Assembly (NCBI GenBank): GCA_021432605.1
Contig: MU271146.1
Span: 744,001-808,000, forward strand
Direction of reading: 5' to 3'
Origin: Coniochaeta sp. PMI_546
Taxonomy: Eukaryota; Ascomycota; Sordariomycetes; Coniochaetales; Coniochaetaceae
DNA: 64,000 nucleotides
In this document: piece after piece, positions 1-64,000 of the stretch
Position numbering within the stretch: position 1 is the first letter of the stretch
Layout of the letters: each line of letters begins with the position of its first letter
Translations under genes and position numbers: made by a program
Notes under the pieces: model-generated
What the model saw: the letters and a program-made list of their open reading frames with translations, nothing else
Database searches by the model: none
Told to the model about the DNA's origin: nothing

Positions 1-551
1 GAGATTTCCACCCGCAGACTGCAAATCAAGACCGTTGTTCTCGGGAGAGTGTTGTACATCATCGTGGGCATTGTGGCTAGCGTACTCAGTAAGTCGTGCC
101 TCTGTTAACCCTAACCCTATCTCAACCTTCCCCCCCCCCCCCCCCCCGGGGGACCCCCGGAGGCCCGGGGTTCTCCAGTCCCTTTTCCAAAATGTGAACT
201 CGACTGACTGTAGCAGCGCCCTACATGCTTAACTCCGGTACTTGGAACCTCGGGAACTACACAAGCCTATTCTGGGTAAGTTTGAGCATGACATTCCTTT
301 TCTTTCGACGCTGACCGCATCTGCAGGCAGGAATTTGCTTCTTCTGCATCATCTATACGTATTTTCGAGTACCTGAGCCGTCTGGTCGTTCGTTTGCCGA
401 ACTGGATTTGATGTTTGAGAAGCGTATCAGTGCGAGGAAATTCGCTAAAACCGAGATCAACGTGTTTGACGAGGATGTCGACGGCGAAGCATTGGACCGA
501 TACGAGAAGCAGAGACAAGCCAAGCATCTGGAGAGGGCTGGAGAAGCGTAG
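1..551 (+). CDS. MFS sugar transporter, 3' end (partial)
   Basis: C-terminal part of a major facilitator superfamily sugar transporter of the plasma membrane; the 5' part lies left of the window. I read three exons: 1-88, 214-275 and 327-551. They join in frame as the last membrane helices, with YMLNSGTWNLGNY followed by FFCIIYTYFRVPEPSGRSF, which is the classic end of the fungal alpha-glucoside/hexose transporter family (PExxGRSFAELD). A charged cytosolic tail follows, ending in ERAGEA. Both introns have GT-AG ends. The first intron carries an 18-base C run and a short telomere-like stretch. Substrate cannot be assigned from this fragment. Family assignment is firm; the exact intron ends are inferred. 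Confidence 0.85.
130..152. repeat. C18-G5 homopolymer tract inside intron
   Basis: A run of 18 C (130-147) followed by five G lies in the first visible intron of the transporter gene. It is a likely site of length variation or of assembly error. Confidence 0.9.
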
Positions 552-1394
552 TGTTATTGTATTATCGATAGACTCACCTTCCAGACCTACATAGCATCAT
601 AGCAAGCTCTACCTATTTGATATTGATACCAATCTGCCCTTGCAAGTACAGGCAACTGGTCTGCCAAGGGGCATGGGGGGAGTAAACGTGTCAGTCATGT
701 ATGCGAACTGATTTTCCGAGTCGTTCTGGATATCGGGACCGATTGCCGATATGGTATATCTCTTGCTCAGTTGGGGCTTGAGATTCAGGGCAACCTACCC
801 CGGCTGAAGAGATGTTTGGGAGGGTGAATGGTACGCTGGGTTGCGTACCCGACCGGTGAGGCGACTTGACCGATTCTATGATGAACCTAGGCTGGGCTAG
901 ACAATGTTGTTAGGAGAGAAGCAGCACCGTGGAAGCACCAACCCTAATTACGAGTATGCAGCTGTCCGCAAATCTACTATATTTATACACCACCTACTGC
1001 AGAGTCTAACCACTACACCGGCGCGGGCCAAACTCGCTTCGACTTTATCCAGCGTAATCCCGGCCACGAGCGGCATCCCATATCCAATCATTCCGTCATT
1101 GAAAGCTAACTGAGCGGGGAGCTCGTAAGCTCGGACAGTTAGCAAGCTTCTAAGTGGCAACGAGCTACGCGATGACCACGATAGAGGTTTGCACCGTAGC
1201 ATTGTAGTCCGTAGAGGTGTTTTGCGAGGGTGATACGATGAGTAAGAGATGTATGAGAGCAGCGTCGATAGTTCCAACTCCTAAATATAAGAGTTCAGCC
1301 GTGCCTACGTCTCTGATTCTCAATCCGAAATCCGAAATCATCTCCAAAAACTCATACACCGCCTTAAATTGTAAACTCTCGAGCCACCAGCGCA
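552..1394. other. Intergenic, transporter 3' side and peptide promoter
   Basis: No convincing coding frame. Short frames here lack family resemblance and splice support. The right end holds a TATA-like site for the cysteine-rich peptide gene. Confidence 0.6.
1282..1291 (+). promoter_or_regulatory. TATA-like element of the cysteine-rich peptide gene
   Basis: TAAATATAAG lies about 105 bases before the start codon at 1395, a normal distance for a fungal core promoter. This is inference from position and sequence only. Confidence 0.4.
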
Positions 1395-1686
1395 ATGCGG
1401 ACCGCCATCCTCCTGATTATCTCCTCTCTTCTCGGAGCTCTTGGAGCCCCGGCTCCTGAGCTGGCCGAACTGGAAGCCAGAGCTTACAGTTGCAACATTG
1501 GCAATGACGCCTGCTATATCTCCTGCAGAGGAGGCAGTGCCTATCTGGACTGCAGCGCTTCTTATGTCAGTAACCTTAAATTCACCAACTCATGATATGA
1601 CAGATGTTAACTTGCTCTTGTAGTGCAAGGCAACCAGCTCGTCATCGGGGGGTTATGGCACTTGCAAATGCAGTTGCCACTATTAG
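1395..1686 (+). CDS. Secreted cysteine-rich peptide, defensin-like (CS-alpha-beta pattern)
   Basis: Two exons, 1395-1565 and 1624-1686, joined across a 58-base GT-AG intron, give 77 residues. Residues 1-18 form a signal peptide ending GALGA. An acidic stretch (19-29) ending ELEAR looks like a propeptide. The mature part has eight cysteines at 33, 40, 44, 53, 58, 71, 73 and 75. The C-x3-C (40/44) and C-x-C (71/73 or 73/75) spacing with a glycine-rich segment before the last cysteines is the signature of cysteine-stabilised alpha-beta peptides such as fungal defensins. Known members act outside the cell, usually as antimicrobials. Without the splice, the first exon runs on for nine codons and loses the last four cysteines, so the gene is easy to miss. 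An apoplastic effector is an alternative role. Confidence 0.65.
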
Positions 1687-1940
1687 CTGGGTGTCATAGG
1701 ATTCGGAACATTGCTGTCAGGGATGAAGTAATGGTCATAAATCGAGACAAGCGCGGAGGAATAACTAAGCCTCAGGCAAATGTATAGCTGCGCAGAGGAC
1801 TTCTCCACGCGCCTCCCGCTCGGGCTCGGTAATGTTCTCTTTCAAGTAATGTAGCTATAATCTACACAAGCAAAAGTTTCGTTCAAAGTAATACCAGTGA
1901 ATGCAACAAGACGTCGACACCCAGATGTCTCCAGATCATG

Positions 1941-2993
1941 TTAGGTATCGGCGAGGCCACTGATAATACCTAGAACGGCCGCGACCACTATTGCCCCGTC
2001 AGTTTTGCGCCACTGGTCAAAAGTCGTGTTCGGACATCGGGATCGCTACTTACATCCGCCGGCCGTAGCAATGTACGAAGCTACTCCCCACGCCGTCTGT
2101 ATGGTTGCCAGGTCGGTCCAATCTCGTGAGTTGAACCAAAAGCCAACAATCAGACTCAGAGCTACGGGCGAGAGCACTGCGATTGAGATTCTCGACGGAG
2201 ACCAGCCAAGCACGATTTCGAGCGAATAGGCGTCCTCGTTCAGGATATCCAATGACCCTCCATCTAGGCAATCCACCACCCACCGTGCCCATCCCTCATT
2301 GACAGCAGCAGGAGGCCACGGGCGCTTCTTGTAGGCGGCTCTCAGCTGCCTCAGGTCCGACAAGGCCGAGCTGTCGAGCTCCAGCTGCTTGTGTGCGCCA
2401 GTCGACGTCACACACCTGTACAGCCGAAAAGCCTTGACGGACTTCAAGCTGAGGAAGTATCTCAAGCCACGCAGACGTACCGTCTCCAGACGCATCTTCC
2501 AGAAAAGGTGCTTGAAATCTTTCTCGCGGAGGAACATAATCCTCTCGACCGGCTGGCGGTCGACTGCCGAGATGATACCCATAACGAGATAGCCCACCGC
2601 GCCCTTGTGAAACAAAGAGGGCATATTCCGAGTCCTGGTCGACGTGGAAGACACCCCCAATCCCGCCTCCACCCCTTCTGGTGCGGTCGCTCCAACGGAC
2701 ACGTGCAAACCGCCCACTAGGGCTTCAGCCATGCGGCAGCGGACGCAACGCGTTCCTCGTACCGTAACTTCCCAGCTGGCGCTTGCGCCGAGCCCAAGAC
2801 CAGGTGCACCCATTGATACCTCCTGTCTATGTCTGATGGTCTTTATCACGCGTTCGTGAAATGTGGGCGCTGGCCGGAGGAACTTCGTTGGACTGGAGGA
2901 GTCCTGGATGGGCCTTGGTGCATTTGTGCTGTCGTCCGCCGTGCTGGTGTCAGCTGGACGACTGTTGCCCGACCTAGCTTCTTCACCCGCCAT
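1941..2993 (-). CDS. Conserved fungal membrane protein of unknown function
   Basis: Two exons, 2993-2054 and 1987-1941, give about 328 residues. The N-terminal 130 residues are Ser/Pro/Gly-rich and look disordered. From about residue 130 a folded part begins (RIMFLREKDFKHLFWKM, then FLSLKSVKAFRLYRC), followed near the end by SRDWTDLATIQTAWGVASYI. Two hydrophobic helices lie at the C terminus (around VALSLIVGFWF and LVAAVLGIISGL). The short second exon completes the last helix, and its acceptor and frame fit. This C-terminal layout recurs in uncharacterised Pezizomycotina proteins that I know only as a hypothetical family. No catalytic motif is visible. The gene is transcribed in the same direction as the AAA ATPase upstream of it. 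Confidence 0.7.
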
Positions 2994-3413
2994 GGATAGG
3001 GTGCTAACTGATCGATTTTAAAATTTTGAAGGTGGTGTTCACTGGGTCAGTCCTTATTAATTGTGAGCGAATTTTCTGCAGACTGTTTTTGTGTCGTGCC
3101 TCAAGCGTAGGAACGAATCAGAAGGAGATTTGATAGCAAAATGAAGTGCTCAACAACCCCGCCAAAGCCCACGACGGCACCACGGCATAATCAGGCGTCT
3201 GGATCAAAAGCAGAATAACAGCTGACATTGTAGTTCGCAATTATGGCGCAGGAGCACAAAGGTGGATTGCAATACGAAATGGGACAGAATTGATGTATCT
3301 GTAATTAGTGGAAATGAGACTAGACACGGCATCTAACAGCCCTATCGTGTCTCGAAGCACCGTCAAGGACAACAGAAGCAACAAAACAAAAAGAACAAGT
3401 GCCCTGTCAGCCC
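2994..3413. other. Intergenic, promoter of the membrane protein gene
   Basis: No coding frame seen. It holds the 5' flank of the minus-strand membrane protein gene and the 3' flank of the AAA ATPase gene. Confidence 0.6.
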
Positions 3414-5540
3414 TCAGCGCTCAACCATATCAATATCACCATCCCCGACGCTATCAAGCTCCTCCTCAAACGCCATCTGAATATCCATGACCTGCTGCAG
3501 TTGCTCCTGGTCAAGCTTCCTCTTCTTATAGCTCGCCAAGCTCTTGGCAGTCCTGACGACATTCTTGATCTGCCTTCCATTCAGATTCCCCTCGGCCAGC
3601 TTCCGGTACCCAGCCTCGTCAATGTCGATCCCGCCCTCGACCTTCAGCTTGGCCAAGAAGTTCTTCCACACCTTGACCCTGCTGCTGGCAGGCAGCTGCC
3701 CGTACTTGAGCGGCACGTGGATCCGGCTCTTGAACGCGTCGTCGAACGTCGACACGCGGTTGGTCGTCATGAACAGGATGCCCGAGTAGTACTCCAGCGT
3801 GCGCAGGAAGATGGACACCAGGCTGTTGCGCTCCATGTCGTGCAGCGACCGGCGCTCGAGGAACACGTCCGCCTCGTCGATCAGCAGGACGGCCTTCCAC
3901 GTACTGGCCAGGTCCAGGGTGCGGCTCAGCCGCTCGTCGAGCACGGAGCTGTTCGTCCCCAGGTCGCCTGACGAGACGATGTACAGGGGTCGTTTGGAGA
4001 ACTCGGCCACGCACTCCGCGGTCAGGGTCTTGCCTACTCCAGGGGGACCGTGCAGGACGAGGATCAGGCCGCGGCCTTTGCCCTTGACGATGTCGTCGAA
4101 GTGGGAGGCGGAGGAGCCAGAGGTCGCGCGCTGAGTGTGCTCCGAGACGAGGGCTTGGACGAGTTCCTTTTGTTGGGATGGCAGTACCAGTTGCTCGAAA
4201 CACTGCGTGTTCCACTCGATCGGGGAGATCTTCTCCACGAAGAAGTCGAGGAACTTCTTCTCGGTGAAAGAATACCCGCGCACTAGGGGCGAGGCGAGGA
4301 GTGCTTGTTCATCCGTGAGAGGGGTCAGTTGGACATCGGAGGCGTCGTCGGTCATAAGGTCCCAGTCGCTATGCTGCTTGCGCTTGTTACCGGCGGGGGT
4401 AGGGAAGCTCGAGACGTTGAAAGACTGGTTGGGCTCGATGCGGTGGAATGTCTTGCAATCGATCATGACGCGACCGTCGATGTTGTACAGGTTTCCTCGC
4501 TCTCCCATGGCGACGCCCTTGTACTCCCGAAAGTTCTGACCAGCTAGTGCCTCCCAGCGACGGCCGCGTTCGATGAGCATGGTGCGTACGCCCTCTGGAT
4601 CAGGGTGCATGGAGAGCGGCAGGGCGTTGAGGGCCGCAATGGGCTGAGCGCCCGAGAACATCGGAATCATGATCGAGTTATAACGCCTCCCGAAATCGTT
4701 ACCGTCATAGTCGGTGTACTCCAGGCTGAGCTGCAGGCCAGGGCACTGACCGCACTGGTAAGCGTAGTTGGTGAGCTGGAAGACGCACGGCTGGCCACTG
4801 CGAGAACCATAGACGAGCGTCCCAGGCCTGAAGATTGTCCAGAGATGGTCGTAGCTGACAAGTCCCTGCTCACGAAGATTGTCGCCTTCCTTGATGGCGT
4901 CGGCATGGTGCTCTTCGATGAAGCTGAGCAGAATGGGCAGGTGAGCGGCGCCTTCGGAACCCGGCTCCTGGTCGGCAAGAGCAGCCTTCAGCTCGTTACG
5001 ATAGTGGTAGAGACAGTGGGCGGGGAAATCGATGCTAATATTGGATGTGTAGAAGGACTGGCCAGGGTAGCTGCCGATGACATCGGCAAGGATGTCCTTG
5101 AGGGATTCCGAGTTGATCTGCAGCGTGGTGCGGTTGACGTAACGGTTCTGGCTGTCATACTGGCGGGTGACGCAAAGAGCGAACTTCTCATACCAGTTGG
5201 TCGTCTGCTCCGGCACATCCTCATCCTCCTTCGGTTCGGTGATGTAACCGCGGCCTTTCTTTGTCCAGCGCTTCTCCAGATACTTCAACTCCGCCTGCAT
5301 GGGGGCCTTCTCCAGCTCGGCACGCTTTCGCTTGTCTTCCTCGGTGAGACGAGCGGTCATCTCCTGCTGGTCTTCATCGTCAGGGACATCTTCTCCGGTA
5401 GCCTTACGTGCGGTTTGCTTGGTGCGGGCCATAGTGTCGGTGATATGATCGACCTCGTCGTAGTCGCACTCAAAGACGTCGTCGTCTTCGCCTTCGTTAT
5501 AGAGTTCGATATCGTCGTCGTCGTCGTATTGGGGAGTCAT
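3414..5540 (-). CDS. AAA+ ATPase with histone H3-tail-like N terminus
   Basis: Single exon, 708 residues. An acidic leader (1-36) is followed by ARTKQTARKATG at 38-49. That matches histone H3 residues 1-12 except Ser10 to Ala. A charged coil-like stretch follows, then a DUF7025-like middle part (about 110-330) characteristic of fungal AAA ATPases, then the AAA module. Walker A GPPGVGKT is at 498-505, Walker B VLLIDEADVF at 551-560 (Asp555, Glu556), and the pore/sensor region includes FMTTNRVSTFDDAFKSRIH. All ATPase motifs look intact. The first ATG has a pyrimidine at -3, whereas Met37 sits in ACTATGG, a strong context, so two N termini are plausible. Family members are predicted remodelling ATPases; the substrate is unknown. 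A fragment of a related gene lies at 19841-19937. Confidence 0.9.
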   Translation of the reverse strand: MTPQYDDDDDIELYNEGEDDDVFECDYDEVDHITDTMARTKQTARKATGEDVPDDEDQQEMTARLTEEDKRKRAELEKAPMQAELKYLEKRWTKKGRGYITEPKEDEDVPEQTTNWYEKFALCVTRQYDSQNRYVNRTTLQINSESLKDILADVIGSYPGQSFYTSNISIDFPAHCLYHYRNELKAALADQEPGSEGAAHLPILLSFIEEHHADAIKEGDNLREQGLVSYDHLWTIFRPGTLVYGSRSGQPCVFQLTNYAYQCGQCPGLQLSLEYTDYDGNDFGRRYNSIMIPMFSGAQPIAALNALPLSMHPDPEGVRTMLIERGRRWEALAGQNFREYKGVAMGERGNLYNIDGRVMIDCKTFHRIEPNQSFNVSSFPTPAGNKRKQHSDWDLMTDDASDVQLTPLTDEQALLASPLVRGYSFTEKKFLDFFVEKISPIEWNTQCFEQLVLPSQQKELVQALVSEHTQRATSGSSASHFDDIVKGKGRGLILVLHGPPGVGKTLTAECVAEFSKRPLYIVSSGDLGTNSSVLDERLSRTLDLASTWKAVLLIDEADVFLERRSLHDMERNSLVSIFLRTLEYYSGILFMTTNRVSTFDDAFKSRIHVPLKYGQLPASSRVKVWKNFLAKLKVEGGIDIDEAGYRKLAEGNLNGRQIKNVVRTAKSLASYKKRKLDQEQLQQVMDIQMAFEEELDSVGDGDIDMVER

Positions 5541-6067
5541 AGAGCAGAGGTAGACAAGACAGTCCTGTAGTGCATAGGGTTCATGGAAGGTAGCACGGTG
5601 AGAAGAGGCTTTGATGAGGAGATTCTTGATATTCAGGCTGGGTAACCAAGAGAATTATATAGTTGTAAGTCGAGAAAGGATTACATTCTGATAGGTCGGG
5701 ATTGACAGTTTGTTAAAGGCATATCTCGTGTACGAGCCTCGTTGGTGCTCCACGAATTAGGCAGACGGACCCCACCCGGGGCACCGAAAGGGGGTCGACA
5801 GAAGAGGAAAGGGAAAAAACAGCCACTTAGAAGTGAAGATCTGCGATAAAGCATAAGGACAGGCCTGGAAGAGTCATACATACTCGATAATATGAGTCAA
5901 CTCTGCTGCCGAAGGATGAAGACCCCGCTCCGTTGCCTTGACCGGCTCCGGGGTTGTGCAAGTGCATATCGGATACGGCCAGGCTGCCTAGAACCTGGAG
6001 TATCGGTCGAAGCACGTGACTTTGCTACGTGGCTTTGAGTCTCCCTGTACAGGTCCTACCCAAGTCT
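5541..6067. other. Intergenic
   Basis: Promoter and leader of the AAA ATPase gene on the left, 3' flank of the DUF7053-like gene on the right. No supported coding frame. Confidence 0.6.
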
Positions 6068-6631
6068 TCATGCTCCTGTGCCTTCTTCCCGCGACTTGTG
6101 GGATAGGCCATCCTGTTTGCTGACCTTGATGCCACGCTCGACCACCTTTTCCAGATACATCAAGTGGTTCTTCTCCATCATGCTCTTGAAAGCGGGCACT
6201 GTCAGGGAATTGCCCGACATCTCCACGCTTAGAGATAATTCGACATTCTTGCCATGAGTGTCTTCCACTTCTCCTGCTGGACTCTTTGACCCGGTGCTGG
6301 ACTGGATCGTCCAAGTTTCACGAAATACCAAGCCGAAGATAGCATGCTTCGTTATAACGACGCCGTCTTTGAAATTGGCGAATTCGATCTTGACTTTGAC
6401 GGTGGTATCGTATAGACCAAATGGCAAGAACGAGACCGCATCTGTGACCTCGTAGATCCTGGACGAGCAGCCCTGGCGGGCGTCAATATCTTTCTCTAGC
6501 TCTTTCCATCCAACAATGATTGGACTGAGATCGAAGATTGTCGTCGGCTCGTGGAGCAGAGCGAGGAGCCTGTCCCGAGACACAGTCTTCGGTATGGAAC
6601 GAACGAGGGTATATCTGTGTATGGATGGCAT
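6068..6631 (-). CDS. DUF7053-like fungal protein
   Basis: Intact 187-residue frame starting MPSIHRYTLVRSIP. The N-terminal pattern (HRYT, a phrase like LLHEPTTIFDLSPIIVG, then a beta-rich half with FLPFGLYDTTVKVKIEF) matches the small fungal family I know as DUF7053, a START/polyketide-cyclase-like fold by inference. The last 30 residues are basic and probably unstructured. There is no signal peptide or membrane segment, so it should be cytosolic. Function is unknown. The start is the first ATG and aligns with the usual beginning of the family. Confidence 0.75.
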   Translation of the reverse strand: MPSIHRYTLVRSIPKTVSRDRLLALLHEPTTIFDLSPIIVGWKELEKDIDARQGCSSRIYEVTDAVSFLPFGLYDTTVKVKIEFANFKDGVVITKHAIFGLVFRETWTIQSSTGSKSPAGEVEDTHGKNVELSLSVEMSGNSLTVPAFKSMMEKNHLMYLEKVVERGIKVSKQDGLSHKSREEGTGA

Positions 6632-8626
6632 TATCTATGGTGGATCATGTGCAGTGTGAGGACAGATCACAGTATGGCTCGGGAGCCTGAGCAACAATGC
6701 CATTACAACAACAGGACGTTGGCCACTCTTATGCCTGGCGTCCGGGGCAATACTAGCCGCTAATTTGCCTTTTGAACTCGCGATGCCGTGCATGCGGTCG
6801 AAATGTCTCCGAGATAGGGTCCGGTCGTTGTGCCGAAGCCACGTGACTGCCGGTATGGGATCCACTCAACAATTATCCAGGAGCAGGCAGCACAATGGCA
6901 TAAGGTAGTTCTGCCTGCGTTTGCCTTGTGTGAAGGCGACGGTATGCCGGGTCAAACGAGCTCGACGAGCAGCAACATGTATGACGGCAACAGGCCTGCT
7001 ATAACGGCCACATTGCGTGCTGAATGATGCAGGCAGAATGCCTGTTGGCGCTCAAGGAGCAATGATGTCCAACGGAAGGTCTGAGCATGACAATGGACGC
7101 GGTGCATTGAGTAGCGAGAGCAATCGGGGGCCTACAAGGCTCTTCCATTGTCAGGCGAGGGTGGTCGCCCAAAGCACGACCGGTATAACCGGGCTGAGCG
7201 ACAAGCTGCAGAATGTACGTACGTCAAGCTTGTTTCTCTTGACGCCCTCAAAATCAGGGGAGTGCACTTGCACTTCGTTACCCCTCAGACATAGGAGAGA
7301 TCAATCGGCCACGAGGCTCTTGTGAGCGGCAAGCTGCCATGACGTTTTTTTTTTTTTTTGGATCTTCGTCCGGGAGAGCAGATTTGCCAGTAGAAATGAC
7401 GGTGGGACTGGAGGGATGAGAATCATGAGGATGAGGGTGAGTTCCACTGCTGTACCTGCTTCCAGGGAAAGGTAGGCGGGGTACAGTTAGAACGCGGTGT
7501 GCTGGAGATTCGCGGCAGTGACGCGCCTGATTGGCCTGTTGCTCTTCCTGAAGCTAACTCGACCAATGAGAGCGGGTCTGGCACAATGCAAGCTCTTTAG
7601 CTGTGTGCAGCTTTCCGACCTGTCTCTCCACCCTCACACGCCTATAATGCAGGCTGTTGTGCCAGTTGACGCACTCTTAATCAAATCAGATTCCCTCATC
7701 CCTTGCTTGCATGAAGCTTGGGTGGAAATACGTATGCTGCTAGTGCTTAGCTGCGTTTCTCCCGTGCCGGTCCTAACTTTGATTTTCAAGTTGACTTTGA
7801 TCCCTTTGCCCCTGCTCCCCTTTTCATTGGTCCTTGGCATCGGACGCGTTGAGTTTTACCACGCCAATTCGCCCTCTCCGTGCCGCGAGTCCGTCTGAGA
7901 CCAGAGCGCGTTGACACCATTCATCAATCTGGGTATCCTTCCGCTTCCGCAGACTGTCAAGTTCTGTACATCCTCGCCAGCCCCAAGTCCTATCGGCCTG
8001 TCCACTCTTTACTCTCCTCTCAGGCGCTTCCCCCGACAATTTTGAAGACCTGCATTGAAGAACGCACTTCTGCGTGGACTGCCAAAGGATTCGATCTCTT
8101 CTTACCTGTAACTACTCCCTGGCAGCACCTGTCGCTTTCTCAAGTTCGCCCCTGGTTGTGCATACCACGGCGGACCAATTGGTTTCGACAGCTCAGCTCC
8201 AACCACAACGCATTAAACCGTGTCACACAGTCTCCCTCCGGGCCACCTGGACAGAGACCACCCTCTTTGCCGATCGACTTACTGGCCTGACCAACTGGCG
8301 CAATAATAATACTACACATTTCGCCTATCCCCCGGATCTTGCCCCTCGCTCTCCCTCTTCCTGTTCTTCTCGTCTCAATTCTGCTCCATTTTCGACGTTC
8401 GGGCTTCAGCAAGGAAAATAAACAACACGTCCTCATTCAGCAACTGTCAAACGATTTGTGTCTGTGGAGGCTTTCTTGTTTCCGGACTTCGTGCAGTCTG
8501 GTCTCTAGAAGGGCAATTGTATCGGATATCCTATTAGGACTTCAGTAGCAATTGCTTGTGCTGTCATAGCTTCTTCGTGAAGGAGCTCTTTTTGACGCAC
8601 CACCACACCCGCTCCCAATCACAACT
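6632..8626. other. Long intergenic region with pyrimidine-rich leader
   Basis: About 2 kb without a supported gene. A T run lies near 7346. The last 700 bases are pyrimidine-rich, as expected of a long promoter and 5' leader for the gene at 8627. A 133-codon plus-strand frame at 7497-7898 has no recognisable domain and I do not accept it. Confidence 0.5.
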
Positions 8627-10144
8627 ATGGCTGCTGTCACCCGCCAACCATTTGCTCCGCTGGATGGTGCTCGTTTGCAAAATCTTACGAGCCTAAAGAA
8701 CAGACAAAATGGTATGTTTTCATCTCTTCACGTAAAGAACTCAATTCCCTTGTCATTTCACGGTTGTGTTGCACATTTCCGGACCCCGATTGCCTAAAGT
8801 GGTGTCGGTCTCGTTGTCAGCCATGAGCCTCATCGAAGCTCACCATGTCTGATGCTTGGCCCATACAATCAATCACACTGTCCATCTCATGACTGACACC
8901 TATCTACAGCTGTTCCCGTCAATTCTTCGGGGAAACGCAAGGCCTCTGAAGCTGTCGAAGGCGACGACTTCGAGAATGTCGACCCTACCCTTTTTTCTAA
9001 GCGATCAAAGGGAGCGGCCGATAACAGCTTCTTCCCCACCAAGGACTTCGTCAAGCCGTCGCCATTCGTCTTGACGAAAGCTGCTTCAACCCCGTCTTTC
9101 CCGGCTTCCATGCAAGCTTCAAGAGACATCCTAAGGCCCGTCAAGCCTACACAGCGTCCTCGCACCTTCCTCCAACCCAAGTCTCCGGCCGCCAAGATCA
9201 ACACGGCACTGGCCAAGTCTTCGCCCCTCTCCGCTCCTGCTGGTCGCTCGCCGACCCGTGGCTCTAAACGCATCGGCATCCTGTCACGCCGGCGGACAGC
9301 AGGTCCCTTCGGTCGCGTAGACCCTCCGTCTTTCAACCTCGGCTCGGCCGCACCGTTCTCCCTGGATGCCGCCCTCAAGGGCACCATCCCCAGCTACTCT
9401 GGGCGGGCCTCCTCCTCCGCCCTCCCCGACGTGCTGCCCGAGCCGGAATCGAAGGCATCATGGTTCTTTGACATCCACGAGGACACTCCCGAGCAGGAGA
9501 TGACCAATCTGCTGCAGCACAGCACCTGCACCCTGGACATCAGCAGCGACGAGGAAAGCGAGCTCAAGGCACGCCGCGAGCGTGACGAGGGACGCAACAA
9601 GGAGAACATGCCTCCTGTCGACGATGTCAGCCAGACATCTGTTCACTCTGCCCGCGACAGGGCTGCTGCCGCTTCTGTGAATCCTGACGATATGGTCTTT
9701 GAGAAGACTCGCGGCCCGCTCGGGGAGCTGAATGCTGCGGATTACTATGCTCAGGGATGCGATGACTCGACTGTAGTTATCGTGCCCGGGGATGAGGATG
9801 GCGAGGAGCAACAGTTGGTCGCTGCTGCTACTGAGCCTGCCGCGCCTATCGTAATCGCAGAAGATCCTGCACCTGCCCTTGATGTGGCAGAGGACTTCGA
9901 GTTCGCGCCCGAGCTGAAGGTCGAAGTTGACGTCAACATCGATGTGCTGATGGGCAAGGAGTCGGACGCGTCGTCGAAAGCGGCGGTGCTGCAGCCCATT
10001 GAGGGCACGGGGGAGAGCTTTGAGCTGTGGGAGAGTGGCAGCCAACAGGACGAGGCCGAACCTATTTCCGCGCCGTCTCCTTGCGAGGTGAGGCAAGATC
10101 TACCAGTAGACGTTGAGGCGGAGGGTGCTGTAGCTGTGTGCTAG
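8627..10144 (+). CDS. Conserved ascomycete disordered protein with KEN box and D box
   Basis: Two exons, 8627-8711 and 8910-10144, give 439 residues. The protein starts MAAVTRQPFAPLDGARLQ, is rich in Pro/Ser/Ala, and carries basic clusters (KRKASE, FSKRSKG) that look like nuclear localisation signals. A conserved-looking core reads SWFFDIHEDTPEQEMTNLL then CTLDISSDEE. A KEN box followed by MPP is at 259-261, and RGPLGELN at 296-303 fits the D-box consensus RxxLxxxN. The C-terminal 150 residues are very acidic. There is no enzyme domain. The two degrons next to each other suggest an APC/C substrate, possibly securin-like in logic, but I see no proof of separase binding. Database copies may be labelled thymidylate kinase through fusion with the next gene. 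Intron ends are consensus GT-AG. Confidence 0.75.
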
Positions 10145-11060
10145 CCGCGATCCTGGTGTATGTCTGTTTTTGGTTCAATGATGAATGAACCTGTAATACC
10201 CTGTTGGGCGGAGTCCTTTGGAGAGAAATGTGGGCGTCAATGGTGTTCTGGGTGGTAAATGGGTTACGATCGGCGTGCTTTGGGTTGCTTGCGCTGGTGC
10301 TTGCTGTGTTTTGAGTCTACGTTTGTTGCGGACTGCTTGTGTGCTATCGCTGCTGCTTTAGTTTGAGCTTGTTGGCCTGCTTAGCTTTGTGCCTATTTGA
10401 TCGTAGCGTACACTTGAGAAACGAGTATTCGATCCAGATCCTGCCAAGAACAGAAACGACTGTGCTACAAGCCGCTGCGGATGAGCCTCAAAACATGCGA
10501 TAAAGCGTGACGCTCTTCGTCGCCCTGGGCTTTCGATCTGCAGCCTACCACCACATTCTGTCCGCTTCATGGCTACCTTCTGCTTGTCTGAGATAAGTGT
10601 GAGCATGGATAGGTCACCGTGAAACTTGGGCGTGGACGACGAGCACAACGATCATGCATGGGTCACGTGACAGTCTGTTGGTCCCTGGATCATGCACTGC
10701 CCCTATTTCCCCTGAAGTCTGGGACGGCGTAAGCTTGGGAGCTCGGCACAGCCGCATCGACCTGCAGCGACGTGCAGGAAGCTATCACGGAAGCTTTAGC
10801 GGCAGCCAGATCATCCCATGTCGTGCCCTCCCTTCTGAAACCTTGCTCAAGTTAAGAAACCCACTTCATACGATCGTCCAACACTGGCCATTGAAATAAG
10901 CAACTTTCAGGGAGTTTTTCTTGGGTTCCAGCCCAGAAAGATCACCTGGTTCTTCCCCAGGATCCCGCCTCGTCTCGTCTCACACCACTGCCACAAAACC
11001 AAAAGCCATTTCCATCCACCCACACCCGGAAAACAGCTACCCCGCCGGGCCGCCCCGCTA
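10145..11060. other. Intergenic
   Basis: 3' flank of the KEN/D-box gene and promoter of thymidylate kinase. No supported coding frame. Confidence 0.6.
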
Positions 11061-12253
11061 ATGGCACCCGCAACGATCAAGGACCTCGCCACGGCGGCCA
11101 CCGAGGCCGCTGCCGCGATGTCTTCCTCAATCACTCCGGAAACCAGCACGGAGACAGGAGCAGCAGCACCCGCGCGCAAAGAGGTAGTAGTAGTGCCCCC
11201 GACGATGGCTACACCACCGACCCGACAGGAAGACGGAGGAGGCGCCGCCGTTGCCCGCGGGGCTCTCATCGTGCTCGAGGGCCTGGACCGCAGCGGCAAG
11301 ACCACGCAGGTCAAGCTCCTGGAGCAGCGGTTTGTCGAGCTGGGGAAGAAGGTCAAGGTCATGAGATTTCCTGGTACGTGGTTTTGCCGATTTTGCTATA
11401 TTCTCGTATTCGTTTGGCCAGCGTGGTAGTATGCATTTCCCAATCTGACCGAGAGAACGAAAGAATGGGCAAAAACTCAATGATGGGATATACTGCACCC
11501 TTTCTGACACTCCACATACAGATCGCACAACGCCAATTGGCCAGATGATAGACTCCTATCTACGAAGCCAAACCGAGATGGACGACCACGTAATCCATCT
11601 GCTCTTCAGCGCAAACAGATGGGAAGCAGCGTGAGTCTTCCTCCCCTTATTCACCCCTATACTCTTCTTCCCCTTGGTCACACGGCCACTAACCCAACCC
11701 CCCGCAAAGAAAAACCATCGTATCCCTCCTCTCGTCGGGGACAACAGTCCTCTGCGACAGGTACTACTACAGCGGCGTCGTCTACTCGGCCGCCAAGCAG
11801 AACCCCTCGCTGACGCTCGGCTGGGCGCGCCACCCGGAAGTCGGCCTGCCGAGACCGGACCTGGTGCTGTTCCTCGACCTGGACGAGGAGGCTGCGCGGG
11901 CGCGGGGCGGGTGGGGCGGGGAGCTCTACGAGAGGGCGGAGATGCAGAGGCGGGTGAGGGAGCTGTTCTGGGGGCTGAGTCTGGGGAAGATCGGGACGGC
12001 GGTGGAGGGGAAGCCGGAGGGGGTCCCAGGGGCGGCTGGGGAGGTTGCGGTCGGACCGCCGCTGCCGGAGGTGGAGGCGGAGAGCCCGATTGTGAGGGAG
12101 GTTAGGTTTAGGCAGGAGGAGGAGGATTTGCACGTTGTTGATGCTAGTCCTAGTGTTGAGGATGTGGCGGAGGAAATATGGAAGGTTGTCCGGCCGAGGG
12201 TGGAGGCTGTTGAGCGGGGCGAGGTTGGGAAGGTTGTTAGGAGGGTGTTGTAG
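11061..12253 (+). CDS. CDC8: Thymidylate kinase (dTMP kinase)
   Basis: Converts dTMP to dTDP for DNA synthesis. Three exons, 11061-11373, 11522-11630 and 11710-12253, give 321 residues. Motifs are in order: P-loop LEGLDRSGKTTQ (about 72-83), FPDRTTPIG across the first junction, the core helix MDDHVIHLLFSANRWEAAKT across the second, then CDRYYYSG and PRPDLVLFLDLD. The C terminus HVVDASPSVEDVAEEIW is also typical. The family is usually about 205-220 residues. Here an extra N-terminal stretch of some 65 Ala/Thr-rich residues and a Gly/Pro/Glu-rich insert of about 45 residues before LHVVDA make it longer. Internal Met20 and Met49 could serve as alternative starts. Codon use in exon 3 is strongly GC-biased. 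Confidence 0.92.
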
Positions 12254-12690
12254 GAGGGTAAGGTCAAGGAAAATAGACATGTACTACGCTGCGTTAAGCA
12301 AGGAAAAGGTTACATATTTGTCTAGGCGCATACATGTCTAGAAACGTGATGCGTTGTTAAGACAGGAAGTGGCACTTCAGGACAGAGGCGAGATGCATCA
12401 TTGAGATGATTGTATATCACGACTAAGTGGTGTTGAGCCAATAAAAAACGCCCAATGCAAGAACATACCGGCCAGCCCAGATGTTGAAGTCCTGATCCCA
12501 CCGTGCAGGCCGTACCAAACGCCAAATCATGCATGCCCAGGTTGAGATAAAGCCATGCTGTTCTAATGCAGCCGCCATGAACACTCCACCTTCTGTTGAA
12601 TGACCGCCCTCGCGGCACGGTGATATCATAATGTTGAAAAACCCCTACGTCGAGAAACGTCACCCGACCCAGGCCAAGAAGACGGTATGT
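12254..12690. other. Intergenic, convergent 3' flanks
   Basis: Lies between two genes that run toward each other (thymidylate kinase and GTP cyclohydrolase I). No supported gene. Confidence 0.6.
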
Positions 12691-13693
12691 CTATCGGCGG
12701 TTGACGCCGATCAGACTGAGGAACTCGTTCCTCGTCTTTTCCTTTCTCTCAAAGCAACCGAGCACGCAGCTCGTGATGGTGCTTGTTCCGGTCTTCTCCA
12801 CGCCTCTCATGACCATACAGAGATGTGAGGACTCCATAACGACGGCAACGCCCTGCGGCTTCAGGACTTCCATTACTGCGTTGGCAACCTCCTTCGTCAG
12901 ACGCTCCTGGACCTGCAGTCGGCGGCTGAACATCTCGGCGATGCGCGGCAATTTCGACAGGCCGATCACGGAGTTCTTGGGGATGTATCCGATGTGCATC
13001 TATGATTACAGGTCAGTGGCTGCACATGTCTTGCTAGGAAGAAAAACACCTTACCTTGCCGGTGAAGGGCACCAGATGGTGCTCGCACATACTGAATATG
13101 TCAATATCTTTCACGATAACCATCTCATTGTGCCCTTCGTGGAATATTGCGCCGTTGACAATATCCGCCACGTTCTGCTGGTAGCCCTTTGTGAAGAACA
13201 GCATGGCCTTTGCATACCGCTCCGGTGTAGCCAGAATGCCCTCGCGGTCTGGGTCTTCGCCAATGCACTCGAGTAGCGTCCTGACGGCACCAGCCATCTT
13301 GTCCAGGCGTTCAACGGCCTTCTCTGGACTCTCCTCCAGCCGTTCGCGAGTGCCCTTGCTAGGCCGGCTCAGGCCGTCGAAGTCAATAACTGGGCTTGGC
13401 GACCGCGTTTCGGGGCCCTCGGGTATAGCTGCGGTCTTCCTCTTCTTCTTCGACTTCCTTTCTGGCTCATCTCGGAGGTCGCGAGCGGGCTTGCTGACGC
13501 TATGTCTCCTCTTGGTCGGTAGCGAGCCGTCAGGGTGCGCAGAGGAGCCGGCCTCTGCTGCTGCTACTTCATCTCTGTGTCGCGACTTGCGCCTTTTCCG
13601 AGCCTCCTTCACTCGCTTGGCTGTGATGTCACCGTTGAGCGATGCCGAGCTGCACGCACTCTCTGTCTCGGCCACATTCTCGAATTGAACCAT
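12691..13693 (-). CDS. FOL2: GTP cyclohydrolase I
   Basis: Catalyses GTP to 7,8-dihydroneopterin triphosphate, the first step of folate/pterin synthesis. Two exons, 13693-13055 and 12999-12691, give 315 residues; the intron falls cleanly between GK and MHIGY. Zinc and active-site motifs are present: CEHHLVPF in exon 1 and HLCMVMRGV in exon 2, plus the standard ending [16 protein letters not shown]. Compared with the roughly 240-residue yeast enzyme it has a long N-terminal extension (about 120 residues) that is Lys/Arg/Ser-rich, with clusters such as [11 protein letters not shown] and RKSKKKRK that resemble nuclear signals. It converges with thymidylate kinase and diverges from TAF11. Confidence 0.93.
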
Positions 13694-13862
13694 GATGGAC
13701 TACTCCAATTGATTGGTCGTCTGCTGCAACAGAGGACCAACAAAAAGACAGTACAACAAGCGGAGAAGGTGATGAGCAAGGTGGAGTTTGGAGTGACTCC
13801 TCGTCACATTCGCTCTGCTGCAAGGGGTGCAAAAACTTTATCTTATCGTAGCGTACGCTAGC

Positions 13863-13870
13863 TGACGTCA
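13863..13870. promoter_or_regulatory. CRE-type palindrome TGACGTCA
   Basis: Perfect ATF/CREB consensus about 170 bases before the GTP cyclohydrolase I start codon. Binding is inferred from consensus only. Confidence 0.45.
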
Positions 13871-14217
13871 AGGGGTTCTCCGAGCTACGGCGACCTGGTA
13901 CGAAGCTACTTATTATATACTTTTCTGCACAGTCAACAACAGATATAAAAGTCGCAAACCCCTAAAGTTTGAGGACAAATACACAAGATACCAATCTGCA
14001 CTGTTTGATCGCAATCAGCTTCACTACGCGAGGAAGCTGTGCTACCGAGCAACATTTGATTGTTTGATAACAAACGCAATTGTTTGAAGTCAGAAACGGG
14101 AAGGAAAGCTGGAATTCACCTACCCCACCTTCACCTTGCACTCTTAACCACAGGTAGGCCAGAGTCTAGACTCTCAGAGACCAAAAGCTCGGACCAGCCA
14201 GTCTGGGTTAGTGACGC

Positions 14218-14225
14218 TTACGTAA
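14218..14225. promoter_or_regulatory. bZIP palindrome TTACGTAA
   Basis: Perfect Yap-type (YRE) palindrome about 220 bases before the TAF11 start codon. Inferred from consensus. Confidence 0.4.
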
Positions 14226-14442
14226 CAAAACCTTAACTGGCCGGTGCCTTCCTCTCGAGGCTGAACTTTGGCGACATGCCAACCACATCACCTCGACTTT
14301 ATTGACTTCAGTCCGACCCTTCGATTTCTAGCTGAATTTCGGTTTAATCTCTGGGACTGACCTTCCGCCAAATAATATACCACCTTGAGTTTTATTTCGA
14401 CCGGACAGTCTTGAAACCTATCTCTCAATCATCCGCCGCACC

Positions 14443-15560
14443 ATGGCTTCCTCTCCTCCATACTCCTACTCTCCCTCAGCCCTCTCCCCTCCGCCATCCC
14501 AGAGCTTCGGCAGCATGTCGTCCAGCAGAAAGCGCGCATCCGACGGCGGCGCAGCGCCCTCCCTCAAGCGCCGCAAAGCCTCCACCATGTCCGTCACCTC
14601 GGCCACCCACCCGCTCCGGCAGACCTCCTTCCCGCCCGACGAGTCCTTCTACGACATGGGCGCGCGGTCACCCTCCGTCGACTCCATGTCCCTGGTCAGC
14701 GGCAGCCAGGTCAGCGCGGCGAACCAACCGCCCCTCAAGAAGAAGCGCGGCCGCAAGTCCAAGGCCGAGAAGGCGGCCATGCGCGAGCAGACGCCGTCTG
14801 TTGTCGGGGATCGGGCGAGGACGGTGGTCAGCGGAGTCAGCGACGGGAGGGGCCGATCAAAGGCGCCCGGGGGAGACGCGGCCGGGGACGAAGAGGATGA
14901 GAATATTGAGCTTGATCGCGCGGAGGTGCAGGTTGCGGCTACCACGCAGACCCTGACGGCTGAGCAGAAGGAGGAGGAGCATCGGTTGAAGAATATGCTG
15001 GTCAGCTCTTTCTCGCCGGAGCAGTTTGAGCGGTATGAGAACTGGCGGGCTTCGGGGTTTTCGAAGAGTACAGTGCGGAAGGTGAGTTGCCTCTGATCAC
15101 AGCCCGGCATTTGATGTTTCTGTACTAACCTGTCGTTCAGCTTGTCAACGCAACTGTCTCACAATCAGTTCCGGATAATGTCGTGCTTACCGTGCGGACG
15201 GCGGCGAAGCTCTTTATCGGGGATATCATTGAGGCAGCACGCCGTGTACAAGGAGAGTGGATTGATAAGCTAGATGAGAAGCAGGTAGAAGATGGCCTGC
15301 TTACTCCGGAAGCTACACCAGGCAAGGAACAGGACCCCACTGCGGACGGTGGAGACGCTGCCGCGGAAGAGGACGAGAGGGTGCGCAAGTGGCATCGGAG
15401 AGGTCCGTTACGACCTGACCATCTACGAGAGGCATTACGGCGGTATAAGTTGGCCCAGGAAGGCGGCTGTGTCGGTCTACATGACCTGTGGCACCAACAG
15501 CAACAGAGTGGCGTGGAGAGATTTGGAACGCGGACGCAGGGAAGGCGGCTATTCAAGTAA
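14443..15560 (+). CDS. TAF11: Transcription initiation factor TFIID subunit 11
   Basis: Histone-fold subunit of TFIID, nuclear. Two exons, 14443-15081 and 15141-15560, encode 352 residues; the 59-base intron has a perfect TACTAAC branch site. The first 175 residues are disordered and rich in Ser/Pro, with basic stretches such as KKKRGRKSKAEK. The TAFII28 domain starts near LKNMLVSSFSPEQFERYE and crosses the splice junction (RKLVNATVSQSV). It continues as VVLTVRTAAKLFIGDIIEAARRV and, after an acidic insert, LRPDHLREALRRY. Order and content match fungal TAF11. The C-terminal tail after the fold is longer than in yeast. Confidence 0.93.
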
Positions 15561-16935
15561 CAACTGAGGCCCTAGAGATAATGCTTTGATTAGCGTTATG
15601 ATGCATTTATGATACCAGCCGTGGTCGTGCGGGTTATATCAGGAAATGGCGTTTATGTCTTCGCAACCAATACATGACACTTGGCATTCCAGATATGTGT
15701 CATGTATCTCTGTCGGGGTATCACCGCTGTCGACGACGACTCCGAGACGTTCTTGGTCTTGGGGGAACAACGACAAAGACGCCGTTAGCGATGAGGAGGG
15801 ACATCTTGAAGCGCAAGCTTATCCCCCGAATTCTTGGCCCGCATGTTGGTAGAGCACATGTCATCGAATCTGTATTGGTCTAGCGCCGGGGCCAATGTGA
15901 GCATCTTAGTCAGAAGCGACATCTGGCGGTAGGTTCCCTCTGAGACCACCATGCATCATAGCAAGACTCTATATTACCCATTATATGGATTCGTGGTCCC
16001 TCTTAAAAATCCGGGCACCAGGCGTGGCGCCGAGCCACAGATACTGGAATCAGAAATACCAGAACTTCTTTGCCCAAAACCGAAGAAGCTTCGAACTTTG
16101 CCTAATCAAAAATCGTACCGTATCGCGTTGGAATTCCGACAACAATCCCAGACACAGCCCTCTGGAAAGTGGTAAGTCAGTTCGGCTCTCTTTAGACACA
16201 ACATGTAGCTGACAATTCCACCCTCCAAGTTGTGCTTGGGCTAGAACCCTGAGAGGACAGTGACAGACAATATCAAACTGGGACTTCTCTTCACATAGAG
16301 GCTTCCAAACACCTCGTGGAAGCCAGAAAATTGTTTGTTGGTGCCCATGAACGTCTTGCTCTGGACTAAGCCGCCTTGGGCACATCTCGCTCTTCAACGT
16401 GGGATGCCTCAAGAATCAGACTGCCTCTAAGATGCGAGCACATGCGGATTTGAAGGCTGTCTTCGGATCACTCTTGGCCACTTTGTCTATCTTACGATTC
16501 TACTCAGCCTCTAACTTGATAAACGACCAGTAAGGTTGCAACAAGCCATTTCTCGATAGCGCCATGAGAAGTCTCTATTTCAATGCTGCATGTTCGCCAG
16601 AATGACCGTGTGGTGGACAAAATGCAACAACATCTGATAATGGCGAGACGAGGTGCTCGCATGTTGTGGCGTTCGCTTAGAATGTAGGCGAACAGCCACC
16701 CACGCTGCGTCCCGCCGTGCGAGAAAGCACACCATGATACAATTCAGTCAAGCCACAAGAAAGGAGTAGAAGACGAAATCAGGCTCGACTGTTGTGTAAA
16801 AAGAACTCCTACTCCTTAGCTTCTCGAGTTTGGCGTTCATGACAATGAAGCAGTTCCATCTACCATATATCGAAGCTACACGCTTCATAATCGCATGCAC
16901 AATATGCCACAGCGAAAGTCTTAGCAACTCCTTCG
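15561..16935. other. Intergenic, no supported gene
   Basis: About 1.4 kb. Two overlapping plus-strand frames of 74-75 codons lie near 15951-16212 but show no recognisable domain or splice continuation. The right end should hold the promoter of the DUF3433 gene. Confidence 0.5.
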
Positions 16936-19093
16936 ATGGCCTCAAACGACACAATATCTAACAACGGAGGAACGGTTGTCCCTTACATCTCGTGGGCTGT
17001 TGCCGTTCTGTCAATCGTACCGCTGGGATTTACCGTCGCTGGTATCCTGATATGGCATCTGCTGTCAACGAGATGGCACAAACGGCAACGGAATCAGAGA
17101 CCGGTAGCTTGGAAACCGCGATCCTTGCGATGGCCGACTCTGCTTTTCTTACTCGGACTTATCGGTACCTTTATCATACTTCTCGAGTCCGCCACCTTAG
17201 CTTTCGGTGATGGAGGTCCCAACGACAACGCTACCAACACCACCCAACCAACTACCGCGGTTCACATCGTGGTCGTCAGAACGGATGTCTTTGAAAGCAC
17301 CACTTCGTCAACTATCAAAGATGCCTCGTACACCACATCTACGACACGACCGGTGGACAGTATGCCGCCTCCGTCTGTGGGGTGGTTGACCACGACTGCT
17401 CGCACAACCTCTTACGGTGCTCCTAAGCCCTCGGTGGGCTGGCTGACAACTTCTCCCACGCCGACATCAACAAGTGCACCACCCCCGGGTATCGGGTGGC
17501 TCGTGGTGGGTGTTGACTCCTGGATGTCATGGGAGACAGAGTATGTCGTCGGCACCTTCCTCCCCACACTCCTAGCTTCCATCTTCGCAATCCCTTGGAA
17601 GATCCTAGACCACGACACGAAGACCCTGGTGCCGTTCGCTCAACTTGCCCGGCCAGGAGGAGGCCCGGCGGCGCAGACCATCCTGCTGCACTACGACGGC
17701 ATCTCGGGTCTAGTCCGAGCCCTAGCCGCGTTTGTCTCGTCGCATCATGCTCCCGTGGCGCTATCGACATTCCTAAGATACAGCGCCGCCCTCCTGAGTC
17801 CCCTCGCGGCGGAAAGCGTCCGGCTCGGGCTCCAGGGGGCATGTCTCCAGGACTGGAAGGCCCACTGCACGGCCACCTTGCGCGCCTCCGAGTCGGTCAT
17901 CCTCTTCACCCAGGTTCTGCTGTCTCTGATGGGTTGCGCTGTCTTTGCCTACCTGTTGCTCATGGGAACGACGTGGAGGAACCGGGGGTTTGGCGTATAT
18001 TCTGATCCGCGCAGCATAGTGGGCATCGCGAGCTTGTCGCTCAATCCGTTCTTGTCTGCAGTCTTGCGAGCGAAGCAGCTGGAGAAAGAGGACGGGACTT
18101 TCTCTGCAAGAAGAGCAGCACGGGTCCTTGGTTCCACTAGGTTCGAGCTTGGATATGTTTCGCTTGCGCCGGGGATCCAAGAGTATGCCATACTGGTGAG
18201 TAACGTGGCAGCTGGGCTCCGGAATAACGGGAAGTATGGGGAGCAAGCAACAAGAACAAACCTTGTCGGCGACGAGCTTGTTCAGACCTCAGAGCGGCAC
18301 AGGTTCGCCGTGTCCGGACTGGTGGCCAAGCTCGCGGCGTTCTGTCTCTTCCTCGTCGGTCTGATATTCTTGATCCTCTGGTATCGGCTGGCACCCAACA
18401 CAGACACCGCTTTTGAAGGCTTTATGGACTCGCAGAGCACGTTCGGCGTGCGCTTCCTCTTCACCTGCTTTGGCGTACTGGTCGGATTTGGCTGGAGCGC
18501 TATCTTTGACGGCAAGTCGCCATCTTTTTTTATCTCATTTCGACCATTTGCGATGCTAACGCCCTGCCGCAGAGGTCGGGAGCGTGATGCAGGTGTGGAA
18601 CATGTCGCGACGTCCCACAACCGCCGAGGCTTCCGTCATGATGCCACTGTCGCCGAACCCCTATGTTGGTCTTATACTCTATCTGCGTCAAGAACAGAAG
18701 TTGCTTGCCCTGCTCTCCTTCACGGTCATACTCAGCGACTTCTTGCCCATATTCCTTGCCAATGTCCCGTTCAGCAACTCAATCACATACACCACGTTTG
18801 AGGCATGCACCTGGGTTAGCGTCGCGGGTTTGTCCTTCATGCTTGTTGTTCTGTGCATCTTGGCAGGCTCGGTGCTCTTTCGCTCCTCCAACAGCTCTAT
18901 CGATGTGAAGACGCTTGGCGGGGTCCTCCACCTGGCTTGTCGCTCCGAAGACTTTCAAAGACAGCTTCGAGGCTTGTCTATGGCTGATTCTTCTTTCGTT
19001 AAAGAGAGGATTGAAGGGTTAAACACGAAGTATGCCATCAGTCAGATGTCAGATCAGGACCGGGGACTCAGTATTTTAGTACATGATGCTTGA
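16936..19093 (+). CDS. DUF3433-type polytopic membrane protein
   Basis: Two exons, 16936-18511 and 18573-19093, give 698 residues. The intron uses a GC donor (GCAAGT) and a normal AG acceptor; no other donor keeps both halves in frame. Several hydrophobic helices are visible: two near the N terminus (VAVLSIVPLGFTVAGILIW and LLFLLGLIGTFIILLES), a pair around LFTQVLLSLMGCAVFAYLLL, one near FCLFLVGLIFLILW, and more in exon 2. Between the early helices and the core is a Thr/Ser/Pro-rich, probably extracellular segment with three copies of a PSVGWL-like motif. The overall arrangement matches fungal DUF3433 proteins, whose function is unknown. Probably a plasma-membrane or vacuolar protein. Confidence 0.82.
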
Positions 19094-20298
19094 AATACAC
19101 GTATTGTCTCCTAAACTCTCCTTTCTCACCATTTCTCTCGAGAATGAGGAACAACCCTAACGATGGAAGTCGTTTCCGTGTTAAGAAGGCAGGATCTCTA
19201 TCCATGTCACAGCGTATCTACGTCTACTTATCCGTAGACAAGTATTGGTACAAATGCATGCAAGTGATATCGGGACACGGAAGCATAAGATGGAGGGAGT
19301 TTCCACAAACAGCCTGTAAAGCTTGAGTACTCTCGACAGCTCCTATCGAGCTTGCGAGAATCCTAATTTCTCCTCTAGCTCCCTACATGTCAGAACACAT
19401 TACTTACTAACATCGATTGAAAAGCAATGCAATCCAAGATTCATGGTTGAATAACAAACTTACCGCTACAAGAATTTCCATGGCGCCGCTCAAGCAGCAT
19501 CGTTCTCCAATCATGTAAGAGCAGCTTATGGTCCTTGGCCAGAGATCGTTTCCTACGATTGTTCGTTGATACCACCTCTTCCGACTCTGCCACGCTCCTG
19601 GTATTCATGGGTTTTATATCAAGGAGAAGTGGTAAGTTGAATGCTCTTGTCCACACTTGTAGCGTCGATGTCTAAGTCGTTTGGTTGAATGCACCTGCTG
19701 ATCGATAGAGTCAAGCCTGTTAGCTGGAATGAAGCTGCCTGTGACCCAGCTTGTCCTCCCGAAACTGACAAATGATCTTATAATGGCCCTGGTCACGATA
19801 AGAAAACTAACACATCCGAGAATCCAACAACCCGAATCATTCTAAGGGCAAGCGTGATGATATCATCGCGGAAAAGGGGAGTGGGCTCATCGTACGCCTA
19901 CACGGCAGACCAGGAATAGGGAAGACTCTCACAGCAGGTTGAGCAACTTGGCAGAACTTTTTTTTTTTTATGTTGCCAAGTTTCTTGCGTTACAATAAAG
20001 TATCTGATATCCGCATCTTTCAAACTACCCCGTCTTGTCTAACTCTTTGGCATAACGTAGCGTTGCCGTGATAGCGGAAACAGCAAGTGCACAAGTCCCG
20101 ATGTCAACTCCATGGCTGTGCCTATACCATGTTGCGCGAGGGTTGGAAGCTACCTCGAGCTCTGACGGACCAGTTTTGGAATCACTGACAAAACAATATT
20201 TTCGCTAGCCATAACAATACTAATACCACGCCTTGACAGGTAAACCCCACCCTATCCCACAAAGTACACCCACTATTGCCCAATACCCCAATGCAAAC
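19094..20298. other. Intergenic with an AAA ATPase remnant
   Basis: Apart from the remnant at 19841-19937 no coding signal is convincing. Minus-strand frames near 19441-19796 have a possible donor but no recognisable product. Confidence 0.5.
19841..19937 (+). pseudogene. Remnant of a fungal AAA ATPase gene (Walker A region)
   Basis: The frame reads RDDIIAEKGSGLIVRLHG then RPGIGKTLTA. This is clearly the segment around Walker A of the AAA ATPase family also represented at 3414-5540, where the equivalent is FDDIVKGKGRGLILVLHG then PPGVGKTLTA. One proline of the GPPG loop is Arg here. The frame stops right after the motif, at a place where this family can have an intron (the next bases read GTTGAG), but I find no following exon and no upstream domain. 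It is therefore a broken gene fragment rather than a working copy. Confidence 0.65.
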
Positions 20299-21899
20299 CT
20301 ACGCCTTCCTTGCTCGCCTCCTCAACCCAATCTCCAGCCCGAGCGGCTTCCTCAGGAACCCCTCCCGAGTCTCCATGTAGTCCTGCCTGAGAAAGACCTC
20401 ATACCTCCTCGCCCAAGTGGCCGCGATGAGCTTCATCTCCATCTCGGCCACGTTGCGGCCGACGCAGGCCCGCGGCCCGTAGCTGAAGGGGTTGAAAGCG
20501 TTCTTCTGCCTGGGCGTGACGGCCTCCCACCTCTCGGGCCTGAACTCGTCCGCGTCCGGCCCCCAGATCTCGGTGGAGTGGTGCATGGTGTAGTTGGGCA
20601 CGCTCAGGACCGTGCCCGGCGGGAAGAAGTAGCCGTTGAGGTGGATGCCGGGGGAGTCGTCGGGGATCTGGCGGGGCAGGCCGATGCCGGAGGTGGAGTG
20701 GATGCGGAGGGCCTCGTTGATGACGGCCTGGAGGTAGGGGAGGTCGCGGACCATGTCGAAGGAGGGCACGTCGACGTCGTCCGGGATGGCGGCGTCGAGC
20801 TCGGCCTGCAGCTTCTGCATGACGCCCGGGGTGCGGGCGACGTGGAAGAGCAGGGCGCAGGAGGAGTTGGAGGTGGTGTCGCTGCCGGCGATCAGCTGCG
20901 TGAGGGCCTCGGCCGTGAGCTCCTGGCGGCCGAGGGGCTGGCCCTTTTCGTCGCGGCCTTCCATCAGGCGGGCGAGGAGGTCCTTCCTCTCGGCTGATGG
21001 GGGGTTGTCCAGACGGGCCTTGACTCGGGCGATGGCGATGCCGGCAAGGTTGTCGACGGCTTCGAGGCCTTTGGTGAAGAACGAGTCCGGGAGCCACTTG
21101 GCGAAGGGCTTCAGCTCGGGCAGGCAGCCCAGCGTTGCGGAGACTTCACCGCGGCGGTTGAGGACCTCGATGGCGGGGACGTACATCGGTGGGCTGTTCG
21201 GTGTGGCGCGCACCTCGGCAATGTCGGCTCCGGTGGAGAGCATGCCGAAGGGGGCTCCGAAAGCGAGGTCGCCGATCACGTCAAAGGCCAGAAAGTTGAA
21301 CCATGTGAGGCAGTCGATGTGAGCGGCCTTGTCTGGGTTATGGTTCTCTGCGATTAGATTGTCCCATTGCTTGACGAAGAGCTCGAGGTTGCCGTGGATG
21401 TAGGGCTCGAACTGGACGATTGACTTGGGGGAGAAGGTGTGTGAGATGATCTTCCTCTTGCGGGTGTGGTCGGCCCGGTCTCTTGTGTTGAAGATGCCCC
21501 GCTGGATGCTCACGAAGGCATCGTAGAATGATCTGCATGTCCCGTAAGTTTCCGCTCTTCTCGTCTCGCAGGCGGTGATCGTGGAACTCACGACTTCAGC
21601 ATGCCGTTACCATGGCCCAGGATGGCCTGAATGGCATTGTCATCGGCTACGCTGACATGGTTGGGCTGTATCCGGACTACCGGGCCCAGCTTCTTGTGTA
21701 CGTCATGGACGGTCAGGTATCTTCTTCCTCTCCTGGTGGTATAAAGAAGCCAGAAATTTGTGAATTGGGCGGGGAAAGGGGCAGGAATCTTGCGGAGATG
21801 TCGATATGTTACAAAATATGGGAAGAGATAGTAGAAAGCCAGACCAGCAAGCAGGACTGCTGGCGCCCACGGAGACACGAGGAGGTTGAGGACTGCCAT
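20299..21899 (-). CDS. Cytochrome P450, CYP53 (benzoate 4-monooxygenase type)
   Basis: Two exons, 21899-21592 and 21532-20299, give 513 residues. An N-terminal membrane anchor (VLLAGLAFYYLFPYF) places it in the endoplasmic reticulum. After it come the proline-rich hinge KIPAPFPAQF and the segment RRYLTVHDVHKKLGPVVRI. Exon 2 opens with SFYDAFVSIQRGIFNTRDR, a stretch I associate with CYP53. The I-helix AGSDTTSNSS, the ExxR in NEALRIHS, the PERW motif FRPERW and the haem loop FSYGPRACVGR are all intact. CYP53 enzymes para-hydroxylate benzoate and related plant or antifungal aromatics, feeding the beta-ketoadipate route. The exact substrate is inferred from family only. No reductase or other pathway gene is adjacent. 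Confidence 0.88.
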
Positions 21900-23106
21900 C
21901 AGGAAGGCGGGATAGCCGGACAGGGGAGAATTGAAGAGAAATCAAAAGTTTTGTTGAGGCCTTCAGGTGGAGATCGTAAGAGTCGGTGTGCGAAGGGGTT
22001 AAGTATCAAAAGCTCATCGATGCAGAGGCGAGAACCCGAAGTAGCAGCTGACATCTATATACCTGGTGTTCAACAAGCCAACCCATGATCGTGTGCGCTT
22101 TTCCGTCGAAGAAGTCCAAACACCGGAGACACGGCGCAAGAGCTTCACCAGTAAGCTGTGCGACCCTACAGCGGCATTTGCCAACGGGAAGACTAAAGAA
22201 GCGCGAATTCAAGACAAGATGTCATCACCGGAGACATCGAACCCCTTCTGTGGAATCAGCTCCTAGCCCAAGTCAGCCTTAACACCCACTTAGTAAGACC
22301 AAATAGGAGGGTAACGCTGCCAATGTCGACCAGTCCTTGCTTGTGAGAAGCGTCTTTAGTGTGCGCAGCACCTCCGCAATGTAATGTGCAAGCTTTCCTG
22401 ACTCGTCCAAGATGCGGGGGAGAGTCTTAGCAAAAAGTGTGGGTGGAATGCGGTGGCTGCGGCTGCCTGCAGAAGGATCCCTTGCGATCACAGGTCCAGA
22501 AAATCTCGGAAGGTGCCCGCGGGAACGCACCTGGCCCACCCGGAGCTGCTTGTCGGCAATTGACCCCACCGGAACGCCATAATCCAGCGTTCCCGTTGTC
22601 TGAAGCCGAAGAACAAGACATGACAAAGTCTTTGCCGCCATGTCCGGACGAGCACCGAGACGATGCCGAGTCCGTATAAGGAAGTCGTCGGTTAGGGACG
22701 GCTGGAGATAAGATAAGGCAGATACTCCCGTGCATTACGTTAGGTAGATTCGGCGTGGCTGTTCGATTCTCTGACTCTTTCCATCTTGACAACGTTGGTT
22801 AATAGAATGTGAGGAAGGAACTCGTCACGGGTCACTTGGCATTGCTGGTCAGTTGATTGTGTGCGAGCGCAACGAACTGATGCAGATTGACAATGTGCAA
22901 GCGTTGACGATGTGGCAGATTGCTCGACAGTCGACGTCACCACTTGTACTTGTCATGATCATGTTGAAGAAGGGCTGCTTCACAGAGAGTGTCTCTTCGA
23001 GACTGCTTGTCCCCTCTCGATCTGACCAGAGTCCGGCTTAACATAACATTAGGATGTATTGAAACGGGCAAATATCCTATCTTACAAAGCTTTTCTCGAA
23101 GACCGC
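21900..23106. other. Intergenic, no supported gene
   Basis: Holds the P450 promoter at its left end. Several 60-120 codon frames on both strands lack recognisable domains and overlap one another. Confidence 0.5.
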
Positions 23107-23500
23107 TTAACCATGCGACGGCTGGTTGCGTGCTCCGTGTGGAGCGCTGTCTCCAGACTGTCCACGCTCCTTGCCGCCGGACCTGCTGTACTTCTGCCCA
23201 ATGTCTTCTGGCAGCTCTCCTCCTGCTGCCGTCACTACCTCGCCAAATCCCGTGGTGGCTAGAGCATTGTCGGCCGCCTGGTGCAGTTTCGAGCTGCCGA
23301 GACCGCCTGCGGTCTCCTCGCCCTGTTGGTCTGGCCTCGCCTTGGATGGGATGATGTTTGGCTTCGCTGCGTCCTCAGGAACTGTGGTTGACGATATTAG
23401 TACCGATTGACTGATGCTTTCGCGGAGGAGCCACATTACCCTTGGTGCCGTCCTTGGCCATGTCGAAGAGATCTCCTCCGTTGGGGTTGGGGTCAGACAT
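23107..23500 (-). CDS. Small hydrophilic protein of unknown function
   Basis: Two exons, 23500-23440 and 23381-23107, give 111 residues starting MSDPNPNGGDLFDMAKDGTK. The 58-base intron has GTAAT/CAG ends and a TACTAAT branch site, which is the main support for the model. The protein is rich in Gly, Ala, Ser and charged residues, has no cysteine, signal peptide or membrane segment, and looks intrinsically disordered, somewhat like stress-related hydrophilic proteins. An unspliced 163-codon reading of the same strand is possible but ignores the strong intron signals. Function is not recognised. Confidence 0.55.
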
Positions 23501-24368
23501 GATGATGGTTGAGTCTTGTTGATTGAGGATGTTGACTGATAAACTTCTTGCTGGCTCACTCCTGAGGAATTCACATTCGCTTTCCAATGGTGTAGCATGA
23601 AGACAAGCTATGGTCTAATAATGAGTGCTGTTATATGAGCAAAGGCTTTCACGTGGGGGCTGAGTGTCGAGTCGTGACATCACCACCAAGCAACACATCG
23701 AAGCCATGACGTTGAGGAAATTACCATCACTGCGGGTACAGTCATTGACCTACTCTCACTTCCCCATATAATAATCCAAAGAAGCAAAAGGGAGTTGCTG
23801 ATTTAGGTGCTTTACTTTACTGGTGGTGGATTTGAAGCTATCGCCTGTTAGTTCCCTTGCATGTTGTAGTTCGTCTATTTTAAGCATCAGAGGCCCGAGT
23901 AACCATGGAGCCGCAAAGTAAGCAACGGTCTAACTGACAATCCGTTAAGAAAGTCTTGACGACCGCGATGCAACACAAAACCCGCTGCACTCCAGTGACA
24001 TCAACCTTAGCGAATGTTGGAGGGTACCCCGAAACCTGAAGCCCAAGTCTGTCGGCCCGAACTTATGGCATCTACAGTCACCAGGGGATACCGTACCCGT
24101 TGAGCAGAACGGCAGGCGAATGGGAGGGTTGGAGCGAACATGTGGCTGGGATATTGGACGGAACATCTCAAGATAAGCTTGCCATCTATACCACCTCGTA
24201 GGCCGCGATGTGACAATTGAAGGCGGGTTGAAATACCCATTGCCTCGACCCATGAGTAACGATCCTCTACCAAGGACAGACATTCCCAAATAGGTATATA
24301 TAACACACCGCTTCAGTCGCCATGGTGAGGTTATCCCTCAGCAGATGCTTTGTCTGCCGGCAACCAAG
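23501..24368. other. Divergent promoter region
   Basis: 5' flanks of the small protein gene (minus) and of the muramidase gene (plus). No supported coding frame. Confidence 0.55.
24295..24303 (+). promoter_or_regulatory. TATA box of the GH24 muramidase gene
   Basis: TATATATAA lies 74 bases before the chosen start codon. A transcription start about 30 bases downstream would leave out the out-of-frame ATG at 24322. Confidence 0.5.
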
Positions 24369-25582
24369 ATGTATCCGAACAGACACTATATCTCCCTACT
24401 CACCATCCTCTTCACCACCCCTTCCAACGCCGCCACAGCCCCAACCTGCACAATCACCTCCGGCCAAGCCGGCCTCTGCCTCTCAACCACCGCCTGCACC
24501 CAAGGCGGCGGCGTTCCGGAAGCAGGACACTGCTCCGGCGCATCCAACATCGAATGCTGCACCTACGGCTCCTGCACCGTCGCCACGCTCTCCGGCCTCT
24601 GCCAGCCCAACACCACCTGCACCGCCGGCGGCACCAGCTGGGGCGGCTACTGCGGCGGCGACGCGAGCGTCCAGTGCTGCACCTACGGCTCGTGCTCGGT
24701 GGGCACCGGTAAGGTGCCGGGGCAGTGCGGCCTCGGCTCGCTGTGCGCCGCTGATGGAGGGACCGGCACGAGTGGCCTGTGTCCCGGCCCGGATGGGATC
24801 AGGTGTTGCAGTTACGGGACCTGCGCCGCTGATGGGAAGTCAGGATTTTGTCAGACGAAGAATAGCTGTTCGGGGACTTCGTCTGGGGGGTCGTGTCCCG
24901 GCGGAGATGATATACAGTGCTGCACGCCTGGAACAGCGACTGTCGATGGCAGCCCTTGTGGCGCGCTGACGGTCAACCAGGCGACGCTGGAGCTGATCAA
25001 GGGGTTTGAGGGGTGGTTCCCTGACATTTGTAAGTTGAGCTGACTATCCTAGATCCTGGCGGCAGTTGGAAAGTATGTCTGATGTGCATGCTAGATGATG
25101 ATCCGGACGGCCACCCGACGGTAGGATGGGGACATCTTTGCGATGATCCCTCTTGCTCGGACGTCAAGTATCCCGTCCCGCTCTCCGAAGCGGACGGGCA
25201 GAAGTTGCTGTTGGATGACCTGGCTGTGAGTTGCCGCCCCTTGAACGTGTGAAAAGTCCTTGGAACAATTACTGACATTTACAAACAGGTCGCCGAGCGC
25301 TGCATCTCAGACATGATCGCCTCGTCCGTGACCCTGAACCCAAACCAGTACGGCGCCCTGGTGAGCTGGGCATTCAATGGCGGCTGCGGCGCGGCACGCT
25401 CGTCCACGCTCATGAGCAAGCTGAACGCAGGGCAAGACCCGGACACGGTCGCGAGGGAGGAGCTGCCCAAGTGGAATCGCGGCGATAGTGGCGTGCTGCC
25501 TGGACTGACTAGGCGTAGAGCTGCCGAGGTGGTGCTGTTTACGACGCCGGCTGGCGGTGTCGCTCTCCCTATGCCATGTTGA
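24369..25582 (+). CDS. Secreted GH24 muramidase with four Cys-rich modules
   Basis: Three exons, 24369-25029, 25095-25225 and 25289-25582, give 361 residues. Residues 1-21 form a signal peptide. Four tandem six-cysteine modules follow at about 27-64, 69-104, 109-147 and 152-185. Each has the order C, C, C, C, CC and ends in a phrase like GPDGIRCC; linkers read TYGS or SYGT. Such modules probably bind cell walls. The catalytic part is a phage-type lysozyme: KGFEGW (Glu214), then across the first junction DDPDGHPTVGWGHLC (Asp and Thr of the Glu-Asp-Thr set), and later QYGALVSWAFNGGCG. Likely hydrolyses bacterial peptidoglycan outside the cell. ATG 24345 is also in frame, but 24369 has A at -3 and starts directly before the signal sequence. 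Confidence 0.88.
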
Positions 25583-25961
25583 TTCTTAGATAGTTGTTTA
25601 CTAGCGAAGGTGATGATTTTCATCGTCTCAGCCATGAAATATGCAGATGAATGAGTAGGAAGACAATGTTCATAATGTAGACTTGCTTTCGCTCTGCGCT
25701 CCTAAACAAGGGACTATCCACAAGTTGTCTTAGATAGGTCTACAAAAAGAGAGAGAAAAATAGGTAGTAAAAAAGAACCCTGCCAAACGCCAGTACCTAT
25801 GCAACCAATCCAACGTATATACATTATCACACACAGTAACAGCTCTGGCGATCACGGCGACCGCCCAATCTACGCAGGCAATAGAGACATATAACACACA
25901 GAAACGTGAGACCGGCTTAGCTTGGGGTTGTATGGAGCCCACAATACCGGTGGTTTTAATT
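25583..25961. other. Intergenic, convergent 3' flanks
   Basis: AT-richer stretch between two converging genes. Nothing else seen. Confidence 0.6.
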
Positions 25962-28379
25962 TCACCTCAGCATATATGAGAGGTCTGGTAGGTTGTTGAC
26001 GATCTGTTGTACCATAGACTCGACCTCAGCCTGATTCCTGATGGGGGGTGACGTCGTGGTTGTGGGTTCTATAGGTGTCTCTGCTGATATAGGTAAAGGT
26101 GATATAATCTCCAGAGGTGTCGTTGGTGTGAAGCCATGATTGCTCACGGAGGTGGCTGTCGTAACGGTAGGCTTTGCTGGCAGACCAGAGTATGACGGTT
26201 GCTCAATGGTTGTCCGTGGTTCAACAAGTGATTGCTTCGGCGGCATTACCGAAGGCGGCTGCCCCCATGCATCTGATATAGTTCCGAAGGTTCCCTCTGC
26301 ACTTTGCCGACCAGTAGGTAAAACTGGAACTGTGCTTGCAGCAGGCAAAGATGACCGAGCTTCGGGAATTGTATTATTCCCAGACTCGCCGAAGCCAGGA
26401 AGAGTCATCGGCTTCACATCGACGGCAGGAGAGGATATCATCTCACCCCATTCGTCATCCTCGTCGTCCTGAGGAAGTGAAGGGTTGGAAGGAGCAGAGG
26501 TTTGGCCGAGAGTGCCATTTGAAGATGTATCTATAGTTTGTCCCTCCTTCAACCCAGACTCGCTCGGTTCGAGTGGCCGTGGCATTCCAGCAGGCACTTG
26601 CTTGACAGGGCTGGTGCTCCACCCAAAGCCCGCAGCGGAAGGGCCGGCCAAGCTCGTCGGACGCGGTCTCGAAACAGTGATAGAACTGTTCGAGTTCCCT
26701 GTTGACGTAGGCGCTGGTGGTATGATAGCCGTCGTCTTTGGGGGCTGCTGCAAGGACGTTGGTCGTGCTTGACGTCTCCTCTTAGCGAATACCTGATCCA
26801 ATGGAACCGGTTGAGCCGCGGAGTCCCAGTTAAACATGTTTGCCCTGTTTGCGGCGCCGCCAAGCGTTGTGCGCCCAGTTATCGAGTCTTGCTCCATCCA
26901 GCGGCGGACTATTTTCAGAGTCTCGTCATGTACTGTCGTCGTGGGCCAAGCTACCCGGCGGTAACCCTCGTCGTCGCCTGCGTTGTGCATTCGGGACGAC
27001 CCTTGACGGGAGATGCGGTACCAAGCCTTGCGCTCAGATATCTGCGTGAAGCTGTCATTGATTATATGGTCCGGCAAGATAGTGTTCAGGTCCTCGTGAG
27101 CGATAGAAGAGTCGAGTTGTAGGTTGTCAAATAAGCTATCAATCTGTTTCATATCCACGTCGAACTTAGCGGGCACTAGTTTGGTGACTGGGCTATTGAC
27201 ATCTGGGGAGGTAGTGGCTGTCACCGACGAGAATGTTTGACGTCTTGGAGTTTCCGGCGGTCCCATTCGCGGTGTGGGTGTTCGTTCGACTGAGCGCCTC
27301 GGAGACGTGGTCTGCGAATCCTGCACTACAGGGGTTGGCGGTGCTTCCTCAGCATCCTCAAAGTCCCCGAAGTCTGCAATCTCTTCTGATGGAGTCTCTA
27401 TATCAGAGGTACCCTTCTTACGCGGTGTGGACTCTCGTCTGACCGGTAGAGGATCTTCGACGGCGGCCTTGGCCAGGCCATCAAACTTCTCGACTAGCAC
27501 CTGTATCTTTCCAGACACCTTTCTAGACGGCAGAGCTATACGAGACCTTGCATCTTCGTCGATAGATGTTATTGGTGAATCTTGCCTATCTCCGTCAGAA
27601 TCGGTATCGTTCGGTGAGCTCGATGAGGACCTTGAGTGACTGGTTCGAGCCCTCGAGCTGGTGCTTGGCCTGGACTGCTCAGGATGGTCTGATTCAAAAG
27701 TGTCCTCTATATGACCTGTGCTTCCGGGGCTATGCGCCGGGTGTCCCTCCTCTGGGCGAATAGGCGCTACACCTTCAGTCGCTTCATCAACAACAGCTCT
27801 CAGGCCATCTTCATTCCAAGCCGATGCCGACTCTTCGTGTAAGGCTTCATCTTCAGGCTCTTTCGCAGGTGATGGCGTCGAAGGCCGGTCCAGTACAAAG
27901 CGTGGTGTAGACTGCGCGCCTTGGCCTTCCCTGAAATCATCGAACTCGGAAGCCCATGGATCTGGTGACGGTTGTCGAAAGGCAGAGCTACTGCCGTTTT
28001 TAGAGCCCGGTGAAAGCGCGATGCTTCCTGGCCAAGCAATGGGGCTTGCTTGTGCGAAGCCGAACCCTTCGTCTTTCGGCGTGGGTGTCAAATGTTGGTG
28101 GCCATGGGTGCTGGCAGTATCGGATCCTGCTCCTCCCCATCCTCCAGCCCAACCAGATCCGGACTGCACAGATGTGGCTGTCGTGTCAGCACCGGTCCAG
28201 TCCCCAAATCCATCGTTGTCTTCGGCCCAAGGCGATGCGACTGAAATGGCAGGCAGCCGAGGTGAGCTTGTGGCGGAGAGAAATGCCCGTGGGGGAGGTT
28301 CGAGGTCGGATTTGGTTGGCGACGGTGTCCTTTCTGCTGGCGCGGCGCTCGTCCATGGAGAGCCCCACGGATCATCCAT
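25962..28379 (-). CDS. Long acidic disordered protein with adaptor-ear-like motifs
   Basis: Open frame of 805 residues from MDDPWGSPW. The frame extends six codons further upstream, but without an ATG, so this Met is chosen. Most of the protein is Ser/Pro/Glu-rich and probably unstructured. Embedded acidic-aromatic motifs such as GFGDWTG, IADFGDFEDAEE and DDEWGEM resemble peptides that bind clathrin-adaptor ear domains (the DFGDF type of aftiphilin and gamma-synergin). A more ordered middle part includes MKQIDSLFDNLQLDS, YRRVAWPT and HDETLKIVRRWMEQD. The C terminus ESMVQQIVNNLPDLSYML looks helical and conserved. I recognise it as a conserved filamentous-fungal protein without a known name. 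A trafficking role is inference from the motifs only. Confidence 0.72.
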   Translation of the reverse strand: MDDPWGSPWTSAAPAERTPSPTKSDLEPPPRAFLSATSSPRLPAISVASPWAEDNDGFGDWTGADTTATSVQSGSGWAGGWGGAGSDTASTHGHQHLTPTPKDEGFGFAQASPIAWPGSIALSPGSKNGSSSAFRQPSPDPWASEFDDFREGQGAQSTPRFVLDRPSTPSPAKEPEDEALHEESASAWNEDGLRAVVDEATEGVAPIRPEEGHPAHSPGSTGHIEDTFESDHPEQSRPSTSSRARTSHSRSSSSSPNDTDSDGDRQDSPITSIDEDARSRIALPSRKVSGKIQVLVEKFDGLAKAAVEDPLPVRRESTPRKKGTSDIETPSEEIADFGDFEDAEEAPPTPVVQDSQTTSPRRSVERTPTPRMGPPETPRRQTFSSVTATTSPDVNSPVTKLVPAKFDVDMKQIDSLFDNLQLDSSIAHEDLNTILPDHIINDSFTQISERKAWYRISRQGSSRMHNAGDDEGYRRVAWPTTTVHDETLKIVRRWMEQDSITGRTTLGGAANRANMFNWDSAAQPVPLDQVFAKRRRQARPTSLQQPPKTTAIIPPAPTSTGNSNSSITVSRPRPTSLAGPSAAGFGWSTSPVKQVPAGMPRPLEPSESGLKEGQTIDTSSNGTLGQTSAPSNPSLPQDDEDDEWGEMISSPAVDVKPMTLPGFGESGNNTIPEARSSLPAASTVPVLPTGRQSAEGTFGTISDAWGQPPSVMPPKQSLVEPRTTIEQPSYSGLPAKPTVTTATSVSNHGFTPTTPLEIISPLPISAETPIEPTTTTSPPIRNQAEVESMVQQIVNNLPDLSYMLR

Positions 28380-29172
28380 GATTCCTAGGCTCAGCAATTG
28401 TCATGTTGTGAGCAGCGTAAGACCCTAGCTATATTGCCATGTCGGGATCTCGCATGTCTTCCCTCGACGCAGGATTCCGCGACCTCCGAGAAGAGGGCTC
28501 GTTGCTTTACACGAGCGATGCTGGAGTTGTAACGGCACACTGCTGAAAACCGACGTCGGCGCGTCTGGGTGATGTTGTAGAGCAAATCGGACCAGGTCGA
28601 GGTCTGTGGAAAGCCACAACAGAAGCAATCGAGCGGATTGAGGTGTGAATGGATTCCTAGGAGACCGAGACGTTTCTCATCCGGATTCGATGGTGGTTGC
28701 CAAGAAATTGTAACGTTTGGCTGTCATGCAGCGTCAGCGCTCGGGCCGCGTATACCTTCCACAGAGGTACATCTCAACGCCCCTGGCTCAGTAGCGTAAT
28801 ATAGACATATTCACAATCTCTAGACACATGTTGAACTTGAATTGCCTCTTGCGATTCGTATTTCTGGCCCAAACTGCATGGCCAACCTATAAACGTCCCA
28901 TGTGTCAATGTGAATGTCGCTTCCGCAGCGTATAGATCTAAACCCTAACCCTCGCTCCGAAGCTCATCATCGGCCCCACCCCAGTGACGGAGGTTTCTTG
29001 CTGATAAAGCAGGCCGATCCAGACGCCGAGATGGCAACGGAGAAAGCTCCATCTGGAAAAATGACACTCTATCAACCGCCTTGACAGCTATCTTGACGGC
29101 CAGGCCCGCTCACTGGGCGACTTACAATCTTGATACCGATATTCTGAGACGAGAGTTCACGAAATACCAGCC
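28380..29172. other. Divergent promoter region with telobox
   Basis: Shared 5' region of the acidic protein gene (minus) and CFD1 (plus). It contains a telomere-like box, listed separately; no coding frame. Confidence 0.55.
28939..28952. promoter_or_regulatory. Telobox-like element (AAACCCTAACCCT)
   Basis: Two units of the CCCTAA telomere repeat about 220 bases before the CFD1 start codon. Such boxes occur in promoters of housekeeping genes in several eukaryotes; a role here is inference. Confidence 0.35.
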
Positions 29173-30172
29173 ATGTCGCTCTCCCAAGTCAAGCACATCG
29201 TGCTAGTATGTCACCACCCACCTCGGCGACGTGTGGGAGATTTCAACCTTCTGACTAAGTTACCTACAGGTTCTCTCCGGCAAAGGCGGTGTCGGCAAGT
29301 CGTCCGTGACGACACAGCTCGCCCTGTCATTATCGCTGGCCGGACACTCGGTTGGCGTTCTCGACATCGACCTAACAGGCCCCTCCATCCCGCGCATGTT
29401 CGCCATCGAAGACGAGAAAGTCACACAGACTCCGGGAGGCTGGCTCCCTATCACCGTCCATGACGGCGACGCTTCGACCGGCATCGGATCCCTCCGTGTC
29501 ATGAGTCTCGGCTTTCTACTTCCGCGCCGGGGCGACGCTGTCGTATGGCGTGGCCCGAAGAAGACAGCCATGGTCAGACAGTTCCTGACAGATGTCTTCT
29601 GGGGCGAGGTCGACTACCTACTGATCGATACACCGCCTGGCACGAGTGACGAGCACATCTCACTAGTGGAAACATTGCTGAAGGACACAACGCCGGAGCA
29701 GCTGGCTGGCGCGGTGGTTGTTACAACACCGCAAGCCGTTGCAACGGCAGATGTGAAAAAGGAGCTCAACTTCTGTGCCAAGACTGGCGTGAGAGTTCTA
29801 GGCGTTGTGGAGAATATGAGCGGGTTCGTCTGCCCGAATTGCAGCGAATGCACTCACATCTTCATGAAAGGTGGTGGACGTGTCATGGCAGATGACTTTG
29901 GCGTCAAGTTCCTCGGAAGCGTGCCTATCGACCCACAGTTTCTGATGATGATAGAGACTGGTAGGAGGCCAAGATATCCTGCGGGAACGCACATCAACGG
30001 ACAGGATATGTCAACGCCAGCTGGTGAGACTGACGCCCAGGACGCAGTATCTCAGGCGAGAGAGCCCGGGCTTTTGGTCGAGAAGTATCAATCTTGTTCG
30101 CTGGCGCCAGTGTTCAAGACAATCACGGCCGACGTCATTACCGCGGTTGAACAGGCATCTACGGCATCGTGA
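29173..30172 (+). CDS. CFD1: Cytosolic Fe-S cluster assembly ATPase (Cfd1/NUBP2)
   Basis: Scaffold P-loop NTPase of the cytosolic iron-sulfur assembly machinery, partner of Nbp35. Two exons, 29173-29205 and 29270-30172, give 311 residues; the 11-codon first exon ends right before the nucleotide-binding strand. The deviant Walker [12 protein letters not shown] is at 14-23. [27 protein letters not shown] and [14 protein letters not shown] follow as in the Mrp/NBP35 family. The bridging-cluster motif is CPNCSEC at 199-205. There is no N-terminal four-cysteine domain, which separates it from Nbp35. A C-terminal insert of about 30 residues (after THINGQD) is longer than in yeast. Confidence 0.93.
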
Positions 30173-31865
30173 AGTTCATCGTCTCAGCTTCATCTCTGAA
30201 CCACCAAATTGCTGGGACTACGCCAGATGCATACACCGGAGCCGACTTGCCGTGTCCGGGCGCTCATCACAAGCTGCCTCTATCATCAACATTCGGCCTC
30301 CGCCCTGGAAGATGAACGCTTGTCAACTTTGGTAGTAGAGCTACGTTGAACAACTGCTCCCAGAAGCCAAGTGCCGAGACCTGGTCGACCTGAGCAGCCG
30401 AAAAGGTCACAACCGGTTTCTAATCGTGTCACCGAGCCCCTCGACTACGTTCTTCGACTGTTCCCCGCTCGGGTATCCTCACGATTTATGTGCGATATAG
30501 GTGGACAATGTACTCGCAAATTATATAGTTGTGGGTTCCAGGTTGCCGTGGTAGATCGTCCGCGGTTGCTCCCGAGATCGGCTTCTGCATCCCGGGTCCA
30601 GCTCTATCATGAGCACTTTGCTTTTAGCCGTTACTCCTGTGCGATACAGCGGGTTGTTATCAACATGCACAATGCGAGCGTTGGGCGCAAATTCTGAACT
30701 GCACCTGGCCTGCAGGAAGCCGTGATATTCTCGCATGATGGCGGTAACGGCTTCTGCATCCGCTACCGATTGTTTCCACTTCTTCTGTACCTTAGGCTCT
30801 TCTAGCGTCCGCCATCGACGATTTTGTGCTTAGCCTCAACGCTTGTTAAGCATTTTGCAGCGCTACAGTGTGCTCCTTTATCAAGGTCGACACGCGGTGC
30901 AAGGCAACGTCTTCGACCCCACATGCCCCTCCATCGTGATCCCGGTCGCTGGCGCAAATCGCATCGAAACACCAGAAATTTTTCAAATCTCTCACCGATA
31001 TCTGCGACTTAGATACCTAACAAGTCTGTTCTACTCACACTCAACCGTCCTGATTTATATCTTTTACCACTCTGTGTTCACTCGGAGCTTTCAATCCATA
31101 TAATTTTTGCAGTACCGACCCGGTATCGACCCTTGAATTGGCTGCAGGAAAAGTAGTTCCGCGGCGACCAGATCTCAATTATCAGCTTTCTTACCAGGTC
31201 CGTTTTCCCACCTTTCGCTGTAACTGGCCTCCTCAGGTGCAGAAATGCCCAATCCTTGATTTCTTCAAGCTCCAACAGTCTTGTGTCACTTCAAAATTCT
31301 GTCTGTGTTGGTGGTCGAGGTTTGGCTTTGCCTTTGGCAGTTCTATTCCGCCTCCGTTGCTAGAGAGCTCGGTTGCTCTGCTGCGCTCCTCGTCAAGCAA
31401 ACCAAGCTGTGCCCTCTAGAGCTCTGGAGTCTCGGTCTTCTTGTGCTGACACTATTTACCACAGGCCTCCTTAGCAGCCCTTTCCGAACCTCACACATCC
31501 TTATATGTGGATATAAATTGTACCTGTGGTCTTCACTTACACCGTTGCACGCTGCAATACCACGAGCAGGCGTGCGTGATCCGACCGACGATTCCTAATA
31601 TATAGCCTACCACGGCTAAGTCAAAGCAAAAGCCCAACATTCCGGGCTCAAAGTTCTTTGGGCCCCTCCGCGCAAGACCTCCCTAACGTCCCATTCGTGA
31701 GACGTTCAATTCCAACCTCCACCCATTGTAGCTGGCTCCGCCAGCACCTACCAGGCGCCAACAGTCCTGTGGGCCTACTCTCTCAGACGAACGCCGTAGG
31801 CCTCGTTTGAGTGGCAGCTAGTGCTCCGCGGAAGACCGACTCGTCGATCCCCTTAGGAAACCACC
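30173..31865. other. Long upstream region of the AdoMet decarboxylase gene
   Basis: 1.7 kb without an intact gene. A possible methyltransferase remnant lies on the minus strand. The right half is pyrimidine-rich and is probably promoter and long leader of the decarboxylase gene, possibly with an intron ending near 31857 (CCTTAG). Several upstream ATGs occur, but I cannot tell which are transcribed. Confidence 0.45.
30521..30790 (-). pseudogene. Possible remnant of an S-adenosyl methyltransferase (PF04672-like)
   Basis: One minus-strand frame reads IMREYHGFLQARC, then SEFAPNARIVHVDNNPL. This resembles two conserved blocks of the S-adenosyl methyltransferase family (RENRAFLRRAV and NPDARVVYVDNDP) with the glycine-rich loop between them missing. 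The frame ends soon after and nothing downstream stays open. I see no intact gene. The resemblance is short and read from memory, so chance is possible. Confidence 0.33.
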
Positions 31866-33452
31866 ATGTCAAACATGATCAATCTCGAGGTTCCTAGCAA
31901 CTACACCTTTTCGCCCTCCGAAGGCACTCCACACTTGACCATCAACCACGAGGTTGCTGCCGAATTGGACTCTACCAACGCATTCGAAGGACCCGAGAAG
32001 CTCTTGGAGGTCTGGTTTGCGCCGACTGAAAAGACTTTGCCGCCAGGCGCAAAGGAGAATGGCTTAAAGGCAGTGGATTCCAAGATCTGGGAGGGTATGC
32101 TTGACCTGGTCAACTGCCAAGTGCTCTCGATCGTCAAGTCGGAACATGTCGATGCCTACCTGCTCTCTGAATCGAGCATGTTTGTCTTCCCTCACAAGCT
32201 CATCTTGAAGACTTGCGGCACGACCACATTGCTTCTCGGCCTACGTCGGCTCCTCCACATTGCAGCCGTTGAGGCTGGCCTTCCCTTCCACAATGCCAAG
32301 AGCCTGGAGGATATTCACGCGGCAGCTACTCCGTACCGAGTCTTCTACAGTCGGAAGAACTTCCTCTTCCCGGACAAGCAGCAGGGTCCGCACCGCAGCT
32401 GGAAACAGGAGGTCAAGTATTTGGACGACATGTTCGAGGGCGGCAGTGCCTATATGGTTGGCAAGATGAATGGCGACCACTGGTACCTATACATCACGTC
32501 GCCAGGAGCCAGCGCCTTGACACCGCCCCATACCCCGGTCTCAGAGAAGAGCAGCAACCTCAGTCCGACCCGGACGTCGTCTTCATCCAAGATCCCGACC
32601 GGAATTGTTGGTATCAATGGCGACATTCCCGCCGAAGAGACGCACGATGAGACGCTGGAGATTCTCATGACTGATTTGGACCCCGAGAACGCAAAACAGT
32701 TCTATGTTTCGCACGCTGCCGCACTCGCGAACGAGACAGCGCCTGAAAAGGTCAACGAGGCCCGCCAGGAGGCTCACGAGAGTTTGGATATCGTACAGAA
32801 GCCATCGAGCGACGACGCAACCTTCGATGTGTTCAGCAATGGTGGAGACGCGGAGCGTGTTCTTGCCGAGAGCCTTACCACGGAAGGACATGCGCTGGGA
32901 ACGGTGGTATCTAACAACTGCGGCCTGTCGGAGGTCTATCCCTCGAGCATCTACCCGGATGCGAAAATCGATGCCTATCTCTTCACACCCTGTGGATTCT
33001 CTGCCAACGGAGTCATTCCGGCACCTGCCACGCCGTCCACCAAAAACCCTTCGGCAAAGTCGGTCAGCAAAGCTGCTCACTACTTCACGGTGCATGTGAC
33101 ACCAGAGCCGAACTGCTCGTTTGCCTCGTTCGAGACCAACGTCCCCGGCGGACAGCACCAGACGCGGCAGACGGCCGATGTGATCGAACACGTGGTGGGC
33201 ATATTCCGTCCCGGACGGTTCAGCGTGACGCTCTTCGAGGCCAAGGGGCGCGTGCAGGGCGCGTACGACAAGGACGACGATTCACGGCGCGCGTGGGGTG
33301 AGGCGGCCAAGCAGCGCATGGAGCGCATCAAGGGCTATAGGAGGATCGATCGGATCGTGCACGATTTCGAGGACTATGATCTTGTGTTCCGTTATTATGA
33401 GAAGGAGGACTGGGCTGGCTATGCGGGAGCCCGGGTTGGCGAGGAGCTGTGA
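31866..33452 (+). CDS. SPE2: S-adenosylmethionine decarboxylase proenzyme
   Basis: Makes decarboxylated AdoMet, the aminopropyl donor for spermidine and spermine. Single exon, 528 residues. The self-cleavage site is LLSESSMF: Glu102/Ser103 is the expected cut, and Ser103 becomes the pyruvoyl group. The catalytic cysteine region KTCGTTTLLLGLRRL (Cys117) and FYSRKNFLFPDKQ follow. Later come NCGLSEVYPSSIYPDAKIDAYLFTPCGFSANG split by family-typical spacing, and HVTPEPNCSFASFETN near the C terminus. An acidic, Ser-rich insert of about 130 residues sits between the two folded halves (around 220-345), longer than in the yeast enzyme. In many eukaryotes this gene is controlled by upstream ORFs and polyamines; that is not demonstrable here. 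Confidence 0.95.
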   Translation: MSNMINLEVPSNYTFSPSEGTPHLTINHEVAAELDSTNAFEGPEKLLEVWFAPTEKTLPPGAKENGLKAVDSKIWEGMLDLVNCQVLSIVKSEHVDAYLLSESSMFVFPHKLILKTCGTTTLLLGLRRLLHIAAVEAGLPFHNAKSLEDIHAAATPYRVFYSRKNFLFPDKQQGPHRSWKQEVKYLDDMFEGGSAYMVGKMNGDHWYLYITSPGASALTPPHTPVSEKSSNLSPTRTSSSSKIPTGIVGINGDIPAEETHDETLEILMTDLDPENAKQFYVSHAAALANETAPEKVNEARQEAHESLDIVQKPSSDDATFDVFSNGGDAERVLAESLTTEGHALGTVVSNNCGLSEVYPSSIYPDAKIDAYLFTPCGFSANGVIPAPATPSTKNPSAKSVSKAAHYFTVHVTPEPNCSFASFETNVPGGQHQTRQTADVIEHVVGIFRPGRFSVTLFEAKGRVQGAYDKDDDSRRAWGEAAKQRMERIKGYRRIDRIVHDFEDYDLVFRYYEKEDWAGYAGARVGEEL

Positions 33453-34247
33453 TGATGGAGGGGCTCCACTCTAATCATTGGAATAAGGTACCTAAGTTGA
33501 GCAAACCCTTTTGGAAATAGTGGTTTTCTTCTATGATATGAACATTTCGATATTTGCGACCATTAGCGATGAGAATTTGGGACTCGGGGGGAGGCTGTCA
33601 TGCGCCACACATTCATTACAATTGCTCTGCTGCTTGCTTGACCCCAATGCGGCGAAACTCAACATCGAAATCCGCTCATTCATGGCGCATGGGTTCTTGC
33701 TGGTGGCTGAAGAGCATGATACTCAAGCCTCAAGTCATATCCAGCCTCACTATGGCAGGGCCACATTCCAGCTACACATTCCACGCTGCAGAACCCTCAC
33801 GCTAGTGGCACGACCCGCTGGATATAACGCTGAAAAGCAGCTGTAAAGCTGTCAGGAATGTAGAACGACTGAGACTCCACGTTGATCTGAGACAAAAGGT
33901 TAAAATGCGGCTGCCCGCCATCCGTCAATCGTCACTGCCAATGCCGCGATGTCTTGGAGTTAGGAGCAACTTAGGAAAAATGGCAGGCACAATCTTGACA
34001 ATCTATGGACCACCCAGCCTCGTTCCTGTCATATTGAAAAGCACTAGAAAACGCAATGTGAGTTCAAGTTGCTTCCGGTCAAGTTCTCTCCAAACTCTCT
34101 CGTCATCTTCCATCCATCAAGACAATCTTCCGTCTCTTCTCCACGCCAAGAAAGGACTCATTCACTTGAAGTCCAGCTTCCGTCTCCTATACCAATCTCA
34201 ACACACCCTGTCAAGCACTGGCTTGACGACAGTCACACTCGGCAGTC
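33453..34247. other. Intergenic
   Basis: 3' flank of the decarboxylase gene and promoter of the membrane protein gene. Frames near 33511-33846 show no domain. Confidence 0.55.
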
Positions 34248-35814
34248 ATGGCGACACCCGTCGTGAACATGGTCTCCAAGTTCTCCACCACCACGAGCTC
34301 TCATAGTAGCACTGCCAGCACTCTGTATGACAAGCTTGCTTACCTGGAGAAGTTCCGCGATGAGCCACGCCAACGATGGATCTCCATTGCAACTCTAGTG
34401 ATGCTTATGACTCAAGTACTTGCCTCCATTGGTGGCCTCATCCTGTCGGGCCTCGTCTTCGGTGACAAGTTCAACGTCGTCGGCCAATGTGCCAGCCAGA
34501 GTTTTGTTCTCTTCGCGGTAGGATAACCCCCTACCCCTATGATAAGGTAGCGGTAACTAACAGTCTGTACCAGTCGATATTGGCCATCCCATATGTTACC
34601 TTACACCTCCGAGCTGCCAAGACGAATTTCTCCATTATTCGCTCCCAACCCTTCCAACATCCACTCCATTCCTGGACTATCATTGTGGCAAGGCTCTCCT
34701 TCCTGGCCTGGACAGTGGCAGTTATTGCATCCTCCGTGGCGGTTGCAAGGGCAAGTGGAGACAAGGTGCACCTGCAGTTGGATCTATTCTTCTGCGTGAC
34801 AGCATTGTAAGCACCTCCTGGCTTCCGTGCAATTGCGCCACCAACACTTTTCATCTGCTAATGCATCTTCACAGTCTTGCAATGACCTTCTGTCTTGCAG
34901 TCGTCGAGAAGGCAGCAGAGCCCTTCGTCCTGCCCTGGGTCTCGCCAAGCAGATCAGTGGTATGCCGCATCAGCTCCTTCGGCTCGATGGTTGACGACAG
35001 CGTCTCCCGCCGCGGATCCGCCAGGTCGGCCAAGCAGCAAATGTCGGAGAAACCCATCTCAGAGAGGCCTATGCCTGCTGGACCACGCCCGCTTGAAGTC
35101 CCGACTAGCGTTGCGAGCGAGCCTATCCTCGAGCTGCGCCGCTCAGAAGATGACCTCTTGCTCAGCACAAGCTCATCTGATGTGGAAGACGCATACGCCA
35201 TGTCTGAGCCAGCACTCACGCTGCCAGAGCCTACATTGCCACTACTAGCTGATCGTCATCAATCTGAGGCCGGTCCGCAATCAGCCGACTGGAAACACGA
35301 CTGGTCGATCTTTGCCGGCGAGGCAGGCCTTCGCGCATCCGGTACGTCGACAGTGGCTGACTTGTCCATCTTTGCCGAATCATCAGCGTCTGGTTCGTCG
35401 CAAATTTCGGCACCGGCACCGTATAGCGTGTGGACGCCAACCAAGCCATCGCAACCCGCGCCTGCAGCTAGAAGCTACCGGTCTAGGACACTGACTTCGA
35501 GCTCGAGCAAGCCGTCGTTGCTGCCTACGGTACCTGAGGTCAATACGCCCACGGTCGACATATTCGAGTTCATGGGAGGCTATTCCGGACCAGACGGGGC
35601 AGCGACACTGAGGGACGAGACTAGAAGTGATTCCGGTGCGAAGATGGCGAAGAAGCCCTGCGCACCTCGCGTGCCAAAGGTTACGGTGGAGGACGTTGTG
35701 GATGAGTCGTTCATGGTCGAGCAGCCTGGTCCTCCGACGCCACCAAAGACGCCGCCTCGTCCAAAGACGCCCAAGATTCCCGGGTCATTCGTGGATGACT
35801 ATCCGACTTGGTGA
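34248..35814 (+). CDS. Four-helix membrane protein with long Ser/Pro-rich tail
   Basis: Three exons, 34248-34517, 34574-34806 and 34875-35814, give 480 residues. Hydrophobic segments lie near ISIATLVMLMTQVLASIGGL, FVLFAVSILAIPYVTLHL (formed across the first junction), IIVARLSFLAWTVAVIASSV, and FFCVTALFLAMTFCLAVV (formed across the second). That both junctions rebuild helices supports the splicing. The remaining 290 residues are a hydrophilic tail rich in Ser, Pro and acidic residues, ending in a proline-threonine repeat (PPTPPKTPPRPKTPKIP). The layout resembles uncharacterised fungal membrane proteins. No enzyme motif is visible and the function is unknown. Confidence 0.75.
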
Positions 35815-36587
35815 TTGCGTCAGTTCTTGGGAGCCTGTGTTAAATATGGCTGTGGCGGTTTCGATTTCTTCTGTACAAGTTAGCCAGGGAGCAGCACAAT
35901 AAGTCTGCGATATATAGATTATGAGTGACGACGACGATATGATACCCCCATAATAGAACACAAATTCAAAACACACACACACAACCGAGCTGTTGTCGAG
36001 CTGATGATGTAGGACAAGACGTAGGTACTCAAGTAGAACACCTGGTTATAGGAGTCGTCGATGATGTGAAGTCGAACCGTCGCGCCCAGGAATCGGCCTG
36101 GATACATCTGGCAAGCGCGACCGACAGCCGAGGAAAGGCGGGTAATTGCCAGGAAAAGCAGCTCTTCAAGCAGTTTAAAGCTACCCCGCCACCTGCCAAG
36201 TCAGGGACCGACATCCGGGATCAAAACCCACCGAGCCCTTCTGTGCCGTGACATTTCCTCCACTAGTTGGGGTCCGGGTCTCTCGTCCCTTCTGCTGTCA
36301 TCAGATGTCGCAATTGCCAGCCGAATCGCCGCTCGCACTCATGTTACGGAGACAACATAGCCTCTGGCCATAACAATAGCCCTCCTCGCTACGCGTACAC
36401 CTGTCGTGCCGCTGTAGTAAGACACGCTCCACTACGTCATCGGGGTACCCCCACAGGCCACAGGGTGACCAGCAGATTCGCGAGGGTACCGTGTACCACA
36501 CACCCCCTTAACCCTTAACCGGGACGTCCATATGTGACAAGGGGGCCTTTTCTCGTCGGCTCACCCCTTTTCACCCTCGCCCTCCTC
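35815..36587. other. Intergenic
   Basis: Contains a short CA run near 35973 and the promoter of the zinc-cluster gene. No supported coding frame. Confidence 0.55.
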
Positions 36588-38833
36588 ATGAGCGCCTCTC
36601 CCCGGCCGCTCCCGCGCACCTCTCAAACCTGCGTGACATGCCGAGCACGCAAGGTCCGCTGCGACGGCCGGCGAGGCATCTGCACAAACTGCGAACGCCT
36701 GGGCTTCGCCTGCTCCTACGACGAGAATGTCGCCATCGAGGTCGTCGACAGCACCGGCACCACCAGCATCAGCGTGCCCAGGCGACGCGTGCGCCAGGCC
36801 TGCCTGAGCTGCCATGCCAAGAAGGCACGGTGCAGCGGCCAGATGCCCAAGTGTGACCGGTGTCGCGTCCAGGGGCTCGAGTGCGTCTATCGTCCGGGGA
36901 AGCGCTCCATTGGTACGTCTTTTGCCGAGGCGTCGTCGTCCCAGGACAACCTCAACTCGCCGGCAACGACCCCTGACGCAAACCGGGTCTCCTTCGACCA
37001 TCCCAACCGTGGCCGCAGCGCGGGGAGCCCGGCTGGATCTGCGGCCGCTGAGTTCGCGTGTCCAGACGAGAGCTTCGACGCGCTCGCTCTGCGCGCTTTC
37101 GACAAGTTCTTCCGACATGTCCATCACATACCAATGTTCTCCTTCCTACACCGCGCGTCACTCATGGAGCGCTACCACGCAGGCCTCCTCGACCGCCCAC
37201 TCCTCCTCGCCCTGATAGGGATAACCGCGCTATTTACGGACGTCGGCCCAGGTACCAAGGAGTTTGGCGCCCGCTGCATCGAGGAGTCAGCCGGGCTGGT
37301 GATGCGCGATTTCGAGAAGCCCTCCGTTCTCAGGCTGCAGGCGCTCGTCATCATCACCAAACACCGCATCCTCTCTCGGCGCTTCTCGAGCGCCTTCATG
37401 CTGCACGCCACGGCCTGCCGGTTCGCCGCAGCACTGCGCCTCAACCACGAGAACCCGGCCATCTGCTTCCTGGCGCAGGAGTCGCGCCGGCGGCTGATGT
37501 GGTCGCTATACATGCTGGACACGGGCATAGCCAGCGGGCAGGTCGACTTCGCCCTGTGGCCGAACCCCGAGAACCAGATCCACGTGCAACTCCCCTGCAA
37601 CGAGCGCAACTTCGAATTCGACCTTCCCGAGCCGACAGAACCCCTGAAACCGCCAGACCCCGGGCCCGACGGCCTGTTCCGGACGCTCCCCGACGTCGTG
37701 GGCTTCCTGGCGCTGCACGTCCGCATCCAGTGGATCCGCAGCAAGATACAGCAGTACACGACGCACATCCTCGCCAACTCCACCGTGGAAGCCCTCTCCC
37801 AGCTACCCCAACGAAGCGCCGAGCTCGCAGCCGAGCTCGAAGCCTTCGAGACGCGACTGCCCCTCTCCTTCCGCTGGTCCGAGGCCAACCTCCGACTCAG
37901 AGCGTACTCGCCCCGACTAGGCATCTTCATCATGACCCACGTCTGGTGGCAGCAGTGCCACTGCGACCTGTACCGGCTCTGGATCACGGGCACGAAGGAG
38001 GCGCTGCCGCCCCCCTTGGTGGGCCAGATGAACGCCGAGTTCGTCAGCCACTGCCGGCGGCAGTGCTACGACCACGCCCGCACCATGGCCGACATGTTTG
38101 CGCAGCTGCTGGCCCTGGGCAACGAGATCCCCGTCATGGATCTGGACCTGCCGGTGTGCGCGTACCAGACCGCCAGGCTGCTGTATCACGGCTTCAAGAA
38201 CAGTGCCGCCGAGCTGTCCATGACGGCCGAGAGCGTCGAGGAGCTGGCCAGGGTCTGTCTGAGGATCGTGAGGCAGTCGACCGCGGGTCCGGCTGCAGCT
38301 AGCATCGTGAGTGTTTTTTTCTTCCCCTGCCCCCGCTTGGTCTAGGCCGTTTTTGTCTCTTGCTAACAGTTTGTTCCCCTTAGCTCGTCGACCTCGAGAG
38401 GTTAATCGCAGACGGCCTCGCCCTCAACGTGCCCAATAAGCCCATGCCTCCGGTATCAGGCAGCATGCTACCGCCTCTGATGGCACCGGCAGCGACGCCG
38501 GTGATGAACAGCATCGAGTCACCCTCCCCGCTTCCCCACCTCAACGCAGGTGGTCTGCCTCCCGCCGGCGGCATCAGACCGGTCGGCAACGCCGGTCTGC
38601 CGGGGTTGGGCCGCAGGGACTCGTCCCCCATGGTGACCAACGACGGCGCCGTGATATCGCCGCAGGAGTCCGGCGCCGCCTCCGTGGCGACGCACGTGAC
38701 GTCAGGCAGCAATGCGTTCGAGGGGGCCTTGGACGGGCTGGACTTTGGGCTGGATCTATTTGGGATGGACTCTATGCCTTTCACGGAGGAGCTGATGGCT
38801 CCCGGATACACGCAGATGGAGATGCAGATGTAG
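36588..38833 (+). CDS. Transcription factor with two tandem Zn2Cys6 clusters
   Basis: Two exons, 36588-38306 and 38384-38833, give 722 residues. Two complete binuclear zinc clusters lie in tandem: cysteines 15, 18, 25, 32, 35, 42 and 72, 75, 82, 89, 92, 99, both with C-x2-C-x6-C-x6-C-x2-C-x6-C spacing. A short linker ends PRRRVRQA. The fungal-specific transcription factor domain follows (about 165-420) with FDKFFRHVHHIPMFSFLH, LRLNHENP and ESRRRLMWSLYMLD. The C-terminal exon is Gly/Pro-rich and ends in an acidic-aromatic segment, LDFGLDLFGMDSMPF, that looks like an activation domain. The frame extends 18 codons upstream but without an ATG, so the start is at 36588. Targets are unknown. Confidence 0.9.
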
Positions 38834-39602
38834 CTTCCCTTTTTTTTAAAAAAATGCCCATGGTGCCTCGTAGACGGCCGGGGCGGGGGGTGGGAACCTT
38901 TGCCTTTTCTCATGGTATTATTTTGTAACTGTATACCGGCAATGATTTATGACAGCTTTAGAAGAAAAAATTATCATAGAAGAAAAAAAAGAGAATTATC
39001 TTGTATAGACCGTGGCAGGGTGTAACGGTTTCACACCTATATACTCTTCACTTACACTGTAGCCGTCGTTAGACGTATAATCACTATCAAGTTTGGTGCA
39101 ATCAAGCCTATAATGTCGCCATTCCTGGCCCTGCATTAGCGGGCCGTGCCTTGTAGCGTTAGTGGCCAACAGGGCAATGCGAATTGCTTTTTTGCTGGGA
39201 CGTCATCGACGATTGACAGGTCGGGTATGACTTCATCGAGATTTAGGGGGAGAGGAGTTACCGGTTGACTTTATAGTAAATCCAATTGGTACGTGTGTAA
39301 TTGGAGTTATAGTCTACCTTACATGTCAAGAGCGGTAATGTCTTGCCGGCATGACTGCTAGTCTAGGGTAAGGTTACCATCATTACCGTACCATTACCTC
39401 ATGGCATCCCACGCCTCGAGACAGAAAACAAAATGCGGGCGCGTAATAGCGCTCAAAAACCACCCTTGCTTCAGCCCAATGAAGGAATAACGCCACGCCT
39501 GTGAATGCCTGAATCTATGCGAATCACACAACCCCATTATGTGCCAAGCCTCTGTTTGCTGCAATTCTAGCCCCTTGCTGTCCGCTCCATGCCCCCCCTG
39601 CT
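38834..39602. other. Intergenic, AT-rich, convergent 3' flanks
   Basis: AT-rich stretch between converging genes, beginning with a T8A7 tract at 38840-38854 just after the zinc-cluster gene stop codon, possibly within its polyadenylation region. No coding frame. Confidence 0.55.
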
Positions 39603-40745
39603 TCACCGCAGAAGCGGCGTCTGCTCCGACGGATCCGCATCCGGTGTCCGCGCCCCGACGGCAACGACAGTCACGCTCCGGTCCGGATCGACCTTGCCCT
39701 CCCGGTAGACCCAGGCAAGACATACTCCCGCCCCCGGTCCGAGTACGATCGAAGCCAGCAACATGACCAGGGCAACCCTCCACCCAGCCTCGACAAACAG
39801 CCAGTACAAGACCGTCAACCCGATAAACCCGGCATCGATTTCGATGAACTTCGTCGTCGCCCTCGTCATCTCCTTCCTGTCGTCGTGGCCCGCAAACAGA
39901 CTCCAGAGCAGAAATCCATGCGCCAGCACAGAGCACACAACAGGCACCCCATACGTGACCCCCAACCACACCCGGCTCGACTCGAGATGCAGGCTCGCCC
40001 CCAACTTATCTCCGTCAAGCCTCACCACCGCCGCCCGGACAGCCTGCCTGACCAGACTCACCCACAGCGGGAAGAGCAACCACACCAATATCGCAACCGG
40101 CGCATCGAGCACCAACATCAAGACACTCGGCAGCACACACCCAACCGCCACCGCGGCCGGGATAGCGACCGCCTCGGCCACAGATCCGAGATGACGCATG
40201 GCCTCCCCGTGGTCCGGGTGCGTGGCAGCCACCATCCCCCCGCCGGGCGACCTGGCGCCGCCCGAGCCCTCCCTCCTGGCGAGCAGTATCTGCCTGCTCC
40301 TCACCAAAAAGGCAGGGAGGATGACCAGCTCCCACACCACGGCGCCGCCGAGGAGGTTGAACACCAGCCAGGCGCCGGTGGGGTAGGCGATCAGCACGGC
40401 CGGGCCGTTGCACACCCTCGCGCTCTCGACGGTGCTGACCGTCAGCAGGCCGGCGACGAAGCTGAGCACCACGGCCATTATGGCCGAGGAGCGGGTGGAG
40501 GCCAGGGCTTCTTGGAAGAAGGAGACGAGGAAGCAGGAGGGGGCGCCCAGGAGGGGGATGTGGCTTAGCCAGGGGAGGCGGGAGCGGGCGTGGCATTGGG
40601 ACCAGAGGAAGGGGATGTTGATGCCCTCGCCGTGCAGGAAGAGGATGGCGAGGGTGGCGATGGCGAGGAGGATGGGGACGATGAGGAGGTAGCGCAGGTT
40701 GAGGAGGGCGATGGGCGGGCGGGGCCGCCGGGGTGGTGAGTCCAT
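39603..40745 (-). CDS. Polytopic membrane protein of unknown function
   Basis: Single open frame of 380 residues starting MDSPPRRPRPPIALLN. Eight or nine hydrophobic helices are visible, for example YLLIVPILLAIATLAILFL, IMAVVLSFVAGLLTV, IAYPTGAWLVFNLLGGAVV, VAILVWLLFPLWVSLV, VPVVCSVLAHGFLLWSLF and VALVMLLASIVLGPGAGV. A basic, Gly-rich loop separates the two halves. The C terminus EQTPLLR resembles an acidic dileucine vacuolar sorting signal. It reminds me loosely of the integral membrane proteins found in fungal terpenoid clusters, but no biosynthetic gene is adjacent and I would not assign that role. Confidence 0.65.
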   Translation of the reverse strand: MDSPPRRPRPPIALLNLRYLLIVPILLAIATLAILFLHGEGINIPFLWSQCHARSRLPWLSHIPLLGAPSCFLVSFFQEALASTRSSAIMAVVLSFVAGLLTVSTVESARVCNGPAVLIAYPTGAWLVFNLLGGAVVWELVILPAFLVRSRQILLARREGSGGARSPGGGMVAATHPDHGEAMRHLGSVAEAVAIPAAVAVGCVLPSVLMLVLDAPVAILVWLLFPLWVSLVRQAVRAAVVRLDGDKLGASLHLESSRVWLGVTYGVPVVCSVLAHGFLLWSLFAGHDDRKEMTRATTKFIEIDAGFIGLTVLYWLFVEAGWRVALVMLLASIVLGPGAGVCLAWVYREGKVDPDRSVTVVAVGARTPDADPSEQTPLLR

Positions 40746-41945
40746 TTTCTGTCTTTTTTTTATTTCTTTGGTTGTTTTTACCCTCTCCTTGGTGGTGGAT
40801 TTCTGGATTTCCCAGTTGCGTTGAAGGTGAGGCGGTTATGGCATGAATGATGACCGGTGGGTTTGAAGTTCCTGGGGTGAGTTTTGCTCGTGTGAGACTT
40901 TCGCGCATGATCACTTTTCGGGAGCTCACGTTGCTATGGTCTCCACTTATTATCTGCAGGTGCTCATCTCGGCCGGCCAATGGGCGGGGCCAGAGCTATG
41001 CCTGTTTGGGCGCCGAGGTGAGGTGACAACATCCGACATCTGTGCAAGGACAGAGCCAGACATAAAGTACCTTAGTACCAGGTAGAATCACTTGCCGGCA
41101 ATTACTTGAGGTACCTCAGTCTGGTGATAGCAGCTCAGAGAAGACCGCATCAAAGTCCGTAGTATTGCCGCTATTGAGATCAGTGCATCATCCATCATGT
41201 TCAGCCGCGCAGGTGCGATTCCTGTTATTGTTGAAGCAAAATCACAAGGGTTCATTCTTATGTAGACACATACATGGCTGAGCACTAGGAAACTTGACTT
41301 GTGCAAGGTGAATCGTCTCTCGTCGAGAATTTTGTGCCCAGAGAGGTATGAAGGACCTTGCTCGACGCGTCTACGAGGTGAGGCGCATGGCTGAGAGGTC
41401 CATGGGCTCTAGAACCGAGATCATGCACAAATTGTACTTCCTAGGACCTTTGAACAAGTATGACAAGCGTGAAGGGTCACTCGCCTGATTCGAAGATAGC
41501 TTCATCTTTGGTTGGTGTCAAGAGGATCAAGTGAAGCTTAGACTAAGGTAGCATGGTGTGGTATTCCCCCCTTATAGACGAACCAGAACGTTACGTAACT
41601 GAAGTATTCCGAACCATATATCATCGCAAAGATAAAGTGAGGCTTAAAAGTGTGAAGTTAGAGGGCTGCTTTGAGGCTAGAACCAGAATTAACAGCGATC
41701 CCTGACACCTTCTAGCAGATGCTCTGGATACTAAAAGCAGAATAAACACTCATATCTTTCTCATGAGTATTAGACTAGTCTAAGGTGAACAAGCCTACCT
41801 ACCACGCCGAAATACTCGGTTTTCCTCCAAGTCCTTGACTCATTGGCAGGCTTCTTTGGCAATGCTCATCTTGACCACCTCTAGTCCTAGAGGTACTCAT
41901 TTGTGTCCTCTCGTCTCAGGCGCGCCTTGAGATCGCGGACGCAAA

Positions 41946-41979
<34 letters not shown>
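41946..41979. repeat. T16-A18 homopolymer palindrome
   Basis: Sixteen T followed directly by eighteen A. It can form a hairpin with a pure A-T stem. Confidence 0.9.
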
Positions 41980-42910
41980 CGCCCTTTATCAACTCGTGCT
42001 TCGGCTATCGGACACGCTACAGACGTTGAGCTTGGTAGGCGTCACGGTGGTCATGATTACGCACGACGTCGGGGATGAAGGCAATGTCTGGCCGTAGTAG
42101 TCTCGGATTCCTCTAACAAAATACACGTAGTGGAGTTGGAACCTCTTCCAAGCACGTGTTTCTGCTGATACTCCTTGGAAGGATGGCACGGTCGAATACG
42201 TTGGGAGCAAGCACGTACTATTCGCCCAACAACATGAATTTGTTCCTGGAAGATCTTGCCGAGGAATTACAGACCGGGTCAGAGGCATCCGGGAGGATGA
42301 TTTGGAGGATATAGGCAGCATCACGCGTGACCATGGTAGAGAGAAGACGATCATCAGGATGGGGAGCAAGTTGGCTGTGGCGAGAACAGTATACTGAGTC
42401 CTGACGCTGATGATGAGAAACTGTATAGGTTGAATGAGCCCGAGGTTGAGTAGGATCCTCACTGAGAGTGGCAGAGATGGCTGGAGATAATCATGAGTCT
42501 GATCTGAACCTGGATAAGGTCAATCTGTGCAAGCCTGTGCGTGAATGAAGATGACACCAGATGTTTACAAACGTTTGAACAACCCTCACTAGCATTTCGA
42601 CCCTGTTGCCAGTGATTCAAGCTGTAATGGTATTATTGGATAGTGATGAGGTCAATCAACGACTCTGGAAGACCTGAGACTATCTGTTCTCGCGTCTGTG
42701 AAAGCTTATCCTCGTTCCCAAGTGACAGAGAAGTGACTTGAAGGCAGATAGAGCGACTCATACAGACAGTGTGGTGTCAAAGAGAGTCCCTAGTAATGCA
42801 CAAGTAGATTTGTAGACGATGTTATTGGAATAGATCACCTTGGGCGATATGAAACACGGGGGCTACGAATAACACATGAACAGGCTCCCAGCTCGTGTTC
42901 ACCCAAACAC

Positions 42911-42918
42911 TATATAAG
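42911..42918 (+). promoter_or_regulatory. TATA box of the F-box gene
   Basis: TATATAAG about 149 bases before the ATG at 43060, followed by a pyrimidine-rich stretch suited to a transcription start. Confidence 0.5.
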
Positions 42919-43059
42919 TATGATCTGCCCTTGAGGGCATTCTCTGCCTTTCTTTATTGCCCATCAGAGAGCTAGCACAACATCCTCGACAGCCAGAAAG
43001 CAACCATATCTGCCATCTCCTGCAACTCACTGCCTATTGACGAAGTAAAGGCAGAAAAC

Positions 43060-44478
43060 ATGTCATTCCTCACCAGTCTCCCCCAGGAGGTGCTCTGTGA
43101 GATCGCGTCATATCTGTCTGCCGACCACATCTTCTCTTTGCGCTTGACCTGCAAAGCTATTGAGCGAGCTCTGTTTGAACACTTTTCAGGTCGATTTTTC
43201 AAGACGAGGCAGTTTCTGGTGCCGAGCAGGCCCAGCCTCCAGAAATTTCTCGATATCTCGGAGCACCCCTTCCTGTCCAAAGCACCGCAACATGTCATAC
43301 TCGCTGTAGATCGGAGCCTCTTCTCCGAGAGATCCGGCATCATTCATCACACACATCTGTCCGATCCACATCCGATGTTGGCCAACTCACTATACGCTAG
43401 ACCAAGGGATATCTCCGAAGACGAAGAAAGCATTAATGAACCTGGTGAAGACCGTCGACTTCTGTTCAGAATCATTGGTAATCTGCCGAACATCAGGACG
43501 ATCCAGCTGCGGACCTCGGAGGACCAGAAATACAGATTCAAGCCCGAATTCTTTACTTTTGATATGGGCGACTTGACCTTGCATCGTCCGCGGCATTTGG
43601 ATAGGAGCCTCGATTATATGCTCGTCAATACACTAGAGGCATTAGCGACCGCCAAGGCTCGTCTTGAAGCTCTCGAAGTCGTCATCGATTATTTCGGATG
43701 TTGTTTGCACGACTTGGCCTTCTACGTCCAAGGCCCACTGCAGCCAAGTATAGCAACGACTCTTTCAGGCTTGAAGCAGCTCACACTTGCCGTGTCCTTG
43801 CGATCGGCGAGAACCAATCTGACTACAGACTTGGACGATGCATTCTGCTTCCAAAAGTTCCTCAAGTTGACGCCTAATCTTGTCTCTCTGCAGCTGCATT
43901 TCTGCAAGTTTGAAGATCAGATTGATGCTTGGCACTTTTTTGACTGGCTTGGCCGGCAGGCCGACTCGAATCTGCCTGGGCCGTCGGCCGAGATGACACC
44001 AAGCGGTCCAAGCCTGGAACAACCTGATCCGGTTCAATTCTCCCAGCTCGAGCGATTGGGTCTCGATGTACTCACCGTCTCTCCAAGTATCGTGATGAAA
44101 CTTATTGCTAAATTCCGTCCGTCGCTACGCAGGCTGCATCTCAACAACGTCTTCCTCGCCGACCTGCACAATGACGTCGAGAGCAGGGTCAACATCTGGA
44201 CTACCTTGCTCAAGAATATCGCGGCCAACTCTGAGCTTACCGAGTGGACCATCGGTATCCAGGGTGTGTACCACTGCCGTGCGGGAGCGGACCCTAGCAT
44301 CACTTTTGGCAACTTCTCCAACGGCCTGAACGTGGCTTCCTACAGGGGCGATGATGCTAAGGCCGCGCTGGAAGCAGCTGCAGATGATGTAACTCTCCTC
44401 TGGGATTTAGAGGAGGATGACAACGAGCTAGAGGAGGAAAGTGAGGATACAGACGCGTCGGGAGGCACAGAGGAATAA
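43060..44478 (+). CDS. F-box protein
   Basis: Single exon, 472 residues. The N-terminal F-box (about 4-45) reads LTSLPQEVLCEIASYL then LRLTCKAIERALFEHF, so it should link an SCF ubiquitin ligase to a substrate through Skp1. The rest has scattered leucine-rich, repeat-like segments (LEALEVVIDYF, LKQLTLAVSL, LVSLQLHFCKFED, LRRLHLNNVFLADLH) typical of fungal F-box proteins with poorly conserved LRR-type substrate domains. The C terminus is strongly acidic (LEEDDNELEEESEDTD). The substrate is unknown. A TATA box precedes the gene. Confidence 0.85.
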   Translation: MSFLTSLPQEVLCEIASYLSADHIFSLRLTCKAIERALFEHFSGRFFKTRQFLVPSRPSLQKFLDISEHPFLSKAPQHVILAVDRSLFSERSGIIHHTHLSDPHPMLANSLYARPRDISEDEESINEPGEDRRLLFRIIGNLPNIRTIQLRTSEDQKYRFKPEFFTFDMGDLTLHRPRHLDRSLDYMLVNTLEALATAKARLEALEVVIDYFGCCLHDLAFYVQGPLQPSIATTLSGLKQLTLAVSLRSARTNLTTDLDDAFCFQKFLKLTPNLVSLQLHFCKFEDQIDAWHFFDWLGRQADSNLPGPSAEMTPSGPSLEQPDPVQFSQLERLGLDVLTVSPSIVMKLIAKFRPSLRRLHLNNVFLADLHNDVESRVNIWTTLLKNIAANSELTEWTIGIQGVYHCRAGADPSITFGNFSNGLNVASYRGDDAKAALEAAADDVTLLWDLEEDDNELEEESEDTDASGGTEE

Positions 44479-45609
44479 CATGTTCCGGAGGTAGAGGAAG
44501 ATACGTGATGGGTCGGCAGAGCTTTGAAGACGTTATGCAGAGGAAGCTGACCGGAGTTGGTATCAAGATGGAGGTGCCATCAAGCCAGGGAGTAGAAAGG
44601 TAGGACAGCTCGACATGACTTGAGCCCTGACAGACTGTGATCCCCCAAAAGGACCTCTTCGGCTCGACCCAAACTTTTAAGGGTTGTTGTTGGTTAACAA
44701 ATCCTCTAGATTTTGAGTTTTCGAAGACATAGAAATAAAAATTTGAACGTTTTGGTATCGATATGACTTGTATGTGAAAAGTGCCCTTTGTAAGACATCG
44801 ACTGTCCCATCGCTGCTGTCCGTACAAGGGACCTAGCGCCTGGTACATAGACACGAGCTTCCCAACAGGACTCCAGACCGTGTTTTCTTCTCTGCGAAGC
44901 TGCATCTGCTTCTGGCGAAAGGTATATCAGGCTGGCGAACGTTGGAAGTGAGCGTGGGGGGCCGGCCGGGGGGCATTCGGGCGGGAGGGTACTTAGTCGA
45001 GAGTGGGGGGCCAGCGGGACGGGAGTTACAGGGTTCCTAACCGGGTGGGTCGATATCTCCAACCATTGCCCCGCACTGAACCACCCTGGACCCAATCCAT
45101 CACCTGTCTTTACGACAGAAAGCTGCAATCCATTGGAGAAACCTACCTAGTCTAGATCTACCTAGCATCCATATGTCTCTCACGGAAGCCTGACCGCTAC
45201 ATGGCCTTGACAATGGATCCAACCCGTCCTAGCCGCCGGAGCTGCTTTACGGAGACATACAAGCAAGGCGGCCAAGGTTGACCTCTGCGACTCGGCGTCT
45301 CGTCATCCGCAGAGAGCAGCACCCCTTATCTTCAGCTGCAGCTCCCTGCTGGGATTCGTGCATTTGCCGCTGTTCAGCCGTGCCGGTTTCGCATCTGCTC
45401 GTGCTCAGTCGCATCATCGGATCCATGGCCGTGTTGCGACCGAGCAACCAGTGGCTGAATATCTTGGTACCACCAAGACGGTATATCTACTGCTGTGTTG
45501 CCAATCCTCTTTTCTCACAGTGGTTGGCCCCTGCTTTACCTTTAGTCTGTTTTCCTCGTGCCAGGTTCGCACCGCAACGCAACATCCATCACTGCCACGC
45601 ATCTTCACC
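44479..45609. other. Intergenic
   Basis: 3' flank of the F-box gene and promoter of the dehydrogenase gene. The dehydrogenase frame stays open upstream of its chosen start (to 45358), but that part has no family resemblance. Confidence 0.5.
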
Positions 45610-46963
45610 ATGGCCGAGCCGACAAACACGCCGATGCCAGGCAGCACACCCGTGCCGGGCAGCTCGCCGCGATCAGCTTCACCCGTCCATCCTCCAATAC
45701 CTAGTTTGACTCCCAATGGGAAGAATGTGGTCATCCCAACGCGATTGCCGCCTGACTCTCAACCCAATCGGGCACCTAAACCAGTCGTCCTGCACATTGG
45801 TGATCCCATCAAATACAACCCAGAGACGTACGAAGAGTTCAGCACGGCCTTCCGCGTGATACGTCCCAGCGCAGTTGAGCGAGAGCGGTCAGAGTTCGTC
45901 AAGGCACTGCGCGAGCGCCGGTGGGGTGACTTTCACGCCATCTTCCGCCCGTTTTGGGGTACAGGCGGTGAGATGGGCCGGTGGGATGCGGAGCTGATCG
46001 ATTTGCTGCCGGACTCGGTCAAGGTGTTTGCTAGTGCTGGCGCTGGCTTCGACTGGGCTGATACGAAGCTGCTGGGTGAGAAAGGTAGGCCAAATGTTTC
46101 CAATATGGCTCGGCGGACGCACCCTTGACTATCCGCTCATCATCTGCGCAGGTATTATCTACTGTAATTCTGGCTTAGCAGCCGCAGAAGCAGTGGCTGA
46201 CTTCGCGGTGGCCATGGTCATCTCGACCTTCCGCCATCTACCGTGGTGCATCGGCGCTGCAACACTGCCATTCTTCCTGTCCAAGGATTCAGCAGCAAGT
46301 AGTGACAAGGACAGCTCCTCCTCGGCTCAGCGCACCTTCCAGGCCTGCCATGCACAAGCAACCTCCGCCTCACACACGCTGCGCAACCACTCGCTAGGTC
46401 TCATCGGCCTGGGCAACATCGGCCAGCACATCGCCGCCAAGCTCGGCTGTCCGGCCTTCGGCATGAAAGTGCACTACTACGACGTGATCCGCAAGTCCCC
46501 AGCCACCGAGGCCGAGCTCGGCGCGACGTTCCACGAGGACCTCCCGGACCTCCTCCGCGCGAGCGACTGCGTGGTCCTCTGCACCCCGGCCTCGACGGAC
46601 GGAAAGCCGCTCATCACGGCCGAGGCCCTGGCTCTGTTCCCCAAGGGGTCCCGCTTCGTCAACATCGCTCGCGGGTCGTTGGTGGACGAGGACGCCCTCG
46701 CGGACGCGCTGGAAAGTGGTCAGCTTCATGCTGCTGCGCTGGATGTCCATGCTGCTGAACCGAGTATCAATGAGCGGCTGCTTGGTATGGCGGGCTTGGA
46801 GGGGAGGACGCCGGGGAGAGTCATGCTGACATGCCATAATGCTGGTGGCACGGTCGAGACGCACGTCGGGTTTGAGGAGCTGAGCATGAGGAATATCATG
46901 GCTGTTCTGGGTGGTAGGGAGGCATTGACGCCGGTGAATATGCACTGGCTGAAGAGGAGTTGA
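45610..46963 (+). CDS. D-isomer-specific 2-hydroxyacid dehydrogenase
   Basis: NAD(P)-dependent oxidoreductase of the glyoxylate/hydroxypyruvate reductase group. Two exons, 45610-46084 and 46152-46963, give 428 residues; the intron splits a Gly codon in LLGEKGIIYCNSG. The first 60 residues are Pro/Ser-rich. The catalytic domain then starts PVVLHIGDPIKYN. The Rossmann motif is LGLIGLGNIGQHIA, the active-site Arg is in RFVNIARGSLVDEDAL, and TCHNAGGTVETHVGFEEL carries the C-terminal active-site histidine region, where most relatives have a PHIGG-like phrase. A Ser-rich insert of about 30 residues (SKDSAASSDKDSSSS) lies before the Rossmann fold. The real substrate cannot be told from sequence. Confidence 0.88.
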
Positions 46964-47438
46964 CGAGGTCGGATTAAACCTCGACTACCTAGTATGTGCG
47001 GCCATCTTGTTCAAAAAAAGCAGTCTCGAGCCCCTGTCGGGTATATATGAAAGACTTTCACTTATTCGGGGCCATCATTGGTTTGCGGCAATTGGGAAGA
47101 CAGGGTCTTGGTAGCAGCGAGTACATAAGAGCTTGCCTTTATCATTTAACCGGCAGGACTTCTAAAACTACCATAAACCAGGTCCGAAAGCCAACCTTAA
47201 CTCGACAGCTTTCTCATTGGATCCGTACTCTCTTCTAAGAAGTACGCCTCAAATATACGCAGACTATAACGCCCAGCACAAACAAGATCCTGATGTACTC
47301 CGATGTATGTATCCCACCCATTTGCCATGGTATTACCCTACCCACATGACCATACGCATATATAAAGCATCCTTGTTTACTCCCAACGCCCTTCAAGCTA
47401 CAGCTCTGTATCCAATCCAAACCCCCCTGTTTGCTACA
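46964..47438. other. Intergenic, convergent 3' flanks
   Basis: No supported gene between two converging genes. Confidence 0.6.
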
Positions 47439-48799
47439 TCACTTATCACCAATCTCAACAGGATTGCCATGCGTACCCGACGCGGCGGACGAATCCAGCT
47501 CACTCATGACGGAGTGATGCGGGTTATACGCCCCCGCAACCGGCACGGGCGGACTAGCCGGCTGGGCGGCGAACAGGTGCTGATGCGCCGGCGGCGTATA
47601 CCCAGCCTGCGACACCTGGGCCGGCGACTTGTTCGCGTCGTAGTACGACTGCCGGGAGTCATACGCCGGCGCCGGCGCGGCCGCCGACACCGTGACCGGA
47701 TACGGGGACGACGGCGGGAAGGTCGTCGGTCCGCCGGCGGCGAGGGTGGTGTACCCGCCCGAGTACTGCTGCGGTTGTTGGGCGGGTCCCATCGGCGGGT
47801 TGGCCGGGTCAGAGGGGACGGCGTTGTAGGTCTGGCTGCCGTTCTTGCCCGTCCGCCTGCCGCGGAGGATGATCCAGGCGGCTACCCCGGCCAGCAGGGC
47901 GAGGACGGCCAGGCCGCCCACCACGCCGCCGACTATCGCGCCGATGTTGGTGCCGCTGGAGGACTTGTCGTCGCCGTCGCCGCTGGGGGCGGTTGTCTGC
48001 GACGCTGTACTGCTTGTTGAAGAGCTGGAGGTTGTCGATGTGGATGACGTGCTAGTGGAGGCGTCGATGACCTCTTGCGGCTCGTCATTCATGGAGATGA
48101 TGGTTGGCTGGGGGAAGCAGCGGTACATTGAACGTGCCGGCGTGCCCGTCCAGAGGAAGGTGCCGCATGCTCCGAAGCCGGACGATTGGCTGGGACATGT
48201 CAGATGGGAAAAACCCTCGAAATCGCAAGTGCCGGAGAGGAGGAAAGGCTTACCAGCACCCTGTTTGCGGCCCGATACTGGCGCACGCGCCCTGCTCGAA
48301 GGCCTGCATGTCGAGGCAGACGGTGAAGAATGGCGAGAAGGTCCCTGAAACGCAGCCAACGACGTTCTCGTTGTTCGTTCGGCACGAATATCCCGGTGCA
48401 CATGTGAATGGCTGGGCTGTAACAAGTCAGTAATGGCAATTCGGTCCGTCTGGATTGCGAGAGGCGCGGTAGTATCAGAGGTGCAGCCAAACTGGACAAT
48501 GACTTACAAGAGACCCCGGACGTCCATCCACAAGTAATGTCATCCTCCCAGGTATTGCTGCTCTTTGCAGCGCGCTTTTCTTTCAGCAGTTCGAGTACAG
48601 CGTCCGACTCAGACACCGAGCCCGGCGCTGGTGTAGGTTTTGGTGTCCAGCCCTTGGTTCCATCACAGGCCACCCGTCCTGTTTCCCGCGGCGGTGGAAA
48701 TGATCCTCTTCCTACCAGATTCCTGTGACCGGGCAAATTCACCCAGCTTGCATTCGCGAGGCCGCTTGAAGCGATCAGCAACGCTATGGAGGGACGCAT
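47439..48799 (-). CDS. Single-pass surface glycoprotein-like protein (Mid2/WSC-like layout)
   Basis: Three exons, 48799-48508, 48416-48254 and 48189-47439, give 401 residues. It has a signal peptide (first 18 residues, MRPSIALLIASSGLANAS) and a cysteine-rich outer domain spanning all three exons, including FTCAPGYSCRTNNENVVGC, FTVCLDMQAFEQGAC and FGACGTFLWTG. A Ser/Thr run (about 30 residues, probably O-glycosylated) precedes one membrane helix (IGAIVGGVVGGLAVLALLAG) followed by basic RGRRTGK and a long Pro/Ala/Gln-rich cytosolic tail. The outside-inside layout is that of fungal cell-wall stress sensors. A true WSC domain is not evident, so sensor function is inference. Splicing is supported by continuity of the cysteine-rich domain. 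Confidence 0.8.
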
Positions 48800-50561
48800 G
48801 GTCCAAGAGCAGCGCCTACTCTCTTCGAATGAGAGCTTGGTGCTTCGACGTACAGTAACTGTAGCACTAGCCTTCAGTTACAGGAAAAAAAGATGGTTGA
48901 ATAGGAAAAAAACATGAAACAGATTGAACAATCGGTACGATGCCGCAACAGATATAAAATGGGCGTCCGGCTGCAGGCGCCACGAGTAACCGTTCTAGGA
49001 CACGAACAGAGCTGACCCTAGAGGCGGTGCCACTGCTATCACGAATCAATTGCAGCTGATTGAGGTTGTGTAAGCCCAGATGCGGGGAGCACACAGGAGA
49101 GAGGCTGGCTGGACTTGGGCCAAGACGCGATGAACATCGGCCCAAAGAGAGACCAAACCTTGACTTGGGATGCAATCAGAACCATGGGCTTGCGATCATC
49201 CAATCAGCAAGCTGTCAGGAGCTCCTTGTCTTCCCGTGGCAATGATTTCAAAATAGGTCGGAGAGTTTCGCTTTGTGATGGTGCCGGACGCTCGGAGGCC
49301 GGCAGCATTGGGGCGTCCTGGAGCCCTTTTCCCATCCGAGAGATGTCCATCCTTGATACCATGCCTGGATGTTGCAACCTTTAGGTATGCTAGCTTCAAC
49401 ACCGTCCAAAGAAACGCTGGACGGCGGCCGCTGACCGTCCAATGAAGGCATCTCCGGAGTCCGCTTGTGGTGGCAGAGTTCAGCCCTAGCGGGGCTCTGC
49501 ATCGTTAGCGGGATCGCTGACACGCCCTTTAGCACATCATTGGTTGTGAAAGCCGCTCCAGCTAACCTTGTGCTTCCAAGACTGGGCACTCTTGGCAGGG
49601 CTGATGGCTTGGATGATCCTGGGGCTTTCTTGTTTGCGCACCACCATGAACTTGCTGTGTCGACCGCTTAAAATCCTTGACGGGGCACCTAGCAAGGTTA
49701 ATTTGGGAGCACTCTGGTGGAGACGGGGCCATCGTGGGTGATTGTCGTGGGTGGCAGTCGTGGGTGGTGGTCGTGGGTGGTGGTCGTTGGTGGTAAGAAA
49801 GGTGAGTCTTGCTATCGGCCTTCAAGGTCAACTATTGTCGTAACAGGTGATTACTCGCCGAATTACAAGCCTAGTCAGTACTTATTTTGGATTCGATGAT
49901 GGTTTGATGCTGATAGAACAGGGTCAATGCCTGACATATGGATGATTGATCGACTAGACCTACCTTTCTAGTCCCCTGGTTTTACTATGGCAGGTATCGT
50001 GCCTTATGATCCTGTTAGATTCGTACATATTCCTGCAACGCTGGGAGATACAAGATATCTGCAAAACTGCTTGCATTCCAGGGACGGCTTTTGTGTTGAC
50101 ACTGTTGGAAGGAGAGCCTTGACCACGCTGATCTAAGTCTAGCTTTCTTGGCCTTGCTCCAGCTCTTGCACGTGGCGGTGGCGTATCTGCGCTAGTTGCC
50201 CGTTGTTAGTGTCGAACTGTCGGTTGTCCACGTCAACACTTCCATCATCTCTCTACAACGACAACAGCCTGATGCTCTCCACAAAGTAATATGCCTTGCG
50301 ACAAGCAGGCTCTGCCGCAGCCTGCTCACGGGCGGAGTCCAAGGCATGAGCTGTGGGTGCGGCGATGGCATGTTCGCAAGGCAGGCTTCCACTAGCCTCA
50401 CCAAGCAGCTACGAGGCCAGAGAGCTGCTCCAACGGCTGCTGCCAGGAGTTTGCATATATAATGGCGTCGTGGTGTCGATGAGACCCTTTGTGCTCGATC
50501 AGAGTGGCAGAGGTAACACGAGCATTCTCACACAAGACTCTATACTCAGATTTGGTTCAGC
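48800..50561. other. Intergenic, 1.8 kb, with G-rich repeat
   Basis: No supported gene. A G-rich imperfect repeat at 49731-49795 is listed separately. The right end holds the dynamin gene promoter. Confidence 0.5.
49731..49795 (+). repeat. G-rich imperfect tandem repeat (TCGTGGGTGG units)
   Basis: Four to five imperfect copies of a ten-base unit with GGG and GG runs; a possible G-quadruplex former on the plus strand. Confidence 0.6.
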
Positions 50562-53500
50562 ATGGGCTCTCAGTACGTCTTTACTTCATGACCTTGTACT
50601 TTGACTCACATCATACTAATACGTGTTCAGGTATGAGGTACCCCCTGCGGCCTCGGCCCTGGGCGTGCACGGCCTTGGTGATGATCAAGCCAAGCTGCTC
50701 GACCTTATGGACAAGATCCAGTTCGCCAAGATCAGTTTAGACAAGCTGCCTCAGATCGCCGTTGTCGGCGATCAGTCGTCAGGAAAGAGCTCAGTTCTCA
50801 CTTCGCTCACTGGTATTCCGTTCACACGCTCTGCCATGGCTTGCACGAAGTTCGCCACAGAGATCCGGCTGCGGCGGAACGGCCGTTCAAGCACGACAGT
50901 GTGGATCATGCCTGATGAGTCGCGAACCAAGCAGGAGAAAAAAGCACTCGAGGCATTCCGCAAAGAGGTGCCGTCTGACACCCCAGAGGCCCTTACCGCG
51001 CTGATGAGAGAAGCTTCGGAGCTCATCTCTCCAAGCCTTGGGCGAAACAACGATACGCAGCGTGTCAGGTTTGCTGCCAAGGATAAGCTGATCATCGAGA
51101 AGTCGGGTCCAGACCAGCCTCTTCTCACTCTTGTCGACCTGCCAGGACTTGTCAAGGTACCTAGTAGTGAACAGACGGCAGAAGACCTGCAAATCATCGA
51201 ATCCCTCTCGGATATGTACATGAAAGACCCAATGACCATCATCCTGGCAGTGGTGAGCGGAAACATCGACTTCGTCCAGGGCATCATCCTGGACAAGGTG
51301 GTCAGATTTGACTCCAAAGGCCACCGCACCATTGGCGTGCTCACCAAGCCCGACTTGACCGACGTCCAAGGTTATACTGACAAGTACTTGGGACTTGTCA
51401 CAAGACAGGATGACAACACGAACTATCACTTCAAGCTCGGTTGGTATGTTGTGCGAAACCCTGGACACTCCAGCGACCCGACCATGGAGGAGAGACAGAG
51501 GGAAGAAGCCGAGTTCTTCAGCAAGGGGAAATGGGCCACGATCCCTCCCGAGATGCGTGGCGCTCACGCTCTGAGAGCGCAGCTCAGCATCCAACTCCAG
51601 AAAGCCATTGTACGGCGCCTCCCGAGCCTGCAGCGGCAGATCCAGGAAGCAGACGCTGAGTGTTCCGCGAAGTTGGACGAGCTTGGGATCGGACTCGACA
51701 CGCCCAAGGAGAGAACCGTCGAGCTCGGCCGACTGTTTGCACTGTCAGATAGTCTCGTTCTCCCGGCAGTGGACGGCACGTACCGCAACCCCCCGAAGCA
51801 GCACTTCTTCAAGGATGAGCACGATCCCAAAGGCACGCCGGCGCAGAACCTGCGCGCCCGAGTCCTGCAAGAGAGCGAAAGCTTTGCCAACCAGTTCCGC
51901 CAACTGGGCCGAAAGCTCACGTTCGTCGGCGAAAACGGCGAAATCGACGTCCAGGCGAAGAAAGAATTTGCGCTGAAAGTGGCACAGCCGCTGCTCCCTC
52001 AAATTCGAGGCCGAGAACTACCTGGCGACCCCAACACTCGCGCGCCGTACATTCTCTTCAGGAACCACTCCAAAGAATGGCCAATTCTCGCTCAAAAGTA
52101 CCAAGACAACGTCACGGCCATTTGTCGTGCGTTTCTATCCGAGCTTCTCAGCTACGCCTGGCCGACGAGGATGCGGCCGCCTCTTCGAGAGTACTTCTTG
52201 AAAGCCAAGTTGGTTGGCATGTCGAGCCTCGCAAAAGCCGAATTGGAGAATCTCAACGGCGACAAATATGAGATACAACCGTTCGACCCCGACTACGAGG
52301 AATGCATGAAGAAAGTTATCCTAGATGCGGCGGAAAAGAAAGAGGTCTTGACTGATGCCGAAAGGGTTGTCGAGCAAATGATCGCTTACTATAAGGTCAG
52401 TGGCTCACGGGAAACTGGCTTGTCACAGTTACTGACATACATGCACTAGCTGGTAGAAAGAATGTTCATCCGTAACGTCATCTACCAGGTCATAGAACGG
52501 CATCTTCTCATGGGAATACGGCAGATGTTCGAGTCGGTCGGGGTACATAACATGACTGACGAGACGATTGTGGCCATCACAGCCGACGACAATGCGACTC
52601 GCGATGCGAGGAACAATCTGAAGATGCGCATGGAGAAAATCCAAGAGGCCCGGGACATATGCGCCGAGATCGAAACGCGCAGAGATCTACAAGTGGTGAG
52701 CAGCGCTCTAACCGACTGATATCGCATCGAATCACGCTAATCCGTGTGACAAAAGGACAACGACTACGCCGGTGATGATGATCAGGGCAGCGCTGGATCC
52801 AACAGAGCCAATGGGACCTCCTTTGCCTCCAACAACGTTAGTCCCCATGCCCGAGACAGCAGGACAGCACCAGTGACTGTAGTACCAAACAGTGAAAGCT
52901 CGGAAACGTCCCTCCACGACCGCTTGGCTTTGGAGCAGCTCCAAGCCCGATTGGACGCGAGACGACTTGAAGAGGAGAGACAAAGGGCTCAAGAATTGGA
53001 GCTGGAGAAAAAGAGACGGGAAGAAGAGCAACAACGTCTACTTCGGGATTTGGAGGAGCGAAGGAGGCAGGAGGAGTTGGCCAGGCAACTAGAATTGGCT
53101 AGACAAGAGGAGTTGAAGAAGCAGGAAGAGCTGAGGAAGCAGGAAGAGCTGAGGAAGCAGGAAGAGCTGAGGAAGCAGGAGGAGCTGGCCAGGCAACTGG
53201 AATTGGCTAGAGAAGAGGAGCTGAGGAAGCAGGAAGAGCTGAGGAAGAAGGAAGAGCTTAGAAAGCAGGTGGAAGCCATGAGGCAGGAGGAGCTAGCAAG
53301 ACAAAAGAATCTGAGGAGGCAAGAGGAGCTGGCCAGGCAACTAGAAGTTGAGAGACAGGAGGAGCTCATGAGACAGGAGGAGGAGCTCATGAGACAGGAG
53401 GAGGAGCTCATGAGACAGGAGGAGCTTATGAGACAGGAGGAGTTGAGAATGCAGGAGGAGAAGAGGAAGCAAGAGGAGCGAAAAGAACAGGAACAACAAG

Positions 53501-53835
53501 CACAAGATGAACAGAGGTTGAAGGAAGAGCGGCGACGTCGTGATATGGACCGGCAAAGACAGGAGCAGCAGAGGCAGCGACCGGACCACCGCGCCTCTCC
53601 ACGTCAGAGCAGCCAGGGGTACAATGGAGGCCCCATATTGCAGTCGAATACCTACAACATGGACGGGGCGGCACAGAACATGAACTTCAGCAACCAGCAC
53701 GCGACACCTGAGTACTTGTCTACGACGGCCCATGAGGTACACCGTTTTGGGAGCGATCATAGCAGTCTAGGCTCGCAAAGCGATCGCCGGAAAGAAGGCT
53801 CCGTACGGAAGTTTAAGAGGAACATATTTGGGTAA
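50562..53835 (+). CDS. Dynamin-like GTPase with long repetitive charged tail
   Basis: Four exons, 50562-50572, 50631-52395, 52450-52695 and 52756-53835, give 1033 residues; the first coding exon has only 11 bases. The GTPase domain has G1 GDQSSGKSS (50-58), G3 DLPGL and G4 TKPD, with ACTKFATEIRLRR in the switch area. The dynamin middle region and a GTPase effector-like region (YYKLVERMFIRNVIYQVIERH to EIETRRDLQ) follow across the second junction. This is the Mx/dynamin-like group common in filamentous fungi, without a PH domain. Exon 4 (from residue 675) is unusual: a linker, then about 200 residues of Glu/Arg/Lys/Gln/Leu repeats (EELRKQ, EELMRQE) predicted to be one long helix, then a basic end KFKRNIFG. 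Probably acts in membrane remodelling. Confidence 0.88.
53110..53470 (+). repeat. Coding tandem repeats in the dynamin-like tail
   Basis: Near-identical 18-base units (EELRKQ) at about 53110-53190 and 21-base units (EELMRQE) at about 53350-53440, separated by diverged copies. The high base-level identity points to recent unit gain. Confidence 0.8.
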
Positions 53836-54502
53836 TGCTGAGGATATGCGCCGGGTGGGAATTTTTTCCTAGGGCCTCTTTACCTGGTATGACAGTTGGC
53901 TTCTGTTATGGTGTCTTACCCCAGAGTAACATTCAGAAGCTAACTGGACCAGCCCAACAGTTCCACATTCTCGCCACGCGTATCAATTTCTTTGTTATGA
54001 CAGAACCATCTTCCCTTTATATACATCGTCCTTAATTTCATAGCTGTGTCAATATACGAGGGACACCTTTGATCTATACCAGAGTCTCCTCTTGGTTGAA
54101 TCTCGAACATTGCCCATAAATACACCTCGAAATCGTGAACACAAATTAGGGGACGTCAGGTCTCAATGTACAATCCCTCTATAGGTAAGATTTAGCGTCT
54201 ATAAACACTTACAGAGCACATGAAGCACCGCAAATTCAATCTCATATCACCGTTGCCGTGAAAACATAACAGAATAATATACTAATGCTTCCATTGTTAC
54301 AGTCAAATTCTACACCTCACGTGGGCACAACCTCATACCTAGCCAAGTTGACACGCAATACTCTTAGATCCTGGATTGTCCCTTATCCATTAGTGTCACA
54401 TTAGCACGCCTTGCATGGTCACTTGTCTGGACTTATCTCTCTCTTCAGTGAAGAAGTACGACTAGAGTTTGCTCTTACGTAGCAAAGTCAAAGAGAAAAT
54501 AA

Positions 54503-54544
54503 CCTAAAATTTCGGCTATTATTTTAGGCATTGACAAGTCAATG
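54503..54544. repeat. Two adjacent small inverted repeats
   Basis: CCTAAAAT (54503-54510) pairs with ATTTTAGG (54521-54528), and CATTGAC-AA-GTCAATG forms a palindrome at 54529-54544. Confidence 0.7.
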
Positions 54545-55035
54545 AAGAAATAAAAATAAGAGAATAAAAGAAAGAGGATCTAGACTTAGACTCAGTAATC
54601 AACGACGAAGGGAAAGTTGCTAATCCCAACTCTGCGTACATATTATTACCCTAGATACTTCGTCACTTCTACGAGCATAAGGCAAGTAACAGAGTGATTT
54701 TCCCCAAAGCTCAGCAGCTGGCTAGGGAACACAGCCCTGAAACACTGCCGCATTATCGTAACTTGTGCGAAGGTCAGGACGATTGATGTGGTGGGCACAC
54801 GAGTGCTCTATCGTGTTGGTCTCACCACAATATCATGATCCAAAAGCATTCGCCACTTAAAGGCCATCCATAGCCACATTCTAACGGACAGTTTGTCGTG
54901 CCACAACTGAGATATTATCCCATCCGCCAGACCATTCTTTTCTTCGCTAGCATAGCCATCAGTGGCAGTGATGCTTTTGAAGGCGGCGTCGATCCGTAAA
55001 CGGTCTCCACTTTCATCTATGGTAGCATGTCGAGA

Positions 55036-55042
55036 TATATAA
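55036..55042 (+). promoter_or_regulatory. TATA box of the 8-Cys secreted protein gene
   Basis: TATATAA about 180 bases before the ATG at 55218. Confidence 0.45.
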
Positions 55043-55217
55043 CAGGAGCTGCTTGCACGGTCATAAGAGAAAGCCCTCTCTTCAGATCAGGACTTATAAT
55101 TACACAATACTACTTTACCATCATTTCGAATCCGTATATTCATACATTCACTCTATTTCCGAGGAGAACCTCAACGCCAAACAAGACTCTAAGGCCATCT
55201 TAACCTTCGCTATTACT

Positions 55218-55655
55218 ATGATTCGACCCACGTACATCATCACTACCCTCATCAGCTTCACGTGCAGCGTAGTCAATGCGTCTACGATAAACAAACGTGT
55301 CCCGATCCTAGGAACATTTGAGATTTCGACCGACTACGGCTGCCCAATCACCTATGGTACGAATTCGAGGCTCGTTACTGTCAACTTTGGCGACGCCTGT
55401 GGCAACTGCTTCCCAGTCACACCGTATGGTGACCCCAATGGCACCTACCAAACAGTCAGTAATTTAGCTATCGATCCGAGGTGTATGGTCACTCTTTTCC
55501 AGACAAATAATTGTCAGGATCCCGGTATAGTCACTGGACCTGCATGCTGGACCCCGGATGCCGGTATTAGGGGCTACTCGGTAGTTTGTCCCTCTTACCA
55601 TGGGAGCAGGAACTGGGTCCGCCCTTGCTATAGCGATCCTCTCTATGATGATTGA
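55218..55655 (+). CDS. Small secreted 8-cysteine protein, effector candidate
   Basis: Single exon, 145 residues. Residues 1-21 form a signal peptide (hydrophobic core YIITTLISFTCSVV). A short propeptide ends in INKR, a Kex2-type site, so the mature protein would start VPILGTFEIS. The mature part has eight cysteines: DYGC, DACGNC, PRC, NNC, PAC, VVC and RPC. The second half (CMVTLFQTNNCQD, CWTPDAGIRGYSVVCP) follows a pattern I have seen in many small secreted fungal proteins without known function. The frame is open further upstream but only from non-ATG codons. The gene sits alone in an AT-rich, gene-poor stretch. Confidence 0.78.
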   Translation: MIRPTYIITTLISFTCSVVNASTINKRVPILGTFEISTDYGCPITYGTNSRLVTVNFGDACGNCFPVTPYGDPNGTYQTVSNLAIDPRCMVTLFQTNNCQDPGIVTGPACWTPDAGIRGYSVVCPSYHGSRNWVRPCYSDPLYDD

Positions 55656-56476
55656 TTCTAGCAAAAGGTAGACTGCCAAGTGGTGGGGCTGGGTGCGTGG
55701 TAGGATGGGTCGTTTTCGAGTTGGAACAGGCTTGGACACATTAGCATAGCAGACGGCGCGGCACGGTATTCAGGACACGGTTAGAATAGTGCAGATGTTG
55801 AGGTAGATGCTGGCATCACACCTCTAGAAATTTACCATTACAATCACTTGACTTACCGCGGAGGATGAACCTCGTAAGGGTGAGCTAAGCTAGAATAGCA
55901 ACACCACAAGGGCTTCAGACCGACCGCTATGGCTCCTCACTTCCTCACGAAGGTACTCCCTTGGACTGATTCCTTCAAAATTCCATTTTCGATGTCATGG
56001 TATGTCAGATCATATTTCATCAACTTTCTTCTTTAGATCAACCCTGATAGGTCAAGACATTGCGCATATTATCACGCCACGATCAAGTCATCCACAATCG
56101 AACGTATGTCTACTGCAAGCCTGACCACTCAGTAGCCTGAGAGCAAAGCTGAATACCATGATCACTGTCAGAAAACCATAGGATTGGTCTCTGTAAGTGC
56201 AACAATCCGTCACTTTTCCCCAAAGCCAATGGCATAGAGGGGCTCTGTATAGACGCCTCACCGGTCATGCATTGCTAAGGTGATTCTGGCAGATCGAAAA
56301 TTACATCACACCAACTCATCAACAATGATATTCCAGTGGCTATCAAAGTCTGGTCGTCGTTGTGGGAGATATAAAGTTGCAATGTTCCCAACGAAGGGTC
56401 TCAGTCGCGCGACGCTCGCCTCCAGAACTCCTGCCCGAAAATAACCAGCTTTCCATCCAACATATAACGTGTCATC
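55656..56476. other. Intergenic
   Basis: No supported gene. A minus-strand frame at 56306-56926 overlaps the next gene and looks like its shadow. Confidence 0.55.
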
Positions 56477-57595
56477 ATGGGTTTCAGTTATCAGGACAAC
56501 GTCGTCAAGTTTCCCTTCAAGGCTCCGGATGGTTGTGTCTTCATCGCAGCCGTGTTCGAAGTCAAGGAACTCTGCATTTCCTCCGGAGAGGACCCTGATG
56601 AGAAGAACAAAGTCGGCGACAGGCACCTCTTCACAGCTGCGAAACCCGAGATTACCTTTCGGGTTGGACGCACCCCTACCCCGGAGGTGGCCCTGTTTTG
56701 GAACAATCGCATAGCGGCGAACAACTGTACATTCGGCCATCTTGCCGGTGAACTGAGCTTCGCGTTCATAGGCACTTTGACGTTCAATGTCCAGTGGGGC
56801 AAACTCTCGCAACACACATTTGCTCTTACGTTCGCTGACGTCGGTCTGGCTCAAGGGCGCAGCGACAAGGCCAACAACTGGTGGTTCGGCGGCAAGCACT
56901 GCCAGTGGGACACAGTCAGTCAGCATTCAGTCGCAGCTATCGGCTACGACGTCCTCAACTTTCCGTCATCACCCTTCTGGAACTGGAACGCGCGGTTCCG
57001 GCGCGGCGGTAACGACATCGCCACCGTCGAGATAGAGAGTCTTGCGCCAGAGCCATTTTTACTCCAGAATCTGGACGGTGCGTACCAGGGCGAGCATACA
57101 CGAGATGTGTTCCAGACCAAAGACAGGGCAGCGGAGCTAGGGATCACAATTTCAGAGAGCACCAGCTACGCTCCGCCCTTTGTAGCGTACCTGTCGAAAG
57201 AGGACAGGGCAGCACTGCAGCTGTTCACAGTCTCCAGAGGCCAGCTACCTAATATTCTTGTGCAGCGGGACGCGTCGGGCAAGACAACCCCCTTCGATAC
57301 CAGTCTCGGCGACCAGCTCCACAACGGCCAACGCGCGGCTATCTTTGTCGTTGACGACGACGGTTCGATCTACGCCAGTCCGCAGTATCACCCATACCTG
57401 TTCACGCATTCCACCTTGTTGTCTGGACAGGCTGCCGCATCGGCAGGGTTGCTTGTCGCTAGGGATGGGGTGGTTCAAGTTGCTGTTAAGGGGTGCGACA
57501 GGTACAAGTTCAGCCCTAGTGACCTTCGAGCATCAAGGCAGTTGGTGGAGGCTCTCATGCGGATTGGATATACTGCGTCGGTCAAGTTCGAATAG
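56477..57595 (+). CDS. Hypothetical two-part protein
   Basis: Open frame of 372 residues starting MGFSYQDNVVKFPFKAPDG. There is no signal peptide or membrane helix. The N-terminal half is beta-rich and aromatic (GELSFAFIGTLTFNVQWG, DKANNWWFGGKHCQWD, FWNWNARFRRGG). The C-terminal half has IFVVDDDGSIYASPQYHP, HSTLLSGQAAASAGLLVARDG split by a short gap, and SRQLVEALMRIGYT. This end resembles a small module, found in various bacterial and fungal proteins, of the type FHHSSFLAGGPVAAAGE. I know no function for it and the resemblance is read from memory. Confidence 0.65.
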   Translation: MGFSYQDNVVKFPFKAPDGCVFIAAVFEVKELCISSGEDPDEKNKVGDRHLFTAAKPEITFRVGRTPTPEVALFWNNRIAANNCTFGHLAGELSFAFIGTLTFNVQWGKLSQHTFALTFADVGLAQGRSDKANNWWFGGKHCQWDTVSQHSVAAIGYDVLNFPSSPFWNWNARFRRGGNDIATVEIESLAPEPFLLQNLDGAYQGEHTRDVFQTKDRAAELGITISESTSYAPPFVAYLSKEDRAALQLFTVSRGQLPNILVQRDASGKTTPFDTSLGDQLHNGQRAAIFVVDDDGSIYASPQYHPYLFTHSTLLSGQAAASAGLLVARDGVVQVAVKGCDRYKFSPSDLRASRQLVEALMRIGYTASVKFE

Positions 57596-58662
57596 GATGG
57601 CTACTCGGCTCAAGCGTACGAACATGTGTCTCGGGAATCTGAATTCGAAGATAATTAGTCCAAAGGAGTCCATCTATTTCGCTCTACCATAGGTTGTGTA
57701 ATCAGAAATTGACCTCAAGATATCCCAATGCCTATTCGACTCGGGCAATAAGCGGCAAACCCTCTGACAATGGGGAAGTTTACCTTCTGTACCGGGTATT
57801 TACACTTCGCAAGAGTCAGGCAATATACTTCACGTCGTGTCTCTAGCGAGTTGTCGAGAAGTAGACGATCTCTAGGCCGGTAGTGCCCTTGCTGATAAGC
57901 TCCGTGCTCGGAGCTACAGCCGCAGGCGTCTGGGACTAGACGACATCTGAGTATCGAAGTCACTTGATAAAACGAGGCTAATCCAAAGTTGCGCGCCGTA
58001 GTCGAGGTGGTAATGAATAGATGTGCCTTACCTTACCGGCTCAGTTATAAGGTTCTGATGCAAGATATAAGGGTTGAACAGGCTATCTAGGAGGATCTAC
58101 CCAGACGCGATGTAGTGAAAACGAGAAAGGAGCACTCGAAGGATCGTCCGCTAGAACGGTCTTCTACTGCTTTTCTACTCCCTGCTCTCAGACGCGACCT
58201 TCCGGTCATGTATTACCTTCTCTCAAACAGACTAAGGCGTGGGGACGTTAAAAAGCAACGAAAGGAAAACAATCGGAGAGCCAAGGAAAGTGACAATCAC
58301 ATATCAATTATACTGTTTGTAATCGGAGTTCAGATTTCGCATAGCACCATCACACACCTATTCATACGTACTCGCTGCGATGGCTGCGTGCCCGGGGGTG
58401 GCGGGCGACTATCTTTCTTCTTCTTCAGGCGCTGCAGCCTCTACCACTCCCACTCCCACTCCCACTCCATATCATCCCAGGAAAACAAGACGTTTAGCGC
58501 ACATATCTGATGCCACGACGCAATATTTGTACCATCGTAACTCTCTAACATCGCCTAACTCTTTCCCCGCATTTCACCTTCTGTCGTCGACTGCCAGTCT
58601 TTGTTGGCTCGCTCTACCATTCTACCATTCAGCTAAGAGCGAGTACGAGCCCACGTCCTACC
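57596..58662. other. Intergenic, with CACTCC repeat near the right end
   Basis: No supported gene. A short tandem repeat of CACTCC/CCCACT units at 58444-58468 lies in the probable leader of the kinase gene. Confidence 0.55.
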
Positions 58663-60116
58663 ATGGCATCCCCCCCTCCAAACAATCCGCAAGACGTCGA
58701 GTTCTACAACGACGGAGCGTCGTGCGAGGCAGCCGAGTCATACTGCTGCGGTTCCTTCCATCCCGTCCACCTAGGTGACGTGTTCCAAGATCGCTATGAG
58801 ATCATTCGAAAGCTCGGTAATGGTTCCTTCGCTACGGTGTGGCTGGCTGTGGACAGACACTTTGACAGGCCCGAAAATCATTCTAGCAGACCAACCAGTG
58901 ATGGGCATAAATCTTTCCAAGCAACCTCTAAGTATGTCGCACTCAAGGTTGAAGCCTCTGGTAGGGAAGCTTCTCAGGAACTCGATATACTGCGCGTGCT
59001 TGCTTCCAAAGCCGAGAACAGCCCTGATGCGGAAAATATTGTTGGACTTACCGACTCATTCATCCACGAAGGACCCAACGGAAAGCATCACTGCCTTGTT
59101 TCCATTCCTATGGGGCCGAGCGTAGCATCTTCCATGAACCAGCCGCCCGACTACGTCACCCGGTTCCCGTTAGACCAAGCCAGGAACATTCTGCGAAGTG
59201 TTCTCAAGGGGCTCCGGTTCTTGCACAGCCACGGTGTCGTCCACGGCGACCTCCAATCAGGAAATTTTCTTTTTCCCATCAAGGGCCTGTGTGATGTTTC
59301 TCTTGAGAGTCTTCGACAGCAAGAATCAAGCCCCAGAGTCCACCAGCTGTGGAAGGGAAGCGACAGCTTGGACGGACGAGTTCCAAAGTATCTCGTCGAG
59401 GCTGAACCAATCTCAGGGGACTTGGTTTCTATGATAAGTGATAGAGTGGGTATCTGTGATTTTGGCGGAGGTAAGCAAGAGTCAACACCTCCTATCTTGG
59501 ACATTTGAAGCCGCTCCATCCCCCAACTGACATAGTCTTCTGTTCTTTGTCTGCAGCATTTCTCGCAGAGCAAGCACCACGGTCAATCGTGACGCCGGTA
59601 GCATTGAGGGCACCGGAAACGATCCTTCACGAGTCTGTCGGCCCTGCAATTGACATCTGGAGTTTTGGATGCCTGCTCTTTGAATACCTGGTTGGCGCGC
59701 CTCTTTTCGAAATCCCGCCTCTGCCTAGTGGCGTCGATGATATCATAGACGATGATCAACTCATCCAGTTCTCCGATATTCTCGGCCCACTGCCCCCTGG
59801 TCTTCTCGAAAAGTGGCAGCACCGGGATCAATACTATCTGGAGGATGGGCAGCGGAGATCCAGCGCCACAAATCCGATTGACAATTACATGAATCAGCAG
59901 TATGGTCTACCCGGGGCTGACAGCTCTCAAGCTGTCGTTGAGCCGCCAACGCCGTTAGACTCATTGGAGATCATGTTCCGCGAGCAGAAGCCTAGTGAGA
60001 TTGGAGACGACGAAGAGGCAGTCATCCTCTCATTGCTGCGGCAAATTCTCCGCTATGATCCGAACGAGCGTCCTTCTGCAGTTGACCTGCTGGAACATGT
60101 ATGGTTTAAGGAATAG
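58663..60116 (+). CDS. SRPK-like protein kinase with altered catalytic loop
   Basis: Two exons, 58663-59470 and 59557-60116, give 455 residues. SRPK family features: N-terminal FHPVHLGDVFQDRYEIIRKL, Gly loop GNGSFATVW from residue 52, VALK lysine at 95, and a long insert before DFG. The catalytic loop reads HGDLQSGN: Asp196 and Asn201 are present, but the usual Lys is Gln198. The DFG motif is Asp266, APE is in LRAPETIL, and DIWSFGCLLFEYLVG follows. The C terminus RYDPNERPSAVDLLEHVWF is normal. SR-protein kinases phosphorylate Arg-Ser-rich splicing factors. Expanded fungal SRPK-like genes are diverse, and loss of the catalytic-loop Lys leaves activity doubtful. Confidence 0.87.
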
Positions 60117-60604
60117 ACAATCATCAACCTGACCTGTCTTCATGACAAGATCCCAATGCTCCTACTTTCTGGCACAGACCTAAGCCTAAAAAGTGGATGG
60201 AGGAAATGTATGCATAAGCTAAAGCTTCAATGTAGGTCAACGAGACTATTCTAGGGGCATGGTATATGGCATTTATTCAATCTCTTGTGCAGTTGTTGCC
60301 GGTAGAGCCTATGTATCCTCCATCTTAGTCTAGGGGGATGGATCTATTGATCACAAAGCCAAGATTGTCTGCCAGCGTGTCTTATGCAGGCTCGCCAGCC
60401 CACCTCTTCCTTGCTATTCTCGTAAGCTCAAGCTGTTCTGGAGGCACTCAAGGCATCCCGTACAAGAGATAAGGATTGATTCATTCTCCAGACTCAAAGA
60501 GCAGGCAAGTAGGGCTTTCACGTGGTCGATACTGTGTTCGCAACCGACCCCCTTCGACACTTTTGCAGCTAGACCTGAGAACATAGGGCTAGTTACCACC
60601 GTGA
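60117..60604. other. Intergenic, convergent 3' flanks
   Basis: No supported gene between the kinase and the polygalacturonase. Confidence 0.6.
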
Positions 60605-62129
60605 CTACTCGAGCCCATTAAACGGCCCAGTACAGTTGAGCCCCAGGACCGCCTCATCAACATTCAAGCAGTACGCCTCTTTAGTCCCAGCCGGGCTCGT
60701 GACCAGGATATCCTCCGCCCTGATGTTTGTACAAGCCGTCTCCCCACTACAGGCAATAGCAGCAATATCCGGCGAGAAATGGGCATTCGTGCTCCCCTTG
60801 AAGTTCCTAAAGACAATATCATCAATGGTCAACAGCGACGGGAACTCTCGGCACAGCGTCAGGTTGTTCTGCTTGTAGCACCCGTTGATCTCGATCGCGT
60901 AGTCGACGCTGTCGACGTTCAGGTCCTCCCAGGTGCAGTTCCGCACCCGTCCGCTGCCGCCTCCCCCCACGAGATCCGCGTGCGTGGACGAGAAGATGTT
61001 GGGCCAGACCTTGATGCGGGCGCCCGTGCCGGCGGCCTTGAGGGTTATGTTGGAGACCATCACGTCCTCGACGATGTCGTAGACGCCCGGGTACTGGCCG
61101 AGTGAGCCGACGGATATGCCGTGGGAGTGGCTGCAGTCGAGACCTTGGATGAGCATTTGGGTGCTGTTGGGTTTGAAGGAGATGCAGTCTTGGGGAGAGG
61201 GTTGTTAGTGTGTTGTACGTTGTTGGTGCTTAAGGAATCGTTCTTAGGTGCTCAGGGATTCTTACCGTCACCGTTATCGATCACGGAATTCATGACTGTG
61301 ATGTCGCTGCTCCGGTAGAAGTCCCACCCATCAGTGTTGAGTGCTTGGTTGCTGCTGTGGCTCTGGCCGGAGATGCTGATATGGTCCCACACGACATTCG
61401 ATGAGTTGGCGACGAAGTGGTAGTACTGCGGGCTGTACTGCAAGTTCAGGCCGGAGAAGATGGCGTCTTTGAGACCGTCAATGCCAAATAGGACGGGTCG
61501 CAAGATGAAGATATTCTTGGCATACAAGTCGTACCACGCTTGCCCGTTGCCATCGATCGTGCCGCCTGAGATGAATCAGATGCTGCTTGAGTTTCTGCTG
61601 TGAGATAAGTGAGGCATACTTACCTCCATACATCAGTACATCCTCACCACCCAACTTGAAGAAGGTGGTAACGTTCTGGAAGCCAAACTGGAATCCGTGG
61701 GCCTGCCAGTAATCGGTGTCATTGGTAAATAATATTGTTCCCTGCACATCTGCGGGCAGAGCGTCTAAGCTGGTATCCGGATCCTTCTCTCAATGCTTTC
61801 GGGGATAGAGTATACCTACCGATATCGATGTGTTTCAAAAAGGTCAGGTCCAATGCTTTGCCAATGATATATGTCGTATCCTGCTGGAAGACCACGTGCC
61901 CGCCGTTATTACATCGATGCAGGGCAGTCAATATCTGGCACGAGTCATCCGACACACCGTCATTGTGGCTCTTCACGTAGCACACCTTGTCCCGCTTGGG
62001 AGGGTTTGGGATCGGCAGCCGTGGACTGTAAGGATGCGGAGCCAGGGTTGGACGAGGGGATAAGTAAGAGACAGTCGCCTCTGTGAGCGCGGAGCCCGCG
62101 ATCATCAGGAGTGCTAACAGCTTCATCAT
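60605..62129 (-). CDS. Exopolygalacturonase, GH28
   Basis: Secreted pectin-degrading enzyme that releases galacturonic acid from chain ends. Four exons, 62129-61820, 61749-61624, 61565-61266 and 61188-60605, give 439 residues. A signal peptide ([16 protein letters not shown]) is followed by a basic PPKRDK segment. The beta-helix core carries all GH28 motifs: NTDGWDF, NGDDCISF (rebuilt across the third intron), [10 protein letters not shown] and [25 protein letters not shown] and [10 protein letters not shown] are exo-type features. Many N-glycosylation sites are visible (NDT, NVT, NSS, NCT). All three introns are short GT-AG introns and each junction rebuilds a conserved stretch. The neighbouring gene on the same strand is a secreted multicopper oxidase. 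Confidence 0.93.
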
Positions 62130-62962
62130 GGCAAGGTAATAGCAAGACTTGGCTCAAGTCTACAGGCGATCTGTCCAAGCGGATAGCGTGCAGAGCAGAT
62201 TCGTGTTTGATGCCCCATCTCGGGACCAGCTTTCATATAGATCGCGTCACGAATGCTGCCACAGGTCTATGATGGTAAGTCCCGGTTGCTCTTCCCAGCA
62301 AAACCTGCAGGACGACTGCTATTTTCAGTCCATGGCCAATATTCCGAGTGACTGTTGAAATATTCCGTGCTTAGCGGCAGCCATAGTGAGCGAAGACGGC
62401 AGTAGATCATCTCGATGCCGGCCTTCGGCGCTGTCCTGGTCGGTGCGTTACCAAGTCTCTGGGTCAACTATCGGTTCCATGAACCGTAGTGACAGAGGCG
62501 AACATGCACCTAGACAGCATCAACAGGCATCACTGATGAGCTAACGCTGGTAGGTGAGGGGTTGCACAGTTCTGCAGGGGTTGGAGTAAGCATAACCGGC
62601 GGAGACATGTTCAGAGGCAGATTGTTGCCAAGCTTATTGGAGGGTTTTCTGTGACCGCGGCATCGCTCAGCCGTGAGAGTCTCACTTCAGGTCTACGAAC
62701 TCCAATGCAAGGAGGTCGGGGCTTGAGTTCCCAATACGAGGTAATTGTGAAAGATGCCTGGAGAAGTGTCATCCTCATATTCCCCCCCTGCCACGTTTGA
62801 CTTCGCACAATAGCAGCTCTGTACATTGCAGATCAATCTCAACAATATAAAATAGAATAGACTTAGACCTAGATTTAGTCCAACACTGACTCAATAGGAA
62901 ACAATATGTCTAGCCTCGTACCTGAATTCGAACCGCCTCCCTCACTCGTATAAACAAATCCA
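62130..62962. other. Intergenic
   Basis: Promoter of the polygalacturonase and 3' flank of the multicopper oxidase. No supported frame. Confidence 0.6.
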
Positions 62963-64000
62963 TTAGTACTTCTTCCCCGGCTTGGCGATACAATTCTCAA
63001 ATCCGTTCCCAAATAGATACTCGTCCGGCACCTGCGGGAACTTATCCACTCCGTCAAGCAACGCCAGCGCCATTCCCCCAAACAAATGATCCTGAATATG
63101 GCAATGCAGCAAGAACGGGCCCGGGTTCACACTCTGATACCTCAGCACCAGAAACCCTGGCGTCCCCATCGATGGTAATGTCGGGAACGTGTCGCGAAGA
63201 GGCGGGTTGACGAAATTGAACGTCCCCGGTGGCAGCACCTTGGCCGCTTCTGCTACGGACGAATAGTTCCACACCCCTATCCCGGATCCGACGACAAAGA
63301 ACCTGTTGCTGTGCTTGTGGATCGGGTGCGCTGGACTGATTGGCGCTACAGGCTGGATGACGAGGTCGGTCCAGGTGCCATTCTTATTTGAGATGGTCAG
63401 GTTTTGTTGGCTGGCCGCCTCGCCGGGGTTGAAGAGAAGGGGGCTGTTCTCGTCCAGATCGATGGGGAAGGACTCGTTGTCTAACACCCATTTCCAGCTG
63501 AATCCCGCGTTGTCGATGTGCAGCAGGATGGTTTGGTCGATGTCCTGGCCTGGCGCCTCGGGGGGAAAGGGGATGGCCTTGCTCTCGTTTAGAAAGACTG
63601 TGTCGGCGGTTGCGTTTACGCCACCCAGCGTAACGAAGGGTTTGTCTACTACGCTAGAGCAATTACGGGCGTTGGCATATACTAGAAGTCCAGTGGCCTG
63701 GATGATCTGCGCGATGTCGCCGCTGACGGAGCGGATGGTGTATTTGGCCGGTGGTTTGTCGAGCTTGACGACGATTGAGTAACGCTGCCCGCTGCTCATC
63801 TGCACGGCATCTGCGGGTGTCGGTGTCACCCAGCGGCCGTCAATGGCTACAACTATCATCTGATGCTCGTCGATAGAGAAGATATTCGATAGTTGACCGA
63901 CACCAGTCAGGTCAAAGCGGGCGTATTTGTCTGCTGGGTCTACGAAAAAGATCTCTTGCTCGCCGGTGCTGGGGTGGCAGCCGGCGAAGACGCCATCGGG
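62963..64000 (-). CDS. Multicopper oxidase (laccase-like), 3' part
   Basis: The C-terminal 345 residues or so of a multicopper oxidase; the gene continues past the right edge, and the frame is open from 64000 down to the stop at 62963. The start of the visible part (GVFAGCHPSTGEQEIFFVD, then LSNIFSIDEHQMIVVAIDG) belongs to cupredoxin domain 2. Copper-binding motifs of domain 3 are intact: HPIHKHSNRFF and HCHIQDHLFGGMALAL, with Met at the axial position of the type 1 site. Such enzymes oxidise phenols, or metals in ferroxidase types. FNFVNPPLRDTFPTLPSMG is typical of ascomycete laccase-like enzymes. The N-terminal motifs lie outside the window, so the subclass is open. Confidence 0.9.
   Translation of the reverse strand, partial: PDGVFAGCHPSTGEQEIFFVDPADKYARFDLTGVGQLSNIFSIDEHQMIVVAIDGRWVTPTPADAVQMSSGQRYSIVVKLDKPPAKYTIRSVSGDIAQIIQATGLLVYANARNCSSVVDKPFVTLGGVNATADTVFLNESKAIPFPPEAPGQDIDQTILLHIDNAGFSWKWVLDNESFPIDLDENSPLLFNPGEAASQQNLTISNKNGTWTDLVIQPVAPISPAHPIHKHSNRFFVVGSGIGVWNYSSVAEAAKVLPPGTFNFVNPPLRDTFPTLPSMGTPGFLVLRYQSVNPGPFLLHCHIQDHLFGGMALALLDGVDKFPQVPDEYLFGNGFENCIAKPGKKY

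Follow-up and report, generated by a model that had tools for sequence, protein, structure and literature searches.

Why should a fungal AAA+ ATPase carry, close to its N-terminus, a nearly exact copy of the tail of histone H3? The question is raised by a gene of Coniochaeta sp. PMI_546 (genome size 33.5 Mb) that lies within the window, a term used here for the whole stretch of 64,000 nucleotides that was analysed (contig MU271146.1, positions 744,001 to 808,000). The gene is an open, intronless reading frame on the minus strand (5540..3414) with no internal stop, and it encodes 708 amino acids when read from an upstream ATG and 672 when read from Met37. Residues 38-49 of this frame, ARTKQTARKATG (5429..5394, minus strand), are identical to residues 1-12 of H3 at 11 of 12 positions, which confirms the H3-tail copy described in the initial annotation. 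Within it the core ART-K-QTAR (5406..5429, minus strand) is conserved except for the fast-changing Lys4 column. The numbering 38-49 is correct for the 708-residue frame, but it counts from the upstream ATG, which is probably wrong, as Met37 is the likelier start.

The protein that carries the tail is an intact fungal AAA+ ATPase of the DUF7025 / AAA_lid_13 type. Pfam matches on the minus strand consist of DUF7025 (PF22942, 4602..4883; 93.8 bits against a cut-off of 27), the AAA ATPase core (PF00004, 3717..4058; 61.9 bits) and the fungal AAA+ lid (PF23232, AAA_lid_13, 3447..3689; 36.1 bits). Short motifs located in the same frame and strand include GPPGVGKT (4026-4049) and LLIDEAD (3867-3887), the Walker A and Walker B motifs, together with TTNR (3756-3767) and SRIH (3717-3728). 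No histone family was matched in Pfam at E <= 0.001, so that no histone fold follows the tail, and a single AAA core with no Pfam bromodomain match sets the protein apart from the Yta7/ATAD2 arrangement of two AAA modules plus a bromodomain. The top named relative among the matches listed is a protein of Coniochaeta ligniaria (P0002), 93% identical over 95% of the query. An AlphaFold2 model has a mean pLDDT of 77.6 and a pTM of 0.71, with the DUF7025 part predicted well and the AAA part less so; residues 1-15, counted from Met37, have a pLDDT below 50, and because of this low confidence the tail is likely to be disordered. The adjoining gene (6068-6631, minus strand) encodes a DUF7053 protein (116.9 bits).

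The likeness to H3 is, as was first proposed, beyond chance. From amino acid composition and assumed proteome sizes, the probability that the nine-residue run ARTKQTARK occurs somewhere in 5 million residues is about 4.5e-5; for ARTKQTAR it is 7.5e-4 when any position counts, and 1.5e-6 when only residue 2 counts in a set of 10,000 proteins. Searched with a degenerate DNA pattern for ARTKQTARK, the genome yields two exact matches, at the ATPase site and at the H3 gene (C6:15174), and the reversed-pattern control has none across the 33.5 Mb. When a 26-base H3-tail pattern was allowed up to three mismatches, 19 places were found genome-wide versus 11 for the control; exact matches were again confined to the ATPase and the H3 gene, and 11 of the 17 inexact places were read as peptides. 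The motif is absent from the open frames read at five other DUF7025 loci, the frame at L008 being cut at its 5′ end. One of the inexact places is a second gene at C3:2589550 (minus strand), which starts with MARTKQATPLRRE (MARTKQATP), ahead of a membrane-protein-like, multi-pass-transporter-like frame that presumably resembles SLC35/HUT1.

Of the nine codons, six are not the ones used by the H3 gene of the same genome, all the differences being synonymous, and the stretch is therefore not a fresh DNA copy. A recent copy from the H3 gene of this genome was rejected on these codons and on the upstream 60 bases, which match at 12. A tail-only H3 exon was likewise rejected as the source, as the H3 frame was read as open, with an H3-like sequence up to about residue 70. 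A tree of 71 selected orthologues was rooted on three paralogues from this genome, by a quick method with a very distant outgroup that leaves the basal fork open; its two main branches both contain the motif. The simplest reading of these sequences would be a single ancient capture and later losses, Aureobasidium being one example.

In H3 this sequence is the mature N-terminus, and despite the in-frame ATG upstream the same is probably true of the ATPase. The first description of the locus had recognized the copy and overlooked both its probable N-terminal position, with an ATG directly before the motif, and its distribution across orthologues. A start codon is in a good context for initiation when it has an A at -3 and a G at +4. 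Both are found at Met37 (GACACT-ATG-GC; 5430..5432, minus strand), and the upstream ATG, which opens an acidic in-frame extension of 36 codons (5433..5540, minus strand), has a T at -3 and thus a weak context. The extension is weakly coding-like, with a codon-usage score of 0.03 per codon versus 0.29 in the gene body; among 2000 random synonymous versions, 38 score as high. Met occupies the Met37 column in 118 of the 132 rows of an alignment limited to sequences of at least 600 amino acids (the window protein and 131 relatives), and in 11 of the 118, one being the window protein, other residues precede it. Among the 80 listed motif-bearing orthologues, 72 have gene models that begin at the motif Met. 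Initiator methionine is removed when alanine is the second residue; since Ala follows Met37, a chain started there would expose A-R-T-K as in H3. P0001 and P0004, which are near relatives, likewise contain an in-frame Met further upstream, with extensions that contain acidic stretches. Because the upstream ATG occurs here and in these two, the tail is perhaps buried in some or all of the protein of this genus, and a long isoform is possible. In a control that scored later methionines there was a single score of 8, presumably from P0037, whose own motif is at residue 166. In P0123 (Elasticomyces elasticus) the H3-like ARTLQTARKSTGGKAPRKQL is internal, preceded by Arg and with Leu in place of Lys4; it is either an exception to the N-terminal placement or a gene-model error.

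The orthologue set consists of 163 different proteins drawn from the best 120 of 605, 641 and 968 matches, and 127 of those listed are N-complete. Exact ARTKQTAR follows Met in 39 of the 127, and a match of at least 7/8 is found in 63, at least 6/8 in 77 and at least 5/8 in 80. A match below 5/8 is found in 47, among them P0031 and P0102 (MQTAR...), whose models seem to start too late. Scrambling reached at least 5/9 in 5 of 20,400 shuffles. The longer ARTKQTARK is exact in 16 of the 80 listed motif-bearing orthologues. Three species with the motif belong to three classes: Coniochaeta ligniaria (Sordariomycetes), Septoria linicola (Dothideomycetes) and Exophiala xenobiotica (Eurotiomycetes). 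The likeness extends furthest in P0084 (Cercospora kikuchii) and P0092, which match H3 1-23 at 21 positions, P0098 (Septoria linicola), at 20, and P0079, at 19; P0092 and P0079 are placed among the Dothideomycete rows of the tree, and P0098 bears the database name 'Putative histone H3/CENP-A, AAA+ ATPase'. Conservation in near relatives, which the initial annotation had named as a test, is divided: P0001 has the full motif, position 4 is Met in P0003, and P0002 reads MARTVQRARGTG, where Lys4, Thr6 and Lys9 are gone. As these three residues are absent from a protein that is 93% identical, they can evidently be lost quickly. The Colletotrichum proteins P0017, P0018, P0020 and P0021 have ARTRQTAP (Lys4 to Arg, Arg8 to Pro), and the close P0014 keeps ARTKQTAR. 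Two entries filed under Quercus suber (P0118 and P0130) sit among fungal rows and, judging from name and placement, are probably fungal contamination of the cork oak assembly.

Which residues have been kept was estimated by counting parsimony changes per sequence in each column, on a tree that was inferred with the N-terminus left out. The mean is 0.19 for columns 38-45, 0.35 for columns 46-60, 0.18 for columns 61-80 and 0.14 for columns 81-708, and columns 38-45 are slower than columns 46-53 (Mann-Whitney p 0.001, from rounded values). The expectation that the motif is kept better than the residues beside it is borne out by columns 46-60; columns 61-80, further on, are kept as well as the motif. 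Arg2 (0.05), Arg8 (0.12), Ala1 (0.16), Thr3 and Gln5 (0.17 each) and Ala7 (0.20) fall between the 39th and 68th percentile of columns 81-708, Thr6 (0.27) is at the 81st, and the four that follow Arg8 reach the 91st to 99th. Lys4 (0.37; 92nd percentile) and Lys9 (0.40; 96th) change as fast as the residues that follow. Counts in the 80 listed motif-bearing orthologues run in parallel: A1 is kept in 76, R2 in 79, T3 in 76, Q5 in 77, T6 in 67, A7 in 76 and R8 in 71, and Lys4 in 57, K9 in 30, S10 in 42, T11 in 28 and G12 in 30. On these rates and counts the conserved part is ART-x-QTAR. The change of Ser10 to Ala in the window protein, to which a lost phospho-switch had been attached, is not a family trait, given that position 10 is Ser in 42 and Ala in 11 of the 80.

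The explanation towards which we lean is that an old captured H3 tail at the N-terminus of the ATPase may act as a free docking peptide for a protein that binds H3 tails. Translation would start mainly at Met37 in this species and the initiator Met would be removed, leaving A-R-T-K-Q-T-A-R exposed; the flexible peptide would dock in a protein that grips the first eight residues of H3 and is tolerant at Lys4. Docking could bring the AAA+ motor to the complex of its partner, or the tail could compete with H3 for that partner. Proteins that bind the N-terminal tail hold the part of H3 that is kept here, and candidate partners would be an LSD1/KDM1-type demethylase, a PHD finger or the WDR5/Swd3 subunit of COMPASS. 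The genome encodes an LSD1-like gene with SWIRM and amine-oxidase domains, which shows only that one such candidate exists. The docking of the ATPase tail is supported by the frequency and placement of the motif in the listed orthologues, by its presence in both tree branches and in three classes, by the pattern of kept residues, and by precedents described for N-terminal H3 mimics, namely PAF15 with UHRF1 (PMC8034647) and SNAG with LSD1 (PMC12612597). It is weakened by the losses in P0002, by the 47 of 127 listed proteins below 5/8 and by at least 30 changes of the exact string, and further by the acidic residues directly after the tail and the upstream ATG here, in P0001 and in P0004.

A more specific proposal, which we consider a lesser possibility, is that in a lineage of Pezizomycotina the free tail of these ATPases is a pseudo-substrate in an H3K4 pocket (LSD1/KDM1 or COMPASS), where it would recruit the motor or inhibit the enzyme. 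Replacement of Lys4 by Leu, Met, Val or Ala would make the tail an oncohistone-like inhibitor in some species, and the choice of start codon may bury or expose it. The variation at position 4 is counted in favour of the docking reading. Where ART-x-Q-x-AR is intact (63 rows), this position holds Lys 46 times, Arg 4 times and an aliphatic residue (A, L, V, M) 9 times; the rest of the 17 non-Lys cells are T, T, S and Q, and D, E or N never occurs. When only Met, Arg2 and Arg8 are required (85 rows), an aliphatic residue fills 17 of 32 non-Lys cells and D, E or N fills one. Across all rows, 23 other variable Lys columns have a mean aliphatic replacement share of 0.16, and 2 of the 23 exceed position 4. 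The aliphatic excess is treated as a lead because the comparison was made after the data had been seen. Under a midpoint root Lys is reconstructed as ancestral at position 4.

Two further explanations appear unlikely to us, and about equally so. The tail might be a pseudo-substrate that enters the AAA+ pore of its own or a neighbouring subunit and gates the ATPase, the real substrate being perhaps histone H3. AAA pore loops seldom require a strict sequence of eight residues, which counts against this, as do the missing bromodomain and the single AAA core of the window protein; moreover, among the matches listed (60 of 146 in one search and 18 of 18 in another) the nearest solved sequences, matched in the AAA part, are of the Rix7, p97, fidgetin, katanin, mei-1 and spastin types. 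In its favour, the tail is N-terminal and of low AlphaFold2 confidence, and for Yta7 the AAA chamber is described as taking in the N-tail of H3, which was modelled as entering by its N-terminus (PMC9898759). Alternatively, an H3 tail that was fused once in an ancestor might have decayed ever since and do little or nothing today. The spread of match lengths counts for this: of the 80 listed motif-bearing orthologues, 4 match H3 1-23 at 19-21 positions, 17 at 13 or more and 63 at 12 or fewer. Losses in P0002 (partial) and Aureobasidium fit such a decay, as does the history of exact ARTKQTAR, which was gained or lost at least 30 times over 118 rows and is absent at the midpoint root. Erosion alone, however, should not leave the same residues intact in each of three classes, and the contrast between A1, R2, T3, Q5, A7 and R8, with Thr6 somewhat faster, and the four residues that follow speaks against it.

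Methylation of Lys4, Lys9 or both, by COMPASS or DIM-5 and with PHD or HP1 proteins as readers, was the function stressed at first, and we now regard it as improbable. No other residues among the first nine are kept as poorly as these two lysines, and Lys9 has become Arg in 30 of the 80 listed motif-bearing orthologues. DIM-5 is described as needing H3 R8-G12 in vitro (PMC3248561); R8 is present in 71 of the 80, and K9, S10, T11 and G12 in 28-42 each, so a shared role resembling that of H3K9 is unlikely and the ATPases do not read as DIM-5 substrates. The window protein itself keeps R8, K9, T11 and G12 with S10 changed, and it and the 16 listed orthologues with exact ARTKQTARK are what speaks for methylation. 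Methyl-lysine signalling is, on this pattern of conservation, not the shared function of the tails, and methyl mimicry could occur in species that retain the lysines. That the tail is a basic targeting signal alone, for nuclear import or mitochondria, with its H3 likeness due to descent or chance, is very improbable: Arg2 and Arg8 do change least among the first nine residues, but the basic stretch spans about 10 residues and turns acidic at once (net charge per 10 residues +4, then -5), T3, Q5, T6 and A7 would not be expected to be kept, and the long matches of P0084, P0092, P0098 and P0079 would go unexplained.

Among the matches listed from the openly licensed PMC literature there was no report of an H3-tail N-terminus on fungal AAA ATPases. 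If the docking reading is right, ATPases with a free H3-like end may interact with proteins whose usual ligand is the histone tail. An uncharacterised AAA+ motor in which the tail is kept and the lysines are often lost would separate recognition of the tail from lysine methylation, and the natural tail variants provide a set for finding the partner that binds it. On the practical side, fungal samples may give signals from these ATPases when antibodies or automated annotation are directed at the H3 tail; the database name of P0098 already calls one member a histone.

To our knowledge, known histone mimics are short, internal or approximate. SNAG domains are N-terminal, lie on zinc-finger transcription factors, have no Lys at position 4 and only resemble H3. 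That of Snail1 and GFI1 is described as a short H3-tail mimic that recruits LSD1 (PMC12612597); the ATPases share with it a short H3-tail-like peptide, and differ in that the match is exact over 8-9 residues and the host is an AAA+ protein. The N-terminal VRTK of PAF15, which is bound by the PHD finger of UHRF1 (PMC8034647), is likewise an H3-like motif at the very N-terminus, but it comprises four residues with one substitution, whereas eight or more are identical in 39 of the 127 listed ATPases. EZHIP, a non-histone protein with a K27M-like peptide in its C-terminal part that mimics H3K27 (PMC6513997), resembles those Lys4-substituted ATPases in which the target lysine has become aliphatic; inhibition has been shown for EZHIP, and the ATPase tail is known as a sequence. 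Other H3-like mimics, such as the automethylation sites of G9a/GLP (PMC9768651) and the C-terminus of influenza NS1 (PMC12937675), are internal or C-terminal, whereas the ATPases appear to reproduce the free N-terminus. The Yta7/ATAD2/Abo1 chaperones are also AAA+ motors connected with the H3 tail, but Yta7 binds the tail and is described with a bromodomain and two AAA modules (PMC9898759), whereas the window ATPase carries the tail and has one AAA core with DUF7025 and AAA_lid_13. As a kind, then, the ATPase tail belongs with the N-terminal H3 mimics, and what is new about it is its exact length, its AAA+ host, its occurrence in three classes and how often its lysines have been lost.
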